A stretch of 43,158 bases of DNA, from positions 1 to 43,158 of the forward strand of contig CACHFI010000007.1 in NCBI GenBank assembly GCA_902579065.1. The letters run 5' to 3'. The position numbers and the translations under genes were made by a program. This document shows positions 1-43,158 of this stretch, piece after piece (positions within the stretch are counted from its first letter, which is position 1; every line of letters starts with the position of its first letter). The notes under the pieces are model-generated. The model was given only the letters and a program-made list of their open reading frames with translations, ran no database searches and was not told the origin of the DNA. Source of the stretch: an uncultured Bacteroidota bacterium (lineage in GTDB: Bacteria > Bacteroidota > Bacteroidia > Flavobacteriales > BACL11).

Positions 1-207
1 TTCAATCGCTAATGCAGCACTTAATGCATTTTTATAATCATCATTATATAATTGATGAGCCATCAATAAAGCTATAGCTCGAATTCTTTTTGCATCAAGA
101 GAAAGAATATAATTAATTGGCTGATATAAATTCTCAGGTCTATTTGGGATCTCTATTTCCTTTAATTCTTGCTCAATTATTTGCTTGAACTCTAAAATGT
201 TTTTCAT
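1..207 (-). CDS. polyprenyl synthetase family protein, N-terminal fragment (runs off left window edge)
   Basis: Minus-strand reading from ATG at 207: MKNILEFKQIIEQELKEIEIPNRPENLYQPINYILSLDAKRIRAIALLMAHQLYNDDYKNALSAALAIE..., resembling the N-terminus of trans-isoprenyl diphosphate synthases. ATG overlaps the rfbA stop (ATGA at 204-207). Confidence 0.75.
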   Translation of the reverse strand, partial: MKNILEFKQIIEQELKEIEIPNRPENLYQPINYILSLDAKRIRAIALLMAHQLYNDDYKNALSAALAIE

Positions 208-1061
208 TGATTTGTAAGAGAGATTAAATATTCCCCATAACCACTTTTAATCAATGGTTGAGCCAACTTAATTAGCTGTTCTTTGTTGATAAAACCACTA
301 TTGAAAGCAGCCTCTTCGACGCATCCAATTTTTCTTCCCTGCCTCTCTTCAATAACTTGAACATATTGATTAGCCTGCATTAATGATTTAATTGTACCTG
401 TGTCTAACCATACAGAACCTTTAGTAAGAATTTTTACATCTAATTTTTCTTGACTTAAATAATACTTATTTATATCTGTAATTTCATACTCCCCTCTTGC
501 AGATGGTTGAATTTCTTTTGCAACATTAACAACAGAGTTATCGTAATAATACAAACCTGGAACTGCATAATTTGATTTTGGCTTTGTTGGTTTTTCTTCA
601 ATTGAAATAACTTTTTTATTATTATCAAACTCTACAACACCATATCTTTCTGGATCATTTACATGATAACCAAATATAATTCCACCATTAATATTATTGC
701 AATCTGAAAGTGTTTTAACTTTCATTTGAAAAATATTATCACCAAGTATAAGACATACCTCATCATTTCCTATAAAGTCTTCACCAATAATAAATGCTTG
801 AGCTAATCCATTTGGCTTTTCTTGAATTTTATATGAAAAATTACATCCTAATTGACTACCATCACCCAATAATTTTTGGAAAGCAGGTAAATCATGTGGA
901 GTTGATATTATTAAAATATCACGTATTCCAGAATAAAGCAAAGTAGATAAAGGATAATAAATCATTGGTTTATCATAAACAGGTATCATTTGTTTACTAA
1001 GTGCCAAAGTGATGGGATGTAATCTTGTTCCTGCTCCACCGGCTAAAATTATTCCTTTCAT
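204..1061 (-). CDS. rfbA: glucose-1-phosphate thymidylyltransferase
   Basis: MKGIILAGGAGTRLHPITLALSKQMIPVYDKPMIYYPLSTL nucleotidyltransferase signature; full-length 285 aa. Confidence 0.95.
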   Translation of the reverse strand: MKGIILAGGAGTRLHPITLALSKQMIPVYDKPMIYYPLSTLLYSGIRDILIISTPHDLPAFQKLLGDGSQLGCNFSYKIQEKPNGLAQAFIIGEDFIGNDEVCLILGDNIFQMKVKTLSDCNNINGGIIFGYHVNDPERYGVVEFDNNKKVISIEEKPTKPKSNYAVPGLYYYDNSVVNVAKEIQPSARGEYEITDINKYYLSQEKLDVKILTKGSVWLDTGTIKSLMQANQYVQVIEERQGRKIGCVEEAAFNSGFINKEQLIKLAQPLIKSGYGEYLISLTNQ

Positions 1062-1062
1062 A

Positions 1063-3378
1063 TTATTTAAAATTTTTCATTGAACTTGATAATGACTTTT
1101 CATATGTCAACAACAGAGCTGGTAATAATAATAAATTAGATAACATCGCCACAAATAATGTTATTGAAACTAATAAACCTAACGCAACTGTTCCTCCAAA
1201 ATCTGATGCTATAAATATAAAAAATCCAAAGAACAATACAACTGAAGTGTAAAGCATACTAACTCCAGTTTCTTTTAATGCTTCATAAACAGATTTTTTA
1301 ATAGACCCATTTCTTGAAATAAGCTCTTGTCTATATTTAGCTAAAAAATGTATTGTGTCGTCAACTGAAATACCAAATGCAATACTAAAAACTAGAATTG
1401 TCGATGGTTTCAATGCAATTCCAAAAATACCCATGATGGCTCCAGTGATTAATAAAGGAATTATGTTTGGCACTAATGAGATTAAGACCATTCTATGAGA
1501 AGAAAACATCCATGCCATAAAAATGGCTATTAAAATAATTACGAGAAATAGACTAATAAATAAATTTTGTAATAAAAACTTTGCCCCGGTTAACAAGACC
1601 TTAGTTGTTCCTGTTATTATAACATTATACTTTTCTGTATCAAAAATTGAGGCGATTTTTGGCTGCAGATCAAACATTATTTCATCCATTTCTGTAGCAC
1701 TTATATCTTTAATTCTTAAGCTAATCCTTGCCTCTTGATTTAATGAATCAATAAGCATATCTCGCATATTTGCTTTAGATTTTGTGTTAGAAATATATGA
1801 TGTAAGAAAAATTTGTTCCTGATTATTTGGCAGTGAATAATAAGAAGAATCATTATTATAGTATGCTTGCCTGCTATATTTAATAAAATCAATGTATGAA
1901 GAAGGTTGGGAAAAATCAGAATATGAATCTAGTAAGCTTGATAGCTCATCAATTTTCTTTAAATTATATGATTTAAATAACCCATTTTTCTTATTTGTAT
2001 TTACTAAGATCTCTAAGGGGAGAATACCGCCATATTCATTTTCAAAAAATTTCAAATCCTTATATAAAACATCTTTTTTGTTAAAATCTTCACTTAGATT
2101 TCCAGTAAAATTCATTTTAGTTAACCCATAAAGAGAAAACAAAACAAATAAAACTGTAACTCTATATATTTTTGACCTTCTATGTTTAACTAAAAAAATC
2201 AAATAATTTACAATGGAAACAACCCATTTACGATCAAGATGTTTAATATGTGTTTTGGCCGGAGGCGAGAAGAAAGAGAAAAAAATTGGAATTAATAATA
2301 AAGATAAAATATAAATTACTAAGATATTTAAAGATGCTATTAAGCCAAATTCTTGAAGAGATTGACTTTTTGTAAGTAAAAAAGCTGCAAAACCTGTAGC
2401 TGTTGTAATATTAGTTAAAAGAGTAATATTACCAATTTTGCTAATCATAATTCTTAGAGATTTTTCCTTATCTCCATTTTTTCGGAATTCGTTATGAAAC
2501 TTATTTATTAAAAAAATACAATTTGGTATCCCAATTACAATTAAAACGGGGGGAACTAGCGCGGTTAATAAGGTAATTTTATAATCAAATAAGTCTATGA
2601 AACCAAACGACCAAATAACGCCTAATACTACTACAATAATTGAAATTAGCATTGCCTTAAATGATCGGAAGAAAAGATATAAAATCAGAGAGGTAATAAA
2701 TAAAGTCAAGAAAATAAATAATGCTATCTCACTACGAAGTGTAACTGATTGCACACTTCTCATATATGGCATTCCAGAATAATGAAGATTTACATTATAT
2801 TTTTCAGCATATAATTCGGTTATTTTTTTTATTGAAAAAACAAGGTCGTCTCTATATTTCGATCTAACAACATCTCCATCCAAGTCAACTAAAACTAATG
2901 GAACCTCTAAGTTCAAAATTCCATTATAAAATTTTTGTTGAGATAACAAAATGACCAAAGAATCTAATTTTTTTTGTGATGTTAATTCTTTTGGAAACCA
3001 TGGATTTATCCCAAACTTTTTTTCTTCACTATTTTTTTCTAGACTAGATAATCGATTTACTGAAATTATATTATTTACTCCGTCAATTCTATCTATCTTA
3101 TCACATAACTGATCCCAATATTTAAATCTCTCAATGGTAAAAAAATCAGCGTCTGAGATTGCAATTGCCATTACATGGTTTTCACCATATTTCTTTTGAA
3201 AATTCTTATAATTTATGAATTCTTCATGCGTTGAGGGTAAAATCTTAGCTCTTTCAACTGAAAACTCTACATTTAACGCATGCTGAGCTGCAAAAAAAGT
3301 CAGAGTACCAACAAGTAGTACTATTAAAAACCTAAATTTTAAAATTAAACTAGAAAGTTGATCCCACATAAAATTCAC
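1063..3378 (-). CDS. RND/MMPL (patched-like) family transporter
   Basis: 771 aa with two repeats of large extracytoplasmic domain plus TM bundle; 'FGIALKPSTILVFSIAFGISVDDTIHFLAKYR' motif. Track start is a GTG; ATG at 3369 (MWDQLSSLILKFRFLIV) is an alternative start. Confidence 0.85.
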   Translation of the reverse strand: MNFMWDQLSSLILKFRFLIVLLVGTLTFFAAQHALNVEFSVERAKILPSTHEEFINYKNFQKKYGENHVMAIAISDADFFTIERFKYWDQLCDKIDRIDGVNNIISVNRLSSLEKNSEEKKFGINPWFPKELTSQKKLDSLVILLSQQKFYNGILNLEVPLVLVDLDGDVVRSKYRDDLVFSIKKITELYAEKYNVNLHYSGMPYMRSVQSVTLRSEIALFIFLTLFITSLILYLFFRSFKAMLISIIVVVLGVIWSFGFIDLFDYKITLLTALVPPVLIVIGIPNCIFLINKFHNEFRKNGDKEKSLRIMISKIGNITLLTNITTATGFAAFLLTKSQSLQEFGLIASLNILVIYILSLLLIPIFFSFFSPPAKTHIKHLDRKWVVSIVNYLIFLVKHRRSKIYRVTVLFVLFSLYGLTKMNFTGNLSEDFNKKDVLYKDLKFFENEYGGILPLEILVNTNKKNGLFKSYNLKKIDELSSLLDSYSDFSQPSSYIDFIKYSRQAYYNNDSSYYSLPNNQEQIFLTSYISNTKSKANMRDMLIDSLNQEARISLRIKDISATEMDEIMFDLQPKIASIFDTEKYNVIITGTTKVLLTGAKFLLQNLFISLFLVIILIAIFMAWMFSSHRMVLISLVPNIIPLLITGAIMGIFGIALKPSTILVFSIAFGISVDDTIHFLAKYRQELISRNGSIKKSVYEALKETGVSMLYTSVVLFFGFFIFIASDFGGTVALGLLVSITLFVAMLSNLLLLPALLLTYEKSLSSSMKNFK

Positions 3379-3404
3379 ACTGCATTAAAAACTTAATAGT
3401 TATG

Positions 3405-3968
3405 TTAGACCTGCATTATATCTGCTTCTTTAGAAGCAAAAATATTGTCAATTTTCGTCGTAAATTCATTAGTAATTGATTGAATGTTATCTTCAGCATC
3501 TCTAATTATATCTTCAGAAACTCCATCTTTACCAATTCTTTTTAATTCATCATTAGACTTTTGTCTTACATTCCTACAACTTATTTTTGATTTTTCAATT
3601 TCAACCTTAACCTGCTTAACTAAATCTCTTCTTCTTTCTTCAGTTAAAGGAGGTACGTTTATTATTACTTTCTCTCCGTTATTAGATGGATTAAAACCAA
3701 GCTGAGCCTCAACTATGGCTTGCTCAATTTCTGTAATCATATTTTTATCAAACGGCTGAATTGATATTGTTTGTGAGTCAGGAGTTGTAATATTTGCCAT
3801 CTGAGACAATGGTGTTATAGATCCGTAATAATCAACCTTTACTGATCTTAGCATTTGGGGAGATGCTTTTCCAGCTCTAATTTTTGACAAGCTTATTTCC
3901 AAATGATCGATGCTTTCTTGCATTTGCTCTCTAGCAAGATCTAAACAAAAGTTTATTTCTTCATTCAT
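3405..3968 (-). CDS. frr: ribosome recycling factor
   Basis: 187 aa; 'LSKIRAGKASPQMLRSVKVDYYGSITPLSQMANITTPDSQTISIQPFDKNMI' typical of RRF. Confidence 0.96.
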   Translation of the reverse strand: MNEEINFCLDLAREQMQESIDHLEISLSKIRAGKASPQMLRSVKVDYYGSITPLSQMANITTPDSQTISIQPFDKNMITEIEQAIVEAQLGFNPSNNGEKVIINVPPLTEERRRDLVKQVKVEIEKSKISCRNVRQKSNDELKRIGKDGVSEDIIRDAEDNIQSITNEFTTKIDNIFASKEADIMQV

Positions 3969-3969
3969 A

Positions 3970-4677
3970 TTATAAATTTATTAAAGTTCCAACTTGTTTT
4001 CCCTCACACACCTTAAGTAAATTACCTTTTTCATTCATATTAAACACATTAATTGGCAATTTATTTTCCTTACATAATGTAAAAGCAGTTAAATCCATAA
4101 TTTTTAAATCTAACTCATATGCCTTATCAAAAGAGATATTATCAAATTTAGTTGCATTTTCATCCTTTTCAGGATCTGATGAGTAAACTCCATCAACTCT
4201 AGTACCTTTAAGGATAGTATCTGCTTCTATTTCAACAGCTCTTAATGCAGCTGCAGTATCAGTTGTAAAATATGGATTTCCTGTACCTCCTCCAAAAATC
4301 ACAACTCTATTTTTTTCTAAATGACGTATTGCTCTTCTTCTAATATAAGGCTCGGCTATTTGTTCCATTCTTATTGCGGTTTGAAGTCTGGTCTCAATAT
4401 CTAATGATTCTAAAGCTGATTGCAATGCCATCCCATTAATAATAGTAGCAAGCATTCCCATATGATCTCCTTGTACTCTATCAAAACCTGATTTTTCGGA
4501 CTGCACACCTCTGTAAATATTTCCTCCTCCAATCACAATAGCTAATTGACACTTTGCACTTACTATTGATTTAATATCTTGAGCATAAGAACTTAAAACA
4601 TCAGAATCAATACCATATTTTTGATGACCCATCAAAGCCTCTCCGCTTAGTTTTAAAAGAACTCTTTTGTATTTCAT
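3970..4677 (-). CDS. pyrH: UMP kinase
   Basis: [17 protein letters not shown]...; amino-acid kinase fold, next to frr. Confidence 0.97.
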
Positions 4678-4694
4678 TTTTTAAAATTTAAATT

Positions 4695-4728
4695 AAAAAA
4701 AAAGAGATTAAATAATCTCTTTTTTCTT
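4695..4728 (-). terminator. Rho-independent terminator after tsf
   Basis: Minus strand reads AAAAGAGATTA-TT-TAATCTCTTTTTTTTT: AT-rich perfect stem followed by T9 tract, immediately after the tsf stop and before pyrH ATG (4677). Confidence 0.8.
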
Positions 4729-5556
4729 TTAGTTTGATAGTCCTACTCTTTTGAAGCAAGTTACTGACAGATCATCTCCGTGATCTTTTAAATACTGAGC
4801 AACGCTTTTTTTACCGTCCTTTATAAATGCTTGATTTAATAATGTATTCTCTTTAAAAAATTTGTTAAGCCTACCAAAAGCAATTTTTTCTAACATATCT
4901 TCTGGCTTTCCTTCTTGGCGAGCTAAATCTTTTGCAATTTCTAATTCTCTATCGATAGTTTCTTGCTTTACACCTTCTTTATCTACTGCAATTGGATTCA
5001 TAGCAGCAACTTGCATAGCAACGTCTCTAGCTACTTGATGATCAACAACATTATTAAATCCAACAAGAGTGGCCAGTCTATTTCCAGCATGAACATACGA
5101 ACTAACCTGTACTGCTTCAATGACTTGAGCACTAACCTCAATCTTTTCTCCAATTACACCAGTTTGTTCAAGAACCTTTTCTGCTACACTAATACCTTCA
5201 TCAAGAGTTAATTCATTCAATCCTTCACTTGAGGCTAAATCTTCAGAAATTGCTTTATCAAGTATATTATTTGCAATATTTATGAAGTCTTCATTTTTAG
5301 CAACAAAATCTGTTTCACAATTTAATGATATTAGAATTGCTTTGGTATTATCTGCGTTATTTTTTGCAATTACAACTCCTTCAGTTGCTTGTCTATCAGC
5401 TCTTTTTGCAGCTACTTTTTGACCCTTTTTTCTTAAAATATCTACTGCTTGATCAAAATCACCATTAGCCTCTATCAAAGCTTTTTTACAATCCATCATA
5501 CCTGAACCTGTCTGTCTTCTTAATTTACCTACATCTGATGCTGAAATTTGTGTCAT
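4729..5556 (-). CDS. tsf: elongation factor Ts
   Basis: 'VGKLRRQTGSGMMDCKKALIEANGDFDQAVDILRKKG' and 'LNCETDFVAKN' motifs. Confidence 0.97.
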   Translation of the reverse strand: MTQISASDVGKLRRQTGSGMMDCKKALIEANGDFDQAVDILRKKGQKVAAKRADRQATEGVVIAKNNADNTKAILISLNCETDFVAKNEDFINIANNILDKAISEDLASSEGLNELTLDEGISVAEKVLEQTGVIGEKIEVSAQVIEAVQVSSYVHAGNRLATLVGFNNVVDHQVARDVAMQVAAMNPIAVDKEGVKQETIDRELEIAKDLARQEGKPEDMLEKIAFGRLNKFFKENTLLNQAFIKDGKKSVAQYLKDHGDDLSVTCFKRVGLSN

Positions 5557-5573
5557 TTTTTATAAAATTTAAA

Positions 5574-6332
5574 TTATTTCTTAGCTTCTTCAGCTATTTT
5601 TTTTGCTTTCTTTTGTTTTTCTAATGCTTTTTTATCTTGCTCTTCTGATCTCTCAGAAAGTCCTTCTGAAATAGCTTTTGAAACAACATCAACTATATGA
5701 GAAATAGCTTTAGATGCATCATCATTACCAGGGATTGGGTAATTTACAAGAGATGGGTTTGTATTAGTATCGGTAACTGCAAATGAACGGATTCCTAACT
5801 TAGCCGATTCCTTTACTGCAATATGTTCTTTATTAATATCAATTATAAAGATCGCAGCAGGCATACGATTCATTTTAACAATACTTCCTAAATTAATTTC
5901 TAATTTTTCTCTTGTTCTATCAATTTGAAGTCTTTCTCTTTTTGATAAAGTATCAAATGTACCATCAGTTTTCATTTTATCAATACCATCCATTTTCTTG
6001 ATAGATTTCCTTATTGTAGAAAAATTGGTTAGTAATCCACCTGGCCATCTTTCAGTAATGTAAGGCATGTCTAACTTTTTTGCAGCTTCTGAAACGATTG
6101 ATTTAGCTTGTTTTTTTGTAGCTACAAATAATATTTTCTTACCCGACTTCGCGATCTGTTTCATTGCAGCTGCTGCTTCTTCTAACATTGCTACAGTTTT
6201 GTTTAAATCAATTATATGAATACCATTTTGCTCCATGAAAACATATGGTGCCATTGCTGGATTATACTTCTTCTTAAGGTGTCCAAAATGAACTCCTGAT
6301 TGTAATAATTCTTTGAAATTTGTTCTTGGCAT
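5574..6332 (-). CDS. rpsB: 30S ribosomal protein S2
   Basis: 'LLQSGVHFGHLKKKYNPAMAPYVF', 'ERWPGGLLTNFSTIRKSIKKM'. Confidence 0.97.
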   Translation of the reverse strand: MPRTNFKELLQSGVHFGHLKKKYNPAMAPYVFMEQNGIHIIDLNKTVAMLEEAAAAMKQIAKSGKKILFVATKKQAKSIVSEAAKKLDMPYITERWPGGLLTNFSTIRKSIKKMDGIDKMKTDGTFDTLSKRERLQIDRTREKLEINLGSIVKMNRMPAAIFIIDINKEHIAVKESAKLGIRSFAVTDTNTNPSLVNYPIPGNDDASKAISHIVDVVSKAISEGLSERSEEQDKKALEKQKKAKKIAEEAKK

Positions 6333-6357
6333 GTTTACTTTCTTTTAAGTTTAATCA

Positions 6358-6391
6358 ATTAATTAGTAGAAGTTTTACTTGTCTAATTAAT
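6358..6391 (-). promoter_or_regulatory. Stem-loop in the rpsI-rpsB intergenic leader
   Basis: ATTAATTAG (6358-6366) and CTAATTAAT (6383-6391) form a 9-bp stem, with an inner AAGT/ACTT stem and 3-nt loop; no T-tract follows on the minus strand. Confidence 0.4.
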
Positions 6392-6415
6392 TTAGATTCT
6401 AAACAATTAATAATT

Positions 6416-6802
6416 TTATCTTTTAACCCACTGGAACTTCTTTCTTGCTTTTTTCTGTCCAGGTTTCTTTCTTTCAACAACTCTTGGATCTCTAGTTAAA
6501 AGTCCTTCAGCCTTTAGTGTTTTTCTATTCTCTATATCTAATTCACAAAGCGCACGAGATATAGCTAACTTTATAGCATCTGCTTGACCAGTGTTACCAC
6601 CACCATTAACATTCACTTTAACATCATATTTACCTTCTAATTCAAGAAGAGCAAAAGGCTGAAGCAGTCTTTTTTGAAGACCTTCAACAGGAAAGAAATC
6701 TTTATAATCTCTTTTATTTATTGTAATTGCTCCCTTACCTTTACTAAGATAAATTCTTGCAACTGACGCTTTTCTTCTTCCTATTGTATGAATTGTTTCC
6801 AT
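6416..6802 (-). CDS. rpsI: 30S ribosomal protein S9
   Basis: 'TIGRRKASVARIYLSKGKGAITINKRDYKDFFP' ... 'RDPRVVERKKPGQKKARKKFQWVKR'. Confidence 0.97.
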   Translation of the reverse strand: METIHTIGRRKASVARIYLSKGKGAITINKRDYKDFFPVEGLQKRLLQPFALLELEGKYDVKVNVNGGGNTGQADAIKLAISRALCELDIENRKTLKAEGLLTRDPRVVERKKPGQKKARKKFQWVKR

Positions 6803-6803
6803 A

Positions 6804-7259
6804 TTATATTAAATCATTTAAATTAAGAGTGACTGGTTTTTGAGCTTCTTTGTCATGATCTTCAGATGAGAAAATATAACAATTTTTAAGTATTGCTGCT
6901 CCTAATTTATTTTTAGGCAGCATTCCTTTTATAGCGTGTCTTACAACTGAAGTACCGTCTTTTTCTAACATTTTTCTTGGAGTTATTCTCTTTTGTCCTC
7001 CAGGAAAACCTGTATAACTAAAGATTTCTCTGCTATCCATTTTGTTGCCTGACATAACAATTTTAGATGCATTTACAATAACTACATTATCCCCACAATC
7101 AGCATGAGGTGTAAAGTTTGTTTTGTATTTTCCTCTAAGAACCTTTGCAACTTTAGATGCAAATCTTCCTAAATTTTCTCCATTTGCGTCAACGATAAAC
7201 CACTGTTTATTAGCAGTAATTTTATTTGATGACAGAGTTTTATAACTTAATGTATCCAC
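6804..7259 (-). CDS. rplM: 50S ribosomal protein L13
   Basis: 'WFIVDANGENLGRFASKVAKVLRGKYKTNFTPHADCGDNVVIVNASKIVMSGNK'. Confidence 0.97.
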   Translation of the reverse strand: MDTLSYKTLSSNKITANKQWFIVDANGENLGRFASKVAKVLRGKYKTNFTPHADCGDNVVIVNASKIVMSGNKMDSREIFSYTGFPGGQKRITPRKMLEKDGTSVVRHAIKGMLPKNKLGAAILKNCYIFSSEDHDKEAQKPVTLNLNDLI

Positions 7260-7291
7260 AGTTTTTAAATTTTTACTTTTTAAAAGGGCTG

Positions 7292-7320
7292 CAAAGCTAC
7301 ACTTTTTTTATCTAATTCAA
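7292..7320 (-). promoter_or_regulatory. Bacteroidota-type promoter of the rplM-rpsI-rpsB-tsf operon
   Basis: Minus strand: TTTTG at -33 (CAA on + at 7318-7320), 18-nt spacer, TAGCTTTG (TAnnTTTG) at 7299-7292. Confidence 0.75.
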
Positions 7321-7338
7321 AATATTTATTGATTAATA

Positions 7339-8528
7339 TTACTCTAGCACATTTAGCTCTTTTCCAACTTTAATAAAAGCAGTAATTGCCTTATCAAGAT
7401 CTTCTTTACTATGAGCAGCAGAAATTTGAACTCTAATTCTTGCTTCCCCCTTTGGAACAACAGGAAAAGAAAAACCAATAACATAAATTCCTTCTTCTAA
7501 TAATTTATCTGCCATTGTTCCTGCTAAACGAGCATCATAAAGCATTACAGGTACAATAGGGTGAATTCCATCCTTAATATCAAAACCTGCTTCTGTCATA
7601 GATTGCCTGAAATATTGGGTATTTTCTTCAAGTTGATCTCTAAGTGATGTTGATTTTTCTAAAATTTCTAAAACTTTAATTCCAGACCCTACAATAGAAG
7701 GAGCTAGAGAATTAGAAAACAAATATGGTCGTGATTTCTGACGAAGCATATCAATAATTTCTTTTCTTCCAGAAGTAAAACCTCCCATTGCACCCCCTAA
7801 TGCTTTGCCAAGAGTTCCTGTAATTATGTCTACCCTTCCAACAACATCACAGTGTTCATGAGTTCCTCGACCAGTTTTTCCAATAAAACCTGTTGAATGG
7901 CAATCATCTACCATTACCAGAGCATCATACTTTTCTGCTAAATCACATATTTTATCTAATTGAGCAATGTATCCATCCATAGAAAAGACACCATCAGTTA
8001 CAATTACTCTATTTCTTTGAGTTTGGCATTCTATCAATTTTGATTCCAAATCTTGCATATCATTATTTTGATATCTGTATCTTGCAGCTTTACACAATCT
8101 TACCCCATCAATTATAGATGCATGATTTAATGAATCTGAAATAATTGCATCTTCCTTTCCAAAAATTGGCTCAAATAACCCCCCATTTGCATCAAATGCT
8201 GCCGCATAAAGAATTGTATCCTCTGTTGAAAGAAATGATGATATTTTTTGTTCTAAAGTCTTATGAATATCTTGAGTTCCACAGATAAATCTTACAGATG
8301 ACATCCCAAAACCATGTGAATCAAGAGTATCTTTTGCTGCTTGAACAACTTCAGGATGAGATGACAAACCTAAGTAATTATTGGCACAGAAATTCAATAC
8401 ATTTTCACCTGAACTAACTTCTATTTGAGTAGATTGAGGCTTAACAATAATTCGTTCTTTTTTGTACAGTCCTTGCTGAGAAATTGTATCAAGTTCTTGT
8501 TGAAGTTGTGCTTTTAACTTTCCAATCA

Positions 8529-8529
<1 letters not shown>
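7339..8529 (-). CDS. kbl: glycine C-acetyltransferase (2-amino-3-ketobutyrate CoA ligase)
   Basis: 396 aa alpha-oxoamine synthase; '[48 protein letters not shown]', '[18 protein letters not shown]'. Confidence 0.92.
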
Positions 8530-9896
<1,367 letters not shown>

Positions 9897-9911
9897 TTAC
9901 ATATAACTCGA

Positions 9912-9919
9912 CAAATGTA
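9912..9919 (-). promoter_or_regulatory. Putative -7 element (TACATTTG) for gdhA
   Basis: Minus-strand TACATTTG matches TAnnTTTG, about 50 bp upstream of gdhA ATG; no clear -33 TTG. Confidence 0.4.
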
Positions 9920-9967
9920 TATTTTTTTTATAAAAATCTATCTTTTATTACATCCATTTACGTTTTT

Positions 9968-9975
9968 TATATTTG
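9968..9975 (+). promoter_or_regulatory. Putative -7 element (TATATTTG) for the TonB receptor gene
   Basis: Exact TAnnTTTG match 21 bp upstream of ATG 9997; no clear -33. Confidence 0.45.
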
Positions 9976-9996
9976 TCATTAAATTAACAAAACTAC

Positions 9997-12396
9997 ATGA
10001 GAAAATTTTTCTCTATAGCAATTCTAGTTTCATTCTCAATTTGTGTTTTTGCACAAAATAACAACTTTACTATATCAGGAAATGTATCTGATATAATAAC
10101 TAATGAGGGCTTAATCGGTGTAAATATAATTTCAAATAAAATCGGTACTTCAACAGATATAAATGGAAATTACACATTAAATCTTCCATATGGTGAACAT
10201 AATATTGTTTATAAATATATTGGTTATGAAGAGGTTATAAAACAAATTAAAGTTTTTTCAGATTCTGTTGTAAGTATTAACGTGAAACTAAGTCAATCAT
10301 CAGAGCAGCTTAATACAGTAGTGGTTTCTGCTGGAAAATTCAATCAAAGACTGGAAGAAACTACTGTTTCTATGGAAGTAATTAAACCAAGTTTAATTGA
10401 AAATAAAAACTCTTCAAACATAGAAACTGCTATGGAACAAATTCCGGGTTTGAATATTACGGATGGGCAAGCAAATATAAGAGGAGGAAGTGGATGGAGT
10501 TATGGAGCTGGAACAAGAGTATTAGTCATGGTAGATGATATGCCACTCATATCTGGAGATGCTGGACAAGTTCAATGGAACCTTATTGCAACTGAAAATA
10601 TTAATCAAGTTGAAATAATTAAAGGAGCATCATCAGCATTATATGGCTCATCAGCATTAAATGGAATTATTAATATTAGAACTTCCTATCCTAAACAATC
10701 TGAAATTGATAAAAATCCAAGTGTTGGTTATACAAAAGTAAATTTTAATTTTGGTGTTATTGATTTTGCAAAACGATCAGCCCTAAATTGGTATGGCAAT
10801 AAAAGAAATGCCTTTCAAGGAGTTGAATTTCTGCAATCCCTAAAATACGAAAATCTTGACTTATCTTTTGGTGGTAATATTTTTGATGATGAAGGATATA
10901 GAAAAGATGAAAAAACTCATCGAAGAAGATTTAATATGAATTCACTTTTTAAGAGTGAAAAAATTTCAGGACTTAGTTATGGTATAAATGCAAATGCTCT
11001 CTTTGAATCTACTGCTTCAGCCATTATATGGAATGGTTTTGACGAGGCATATATTGCATTAAATAATGATGTAATTACTACAAGTGGTGATTCATACAAT
11101 GTAGATCCTTATGTAACTTACATAAGAGGGAATAATAGACATTCTTTAAGAACAAGGTATTTAAAAGTTATTAATGATAATGAGTCATTAGATAGTTTGC
11201 AAGATTATGACAATAGATCAAAATCATATTATGCTGATTATCAATGGCAAAATAAAATTGATAGATATGACCTTTCATTTACCAGTGGTATAACAAATGA
11301 AATAATTTTTGCAAAATCAAAACAATTTCAAGGCAATAATTACAGAAGAAATCATGCTCTTTACGGTCAAATAGATAAGAAAATTGGGAATCTTAATATT
11401 TCAGCAGGTGGAAGATATGAATACTTTAGTTTAAATTCTGAAACAAAGCATGTAATTGATGGCGATTCTCTTGACCATTTTGCAGTGGGTAGTCCTGTTT
11501 TTAGAGCAGGACTCAACTATCAATTAGGAGAATCAACATTTATTCGTTCTTCATGGGGGCAAGGATATCGTTTTCCGTCAATGGCCGAATTATTTGTTTC
11601 AACTAATGCTGCTGGTATAGAGATTTATTCAAATCCTGAATTAAAACCTGAAACTGGTTGGAGTGCTGAGTTAGGAATAAAACAAAATATAAAAATAAAT
11701 AATTGGCTTGGCTCAATCGATATTGCGGCATTTGTAATGAGATATAATGACATGATGGAGTTTACTTTTGGACAGTGGGGTGATCCATTAACAATGCCTC
11801 TTTATGGTTTAGGATTTAAGTCAGTTAATATTGGAAAGACAGAAATAAGTGGTTTAGAACTAAGTGTTAATGGTGTAGGAAAAATAAATCAAAATTTAAA
11901 AATTAATTTAATTGGAGGATATACATACATGAATCCAATTCCCCTTGAACCTGACAAGGTTTATACAGAAAGTATAGGCCAAGTTTCAATTAATGGAGAA
12001 TTAATTGGACCAGAATTAACATATAATAATTCAAGTTCAGATCCATCTATTTTAAAGTATCGATATCAGCATATTGCAAAAATTGATGCTGAAATTACAT
12101 ATTTTAATAAATATATATTCGGATCAAGCATTAGGTATAATGATTTTATGGAAAACATTGATAAAGTTTTTACAGACGAATGGTTAAATCAAGAATTAAT
12201 TCCAGGTATTAATGAAGCACGAGAAAAATTTAAAAATGGAGATATTATTTTTGACCTAAGATTAGGATTTCATATGGACAGAAACTCAAAATTAAGTTTA
12301 ATAGTAAACAATCTTTTTAACAGAGAATATATGAGTAGACCTGCAGACATGCAACCTCAAAGAACAATTGCATTACAACTAAGTCTTAAGATTTAA
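9997..12396 (+). CDS. TonB-dependent outer membrane receptor with CarboxypepD_reg-like N-terminal domain
   Basis: Signal peptide; 'ISGNVSDIITNEGLIGVNIISNKIGTSTDINGNYTLNLPYG'; plug 'IPGLNITDGQANIRGGSGWSYGAGTRVLVMVDDMPL...VEIIKGASSALYGSSALNGIINIRT'; C-terminal beta-barrel ending in aromatic/hydrophobic residue pattern. Confidence 0.92.
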   Translation: MRKFFSIAILVSFSICVFAQNNNFTISGNVSDIITNEGLIGVNIISNKIGTSTDINGNYTLNLPYGEHNIVYKYIGYEEVIKQIKVFSDSVVSINVKLSQSSEQLNTVVVSAGKFNQRLEETTVSMEVIKPSLIENKNSSNIETAMEQIPGLNITDGQANIRGGSGWSYGAGTRVLVMVDDMPLISGDAGQVQWNLIATENINQVEIIKGASSALYGSSALNGIINIRTSYPKQSEIDKNPSVGYTKVNFNFGVIDFAKRSALNWYGNKRNAFQGVEFLQSLKYENLDLSFGGNIFDDEGYRKDEKTHRRRFNMNSLFKSEKISGLSYGINANALFESTASAIIWNGFDEAYIALNNDVITTSGDSYNVDPYVTYIRGNNRHSLRTRYLKVINDNESLDSLQDYDNRSKSYYADYQWQNKIDRYDLSFTSGITNEIIFAKSKQFQGNNYRRNHALYGQIDKKIGNLNISAGGRYEYFSLNSETKHVIDGDSLDHFAVGSPVFRAGLNYQLGESTFIRSSWGQGYRFPSMAELFVSTNAAGIEIYSNPELKPETGWSAELGIKQNIKINNWLGSIDIAAFVMRYNDMMEFTFGQWGDPLTMPLYGLGFKSVNIGKTEISGLELSVNGVGKINQNLKINLIGGYTYMNPIPLEPDKVYTESIGQVSINGELIGPELTYNNSSSDPSILKYRYQHIAKIDAEITYFNKYIFGSSIRYNDFMENIDKVFTDEWLNQELIPGINEAREKFKNGDIIFDLRLGFHMDRNSKLSLIVNNLFNREYMSRPADMQPQRTIALQLSLKI

Positions 12397-13113
12397 ATGA
12401 AAACAATTGTTATTATCCCTGCTCGACTTGAATCCACAAGACTTCCTGAAAAACCATTAATTAAAATTCAAGGGATAAGTTTAATCCATCGAGTTTATAA
12501 CAGAATAAAGAAATGCAAAAGTAAATTAGATATAGTTGTTGCAACTGATAGTTATAAAATTGCAGAACATGTAAAATCATTTGATTGTGAATTTATCTTT
12601 ACAAGTAATAAACATATTTCTGGAACAGACAGATGTAATGAAGCATTACAATCGCTTAAAGAAAAATATGATTTAGTTATTAATGTACAAGGAGACGAGC
12701 CTATAATAAATCCAAAAATTATTGATGATCTAATCAATAAATTCCAATTAGAAAATGATGAGATAGTATCTGTAGCAAAACCAATTACTGATTTAGACTT
12801 AATAGATAATATTAATATTGTCAAAGTTGAATTTAACTCAAATATGTTAGCAGAAAGATTTTATAGGAAGTCAAATACAGATATAACTTCAGCATTCAAA
12901 CATTATGGGATTTATGCATTCAAACCCAATATTCTTAATGAAATTTGTAGCTTGCCTCCAACTGCTAACGAGTTAATTTACAAATTGGAACAATTAAGAT
13001 GGTTAGACAATAATTATAAAATTAAAATTATAAAAACCAATTACAATTCTGTATCTATTGATAATAAAGAAGACATTGAATTTCTTTTACAGAATTTCAG
13101 TAATGAACTATAA
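12397..13113 (+). CDS. kdsB: 3-deoxy-manno-octulosonate cytidylyltransferase
   Basis: 'IIPARLESTRLPEKPLIKIQGISLIHRVYNRIKKC', 'TDRCNEALQ', 'VINVQGDEPII'. Confidence 0.92.
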   Translation: MKTIVIIPARLESTRLPEKPLIKIQGISLIHRVYNRIKKCKSKLDIVVATDSYKIAEHVKSFDCEFIFTSNKHISGTDRCNEALQSLKEKYDLVINVQGDEPIINPKIIDDLINKFQLENDEIVSVAKPITDLDLIDNINIVKVEFNSNMLAERFYRKSNTDITSAFKHYGIYAFKPNILNEICSLPPTANELIYKLEQLRWLDNNYKIKIIKTNYNSVSIDNKEDIEFLLQNFSNEL

Positions 13114-13114
13114 T

Positions 13115-16100
13115 TTAATTCACAAAAAGTTTTGACTGAAATGAGGTTTTATCATTTATTACTTTAATAGTATATATACCTTTAGATAGCTCACTTATGT
13201 TTATTGATGGATCAATAAAATTTTGTGATTTATAAAAACATATTTTTCCACTAACATCAAAAATCTCAACACTTTTTATATGATGATCTGATTGAATGAA
13301 AATTTTGTCTTTCGCAGGATTTGGATAAATTAAAACATGATTTTCATTTAACTCATTTTGGCTAGAGGGAGCAATAAAAACAGCGTGTGCAAGAGAAAAA
13401 TTAGACAAACATGTTTCTTGAACTTGTAAATTATAAAAGAAATAATGATAATTAGTATCACCGGGATAAGGAGAATTATGACCTGTTATACTGGCAATAT
13501 TTCCAAGTGGATAAGGATATGATGCCCCGGAATTATTTCTAAATAAATCCGTTCCTGTTGAACTAACTCCCAGCTCTAAATCATTCATTACGGGTAAATC
13601 AAAATCTAACTGAAGTGTATTTAATCCTACTTGTAAGAAAATAGTTTTATCATCAAGAATCTGACTATTATTATCTCTTAATTCAAAAGTTACATTATGA
13701 CTAGTTCCAGCATAAACATCAGCTGAAATTAATTTACTTGCTTTAAAACAATCTATATAAATGTGTCTATCATTGTTATAAAAACTACCTCCTCCTATAT
13801 TATTATTAATTGGTCCACCACTCACAATTGGACCACCTGATTCTTGAGCGTAATATGTTGTATTCACAGAAATTGTTGGGGTAATAAATGTTGATCCACT
13901 TCCCAAGGAAGGACTTCCAAGTGTATCTGCATACCAGTTAACAGTGTTACTTAATGATGTTAATGTAAATGATGCTGGAGAAACATAAGATGTGTCGTTA
14001 AACGTAATAGGAGGATCAGCAAAATCAACTAATACTACCGATGTTATGAGAATTGAATCTTGACCCAAGGAATTAGAAACAAATAATGATACATCAAAAA
14101 CACCTTCACTAAGGTAGGTGTGAACAGGATTTTCTAAAGTTGATATATTTCCATCACCAAAATCCCACAACCAGTTACTTGGTTGACCATAACTATTATC
14201 TTCAAAACTAACTTCTCCTGAACATGAAATTGGATCATTCACAATAAAATCAGCAACTGGTGGAGCAGCACAACTAGAATTAATAGGTTGTGCATTTACT
14301 GCTATATCTCTCCTACCTTTTCCATCATTTTTCTTTGCACAAACAGAAAACCATGAATCTAAAATATTTGGATTTGGATTAAGTATTAGTGCAGATTGAG
14401 TAGGATTACCATTTGAAACAACAGTGGTCATAGAATCCATATATTTTTGACCCAACATACTTACCTCATATTCAGTTGCACCTGAAACAGTATTCCATAG
14501 AACATATATTGAATCAGGACAAATCCAATTAACTGAAACATCAGGCACATCTATTATTGTAAAATTAGCATCACTTTCATCAGAAATACCATTTCTACTA
14601 ATTCTAACTCGAGCTAAATCAGTTGATACAGTAACTCCATTAACAGCACTTGGAATATTCCAATTATAAAAATTAGAATTTACTCCAGCATTATTTGTTA
14701 TTATGTTCCAATTCAAACCATTGTCTAAAGTATACTCCAAAACAAAAGGATTATTATCTTCTGGAGCGTCCCATCTAATTAATTCAAATTCTCCTGGCAC
14801 TAATCCTTCTCCTCCAATTGGATATGTCAAATTAATCTCATTTGATTTAATTTCATATGTCATAAAGTACTGCTGCGGTCCATAAGGAACGGCTGTTCCA
14901 TTAATTGTCAAAGTATATGCTCCAGCAGCAGGATTTTTAATTGTAACTTGTTCCATATTATTGAGATCATCAACACCTTGAATAGCAGGGGTGTTTAAAA
15001 TACTAGAGTTTGGTGTAGGATCTAACACCCATGGGTATATAATAGTTCCACTTGGAGATGTTAGTGTGATGTCTAAATCATTAACTAAAGCGATGCTTGC
15101 GTTTGTACTTGCCTCTTTATCGTGCCAATAAACCATAACTTTAATTTCTTTTGTTCCTGCTGGTACATTAATGATATGATCTTCATCATTTCCCTGTGAA
15201 ATTGCACCTGATTCGTAATTATTATTTTCCAAAATAGTCAAACCTCTTAATACATTAATCTCTCCCCATCCATGTTTAAAATCAGGTCCTGGATTACCTA
15301 AATCATCAGCAGAGTTTAACACCACACACTTCATTAATGCAGAAGAAGGATTTGATCCTCCATTAAGTTCTTTATAAGCTTGATATAATTGAGCCATACA
15401 TCCAGCAACTCCAGGGCAAGCCATAGATGTACCAGTAAAACTATCATATGTATTATTAGGCAGTGTTGAGTTTACAGATGTACCCTTTGCACCAACATCA
15501 GGCTTGATTCTTCCATCTGCTGCGGGCCCTCTACTTGATGAACCAGCTAAATTACTTATCTGAGTGAGGTTAGCTACAGCAATTACATTTTTTGCTTGTT
15601 TATGCCCACCAGTTACATTTCCCCAACCTGCTCCAGCTCCATATCCGCAATCAGAATTACCATCATTTCCAGCTGAAAAAACATGTGTCAAAGAAGGATA
15701 TAATCTTATCTGTTCATCAAGATCTTTTGCTAAAGATGTATAGCCAGCATTACATCCATTACTGTATGATTTTGAAGTAATAATAACATCTTGATTTTGA
15801 TATAACATTGGAACATCGTCATAATTATTATTACTACTTCCGAAAACATATAAAAAAGAACCATCTGCCATTCCTGCTGTAGTTGGATCTAAATTGCCGG
15901 CACCCATAATTGTTCCAGAGACATGATCCCCGTGATCATTGTTGATGTTAGAACTACACCCATTACAGTAAGATTGATCTACTCTTCCTTGTCTATCAAT
16001 ATGAGGACCAACTAATCCATCATCTTGCATCATTATATTTATACCTTCTCCGTTGTATTTTTTTCCGCCATTGATATTTGTATTAATAGCATTTGATCGA

Positions 16101-16708
16101 TGTAATGTTCTAGCCGTTTTATTTTCCGGAACAGATGGAGGATCAATAGGTTCAATATACCAAACTTGATTAATTAAAGAAATGTCAATTAAATCATCTT
16201 TATTTATTGATAAAATAAATGATGAATTTTTTACATCTTTTATACTGAAATCATAACCAAGAACATTGAAATTTTCCTGCACTTTATCTATATTAACATC
16301 ATTATAAAGGATAATTTTTATAGATAATTTATTATTTTGAAAAGCCCAACTTGGCAATTTATTGTTTTGAATCTTTGGATCTAGTTTATATTCTGGAAGT
16401 ACATTAATAACACTTAAGACACCATAACTATTTAATGTATTTGTATCAAAACTTTTAGGAAGATTTATAAGAAATGTATTTCTAGGCAAGTATTCTAAAA
16501 ATTGAATTCCTAACAATTCTAAATCTTGTTTTTTTTGATTATTTGGGATTATATCAAAAACAATTAAACAATAATTATCATCTAAAGATAAATCAAGCTT
16601 TTGCTCTTTAGAATAATCAATAGTTTTAGATTTAAGATAAATATTTGTTTGTGCAAATAATTGAAGATTAATGCAAAATATAAATAGAGAGATAATGATT
16701 TTTTTCAT
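13115..16708 (-). CDS. S8 family serine peptidase with PKD domain and T9SS type A sorting domain
   Basis: Signal peptide; subtilase motifs around D (MMQDDGLVGPHID), H (DHGDHVSGTIMG), S (GTSMACPGVAG); PKD 'WLWDFGDGNISTLENPVHTYLSEGVFDVSL'; C-term 'VLIYPNPAKDKIFIQSDHHIKSVEIFDVSGKICFY...LSKGIYTIKVINDKTSFQSKLFVN'. Confidence 0.93.
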   Translation of the reverse strand: MKKIIISLFIFCINLQLFAQTNIYLKSKTIDYSKEQKLDLSLDDNYCLIVFDIIPNNQKKQDLELLGIQFLEYLPRNTFLINLPKSFDTNTLNSYGVLSVINVLPEYKLDPKIQNNKLPSWAFQNNKLSIKIILYNDVNIDKVQENFNVLGYDFSIKDVKNSSFILSINKDDLIDISLINQVWYIEPIDPPSVPENKTARTLHRSNAINTNINGGKKYNGEGINIMMQDDGLVGPHIDRQGRVDQSYCNGCSSNINNDHGDHVSGTIMGAGNLDPTTAGMADGSFLYVFGSSNNNYDDVPMLYQNQDVIITSKSYSNGCNAGYTSLAKDLDEQIRLYPSLTHVFSAGNDGNSDCGYGAGAGWGNVTGGHKQAKNVIAVANLTQISNLAGSSSRGPAADGRIKPDVGAKGTSVNSTLPNNTYDSFTGTSMACPGVAGCMAQLYQAYKELNGGSNPSSALMKCVVLNSADDLGNPGPDFKHGWGEINVLRGLTILENNNYESGAISQGNDEDHIINVPAGTKEIKVMVYWHDKEASTNASIALVNDLDITLTSPSGTIIYPWVLDPTPNSSILNTPAIQGVDDLNNMEQVTIKNPAAGAYTLTINGTAVPYGPQQYFMTYEIKSNEINLTYPIGGEGLVPGEFELIRWDAPEDNNPFVLEYTLDNGLNWNIITNNAGVNSNFYNWNIPSAVNGVTVSTDLARVRISRNGISDESDANFTIIDVPDVSVNWICPDSIYVLWNTVSGATEYEVSMLGQKYMDSMTTVVSNGNPTQSALILNPNPNILDSWFSVCAKKNDGKGRRDIAVNAQPINSSCAAPPVADFIVNDPISCSGEVSFEDNSYGQPSNWLWDFGDGNISTLENPVHTYLSEGVFDVSLFVSNSLGQDSILITSVVLVDFADPPITFNDTSYVSPASFTLTSLSNTVNWYADTLGSPSLGSGSTFITPTISVNTTYYAQESGGPIVSGGPINNNIGGGSFYNNDRHIYIDCFKASKLISADVYAGTSHNVTFELRDNNSQILDDKTIFLQVGLNTLQLDFDLPVMNDLELGVSSTGTDLFRNNSGASYPYPLGNIASITGHNSPYPGDTNYHYFFYNLQVQETCLSNFSLAHAVFIAPSSQNELNENHVLIYPNPAKDKIFIQSDHHIKSVEIFDVSGKICFYKSQNFIDPSINISELSKGIYTIKVINDKTSFQSKLFVN

Positions 16709-16733
16709 ATTGTAAAGATAATGATAATTATGT

Positions 16734-16741
16734 TATTTTTG
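16734..16741 (+). promoter_or_regulatory. Putative -7 element TATTTTTG just before ATG 16746
   Basis: Exact TAnnTTTG ending 4 nt before ATG; TTG at 16710-16712 with a 21-nt spacer. Confidence 0.45.
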
Positions 16742-16745
16742 TCTT

Positions 16746-17684
16746 ATGAATAAAACGGTTACTAATTATATTGCAGAATTACTTTACACCCATGATTGTG
16801 TGATAGTAGCAAATTTTGGAGGTTTCGTTTGCAATAAAACATCAGCTAAACTTGATCAGGTGACTGGAATTTTATCACCTCCAAATAAATCAATTTTATT
16901 CAACTCACAATTAAAAGAAAATGATGGTCTTTTAATTAATCATATTTCAAAGTCCAATAATATAAGTCTTGAAGAAGCAAGTAAAGAAGTTGAAATTTTT
17001 GTTAATAATTGTTTAGAAAAGCTAAATAGATTCAAATCACTAAGATTCGATGAAATTGGTTTATTCACTTTAAATGATGATAACAAAATTATCTTTAATC
17101 AAGACTTAAGCACAAACTATAATTCAAACTCATTTGGATTTAATGATTTGACATATAACAAAATAACAAGAGAACAATCTGAAATCATTGAAGAGTCTTT
17201 AAAAATCATTAAATCTAAAAACAACTTTAATGTTAAGAGAATGCTAAAGGCGGCAGCTATTTTAATTCCTTTACTTGGAATTTCTTTATTGAGCATAACA
17301 CAGGAAAAGGCAGTAAACAAAGTATATCATCAAATTGCTGAGCTGAACCCATTAACAATTTTTGAAGCTAAAAAAGAAAATGTTGTTACAACTAAAACAA
17401 TTATTGAAGAAATAAAAAAAGAAGATAATAAAACAACTATGATAGTTGAGGAAAAACCAATTATAAAAAAACAATATTACATTATAGCTGGAGCATTTAG
17501 CGTTGAAGAGAATGCTAATAAACTTCAATCAAGACTTAATAGTTGGAATTATAATTCTACCATTATTAGAAATCAAAATATTATGCGAGTAAGTTATGAT
17601 GAATTTGCTTCGAAAGAAGAGGCACTTGTATCTCTCGCAAAAATTAGAAAAGAAAATCCAAAAGCCTGGATACTTACACTTTAA
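16746..17684 (+). CDS. CCDC81-like prokaryotic HU domain + TM + C-terminal SPOR domain protein
   Basis: N-term 'MNKTVTNYIAELLYTHDCVIVANFGGFVCNKTSAKLDQVTGILSPPNKSILFNSQLKENDGLLINHIS'; TM 'AAAILIPLLGISLLSI'; C-term 'YYIIAGAFSVEENANKLQSRLNSWNYNSTIIRNQNIMRVSYDEFASKEEALVSLAKIRKE'. Confidence 0.88.
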   Translation: MNKTVTNYIAELLYTHDCVIVANFGGFVCNKTSAKLDQVTGILSPPNKSILFNSQLKENDGLLINHISKSNNISLEEASKEVEIFVNNCLEKLNRFKSLRFDEIGLFTLNDDNKIIFNQDLSTNYNSNSFGFNDLTYNKITREQSEIIEESLKIIKSKNNFNVKRMLKAAAILIPLLGISLLSITQEKAVNKVYHQIAELNPLTIFEAKKENVVTTKTIIEEIKKEDNKTTMIVEEKPIIKKQYYIIAGAFSVEENANKLQSRLNSWNYNSTIIRNQNIMRVSYDEFASKEEALVSLAKIRKENPKAWILTL

Positions 17685-17686
17685 TT

Positions 17687-18199
17687 ATGAAAAGTAAATT
17701 CCCAAGAGATTCACGTGCAATTTTAACAGAAATTGTACTTCCAAACGACACTAATAATTTAGATAATTTAATGGGGGGCAGACTATTATATTGGATGGAC
17801 ACAATTGCAGCAGTAGCCGCACAAAGACATTCAAACAGAACTTCTGTCACAGCATCTGTTAATAATGTAAGTTTTAACAACCCTATACCTAGAGGAAGTG
17901 TTGTTACTATCGAAGCAAATATCTCTAGATCATTTAATTCTTCTATGGAAATTTTTCTTGATGTTTGGGCGGAAGACACATTATCAGGAGAGAAAACAAA
18001 ATGCAATGAAGCCATCTACACTTTTGTAGCAGTAAGTAAGTTAGGTAAACCTGTAAAAGTACCCGAAGTAATTCCAGAAACAGAACTTGAAAAAATTAGG
18101 TTTGATGGAGCATTAAGAAGAAGACAACTTTCTTTAATACTTGGGGGTAAAATGAAAGCAGATGATGCTACTGAGCTTAAAGCTCTATTTAAGAAATAA
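17687..18199 (+). CDS. acyl-CoA thioesterase (hotdog fold, YciA/BACH-like)
   Basis: 'LPNDTNNLDNLMGGRLLYWMDTIAAVAAQRHSNRTSVTASVNNVSFNNPIPRGSVVTIEA'. Confidence 0.9.
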   Translation: MKSKFPRDSRAILTEIVLPNDTNNLDNLMGGRLLYWMDTIAAVAAQRHSNRTSVTASVNNVSFNNPIPRGSVVTIEANISRSFNSSMEIFLDVWAEDTLSGEKTKCNEAIYTFVAVSKLGKPVKVPEVIPETELEKIRFDGALRRRQLSLILGGKMKADDATELKALFKK

Positions 18200-19158
18200 A
18201 TTGAGTAATCTTTTCCAAAATTTCTTTTGGATTTATTTTTTTGACACAACCATCAGAAGTAAATCTACAGGATGAACCATGTTTAGAACATTGTCTTTTT
18301 GATAGTTCTGAAATAATCATTAAAGAATTAGACTTTTTTGTATATGGATAAAAACCTAAGTCTGGTTTTGTACAACCCCAAAATGAAATTATTTTTTTGT
18401 TTAGAGCTGCGCCAATATGCATAAGTCCTGTATCATTAGATAGCAAAAATTGACTATGCTTAATTAAATATCCTGATTGATTAATAGAGATGTTACCACA
18501 AAAATTATATATCTTATTTTGAGAACATTGATTAATTATCTGATTAGCTTTGTTAAATTCCTCCATACCACCCAATAAAACTATTGGAAGATTTAATTTA
18601 TTAGCAACATAACAAATTTGATCAACTGCTAATTTTTTTTGTTCTTTTGAAGCACCTATACACCAACTTATAAATTTTTGATTTATATCAAAATCAACCT
18701 CATCTTTTTTATCAATAAAAAAATCTAATCCCTTACCATCATTATTTAAATCTAGAAAAGAAGTTGCCTTAAAATATCTATCAACAACATGCTCATTATT
18801 TAAAAAGTTCTTTCCAGTATACATATATATTAACTTCTTGAAATTTGATTTTGAATATCTTTTTATAGGTACATTTAAAAACCTTAAGCCGTGAGATCTT
18901 ATGTTGTTATGTAGATCAATAACAAAATCATAATTTTCTTTTATCAAATCTTCCTTAATCTCATTTAATGACTTGTGAATTGTTATTACTTTGTCAATAT
19001 ATAAATTGTTGACTACAATTGAAGAGTATTGAGACTTGGTCAAAAAATGAATTTGTGCATTTTTTTGTTTTTTTAAAGCTCTTACAATTGGAGAGGTCAA
19101 AACAATATCTCCAATGGAACTAAATCTTACAATTAAAACTTTAAGTGAATCTGACACA
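18189..19158 (-). CDS. glycosyltransferase family 9 (heptosyltransferase-like)
   Basis: 'KVLIVRFSSIGDIVLTSPIVRALKKQKNAQIHFLTK', 'LLSNDTGLMHIGAALNKKIISFWGCTKPDLGFYPY'. Start placed at GTG 19158 (VSDSLKVLIVRFSS) rather than track start 19199. Confidence 0.85.
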
Positions 19159-19193
19159 AGTGTAAAACTAAAGAAATTAAGTAATATTGCATA

Positions 19194-19967
19194 ATGCAAT
19201 TAGTAGATACACATACTCATCTTTTTGCCTCTGAATTTGATTCTGATATAAAAGAAGTGATTCAAAACTCTATTGAAAGTGGGGTTCAAAAAATGCTATT
19301 ACCAAATATTGATTCTAATTCAACAGAACAAATGTTGACTTTGGCTCAAATGTATCCCGAAAATTGTTATCCTATGATGGGACTACACCCATGCAGTGTA
19401 AAAAAAGAAAATATAGAGTTTGAGTTGCTACATGTAAAAAAAATGTTGTCTTCACATAATTTTATTGCTGTTGGAGAAATAGGTATTGATTTATATTGGG
19501 ATCAATCCAATCTTAAGTGCCAAAAGTTTGCTTTCGAAACACAAATTAATTATGCAAAAGAATTTAATCTACCAATTGTTATCCATACTAGAAATTCATT
19601 TGAAGAAGCTATTAAAATAGTTGAAAAATTTAATGACAATAACTTATCAGGTGTTTTTCATTGTTTTTCAGGAGATTTAAAAGAGGCTGAAAGAATAATA
19701 GCTCTTGGAAATTTTTATTTAGGAATTGGGGGTGTGGTCACATTTAAAAATGGAGGTATTGATAAATTTATAAATCAAATAGATTTAGATCATTTACTTT
19801 TAGAAACTGATTCGCCATACCTTGCGCCTACCCCATTTAGAGGAAAAAGAAATGAGAGTAAATACATAACAAAAGTAGCAGAAAAACTCTCTGAACTTTA
19901 TGGTGTTAGTAAAGAAATAATTTCTGAAACAACAACATCAAATGCCTACAAGCTTTTTAAATTGTAA
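19194..19967 (+). CDS. tatD: TatD family hydrolase
   Basis: 'VDTHTHLFASEFDSD', 'AVGEIGIDLYWDQSN', 'VIHTRNSFEEA', 'LLLETDSPYLAPTPFRGKRNES'. Confidence 0.93.
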   Translation: MQLVDTHTHLFASEFDSDIKEVIQNSIESGVQKMLLPNIDSNSTEQMLTLAQMYPENCYPMMGLHPCSVKKENIEFELLHVKKMLSSHNFIAVGEIGIDLYWDQSNLKCQKFAFETQINYAKEFNLPIVIHTRNSFEEAIKIVEKFNDNNLSGVFHCFSGDLKEAERIIALGNFYLGIGGVVTFKNGGIDKFINQIDLDHLLLETDSPYLAPTPFRGKRNESKYITKVAEKLSELYGVSKEIISETTTSNAYKLFKL

Positions 19968-20003
19968 TTAAATTTAATTTTTAAATTCGCAAACTATTTT
20001 TTT

Positions 20004-20090
20004 GGTGAGGTGGCCGAGTGGCTTAAGGCGCACGCTTGGAAAGCGTGTAAACAGGAAACTGTTTCGGGGGTTCGAATCCCTTCCTCACCG
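20004..20090 (+). tRNA. tRNA-Ser (anticodon GGA)
   Basis: Acceptor GGTGAGG/CCTCACC; anticodon arm CACGC-TTGGAAA-GCGTG; long variable arm AAACAG-GAAA-CTGTTT; T arm GGGGGTTCGAATCCCTT. Confidence 0.95.
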
Positions 20091-20112
20091 CTTTTTAAAA
20101 TCATTTAGTTTT

Positions 20113-20196
20113 TTATTTTTTTGGTTTTCTTATTTGGTAATAAATTATTCCAATTATTATTAAAAATAAGATATGAACAGGATCTGAAAAATTCAT
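20113..20196 (-). CDS. candidate 27-aa single-TM microprotein
   Basis: ATG to TAA on minus strand: MNFSDPVHILFLIIIGIIYYQIRKPKK; hydrophobic helix with basic C-terminus; not in the supplied ORF track. Confidence 0.25.
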   Translation of the reverse strand: MNFSDPVHILFLIIIGIIYYQIRKPKK

Positions 20197-20278
20197 TTTT
20201 TATTTCAAATCTATAAAAATTATAACTAATTTATCTCTAGAACGGGTTTTTTTGCATAGCTTTTAAAATAAAAAGTTA

Positions 20279-20286
20279 TATATTTG
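20279..20286 (+). promoter_or_regulatory. Putative -7 element TATATTTG for the small-protein operon
   Basis: Exact TAnnTTTG match 22 bp upstream of ATG 20309; nearest TTTG is 24 nt upstream (suboptimal). Confidence 0.4.
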
Positions 20287-20308
20287 TATAAACAAAATAT
20301 ACTTATTT

Positions 20309-20506
20309 ATGAAAAACTACAAAGAATTTTTAATAGTTTATTATCCGATTATCATTGCTTTCATTGCAATGATGTATTCTATTTTCTTGGGTCTTAGTGG
20401 TGATTTTGAATCTGCTCAATATTCAGCTCATTGGCCTGCAACAATTCTTCTATTTGCAATTGCAATAAGACAAAGAAGAAGTAATTTTTATAACAAAAAC
20501 GATTAA
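20309..20506 (+). CDS. small membrane protein, 65 aa, unknown function
   Basis: MKNYKEFLIVYYPIIIAFIAMMYSIFLGLSGDFESAQYSAHWPATILLFAIAIRQRRSNFYNKND; two hydrophobic stretches, first gene of a tight cluster. Confidence 0.65.
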   Translation: MKNYKEFLIVYYPIIIAFIAMMYSIFLGLSGDFESAQYSAHWPATILLFAIAIRQRRSNFYNKND

Positions 20507-20508
20507 TT

Positions 20509-20649
20509 ATGCTATCTCCTTCAATGTTTATTATTGGTGCTGTAATTTTTATCCTATATGTAGCTGGTCTAATATATATGATAAATTGGGGGCATAATTC
20601 ACAAAAAAGAAAAATGCAAAACGATCCTGAAATAAAAAATAAAAAATAA
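20509..20649 (+). CDS. small single-TM protein, 46 aa, unknown function
   Basis: MLSPSMFIIGAVIFILYVAGLIYMINWGHNSQKRKMQNDPEIKNKK; 2 nt after upstream stop and TAATG overlap with downstream ORF; not in supplied track. Confidence 0.65.
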   Translation: MLSPSMFIIGAVIFILYVAGLIYMINWGHNSQKRKMQNDPEIKNKK

Positions 20650-20825
20650 TGTTTGGATTATTCAAAAAAAAGACAGGAAGAGAAAAACTCCTCGATCAAT
20701 ACAAAAAATTAAAAGAAGAAGCTTTTATTCTTTCAAAAACTAATAGAACTGAAAGTGATAAGCTTGAACAAGAGGCTTATGAAATTTCAAAAAAAATAGA
20801 TCTTTTAGATCAACAAAAATCTTGA
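20649..20825 (+). CDS. Lacal_2735-like small protein, 58 aa
   Basis: MFGLFKKKTGREKLLDQYKKLKEEAFILSKTNRTESDKLEQEAYEISKKIDLLDQQKS; 'MFGLFKKK...L...Y..L..EA..LS..NR..SD' pattern of the flavobacterial Lacal_2735 family; not in supplied track. Confidence 0.75.
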   Translation: MFGLFKKKTGREKLLDQYKKLKEEAFILSKTNRTESDKLEQEAYEISKKIDLLDQQKS

Positions 20826-21691
20826 TCAAATTAATTGATAAATGTCATAAACTTTTATTCTCTGAAAAGAATTTAAAGTTATTTGAAACAGCTATTCTTT
20901 TTTTAGCTGTTACAGGATTTATTGCGCATTTATTGTTAATCTATTTAAACATAAATTACGAGTTAGATTATCTAAGTAAGCTAGATAATTTATTTACAAA
21001 TCCAATATCAGCGCTTTACACCCCCTTTTCCTTTATTCTTATTTATGAGGTTTTTTTACTTATTTATTATCTACCTCGATCATTTACAACCTCAATTCGA
21101 AAAGAATATGAAATCATATCTCTAATTATGATAAGGAAAGTATTTGAAGATATTCCAAACTTAAATACTGAATCAGGAATTTTTAACACTGAAAGTCTTA
21201 ATTTAATTTATAACCTTCTTGGAATACTAATTATATATTATTTAATTTTTCTATTTAAAAAAACAATTAAAATTATTCCTAAAAGAAAAGACACGAAAGA
21301 TTTGTCAAAATTTATAGCATATAAAAAAGCATTAAGTATTGTTTTAGTACCCATTTTAATAATTCTATGCTTTTCAAATCTAATTAGCTGGTCGCAAAAA
21401 TTATTCATAAATGAGTATTTCACTCAAAATATTAATTCTATTTTCTTTATTGACTTTTTTACTATTCTAATTTTAGTTGATGTATTTATTCTTCTTATTT
21501 CTTTTGGATACACAGAAAGATATGCTCAAATAATTAGAAATACTGGTTTTATAATTTCAACTATTTTATTGCGATTATCATTTGGTGTAAGAGATTTGTC
21601 AAGCGTAATTCTTCTAATTAGCGGAGTAGTCTTTGGTTTGATAATTTTAAAAATTTATCAGCTCACCGAAACAAATCTAGATTCAAAATAA
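20822..21691 (+). CDS. uncharacterised polytopic membrane protein, 289 aa
   Basis: Multiple TM segments; 'YEVFLLIYYLPRSFTTSIRKEYEIISLIMIRKVFEDI' motif; TTG start overlaps the upstream TGA (TTGA). Confidence 0.7.
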   Translation: MIKLIDKCHKLLFSEKNLKLFETAILFLAVTGFIAHLLLIYLNINYELDYLSKLDNLFTNPISALYTPFSFILIYEVFLLIYYLPRSFTTSIRKEYEIISLIMIRKVFEDIPNLNTESGIFNTESLNLIYNLLGILIIYYLIFLFKKTIKIIPKRKDTKDLSKFIAYKKALSIVLVPILIILCFSNLISWSQKLFINEYFTQNINSIFFIDFFTILILVDVFILLISFGYTERYAQIIRNTGFIISTILLRLSFGVRDLSSVILLISGVVFGLIILKIYQLTETNLDSK

Positions 21692-21919
21692 ATAATAGAT
21701 TTTATTTCCAAGTATGTATCCAGTACTTAAGACAAGAGGATAAAATACAAATAGCCATAAGCAATTTAACAAACCAACCTCCTTCATCACAGGAAATCCT
21801 CTCTTAAATAATTCAGGGCCAAAATCATACCATGTGCTTAATCCAAATTTTCCAACTACTAAATTAGCTACAATAGCAATTAATAAAATACAAAGTCCAA
21901 TTAAATATAACCTTATCAT
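21683..21919 (-). CDS. small membrane protein, 78 aa, unknown function
   Basis: MIRLYLIGLCILLIAIVANLVVGKFGLSTWYDFGPELFKRGFPVMKEVGLLNCLWLFVFYPLVLSTGYILGNKIYYLF. Confidence 0.7.
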   Translation of the reverse strand: MIRLYLIGLCILLIAIVANLVVGKFGLSTWYDFGPELFKRGFPVMKEVGLLNCLWLFVFYPLVLSTGYILGNKIYYLF

Positions 21920-21922
21920 GTT

Positions 21923-22045
21923 TTACTTTTTGTAGTTCCAGAACAATGGTAATATCGCAATAAATAAAAGAAAAAATAATTTTTTTGTAGCAACACCGAT
22001 AAACACTATGGCGAGAGCTATTAATACGAGTATCCAATTTTTCAT
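21923..22045 (-). CDS. candidate 40-aa membrane microprotein
   Basis: MKNWILVLIALAIVFIGVATKKLFFLLFIAILPLFWNYKK; fills the gap between the SDR and the 78-aa ORF with 3-8 nt spacers; not in supplied track. Confidence 0.55.
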   Translation of the reverse strand: MKNWILVLIALAIVFIGVATKKLFFLLFIAILPLFWNYKK

Positions 22046-22053
22046 AATGAATA

Positions 22054-22947
22054 TTATTTATTTAATAAAAAACTTGATATAGTTGTGTAGCTATGTTTAA
22101 ATCCCGAATTTAATAATTTATCAACTTTTAAATGTAAACCTCCTTTAACCAATTGACTTCTTCCCCCTAAAAAAACTTTAACTAAAAATATAGGTACAGG
22201 GAAAATTATAGCGTACTTAAAAATACATTGTCTTATTTCTCTTATAAGCTCATATTGAGTTTGTTTTTTAGGTGATGCCATATTATACGGTCCTGAAACA
22301 CTTGGAGTTTCTATTGAATACTTAATAAAACGTGATAAGTCATCTATATGTATCCAAGAGTAAGACAAATTGCTTGGAATAAATACAGAAGTAATACCGA
22401 ATTTTAAAGGAAACAATGTAACCTTTAAAAATCCAGAATTTAAATCCATCATTAATGAAATTCTTAAGTTTACAACACGCGCTCCAAGTTTTACAAACTG
22501 ATTTGATGCCGATTCCCAGTCTACCACTAATTTTGCTAACCAATCATTTCCTGGAGGATGGTTTTCATCTACATCTTTTTCCACACCTAACCCATAATAA
22601 CCCATAGCAGATGCACTAACAAATGTTTTAATATTTTTATTTAAAGATTTGCATTTTTCAAATAATAGGTTTGAGGCATCAACCCTACTTGTACGCATCT
22701 TATGTATGTTTTTTTTTGACCACCTATTAATAATATTATAGCCACTGAGATGTATAACATGTTGACATCCAATTAATGCAGATTCATCAATATAACCCTC
22801 TTCAATGTTCCAATAAAAAACATCTTTATTATTTACAGATTTTTTGCTAGAACTTAAAAAAACTAGTGAATAGTTATCATTAAGAAAATGAACCAAACGT
22901 TTAGCTAGTGAACCGTTATATCCTGTTATTAGGATTTTTTCTTTCAT
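22054..22947 (-). CDS. TIGR01777 family NAD(P)-binding oxidoreductase (SDR39U1/YfcH-like)
   Basis: 'KILITGYNGSLAKRLVHFL', 'VIHLSGYNIINRWSKKNIHKMRTSRVDASNLLFE', 'SASAMGYYG...DENHPPGNDWLAKLVVDWE'. Confidence 0.9.
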   Translation of the reverse strand: MKEKILITGYNGSLAKRLVHFLNDNYSLVFLSSSKKSVNNKDVFYWNIEEGYIDESALIGCQHVIHLSGYNIINRWSKKNIHKMRTSRVDASNLLFEKCKSLNKNIKTFVSASAMGYYGLGVEKDVDENHPPGNDWLAKLVVDWESASNQFVKLGARVVNLRISLMMDLNSGFLKVTLFPLKFGITSVFIPSNLSYSWIHIDDLSRFIKYSIETPSVSGPYNMASPKKQTQYELIREIRQCIFKYAIIFPVPIFLVKVFLGGRSQLVKGGLHLKVDKLLNSGFKHSYTTISSFLLNK

Positions 22948-22950
22948 CGT

Positions 22951-23946
22951 TTACTCCTCGAGAAGCTTAAATAAATCATCTAAATTAGGTGATAGAATCA
23001 TCTCGATTCTTCGATTTTTACTTCTACCATCTGATGATGAATTTGACATGATAGGCACAAATTCACTTCTACCTGCAGCAATTAATTGAGTGGGATCTAA
23101 ATTTGGATTAGATGTTAAACGTTTAACAACTGATGTTGCTCGCATCACACTCAAATCCCAATTATCTTTTACCAAACCTCTACCACTTAAAGGTATACTG
23201 TCTGTATGACCTTCTACTAAAATCTCTAAGCCTTTCTGATATGATAAAACATCTGAAAGTTTATCCAATGCTTGTTTACCTGATTGATTTATTTCATATT
23301 TTCCAGATGCAAATAACAAATCTTCTTCAAGTGATATATAAACCTTACCATTTCTTTGAACAATAGTAAGACCATCTCCTTCTAAACCAATTAAAGCTTT
23401 TGAAATCTTTTGTTTTAAAGCTGTCACCATAGAATCTTTACGATTAATAATCGCTTCAAGTTCTGCAACTCTTAATGATCTAAGTTCTAATTCGTCTTGT
23501 GAATCACTAAGCTTTCTTTCCTTATCTTCCAAAATAGCAGAAGCTTTTTTCAACTCATCTTCCTTTGCAAAAAGTTCAGCCTGTGCTTTTTCAAGTTGTC
23601 CCAAAAGCTCTTTTGTTTCCTTTGCTTTTTCTGCCATATACCTACTGCTTTTTGAAGTAAGTAAGTCATAGGTGGTTGAAAGCTCATCATACTTTTTTTG
23701 ACAAGCAACCAAATCATTACTTAGACTTGTTGAATCTTGTCTAAGCTGATCAACTGATGATGTTAAGTTATTTATATTTCTCTCGTATGCATCAATTTTT
23801 TCTCTTAGATCAAGAATAAGCTTTTCATTTTTAGTAAGATTTTTTTTGGCTATTTCATGCTTTTCTAAAAGTTCATTATATACTTTAGGGGTAATACAAG
23901 AACTAAATACTAATAAACTCAAAAATATTGAAAGGACTCTAGTCAT
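22951..23946 (-). CDS. OmpA-family lipoprotein with long coiled-coil
   Basis: Lipobox-like 'LLVFSSC'; heptad-rich middle; C-term 'LLFASGKYEINQSGKQALDKLSDVL...ILVEGHTDSIPLSGRGLVKDNWDLSVMRATSVVKRL...AAGRSEFVPI...KNRRIEMILSP'. Confidence 0.92.
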   Translation of the reverse strand: MTRVLSIFLSLLVFSSCITPKVYNELLEKHEIAKKNLTKNEKLILDLREKIDAYERNINNLTSSVDQLRQDSTSLSNDLVACQKKYDELSTTYDLLTSKSSRYMAEKAKETKELLGQLEKAQAELFAKEDELKKASAILEDKERKLSDSQDELELRSLRVAELEAIINRKDSMVTALKQKISKALIGLEGDGLTIVQRNGKVYISLEEDLLFASGKYEINQSGKQALDKLSDVLSYQKGLEILVEGHTDSIPLSGRGLVKDNWDLSVMRATSVVKRLTSNPNLDPTQLIAAGRSEFVPIMSNSSSDGRSKNRRIEMILSPNLDDLFKLLEE

Positions 23947-24027
23947 GTTTTTTTATTCAAAATTACAAAGTAACTAGACTGACACTAAGTCACTTAATAA
24001 TACTTTTCAACAAACAAATAGAGAAAA

Positions 24028-25257
24028 TTATTGAACAATTAAACTACGGATATAAGTGTATTCTTTGTCTATAATTTGAACATAATAAATACCTGGTGAT
24101 AAGTTACTTATATCAAATGTATTATTTTCATTCTTTACAGAAATGTAAGTTCTACCTAAATTATCATATATATATATATTATCATAGTTTCCATTAATAT
24201 GAAACAATTCATTTGCTGGATTAGGAAAAATTGTGATTATATCATTAAATGTATTAGCCCCACTAGCAATAGGTGTTATTTTAGAAACTCCAGTTGTTGT
24301 GGCTACCCACACATTATTTTGATTGTCTATTGCTAAACCTTTAACGTTAGGACCTGCTAAGCCATCACTATGGTCAAAATCAGTCCACTGTGACCCATTA
24401 TAAAAGGCTACCCCACCTTCTGCTAAATACCCCACATAAATAGTTGTCCAAATTCTACCCCAGCCATCTTTTGCAATTTCAACAACTGGATTTAATGTGT
24501 CCGGAGGGGGTAAAGAATACATAATTGTATGATAATTAAATTGACTTAAAGAATTATTAATTACAGTCATTCCAGCTCCTGAACCAAGCCAAATATTATC
24601 ATTATTATCAATACATATTGCAGTACTATAATTACTCAATAATCCATGACTTGTGTTATAGTGAGAAAAAGTTGATCCATCATAATGGGCAAGACCATCT
24701 AATGGAGAGGCAAACCATGCATTTCCATTTGAATCAAATGCAGTTGCACATACCCCACTAACTGGTAAATCTGGAGAATTATATGAATTCCAATTTACTC
24801 CATCATATACACTTACACCAGCCGAAAATGACGAGTGTGATAACCAAATATTACCATTTGGTTCTTCATCAATACTAACTACTTTGTTATTTGCCAATCC
24901 ATTGGCAGTTGTAAATGACTCCCATGAAGACCCAATAATTCCTGAGTTTAATTTATTAGCACCAAAATCAGTCCCCACCCATATATCTCCATTTGAAGCT
25001 GCAGTTATTGTTTTAATATTATTTGAAAGTAAATTTGGGTGAGTACTTTGATTGATTACTGTCCATGAGTTCCCATCAAAGATTGATATTCCATTTGCTG
25101 TCCCAAACCAAATATTATTATTAATATCAACTGCAACACACTCCACATAATTACTTGAAAGACCGTCTTGTTCGCTAAAGTTTTCAATTGTTTGAGAGTA
25201 AGCGTCAAATAAAAAAAACAAGAAAAATAAGGAGAGATAATTTCTTATAATCTGCAT
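24028..25257 (-). CDS. secreted two-component-regulator-type beta-propeller protein with T9SS sorting domain
   Basis: Signal peptide; repeated 'D.NNNIWFGT..G' / 'NGDIWVGTD' / 'NVWVATTTGVSKI' propeller motifs; C-term 'IFPNPANELFHINGNYDNIYIYDNLGRTY...ISNLSPGIYYVQIIDKEYTYIRSLIVQ'. Confidence 0.88.
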   Translation of the reverse strand: MQIIRNYLSLFFLFFLFDAYSQTIENFSEQDGLSSNYVECVAVDINNNIWFGTANGISIFDGNSWTVINQSTHPNLLSNNIKTITAASNGDIWVGTDFGANKLNSGIIGSSWESFTTANGLANNKVVSIDEEPNGNIWLSHSSFSAGVSVYDGVNWNSYNSPDLPVSGVCATAFDSNGNAWFASPLDGLAHYDGSTFSHYNTSHGLLSNYSTAICIDNNDNIWLGSGAGMTVINNSLSQFNYHTIMYSLPPPDTLNPVVEIAKDGWGRIWTTIYVGYLAEGGVAFYNGSQWTDFDHSDGLAGPNVKGLAIDNQNNVWVATTTGVSKITPIASGANTFNDIITIFPNPANELFHINGNYDNIYIYDNLGRTYISVKNENNTFDISNLSPGIYYVQIIDKEYTYIRSLIVQ

Positions 25258-27512
25258 TATTTCATTTTAATAAGCTTTACCGTATTATTTAATTCTGGAG
25301 AATGTAAAATATATAATCCATTTTCCCATTCAATAGTATTAATATGAGCGTTATTATTATTTGAAATATATATGGTTTGTCCAATAGCGTTAGTTATATA
25401 AAAATCTTCTAACGATTCAATTATTATAAATTCTTGAAAAGGATTTGGATAAATTTTAATATCATTTAAATCTAAACTATAATCAGTACTTGAAGGTGAA
25501 TTATTTGCATTAAATGTTGGAGTTAACATAGTAAAACTTCCAATCCCATTTGGATATCTTCCATATGCGACATCATCAAGCTGAGGATAAATAAATTCAG
25601 CATCAACAATAGTTGAATCACTATTAGATAAAATTAATTGCTCACCTAAATTAGACAGTCTAAAATTGGCATGATTGTCTCCAGTATTCCCATCTTCATC
25701 AGCCCAGATAATAAAATAAGAATTTGGATTAATTACAATATTTGGTAAATCCCATTTATCTAGATTCAAAGGATTATCCGAAAATAACAATCCATTTGTT
25801 GATATAGGAGTATTTGAATTATTGTAAAGCTCTATCCAGTCATCATAATCTCCAGTTTCATCCATGACTGTTGTTTGATTATTTGCCATAACTTCATTGA
25901 TGACTAAACTTGATTGAGGCACTTTTGTTTTTAGATTATAAAATTCATATGCAGCTCTTTTAGGTGAAAAAACTCCTTCATCAGCACTTTCAGCATATAA
26001 ATAATAATCAATGGAATTACTACAATTATTAATAATTACACCGTATATCCCATCATTTGCATTTCCGTCATTGTGATTCCCATCATCATACATCTCTACA
26101 GTACTAAATGGCATATTTTCACCATATCTATAAGCAAGCATAGCATAGCTTGCATTTTGAATTTGTGCAGTTATTGTTAAGTCATCTCCAAAAAATTGAT
26201 TTGAATTTGGAATAGATTGAATATTAGAAATAGTTGGCTGAGTAAAGCCGGCCCAATAATTTGTTAGATATGTAGTTCTAGCATCCATTAGTTGAGTAAT
26301 ACCAGGGCAAATAGAACTTGGAATTGTAACTTGATTATTTAAGTTATTTTGAAAATCATTAAAAGAATAAAATTTATTGACATCATTTTGAACATCATTA
26401 GAGATTAGATTTTGTAAAAATTGAGCTCGAACTGAATAATCTTGATTTGAAAAATGCTCTTCAATAATTGTTCGCATATGTGCTAAATACATTTTTTTAT
26501 GTCTAGGATTATTTAGCAACTGTGTAATAAGAGGTCGTGGAGATAAAAAACTATTATTAATAAAATTTAGGGGATCCATAGTTTGAGCTTGATTAATATC
26601 AAAACCATTAAAAAATGATTGAGTTGCATCAGTTAACCTGAAGCCACCAAATGACATATTTAAATCCCATAAAATTGGTTGAAACTGATTTGAAAGTCCT
26701 TTATATAAATAATAGTTTTGACCATATCCAACATAAGAATCAAAATTTATTAGTGCATAATTAAATGCATGCATCCATAGAGTTCTATCAACATTTAAAT
26801 AATTATCTACAGCAGAAACATTGTTATTCAAATTATCAATTAAAGTGTATAAATCCGCCCACCCAGCATTTGATTTTAAATCATAATAATTATAATAGAA
26901 AGAACTATCATTTCCATGAGTGTCACTTAAATTAGAATTTTCACCTCCGGGTGTCATGTCAAGATTTAATGGGTTGCATTTAATTAATGGAGAGTTAACT
27001 GTAGCATAATGCTTATTAGTGTATTTATCATTTATTGCCTCAACATTTACATATAAACCCCACAAAGTATCATTCACATATACATTAGCGTAGTTAGCTC
27101 TTGGGCTTGGTAAATAATTACGAGCTATCTCATACGACAAAACTTCTCTTAAAAAAGAGGGATCCTTGATAACATTAGATAATTTAATTTTTTCAAAACC
27201 TTCATGATTTTGATTATTGTCAACATAGTCCAATTTAATATTAAACGGATTTTTAATAGTATTAATTGAAACTGAACTAAAACCTTTATATCTAATCCCA
27301 ACACTATCATACATTGTTCCATCTATTTCAACACTTGCTAATAATCTTTCTTTAAGACCGTCTAAATATAGACTATCTAACAAATGATCCCAATTTGGTT
27401 GATTAAAGTACAATTTGATTTCTCTTAAATAATCAACATCATAGAAATTTTGAGAAAGTAAATTTACAGGTAGACTAAAAACAACTAATAAGATTAAAAT
27501 ATTTTTTTTCAT
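25257..27512 (-). CDS. CotH kinase family protein with lamin-tail domain and T9SS sorting domain
   Basis: 'GIRYKGFSSVSINTIKNPFNIKLDYVDNNQNHEGFEKIKLSNVIKDPSFLREVLSYEIARNYLPSPRANYANVYVNDTLWGLYVNVE', 'ILWDLNMSFGGF'; LTD 'LVINEVMANNQTTVMDETGDYDDWIELYNNSN'; C-term 'IKIYPNPFQEFIIIES'. Confidence 0.9.
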   Translation of the reverse strand: MKKNILILLVVFSLPVNLLSQNFYDVDYLREIKLYFNQPNWDHLLDSLYLDGLKERLLASVEIDGTMYDSVGIRYKGFSSVSINTIKNPFNIKLDYVDNNQNHEGFEKIKLSNVIKDPSFLREVLSYEIARNYLPSPRANYANVYVNDTLWGLYVNVEAINDKYTNKHYATVNSPLIKCNPLNLDMTPGGENSNLSDTHGNDSSFYYNYYDLKSNAGWADLYTLIDNLNNNVSAVDNYLNVDRTLWMHAFNYALINFDSYVGYGQNYYLYKGLSNQFQPILWDLNMSFGGFRLTDATQSFFNGFDINQAQTMDPLNFINNSFLSPRPLITQLLNNPRHKKMYLAHMRTIIEEHFSNQDYSVRAQFLQNLISNDVQNDVNKFYSFNDFQNNLNNQVTIPSSICPGITQLMDARTTYLTNYWAGFTQPTISNIQSIPNSNQFFGDDLTITAQIQNASYAMLAYRYGENMPFSTVEMYDDGNHNDGNANDGIYGVIINNCSNSIDYYLYAESADEGVFSPKRAAYEFYNLKTKVPQSSLVINEVMANNQTTVMDETGDYDDWIELYNNSNTPISTNGLLFSDNPLNLDKWDLPNIVINPNSYFIIWADEDGNTGDNHANFRLSNLGEQLILSNSDSTIVDAEFIYPQLDDVAYGRYPNGIGSFTMLTPTFNANNSPSSTDYSLDLNDIKIYPNPFQEFIIIESLEDFYITNAIGQTIYISNNNNAHINTIEWENGLYILHSPELNNTVKLIKMK

Positions 27513-29099
27513 TTATTTAATTAAAGAAAATTTATATGAATGCAATTTTTTATCATTTTCAAAAATACTAAAATGATAAATTCCATTATTAAATTTTGAA
27601 ATATCAATACTTGATAAATTGATTGTATTGTCTAAAGATAATACTTCTCTACCTAAATTATTATGAACTTTAATTGAGATTAAATTGTTTTTAATTGGTA
27701 ATTCTAAATTTATTATGCCACTAGTTGGATTAGGGAAAATTAAAATTTCCTCTAATAAATTATTGTCAATAGAAGTAGAAAAACAAGAAGTTGTAGCTGT
27801 AGAATTCATGTAAGGTTGCAAAGCAATAATTCCTGGGTGTTCACATTCATACCTAAATGCTTTTTGACTATCGGCATTATATGGTCCCCAAATAATTGTG
27901 CCATTTTGATCTACTTCATACATTACACCTGCTCCTCCTTGACCACCTGATGCATTAACAAAAATATTTCCATTGGACATTCTATCAGAAGCTGATTGAC
28001 CTGGCGCAGAATAGGCGCATATATATCTAGTACTATATGATGAAGGATCAAATGGCTGACCATTAGCTCTGTAATAATTATATGGATTCATAGGGTCAAT
28101 TGGGGCATCAATACCATCAACAGTTGATTGATTGGAAGAAGCTCCAGAATTATTGAAAATTTGTAAAAAACCTCCATTAGGCCTACCATCATCTTTAATC
28201 CATCTAACATCATGAACTGCATTTGGAATTATTTGACTTCCAGGCATATTATAATTTGATGGGTTACCCCACCTATATAGAATATCACCACCCATACCAG
28301 AATTACCTCCACTATGTGATGCCGCTTCAGCAGTTGTAGTTGAGTGATCAATAATATAGATTTCGCTAGCAAATCTTGATGAAAAAGTTATTTGATCTAA
28401 ATCTTCATTGTAATCAACCCCATTAACATGAAACCAATCACCACCTCCACCACCTGGACCACCACCGCCACCTGAACCACCAGCAGAAATCATATTTATA
28501 TCTATTAATTGAGGATTGTCAGCTATAACACCATAATTAGGTTTTGTAGGATCTGTATCTTGAATTAAATGATCCCATATATGCCATTCCCAAACTATTT
28601 GTCCTCCGCCATTTCCGTCATTAGCCACTTCAATTAAATGAGTTGGCCATTTATCTGATGTTGCTGTACCTCCAAGGGCATTAATTTCTGCAGCTGTCTT
28701 CACCTCCCATGCAGTTAACAAAACATTATCACCAATTAAGCAAATATCATGATGTGATAAATAGTCTGGGCTAGAGTAAATAAAATCCATAACTATATTT
28801 CCAAGTGGATCAATTTCTTGGACCCGTCCTCCACTTGCAGCTCCATTTAAAGAATTATTTGTACCCCCTGTTTGGACATTATTTTTCGTGCCTCTAACAA
28901 TATTTCCATTATCTTTTAAAAGTACGGTATAATTACATACTGTTGATAAATTCCACGTATGTGCAATATTGAGATTTTCATCTATTAAATATGTGGTATT
29001 ATCTCCTTGTGCATTATAAAGCGCAAACCCATTAAAAGATTGTGTATATGATAGTATCGGAAATAATAAAATTAAAGAGCATAAAAAGATTCTTTTCAT
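27513..29099 (-). CDS. arylsulfotransferase (ASST)-like propeller protein with T9SS sorting domain
   Basis: 'NGFALYNAQGDNTTYLIDENLNIAHTWNLS...GRVQEIDPLGNIVMDFIYSSPDYLSHHDICLIGDNVLLTAWEVK...WEWHIWDHLIQD'; C-term 'ILIFPNPTSGIINLELPIKNNLISIKVHNNLGREVL'. Confidence 0.75.
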   Translation of the reverse strand: MKRIFLCSLILLFPILSYTQSFNGFALYNAQGDNTTYLIDENLNIAHTWNLSTVCNYTVLLKDNGNIVRGTKNNVQTGGTNNSLNGAASGGRVQEIDPLGNIVMDFIYSSPDYLSHHDICLIGDNVLLTAWEVKTAAEINALGGTATSDKWPTHLIEVANDGNGGGQIVWEWHIWDHLIQDTDPTKPNYGVIADNPQLIDINMISAGGSGGGGGPGGGGGDWFHVNGVDYNEDLDQITFSSRFASEIYIIDHSTTTAEAASHSGGNSGMGGDILYRWGNPSNYNMPGSQIIPNAVHDVRWIKDDGRPNGGFLQIFNNSGASSNQSTVDGIDAPIDPMNPYNYYRANGQPFDPSSYSTRYICAYSAPGQSASDRMSNGNIFVNASGGQGGAGVMYEVDQNGTIIWGPYNADSQKAFRYECEHPGIIALQPYMNSTATTSCFSTSIDNNLLEEILIFPNPTSGIINLELPIKNNLISIKVHNNLGREVLSLDNTINLSSIDISKFNNGIYHFSIFENDKKLHSYKFSLIK

Positions 29100-29116
29100 A
29101 AAAAATGAATTTCAAA

Positions 29117-29124
29117 CAAATTTA
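29117..29124 (-). promoter_or_regulatory. Putative -7 element (TAAATTTG) for the T9SS cassette
   Basis: Minus-strand TAAATTTG matches TAnnTTTG, 17 bp upstream of ATG 29099. Confidence 0.5.
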
Positions 29125-29180
29125 ATAATAATAAGATTTAAAAAAACATTAGATAAAAAAACATGATTAAATAAAATATA

Positions 29181-29270
29181 ATAAAAATGTAAGAAAATGT
29201 AAGAAAAAGACGAAAAATGTAAAAAAATGTAAAAAAGTGAAATAAATGCAAGAAAAATTAAAAAAAAAAA
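29181..29270. repeat. 10-bp-phased A-tract / (AAAATGTAAG)-like degenerate tandem repeat
   Basis: ATGT at 29187, 29197, 29217, 29227 with related variants at about 29237 (GTGA) and 29246 (ATGC), separated by A-runs. Confidence 0.75.
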
Positions 29271-29333
29271 ATGCTCATTTATTAAAAAAACAAAATCAAA
29301 AAAAAATTAACACATAATTAAGAGGTATAATTA

Positions 29334-29363
29334 TTGAGGTTTTTAATAAGATTAGTATCTTTA
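29334..29363 (+). promoter_or_regulatory. Putative promoter for the DUF502 gene
   Basis: TTG 29334-29336, 19-nt spacer, TATCTTTA 29356-29363 (one mismatch to TAnnTTTG), 18 bp before ATG 29382. Confidence 0.4.
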
Positions 29364-29381
29364 ATTTTATTTTAAAAAACT

Positions 29382-29933
29382 ATGAAAAAAATACTCAATT
29401 ACTTCTTGCAAGGGCTATTATATATTGTTCCAATTAGTGTAACAATATTCGTAGTTGTGTATGCTCTTAATAAGATTGCCGACATTTTACCAATTAAAAA
29501 CACATTTGTTAGCCTTATTGTTCTTTTTACTTTAATTACGATAATTGGAATGGTTGGGTCAAAATTAATTGCATCCCCATTTAATGCTTTGTTTAAGAAA
29601 ATTTTGGATAAGGCTCCGCTTCTACAAACAATCTATTCATCAGTAAAAGATTTGATGAATACATTTTTTGGAAACAAGAAGGGTTTTGATCAAGCTGTTC
29701 TAGTAAAAATATATGACAACTCGACCATTGAAAGATTTGGCTTTATTACAAATGACGACTTAGAAAGCTTAAATATAACTAGCGGAAAGGTATTGGTCTA
29801 CATACCTCATTCCCTAACATTCTCAGGAAATGTATTTTTGGTTGATAAAAAAAACCTTACTCCTATTGACACCCCTTCAAGAGATATTATGAAACTTATA
29901 GTTTCTGGAGGAGTATCTGAAGTAGAAAATTAA
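29382..29933 (+). CDS. DUF502 domain-containing membrane protein
   Basis: 'LQGLLYIVPISVTIFVVVYALNKI', 'APLLQTIYSSVKDLMNTFFGNKKGFDQAVLV...GFITND', 'VYIPHSLTFSGNVFLV'. Confidence 0.9.
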   Translation: MKKILNYFLQGLLYIVPISVTIFVVVYALNKIADILPIKNTFVSLIVLFTLITIIGMVGSKLIASPFNALFKKILDKAPLLQTIYSSVKDLMNTFFGNKKGFDQAVLVKIYDNSTIERFGFITNDDLESLNITSGKVLVYIPHSLTFSGNVFLVDKKNLTPIDTPSRDIMKLIVSGGVSEVEN

Positions 29934-29936
29934 AAC

Positions 29937-29944
29937 TAAATTTG
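29937..29944 (+). promoter_or_regulatory. Putative -7 element TAAATTTG upstream of the PNGase F-like gene
   Basis: Exact TAnnTTTG match 24 bp upstream of ATG 29969; no clear -33. Confidence 0.35.
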
Positions 29945-29968
29945 TAACTCAAAAATCCCTATATCATA

Positions 29969-32900
29969 ATGTTAAAAAATTTCATCTTATTTCTTTCCAC
30001 ACTTCTATTTTTTTCCGCGAATGCTCAAAATATTGGAGATACTATAACTATTCAAACATTTGATTATTCAAGTACCACAAGGGATACTATGATTAACTTT
30101 CCGAACAACTCATTGACTTATGAAAAAATTATAATGTCATATAACATGAGGTGTAAAGATGATGTTGTAAATACAAGTGGAAGCATAAATCATATTGGCT
30201 GCGGAGCTTGGGACTATAGTTGCCATACTAACATTCATGATTCAAGCAGAATTGATTCAATTAGAGCTTTCACTGCTGATCACTCAATTTCTAACTTTTC
30301 AGGTAATTTTTATCCATACAGCATAACGCCTGTTTATAACTATTACCAATATCAACAACAAAATACTAGTATTAATAGCATTATTACTGAGGACACGGTA
30401 ACCGTTGGCCTTGGATCAAGTCAACTTGATTTTGTTATTGATACAGACAATAAATCTAGTAAATCTCAATTTTTATATTTAGCTAATGAATTATCTAATT
30501 TAGGTTTAGTTAACGACTCTATTAATGGAATTTCAGTTTTTCACTCTGGAACAAGTGTTGCAAATTTTTTAAAAATAAAATTTAAACTTACTAATGATAC
30601 AATTTTAAATCCCCAAACGCCTCACAAAAATGGATTCACAGAAGTTTTTCATTCAAATACTAATTTAGTAAACGGAGAAAACAGATTTCAATTTCACACA
30701 GCATTTGCATGGGATTCAACATCGAATCTAATTATAGAATTTTCCACAACTAACTCTGTGAATACTAATTCTACTTCATTATTAGGAGACTCAACTGGAT
30801 TTAGTTCAGGACTATTTTCTAACGATGCTAATAATATTAATATAAATCAAGCCGAATCAATTAGTATTCCCCATCTTCCTTTAAGTTCAATAAATAATGA
30901 AATTACAGTTTCATTTTGGGTTTATGGAGATGAAAACACACTGCCTTATAATAGTACTATAATGGAAGGATTAGACGCAAATGGAACAAGAAATTTAAAT
31001 ATTCATTTTCCATGGAGCAATAGTAGAGTTTATTGGGATTGTGGTAATAATGCAGGTTCTTACGATAGAATTGATAAAGCAGCCTCTCAAAATGAATTTT
31101 CTTCACAGTGGAACCATTGGGCTTTTACTAAAAATTGTTCTACAGGAGAAATGAAAATGTATTTAAACGGAGTTTTATGGCACAGCGGAAATAATAAAAC
31201 TGCTCCAATTGATATCCAAGAAATTAAACTAGGATCTAATGGAAAAGGAACAGGATACTTCTGGGATGGAAAAATTAAAGAATTAAGGATTTTCAATAAA
31301 GAACTAGATAATATTACAATTAACAATTGGATGAATATTAGAATAAATGCTACCCACCCTGACTACAGTAATCTAGTAGCTCATTACCCTTTAAATGAAG
31401 GGGTTGGATCATCTGCTAATGACAATTCACCAAATAACCAAGTTGCAATTTTTAATGGCAATGTTCTTTGGCAGTCTACCAGAGGAGAGCATATTTCCCA
31501 ATTTTTTAGCCCTACTAATTTTAGACCACACATAAATATTTTTCAAGGAGATTATAGCTCAACTACCACTACAATTACTGTATTAGATTCATTACTTGCC
31601 GCTCCTAATACAGTAGAAGAAAAATCAATCTATTCTAATCACAATACTCTATTACATGACAGCATTGCTATTGTTTCTTCAAATACATATTGGCACGCTG
31701 TAAGCTACACATATGATGCAAATGGCTCAATAATTTCTTCTGATACAACAACCGTTGATGGGACAATCAATGTAGGCGAATTAACTTACTATAACAGATA
31801 TCCAATGGCATTTCAGATTATGTCATTTGTTACTCCATATGGAGCCTATTTAGATTTAGGCACCTATGGTAAGACATGGTATTTTGATGTGACTGATTTT
31901 GCACCAATTCTAAAAGGGCTAAAAAGAATGAATATGACTAGTGGAGGACAATGGCAAGAAGATATGGATATTAAATTTCACTTCATTGTTGGAACACCTC
32001 CTCGAGATGTGGTTAACATTCAACAAATATGGAGACCTCAATCAAAAGGTTACAATTCTATTTTACAACAAAACTCATTTGAACCAAGAGATGTTTTATT
32101 TGACCCATCTGCCGTTTCATATAAATTGAGAACAGTAATAACAGGACACGGTCAAGAAGGTGAATTTATTCCAAGAGATCATTATTTAAATTTAAACGGA
32201 GGAGTTGCAGAATATACATGGCGTGTTTGGACAGAATGTGGCTCAAATCCAATATATCCTCAAGGTGGAACATGGATATATGATAGGGCTGGTTGGTGCC
32301 CAGGCCAAGCATCTGATATAAGAGAAGATGATATAACATCTTTAGTTACCCCAGGCCAAATTCACAGTGTTGACTATGGTGTTGCTAGCGCTTCAGGAAC
32401 ATCAAATTATTGGGTTAGCTCTCAACTTGTAAGCTATAAAGCTCCAAATCACAATCTTGATGCTTCAGTAGTGGATATTATATCTCCAACAAACAAAGTA
32501 AAGTTTTCAAGAATTAATCCAACTTGTGGAAAGCCCAAGATAATAATTAGAAACACTGGATCAACAACATTATCAAGCTTGAAAATTGAATATTGGGTAA
32601 ATAATTCAACTTCAAAAGAAATGCAAATGTGGAATGGCAGTTTAGATTTTATGCAACAAGACACGTTAGTACTTAATGCGCCTTACAGTATTTGGAATAA
32701 TTTGTTAAGTACAAATAATAAATTTTATGTTGAAATTAGTGAGCCTAATCAATCAAATGATGAAAACATATATAACAACTATATCAATTCAACATTTGAT
32801 CCAGTACCAACTTATGATAACACATTTGCTCTTTGGCTTCAAACAAATAGTGGAAGTATAGGATTAAATCAATCTGAAACATCATGGGACATTTTTGACA

Positions 32901-33421
32901 GAGACAATAATTTGGTTTATGAATCTGCAAATGGAGGAAGCTTAATAATTAACAGCCAATACAGAGATACTTTAGTTTTCGATGATGGATGTTATACATT
33001 TTTAATGAATGACACAGATGATGATGGAATTGATTTTTGGGCAAATAATGATGGAGCAGGTATGGCTAGATTTAGAAAATTAGGTGCAAGCTGGATTAAA
33101 ATTTTTGAGGGAGATTTTGGTAAATTTATTCATCACGAGTTCCAAGTTAATAACAACACTACATCTGTTGAAGAAGATATAGATACTTGGGCATTCTACC
33201 CAAATCCATCAAAAAACCAACTTACAATAATAGGTGTTTCTAATGGAATAACAGATCTGATTTTACTTGATAGTTTAGGGAAACAACTGAAAAAAATTAC
33301 TTTCAAAATCAATGGTGATTTTCAGAAAAAAATTGATTTAAGTTATCTGCCTGATGGTGTTTATATGCTTAAGGTTATTACTAATACCGAAGAGATTCTA
33401 AAAAAAGTAGTTAAAATATAA
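29969..33421 (+). CDS. peptide-N-glycosidase F-like protein with inserted LamG domain and T9SS sorting domain
   Basis: Signal peptide; N-half 'IQTFDYSSTTRDTMINFPNNSLTYEKIIMSYNMRCKD...HIGCGAWDYSCHTNIHD'; LamG 'EITVSFWVYGDENTLPYNSTIMEG...WNHWAFTKNCSTGEMKMYLNGVLWHSG...KIKELRIFNKEL'; C-half 'LRTVITGHGQEGEFIPRDHYLNLNGGVAEYTWRVWTECGSNPIYPQGGTWIYDRAGWCPG'; C-term 'WAFYPNPSKNQLTIIGVSNGITDLILLDSLGKQLKK'. Confidence 0.8.
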   Translation: MLKNFILFLSTLLFFSANAQNIGDTITIQTFDYSSTTRDTMINFPNNSLTYEKIIMSYNMRCKDDVVNTSGSINHIGCGAWDYSCHTNIHDSSRIDSIRAFTADHSISNFSGNFYPYSITPVYNYYQYQQQNTSINSIITEDTVTVGLGSSQLDFVIDTDNKSSKSQFLYLANELSNLGLVNDSINGISVFHSGTSVANFLKIKFKLTNDTILNPQTPHKNGFTEVFHSNTNLVNGENRFQFHTAFAWDSTSNLIIEFSTTNSVNTNSTSLLGDSTGFSSGLFSNDANNININQAESISIPHLPLSSINNEITVSFWVYGDENTLPYNSTIMEGLDANGTRNLNIHFPWSNSRVYWDCGNNAGSYDRIDKAASQNEFSSQWNHWAFTKNCSTGEMKMYLNGVLWHSGNNKTAPIDIQEIKLGSNGKGTGYFWDGKIKELRIFNKELDNITINNWMNIRINATHPDYSNLVAHYPLNEGVGSSANDNSPNNQVAIFNGNVLWQSTRGEHISQFFSPTNFRPHINIFQGDYSSTTTTITVLDSLLAAPNTVEEKSIYSNHNTLLHDSIAIVSSNTYWHAVSYTYDANGSIISSDTTTVDGTINVGELTYYNRYPMAFQIMSFVTPYGAYLDLGTYGKTWYFDVTDFAPILKGLKRMNMTSGGQWQEDMDIKFHFIVGTPPRDVVNIQQIWRPQSKGYNSILQQNSFEPRDVLFDPSAVSYKLRTVITGHGQEGEFIPRDHYLNLNGGVAEYTWRVWTECGSNPIYPQGGTWIYDRAGWCPGQASDIREDDITSLVTPGQIHSVDYGVASASGTSNYWVSSQLVSYKAPNHNLDASVVDIISPTNKVKFSRINPTCGKPKIIIRNTGSTTLSSLKIEYWVNNSTSKEMQMWNGSLDFMQQDTLVLNAPYSIWNNLLSTNNKFYVEISEPNQSNDENIYNNYINSTFDPVPTYDNTFALWLQTNSGSIGLNQSETSWDIFDRDNNLVYESANGGSLIINSQYRDTLVFDDGCYTFLMNDTDDDGIDFWANNDGAGMARFRKLGASWIKIFEGDFGKFIHHEFQVNNNTTSVEEDIDTWAFYPNPSKNQLTIIGVSNGITDLILLDSLGKQLKKITFKINGDFQKKIDLSYLPDGVYMLKVITNTEEILKKVVKI

Positions 33422-35331
33422 TGAAGTATTGCAACAGTCTGACTGCATTTTCAAGATTTCAAACTAGAGAAGTTATGGTTGGTAATCTTGGCTTTGGCGG
33501 AAACAATCCCATAAGAGTACAGTCTATGACTACTGCTAATACTATGGATACTCTTGCCACAGTTGAAGAATCAATAAGAATGATCAAATCTGGATGTGAA
33601 CTTGTTAGAATAACAGCTCCAAGCAAAAAAGAGGCAGAAAATCTTAAAAACATAAAAGAAGAACTACTAAAAAGAGGTTATTCTACACCAATTGTTGCAG
33701 ACATTCACTTCACTCCTAATGCAGCAGAGATTGCAGCTAAAATAGTTGAAAAAGTAAGAATTAATCCAGGTAATTATGCCGATAAAAAAAAGTTTGAAGA
33801 AATTGAGTACACAGACAAATCTTATCAAGAAGAGCTAGATAGAATTAGAGAGAAATTCATTCCTCTTGTTAAAATATGTAAAGAGCACAAAACTGCTATG
33901 AGAATAGGTACAAATCATGGGTCTCTATCAGATAGGATTTTAAGTAGATATGGAGATACCCCTAAAGGTATGGTTGAATCAGCGATGGAATTTTTAAGAA
34001 TTTGTAGAGATGAAAATTACCACGAAATTATACTTTCAATGAAGGCGTCAAATACTCGAGTAATGGTTCAAGCTTACAGACTTTTGGTGTATGAAATGAT
34101 GAAAGAAAACATGAATTACCCCTTACATCTTGGAGTTACTGAAGCAGGAGAAGGTGAGGATGGAAGAATAAAATCAGCTGTTGGAATTGGTGCTTTATTA
34201 GCTGATGGTTTAGGAGATACAGTTAGAGTATCTTTAACTGAAGCCCCTGAATTTGAAATGCCTGTTGCTCATAAATTATTAAATCATTTTGAAAATTATA
34301 AGGATCATAGTGTTATTGAACCAGTGAATGAATATCCATTAAATCCTTTTGAATATCAAAAAAGAAAAAGCAATACAGTTTTGAATATTGGAGGTAAAAA
34401 TGTGCCAATTATTAAAGCTGACTTTTCACATAAAAAGAAAATAACTCCAGCATCTTTTTTTGCTTTAGGATATAACTACTCTGTTCCTTTAGATAAATGG
34501 CATATTTCTGATATGGCTGCTGACTATGTTTTTGTTGGAGATCATGAGCTTGATTTTGAGGTTCCAGGAACCTTAGGTGTTATTTATAATTATAAAAGAT
34601 GGAAAACTCATAAAAAAGGATACCCTTGCTATAGAGTTGAGGAATATCTTGAAGAATCAGACAAATCTGAAAAAATGAACATGATTTATACAGCTTATTC
34701 AGATGTTTCTGCTAGCTTAATTGATAAATTAAAAACTGATAAGAGTGCAGTTCTATTGTTAGATACTCATAATAAAAATACTATTGCTGAACTTAGAAGA
34801 TTTATTATTAAACTCATAAATAACAATATAAAAACACCAGTAATTATTGGAAAGGGATATGAAAATCTTTCGGAGCAGCAGTTACAAATTTCAGCATCAT
34901 CAGATTTAGGATCATTACTTCTTGATGGACTTGGCGATGGTATTTTTATTTATGCTCCTAAATGTAGTTCGGACCAAAAAATAAATTCTTTAGGCTTTGG
35001 CATTTTACAGGCAACAAGAACCAGAATTTCAAAAACAGAATACATCTCTTGTCCTTCCTGCGGAAGGACCCTTTTTGACTTGCAAGAAACAACTGCAAAA
35101 ATCAGAAAAGTAACTGATCATTTAAAAGGCGTAAAGATAGGTATTATGGGCTGTATTGTAAACGGTCCTGGCGAGATGGCAGATGCAGATTATGGTTATG
35201 TTGGAACAAGACCTGGTAAGATAACTCTTTACAAAGAAAAAAATATTGTTATGAAAAATATTGATGAAGAAGAAGCCGTAGATGCTTTAATTGATCTAAT
35301 TAAAGAGCATGGAGATTGGGTAGAAAAATAG
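33421..35331 (+). CDS. ispG: (E)-4-hydroxy-3-methylbut-2-enyl-diphosphate synthase, long (insert-containing) form
   Basis: 'REVMVGNLGFGGNNPIRVQSMTTANTMDTLATVEESIRMIKSGCELVRITAPS'; 'CPSCGRTLFDLQETTAKIRKVTDHLKGVKIGIMGCIVNGPGEMADADYGYVGTRPGKITLY'; 636 aa with central insert. Confidence 0.96.
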   Translation: MKYCNSLTAFSRFQTREVMVGNLGFGGNNPIRVQSMTTANTMDTLATVEESIRMIKSGCELVRITAPSKKEAENLKNIKEELLKRGYSTPIVADIHFTPNAAEIAAKIVEKVRINPGNYADKKKFEEIEYTDKSYQEELDRIREKFIPLVKICKEHKTAMRIGTNHGSLSDRILSRYGDTPKGMVESAMEFLRICRDENYHEIILSMKASNTRVMVQAYRLLVYEMMKENMNYPLHLGVTEAGEGEDGRIKSAVGIGALLADGLGDTVRVSLTEAPEFEMPVAHKLLNHFENYKDHSVIEPVNEYPLNPFEYQKRKSNTVLNIGGKNVPIIKADFSHKKKITPASFFALGYNYSVPLDKWHISDMAADYVFVGDHELDFEVPGTLGVIYNYKRWKTHKKGYPCYRVEEYLEESDKSEKMNMIYTAYSDVSASLIDKLKTDKSAVLLLDTHNKNTIAELRRFIIKLINNNIKTPVIIGKGYENLSEQQLQISASSDLGSLLLDGLGDGIFIYAPKCSSDQKINSLGFGILQATRTRISKTEYISCPSCGRTLFDLQETTAKIRKVTDHLKGVKIGIMGCIVNGPGEMADADYGYVGTRPGKITLYKEKNIVMKNIDEEEAVDALIDLIKEHGDWVEK

Positions 35332-35364
35332 ATTATTAATATAACATTTTGGGGTGATTAAATT

Positions 35365-36042
35365 ATGATTGACATTGAGGGCTTGAATAAATCTTATCCT
35401 ATTGGAAATAGTTCATTACATGTTCTAAAAGGAATAGATTTAAAAATAAATGAAGGGGAATTAGTTGCAATTATGGGATCATCTGGATCTGGTAAATCTA
35501 CTTTATTAAATATTATTGGAATGCTTGATAATTATGACAGTGGATCATACAAACTCGATAACGTTCCAATTAAAGATTTGGATGAAACAAAGGCAGCAAA
35601 GTATAGGAATAAGTTTTTAGGGTTTGTCTTCCAATCATTTAATCTAATAAATTACAAAACTGCTCTTGAAAATATTGCTTTGCCTTTATACTATCAAGGA
35701 ATACCTAGAAATGAGAGACAAAAAGTTGCTCAAGAGTACCTTAAAAAAGTTGGTCTTGCTGATTGGGCAGAACATCTTCCAAGCGAACTTTCTGGAGGGC
35801 AAAAACAAAGAATTGCAATCGCAAGAGCATTAGCTTCTCAACCAAAAGTTTTGCTAGCTGATGAACCAACTGGCGCACTTGACTCAACAACTTCTGAGGA
35901 AGTTATGGACCTCATTAAACAAATCAATAATGAAGGTAAAACAATTCTTGTTGTAACTCATGAGCAAGATATTGCAAATATGTGTAAAAGAATAATTACA
36001 CTAAAAGATGGTATTATCATGACAGACATGAAAACAAAATAA
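35365..36042 (+). CDS. ABC transporter ATP-binding protein (MacB/LolD type)
   Basis: Walker A 'MGSSGSGKSTLLNIIGMLD', signature 'LSGGQKQRIAIARALASQPKVLLADEPTGALDS'. Confidence 0.96.
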   Translation: MIDIEGLNKSYPIGNSSLHVLKGIDLKINEGELVAIMGSSGSGKSTLLNIIGMLDNYDSGSYKLDNVPIKDLDETKAAKYRNKFLGFVFQSFNLINYKTALENIALPLYYQGIPRNERQKVAQEYLKKVGLADWAEHLPSELSGGQKQRIAIARALASQPKVLLADEPTGALDSTTSEEVMDLIKQINNEGKTILVVTHEQDIANMCKRIITLKDGIIMTDMKTK

Positions 36043-37275
36043 ATGATCTTCAATAAAGATAGCTGGAAAGAAATATTTGATACAATAAAGAAAAACAAGC
36101 TAAGAACATTTCTTTCTGGTTTTACTGTTGCTTTAGGTATTTTAATTTTTATTATTCTCTTTGGATTAGGTAATGGACTTCAGAGTAGCTTCTCAATGTT
36201 CTTTACTGATGATCAAGTTAATACAATTAGAGTATATCCAAGCACAACCACAATACCTTACAGAGGGTATGAATCAAAAAGGCAAATAAAATTTACAAAT
36301 GATGATGTAAAAAAAATTAAAGAAAATTTTAAAGGAAAAATTGAAGATATTGTAATTAGAAATACTTTTTATACTCAATTTTCCTACAAACAACAAGCAA
36401 ATGGATATCAAGTTCGTGCTGTTTCTCCTGGTCATAAAGAAGCAGAAAAAACAATTATTATGAAAGGAAGATATCTTCACGAAGGAGATATTTTAAACAA
36501 AACAAAACACATTGTAATTGGAAGATTAGTTGAAGAAGATCTATTCCAAAAAGAAAATGCACTTGGAAAATATATTCATGAAAATGGAAATAGCTGGAGA
36601 GTAGTAGGAGTTTTTCAAGATGAAGGTGGAGATAGAGAAGAAAGAAATTTATATGTTCCATATACAACCGAACAAAGAATGACAAATAATGATGAAGTAG
36701 ATCAGATGATTGTGGTTTATGACAAAAATATGAGTTATGAGCAATCGTTAACGTTAGAAAAAGAATTGGATGCTTATATAAAAAATCTAAAGATTATTTC
36801 TCCAAAAGACAATCGAGGGATATATATTAGTAATACCGGTGAGGAACAAGAAAACTCACGTCAATTTGCTTCAGTGTTACAAATTATTATTTCATTTATT
36901 GGTATAGGAACACTAGTAGCAGGTGTTATTGGAATAAGCAACATTATGGTTTTTGTTGTAAAAGAAAGAACAAAAGAAATTGGTATACGAAAAGCAATAG
37001 GTGCCTCTCCTAGAAGTATAATTGCAATGATTCTTCAAGAATCTATTTTCATAACAATGATTTCTGGTTATACTGGTTTAGTAGTGGCAATACTAATTTT
37101 GAATAGCATAGGAGACAGTTTAATGGACAAATATTTCATATCAAGTCCATATATAGAAACCTCTAATGCTATTTGGGCAACCATAATACTAATCTTTTTT
37201 GGAGCATTAGCAGGATATTTACCTGCAAGAAAAGCAGCAAAAATTAAACCAATTATTGCTCTAAGAGATAAATAA
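36043..37275 (+). CDS. ABC transporter permease (MacB-like), paralogue 1
   Basis: 'NKLRTFLSGFTVALGILIFIILFGLGNGLQ'; 'VKERTKEIGIRKAIGASPRSIIAMILQESI'. Confidence 0.93.
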   Translation: MIFNKDSWKEIFDTIKKNKLRTFLSGFTVALGILIFIILFGLGNGLQSSFSMFFTDDQVNTIRVYPSTTTIPYRGYESKRQIKFTNDDVKKIKENFKGKIEDIVIRNTFYTQFSYKQQANGYQVRAVSPGHKEAEKTIIMKGRYLHEGDILNKTKHIVIGRLVEEDLFQKENALGKYIHENGNSWRVVGVFQDEGGDREERNLYVPYTTEQRMTNNDEVDQMIVVYDKNMSYEQSLTLEKELDAYIKNLKIISPKDNRGIYISNTGEEQENSRQFASVLQIIISFIGIGTLVAGVIGISNIMVFVVKERTKEIGIRKAIGASPRSIIAMILQESIFITMISGYTGLVVAILILNSIGDSLMDKYFISSPYIETSNAIWATIILIFFGALAGYLPARKAAKIKPIIALRDK

Positions 37276-38547
37276 ATGAATACTGTTTTCGACAAAGATA
37301 CCTGGCAAGAGATTTTTGGCTCAATAAGTCAAAATAAACTACGCACACTAATCACTATCATTGGTGTTTTATGGGGGATTTTTCTGTATATCGTTTTATC
37401 AGGAATTGCAAAAGGTGTTGATAACGGATTTGAGCAAAGATTTGAGAGAATTTCATCTAATAGTCTTTTTGTATGGACCCAAAATACAAGCATCCCTTTT
37501 TCTGGATTTAAAATTGGAAGAAATTGGAATATCAAACTGAGTGATGTTGAAACTTTAAAAAATAAAATTCCAGAAATTCAACATATTGCTCCAAGAATTC
37601 AAAAAGGAAATTTTGGTTCACAAGGAGCTTACATATCAAATGGAACAAGATCTGGCACTTATAATATATATGGTGACTATCCTATTTTAAAGGTAGTTTC
37701 GCAAAAGGATATCTATAAAGGAGGAAGATTCATTAATGAATTAGATATAAAAGAAGAAAGGAAAGTTTGTGTAATCGGGGAAAGAACACAAAAAGAGCTT
37801 TTTAAAGATGAAGAAAATCCTATTGGAAAATTTATAAATATAAATGGCATCTATTTTAAAGTAATAGGAATACATAAATTTTTTGACCAAGGAGGTGGAA
37901 GCTTTGATGATGATGGAGATATACATGTGCCTTTTTCAACATTTAAAAGACTATATAATACAGGTGATGCAGTTGGTTTTTTACTAATTGCTGGTTATGA
38001 TGATATTGATATTGTTGAGGTTGAAAACAAGGTAAAAATTCAGTTAAAAGAAATACATAAAGTACATCCTGATGATAATAGAGCAATAGGGTCATTTAAT
38101 TTAGGTTCTTTCTTTACTCGAGCTAAAAACTTTGCAAATGGAATGTCTTTTATTTCTATAATAATAGGAATAGCTACAATATTAGCTGGTGTTATTGGAA
38201 TTGGAAATATTTTATTAATATCGGTAAAAGAAAGAACAAAAGAAATTGGAATTAGGCGTGCAATAGGGGCTAGTCCTAATCATATTAGAAAACAAATTAT
38301 TTTAGAATCTGTTTTTTTAACATTAATTGCTGGTACCATTGGCATAATACTTGGTGCTTTTATTTTGTATGTAATAAATATGGCAACTCAAAATTTAAAA
38401 GATGTTCCTTTCACAAATGCAACAGTGCCATTAAGTTATATCTTTGCAGCACTATTAATGATGATTGGTCTAGGAACATTAATTGGGTTTATACCTGCAG
38501 AAAAAGCAATTAGTACAAAGCCTATTGATGCATTAAGAGATGAATAA
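37276..38547 (+). CDS. ABC transporter permease (MacB-like), paralogue 2
   Basis: 'NKLRTLITIIGVLWGIFLYIVLSGIAKGVDNGF'; 'VKERTKEIGIRRAIGASPNHIRKQIILESV'. Confidence 0.93.
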   Translation: MNTVFDKDTWQEIFGSISQNKLRTLITIIGVLWGIFLYIVLSGIAKGVDNGFEQRFERISSNSLFVWTQNTSIPFSGFKIGRNWNIKLSDVETLKNKIPEIQHIAPRIQKGNFGSQGAYISNGTRSGTYNIYGDYPILKVVSQKDIYKGGRFINELDIKEERKVCVIGERTQKELFKDEENPIGKFININGIYFKVIGIHKFFDQGGGSFDDDGDIHVPFSTFKRLYNTGDAVGFLLIAGYDDIDIVEVENKVKIQLKEIHKVHPDDNRAIGSFNLGSFFTRAKNFANGMSFISIIIGIATILAGVIGIGNILLISVKERTKEIGIRRAIGASPNHIRKQIILESVFLTLIAGTIGIILGAFILYVINMATQNLKDVPFTNATVPLSYIFAALLMMIGLGTLIGFIPAEKAISTKPIDALRDE

Positions 38548-38559
38548 AAAATTTAAATT

Positions 38560-39675
38560 ATGACAAACTTTAAGAAACTTGGTCTAGTATTTTTAATATT
38601 AGGAATAATTTTTGCGACCTCCTTCTTTATAAAATCAAATAAAAAGGATATAACAAAATATGAAACGACTCAACTCAACAAGGCTACAATTGAAACAAAA
38701 ATTGTAGCTACAGGAAAGGTAATACCTGAAGATGAAGTTGAAATAAAACCTCAAATCCCTGGAATTATTGATAAAATTCTAGTGAAAGAGGGAGATAAAG
38801 TAAGGGCAGGTGATTTACTTGTAAAAATAAAAGTTGTTCCAGATGAACAAGCATTAAATGGAGCTGAAGGTAGAGTAAAAAATGCAAGATTTGTTTTAGA
38901 AAATGCTAAAACTGAATTTCTAAGAAATAAAAAACTATTCTCAAAAGGAATTATCTCTGAGCAAGAGTATAATAATATTGAATTACAATATAATCAAGCA
39001 GAACAAAATTTAAAAAATTCTGAAAATGACCTGCAAATAATTAAACTTGGTTCTTCTGACGGATCTAGTGTTACTAACACTAATGTTAGAGCAACTGTAA
39101 CTGGAACAATACTTGAAATACCAGTTAAAAAAGGAGATCAGGTAATACAAGCAAATACATTTAACCCAGGTACAACAATAGCTACAATTGCTGATTTGAA
39201 TATTATGATTTTTGAAGGAAAAGTTGATGAAGGAGAAGTTAGCAAATTAAAAAAGGAAATGGAACTTGAGGTCAACCTTGCTGCTATTGAAAACAAAACT
39301 TACCCTGCTAAACTAAAATTTATTGCTCCTAAAGGAACAGAAGAAGCTGGTACAGTTCAATTTAAAATAGAAGGAGAAGTGTTTTTGGATGATGAATATA
39401 CAGTAAGAGCAGGCTACAGTGCAAATGCAACTATTATAACTGCTAAAAAAGAAAATGTTGATGCATTAAGTGAAGCTGTAATACAGTATGATCTTGTAAC
39501 TAAGTTACCATTTGTAGAAATAGAAGTTGGTGATCAGCAATTTGAAAGAAAAGATATTAAACTTGGTTTAGCAGATGGAATAAATGTTGAAGTCATTTCA
39601 GGTATTTCTAAAGATGATAAAATTAAAGTATGGGATTTAACAAAACCAAATAAAATAAAAGGATGGGAGAAATAA
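38560..39675 (+). CDS. efflux periplasmic adaptor (MacA/HlyD family)
   Basis: 'KIVATGKVIPEDEVEIKPQIPGIIDKILVKEGDKVRAGDLLVKIK'; coiled-coil hairpin; barrel-sandwich return 'VRATVTGTILEIPVKKGDQV'. Confidence 0.93.
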   Translation: MTNFKKLGLVFLILGIIFATSFFIKSNKKDITKYETTQLNKATIETKIVATGKVIPEDEVEIKPQIPGIIDKILVKEGDKVRAGDLLVKIKVVPDEQALNGAEGRVKNARFVLENAKTEFLRNKKLFSKGIISEQEYNNIELQYNQAEQNLKNSENDLQIIKLGSSDGSSVTNTNVRATVTGTILEIPVKKGDQVIQANTFNPGTTIATIADLNIMIFEGKVDEGEVSKLKKEMELEVNLAAIENKTYPAKLKFIAPKGTEEAGTVQFKIEGEVFLDDEYTVRAGYSANATIITAKKENVDALSEAVIQYDLVTKLPFVEIEVGDQQFERKDIKLGLADGINVEVISGISKDDKIKVWDLTKPNKIKGWEK

Positions 39676-40991
39676 AAAACAAAAAATCTATCTTAATTTT
39701 CTTATTTTTTTTCTCATTTTCATCATTTGCACAAGAAAAATTATCTCTAAAAGATTGTATTGAAAGGGCGATAGAAAAAAATATTTCTATTAAAAACTCA
39801 TCTTTAGATCTATTAAACACAACTGAAAATAAAAAAACTGCAATAGGAAATTTTGTTCCTAGCTTTAACATTAATGGCAACCATAGTTGGAATACAGGTC
39901 TAACTCAAAATATAACTACTGGAATATTAGAAAATCAAACAACTGAGAATTCCTCAATAAATATGAGTGTAGCAGTAGATGTTTTTAATGGACTGGCAAA
40001 TATTAGACGTTTACACAGAGCGAATCTTGATTTACTAGCAAAAAAATATCAATTAGAAGATATGAAAGAAGACATCTCACTTCTTGTTGCTAATTCATAC
40101 CTACAAATACTTTTTAATAAAGAACAATTGGATGTACAGAAATCGCAACTAAAAATATCTCAAGAAGAGTTAAAAAATGCAAAAGAAAAATTTAATAATG
40201 GAGTAATTCCTGAGGGGAATCTATTTGAAATTGAGGCTAATCTTGCTCTTAGTGAGCAAAATGTTATAATGGCAGAAAATAGCTATCAATTATCTAAATT
40301 ATCCCTAAGCCAACTTCTTATGTTTGAGGATTCTAACAATTTTGATATTGCAGATGACAATTATGAAATACCACAAACAGACATTTTAAGTAAGGATGCA
40401 AAAGAGATTTTAGAAGAGGCTATGAAAAACAGAAATGATATTAAACTTGCTGAAACAAATTTAGAAATAGCTATTAAAGATCAACAAATTTCAAAATCTG
40501 CATTATTACCTTCAGCATCTGCTTTCTACTCATATAACTCAAGAGTCATAATGGATGCGCCAACTTCTTTGAAAAGCCAATTTGATTTAAATGCTGGAGA
40601 AAGTATTGGATTGCAACTGAATATTCCCATTATAAATGGTTGGTCATCTAGAGCTGGAATAAAGAAATCAAAACTTAATGTTTTAAGAAATAAAAATCTC
40701 CTTGATCAAACAAAAATGGATCTTGAGAATACTATTTATCAAGCATTAAATGATGCAAAAGGAGCGATGAAATCATATGAAGCAGCCAAAAAATCAGAAA
40801 TAGCAAGAAAAACAGCCTATGAGTATGCAAAAGAAAGATTTGAAAATGGTGCTTTAAATACAATTAATTATTTTCAGGCCCAACAATTATTTGAAACAGC
40901 TCAGTCTGAACTAATAAAAGCTAAATACGATTATATCTTTAAAATTAAAGTTCTTGAATTCTACTTCGGAATAGCCGATTTTTCATTATAA
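39663..40991 (+). CDS. TolC family outer membrane efflux protein
   Basis: Signal peptide; 'LSLKDCIERAIEKNISIKNSSLDLL'; two coiled-coil repeats; 'RFENGALNTINYFQAQQLFETAQSELIKAKYDYIFKIKVLEFYFG'. Confidence 0.93.
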   Translation: MGEIKNKKSILIFLFFFSFSSFAQEKLSLKDCIERAIEKNISIKNSSLDLLNTTENKKTAIGNFVPSFNINGNHSWNTGLTQNITTGILENQTTENSSINMSVAVDVFNGLANIRRLHRANLDLLAKKYQLEDMKEDISLLVANSYLQILFNKEQLDVQKSQLKISQEELKNAKEKFNNGVIPEGNLFEIEANLALSEQNVIMAENSYQLSKLSLSQLLMFEDSNNFDIADDNYEIPQTDILSKDAKEILEEAMKNRNDIKLAETNLEIAIKDQQISKSALLPSASAFYSYNSRVIMDAPTSLKSQFDLNAGESIGLQLNIPIINGWSSRAGIKKSKLNVLRNKNLLDQTKMDLENTIYQALNDAKGAMKSYEAAKKSEIARKTAYEYAKERFENGALNTINYFQAQQLFETAQSELIKAKYDYIFKIKVLEFYFGIADFSL

Positions 40992-41434
40992 TGGATGTAA
41001 AAAAAGTAACTACTAAAGATATCAGACCCCTTAGAAATTTAGTTTTAAGACCTAACCTTCCAATTGAAACCACATATTATGATCTTGACGATGATATTGA
41101 TACATTTCATCTAGCTTCAATTATTGATAATACCATCATTTCAATCGGGACATTTTATCCTGAAAATGATAATGAACTACAAACAAAAAAAGGATATCGT
41201 TTAAGAGGTATGGCAACTCATCCAAAATTTAGAAGAAAATCTGCTGCAACAAAACTAATGGAGGAATCATTTGTATTATTAAAAGAAAAAAAATGTGACA
41301 TTTTATGGTGTAATGCTAGACTAGTTGCTGTAGAATTCTACAAATCTTTAGGATTTAAAATAATAGGTGAGATATTTGATATTCCTTCAATAGGTCCTCA
41401 TTATAAAATGTATAGATCAATAATCAATCAATAA
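40991..41434 (+). CDS. GNAT family N-acetyltransferase
   Basis: '[77 protein letters not shown]'. Confidence 0.88.
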
Positions 41435-42584
41435 ATATATAGGAGGCAACCTCTTTTGCTTTATTTACCAATTGATCTGTTGATTCATTACCATAGGCTA
41501 AAGCAACAGCCATTCTTCGATACTTTCTAGTGGATGGTTTTCCAAAAATTTTGAAATCAGAATTTTCAATTAGTGCTGCTTTGTCTGCACCTTTAATTCT
41601 AGGAAAATCACTTTTCTCACTATTAGCTAGTATAACTGCAGAGGCTCCATTTTTTAACAACCTGATTTCAGGAACTGGAATTCCAAGAATAGCACGAGCA
41701 TGTAATTCAAATTCATTGTAGTTCTGAGTATTTGCTAAAGTAACCATACCAGTGTCATGCGGTCTTGGAGATAATTCTGAAAAATAAACACCGTCTTTTG
41801 CAATGAAAAATTCAACACCCCAAATACCTGACCCACCAAGTGCAGATGTAACTTTTCTTGCCATATTTTGAGCTTCTAGTAAATGAGATTCTTGCATAGG
41901 CATAGGTTGCCAACTCTCTTGATAATCTCCTCTTTCTTGCCTATGTCCAATAGGAGGACAAAAAAGCGTTTCATTATTGTCTTGTGTTAAAGTTAATAAG
42001 GTAATCTCATAATCAAATTCAACAAACTCTTCAATAATAACCTCCATTAAATCTCCTCTCGAGCCTTCAATAGCATATTCCCATGATGCTTTAATATCAT
42101 TGTGGCTTTTAATTACTGACTGACCTTTTCCAGAACTTGACATAAGCGGCTTAACAACACAAGGCATACCGCAGAATTCCACAGCATCACTTAATTCTTC
42201 ATACGAAGTTGCATACTTATATTTTGCCGTTTTAATCTTTAAATCGATTGCAGCAAGATCTCGAATAGCTTTTCTATTCATTGTAAAATTTGCTGCTTTG
42301 GCAGATGGGACTACCTTAAACCCTTGCTTTTCATAATCATAAAAACGTTCAGTACGTATACTCTCAACTTCAGGCACAATAATATTTGGATTATGCTTTT
42401 TGACAATTTTATCTAATGCATCTCCATCTAGCATATTTATAACTTCAAATTCATGAGCAACCTGCATAGCAGGAGCATCCGGATATGAATCAACAGCAAT
42501 AACGTATTGCCCTAGTCTTTGTAAAGCAATAACGACTTCCTTGCCCAATTCTCCTGAACCTAGTAATAATATTTTATTTCTCAT
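41424..42584 (-). CDS. purT: formate-dependent phosphoribosylglycinamide formyltransferase (GAR transformylase 2)
   Basis: '[54 protein letters not shown]', '[12 protein letters not shown]', '[28 protein letters not shown]'. Confidence 0.95.
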
Positions 42585-42588
42585 ATTA

Positions 42589-43158
42589 CTATTTTGTCAA
42601 TAGTTTAGCAATATATTTTCCGACAATATCAAATTCTAAATTAACCGTATCTCCAATTTTAATTTTTTTCAAATTTGTCTTTTCCCACGTATAAGGAATG
42701 ATTGCAACTGAAAAGCTATTTTCTTGTGAATTACAAACAGTTAGACTAATACCGTTTACACAAATTGATCCTTTTTCAACAGTAACATTATTAGATTTTT
42801 CATATGTAAAGGTCATAACATATGAGCCCCCATTTTCATCTATTGAAATACACTCTGCTATTTGATCAACATGTCCTTGAACAATATGTCCATCTAGCCT
42901 ATTATTTAGCATCATGCTTCTCTCAATATTTACCACATCACCTACCTTTAATGAACTAAAATTACTTTTGTCTATTGTTTCCTTTACAACATTTACCAAA
43001 TAGGTTTCTTTAGTAATATCAGCTACTGTTAGACAAACTCCATTATGTGAAATACTTTGGTCGACTTTTAGTTCAGGCAGCAAAGGGGATTTAAATAAAA
43101 TATCCAAATTGTTTTTATTTGTTTTTACATCTACAACCTCAGCCATATTTTCAATAAT
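42589..43158 (-). CDS. ribE: riboflavin synthase alpha chain (5'-truncated by the right window edge)
   Basis: Two lumazine-binding repeats: '[67 protein letters not shown]' and '[60 protein letters not shown]'; frame stays open through ATT-ATT-GAA-AAT to base 43158. Confidence 0.93.

Follow-up and report, generated by a model that had tools for sequence, protein, structure and literature searches.

Phototrophy based on rhodopsin is common across the sunlit ocean, and blh is a retinal synthesis gene. Apart from chromophore genes, we know of few partner proteins of rhodopsin. Kumagai et al. (2018, PMC5932025) describe 43 orthologue groups that are biased to rhodopsin-bearing Flavobacteriia, and the main text of that paper lists blh, DUF2237 and a photolyase cluster as members, alongside many groups of unknown function. 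The gene described here, called D below, shares the same kind of bias, as does a microprotein gene, A, and in Winogradskyella D itself lies in a photolyase cluster. While the main text of Kumagai et al. deals with Flavobacteriia, the link of D to rhodopsin reaches Balneolota, Saprospiraceae and Cytophagales-type genomes. Two described membrane protein families can be compared with D: microbial rhodopsin (PF01036) and the Blh/BCD dioxygenases (PF15461) are multi-TM proteins like D and are its neighbours in several genomes, but D matches neither family.

The stretch of DNA analysed, here called the window, is a 43-kb contig (43,158 nucleotides) of the Flavobacteriales MAG G000, which is 61.6% complete. 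It contains four ORFs on the forward strand that start 218 nt after an upstream tRNA-Ser. As read from the ORFs, A (20309-20506) encodes 65 aa, from an ATG start to a TAA stop, and is followed after a gap of 2 nt by B (20509-20649, 46 aa, ATG start). C (20649-20825, 58 aa) is joined to B through a TAATG overlap, and D (20822-21691, 289 aa) begins with a TTG that overlaps the stop of C as TTGA. A first-pass annotation of this DNA had given the same four ORFs and junctions, and they are exactly as it stated; B and C were missing from the ORF track supplied with it, probably because of a length cut-off. The TTG start of D is credible, since in an orthologue from the same genus the aligned start codon is ATG. 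Directly in the sequence, a candidate Bacteroidetes-type -7 element, TATATTTG (TAnnTTTG), can be read on the forward strand at 20279-20286, 22 nt before the start of A; it is only suggestive because the -33 TTG is not at the canonical spacing. Downstream, on the reverse strand, a gene for a 78-aa DUF7672 protein (21683-21919; PF24717, 91 bits) is convergent with D, with overlapping 3' ends, and a 40-aa one-TM ORF (21923-22045) is convergent with D as well. Both are kept in the related genomes G003 and G004.

The ordered quartet A-B-C-D was found in the window's genome, G003 and G004 only, all of genus g1, and the closest genome with a name that carries it is 'Flavobacteriales bacterium isolate SP54' (L067). 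The arrangement is more than chance, as the order recurs in G003 and G004. Within the genus, dN/dS by the NG86 method is 0.06-0.08 for A, 0.10-0.39 for B and 0.08-0.16 for D. For C the synonymous sites are saturated and dS is not computable, with dN at 0.22-0.27 and protein identity at 61-65%. A, B and D are thus under purifying selection, and C is conserved as a protein. C is also the only one of the four that resembles a named family, as the first-pass annotation had said: it matches NF033487 (Lacal_2735) with 70.1 bits against a cut-off of 32, over positions 1-53 of 54, and Pfam DUF6435 (PF20027) with 28 against 26.9. Both curated cut-offs are exceeded over the full length, and no difference from the family was found. 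A literature search on Lacal_2735 or DUF6435 returned no paper. Elsewhere this 58-aa soluble protein is encoded by a dispersed solitary gene, unlinked to A, B or D, and its place in the window's unit is probably incidental.

The absence of a named family for A, B and D, and the polytopic nature of D, were likewise noted in the first reading and are borne out by our searches. At least 510 loci of the D family were confirmed, and the family has no DUF name. It ranges over Flavobacteriales, Cytophagales-type, Saprospiraceae, Sphingobacteriaceae and Balneolaceae genomes (Bacteroidota/Balneolota), and outside the quartet genomes D is a solitary gene. No convincing Pfam or NCBIfam match was found for any member of a 54-row alignment. 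The AlphaFold2 model built on this alignment (pLDDT 81.9, pTM 0.78) has eight predicted TM helices, at residues 15-46, 61-83, 88-113, 123-151, 159-196, 204-230, 234-255 and 259-287. Foldseek gave no PDB or BFVD fold match at E<=0.001 (best TM score ~0.3 with E>0.7, most below 0.3), and no sequence match to solved structures was found. The invariant residues include H36, E76, K94, R105, D110, K168, D220, R239, N240 and R251, many of them inside predicted helices; the charged ones within predicted TM helices are H36, E76, R105, D220, R239 and R251. No enzyme motif could be recognised.

Several identities considered for D were rejected. A voltage-sensor-like or other known fold found no PDB or viral match at the above threshold. 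An internal duplication, with two halves that look alike by eye, received an hhalign probability of 0.5%, inside the range of column-shuffled controls. D is not a microbial rhodopsin, given the lack of a PF01036 match, the eight predicted TM helices and rhodopsin fold matches with TM scores of at most 0.3. Nor is it a Blh/BCD dioxygenase: there is no PF15461 match in the 54 members and H36 is the single invariant histidine. One such histidine is too few for the Blh or CrtZ type of di-iron carotenoid oxygenase, so D is not one.

The main feature of the locus, the tie between rhodopsin and the genes D and A, lies outside the window. In an even draw of 295 genomes of the class, with PF01036 for rhodopsin and PF15461 for BCD/Blh, both over cut-off, rhodopsin was found in 61 genomes, BCD/Blh in 50 and D in 33 besides the window's. 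Rhodopsin is carried by 30 of these 33, and in the other three (G129, G223 and G255) the D matches are weak or partial. When only strong D matches (E<1e-50) are counted, rhodopsin is present in 27/27 non-window genomes against 34/267 others (p 1e-21; this and the other Fisher values for co-occurrence ignore phylogeny below genus level, and shared sunlit habitat may contribute to them). The strong-D genomes with rhodopsin span 19 genera in 13 families, with a genus-level hypergeometric p of 1e-12. As a control from the same operon, C occurs with rhodopsin in 23/53 genomes, giving an odds ratio of 4, compared with 74 for D. In an independent set of genomes selected for D alone, rhodopsin is present in 44/50, including Balneolaceae, Saprospiraceae, Sphingobacteriaceae and cultured Winogradskyella, Rhodohalobacter and Yeosuana; the six without it are all MAGs (L067, L072, L087, L114, L119 and L128). 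Among 100 relatives, rhodopsin was found in 14 of the 16 D genomes outside the quartet, and both exceptions are incomplete. The distribution of D is thus almost nested inside that of microbial rhodopsin. The reverse does not hold: 31 of the 61 rhodopsin genomes in the class draw are without D, and D is therefore not required for pumping. Among rhodopsin genomes, D is more frequent in those with blh (27/47) than in those without (3/14; p 0.03), and a role as a stand-in for a missing Blh was rejected on these counts.

Rhodopsin, blh, photolyase and carotenoid genes are recurrent neighbours of D. Rhodopsin lies within 3.3 kb of D in 12/80 loci, compared with ~0.5 expected over 6-kb flanks, and blh within the same distance in 13/80. 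On the D tree, rhodopsin or blh is found near D in at least five separate lineages (L083; the L098 group; L120; L130, with only blh; and L142/L144), and the class draw contains three further D-rhodopsin linkages (G221, G311 and G317). In L083, for example, D is the third gene after rhodopsin and blh on one strand, with 51 nt between blh and D; in G026 the order on the strand is the same, but two small ORFs stand between blh and D. In two Winogradskyella loci (L116 and L131) D is flanked by photolyase-type genes at distances of 8-57 nt or with slightly overlapping ends, and elsewhere it is beside a CrtA-like gene (L088/L097) or a CrtI-like oxidoreductase (L138), all of these products being named by eye.

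The microproteins A and B, neither of which has a Pfam family, form a mobile pair that is present without D in many genomes. A probably has two TM helices and a positively charged C-terminus (RQRR), and its family falls into two sequence types, AQYSAHWP..RQRR and EGIFVGIWVPSIL; B has one predicted TM helix and a charged tail. B follows or overlaps A in nearly all loci of the A family, and outside the quartet genus the two are still paired, by a 2-nt gap or a short overlap, among unrelated neighbours. In other families, solitary A genes of the FIGIWVPSIL type (L053, L054, L057 and L058) have next to them one or two small membrane proteins that are DoxX-like and ~115 aa long (named by eye). Synonymous divergence of A is far below that of D, with a dS of 0.34 between the window and L004 for A and of 1.9 between the window and L034, from the same genome as L004, for D. 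High expression is not supported as the cause, as codon adaptation is an ordinary 0.72; the A-B pair may have been transferred, or an additional constraint may act at the nucleotide level.

The link of A-B to rhodopsin is partial and weaker than that of D. In the class draw A is found with rhodopsin in 15/18 genomes (odds ratio 25), and in 6/9 of those that are D-negative (p 1e-4). Among relatives the count is 15/22, and G015, which is 99% complete, has A without rhodopsin; it is this less strict tie within the family that makes the link partial. A lies near D in 19/80 D loci, in at least four arrangements, such as divergent by 67-131 nt, 1.1-2 kb away, or beside a CrtA-like gene. The pair adjoins blh-rhodopsin in G008 and G012, and in G045, G050 and G051 ~3 kb separates it from rhodopsin; these five may represent one ancestral arrangement. 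A further observation concerns one marine lineage (L072-L086, L093 and L094), where A-B and D point away from each other with 67-131 nt between them and the block is conserved with pirin-like, FMN-reductase-like, PhzF-like and riboflavin-synthase-like genes (named by eye). Another is that A is commoner in rhodopsin genomes without detectable Blh (7/14) than in those with it (8/47; p 0.03), possibly a tie to another retinal source, or chance.

The window's own genus is the exception. Rhodopsin and blh were found in none of the seven g1 genomes, and the genus seems to lack both. Completeness of these genomes is 53-88%, and incompleteness alone would leave all seven without rhodopsin with a probability of ~3e-4, and the three quartet genomes with one of ~5%. 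Incompleteness hardly explains seven misses, so D has been kept in genomes that probably have no rhodopsin. Either the pump has been lost and D kept, or D has a light-related task that outlives the pump.

What D does can be read in more than one way. The first-pass annotation proposed that the four products could be a small membrane complex or transporter with microprotein subunits, and held that this would fail if the small ORFs were not conserved or were under no purifying selection (dN/dS near 1), or if the order was not conserved. The ORFs are conserved and selection is purifying, and the overlapping junctions recur in three genomes of one genus, but the order is lost outside it, C and D stand alone in most genomes, and A-B occurs without D in many. 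With gene order unconserved beyond the genus, a four-part complex is unsupported by it, and we consider one dedicated assembly of A, B, C and D very improbable. The best explanation of the window is a genus-specific transcription unit that unites the A-B pair, a stray C gene and D, which are separate elsewhere. Our preferred reading is that D, and probably A-B, are members of the rhodopsin or light gene set of these bacteria, with D in an ion-handling role, and we regard it as an evenly balanced proposition. D would then be an ion- or proton-handling membrane protein alongside the light-driven pump, the least certain step of this scheme, and A-B its small membrane partners. Ion handling is proposed because of the invariant charged residues in predicted TM helices and the lack of a recognised enzyme motif; speculatively, D might couple or relieve the light-driven gradient. 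A more specific version sees D as an accessory membrane protein dedicated to rhodopsin phototrophy in Bacteroidota and Balneolota, where it would couple or regulate the light-driven proton gradient with the A-B microproteins as small partners. This version is tentative, and we hold it to be rather doubtful.

The main and strongest rival to membership in the rhodopsin gene set is co-selection by habitat or regulon. On this view surface-water Bacteroidota would use D and A-B as membrane proteins of light or UV stress in general, functionally untied to the pump, and these would occur together with rhodopsin since sunlit niches favour both. The place of D inside a photolyase operon in Winogradskyella fits this, as does the main-text account of Kumagai et al. 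(2018, PMC5932025) that photolyases are enriched and clustered in rhodopsin-bearing Flavobacteriia, and D is kept in the window's genus, which seems to lack rhodopsin and has a photolyase gene in two of its three quartet genomes. It accounts less easily for an association so much tighter for D than for C, or for D standing directly beside rhodopsin-blh, sometimes co-directional, in several lineages; we see co-selection as possible, though on the lower side. Alternatively, D could handle the chromophore, serving rhodopsin as a protein that carries, chaperones or modifies retinal or carotenoids. The adjacent blh genes, the CrtA-like and CrtI-like neighbours and the higher frequency of D in rhodopsin genomes with blh all point this way, but D has no Pfam match and H36 is its sole invariant histidine, and we think such a role unlikely.

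D is not named in the main text of Kumagai et al. (2018, PMC5932025), and may stand nameless among the 43 groups in its supplementary tables. A literature search for a rhodopsin-linked membrane protein of unknown function found no paper that names one. What appears to be new is that D and A-B are identified and their linkage described, together with the reach beyond Flavobacteriia. Being conserved, nearly nested in the distribution of rhodopsin and without a DUF name, D is a tangible candidate for something further that the pump depends on or supplies. If the more specific version above, with D as a dedicated accessory protein, is true, D, with A-B, would add a part so far undescribed to one of the main light-harvesting systems of the ocean.
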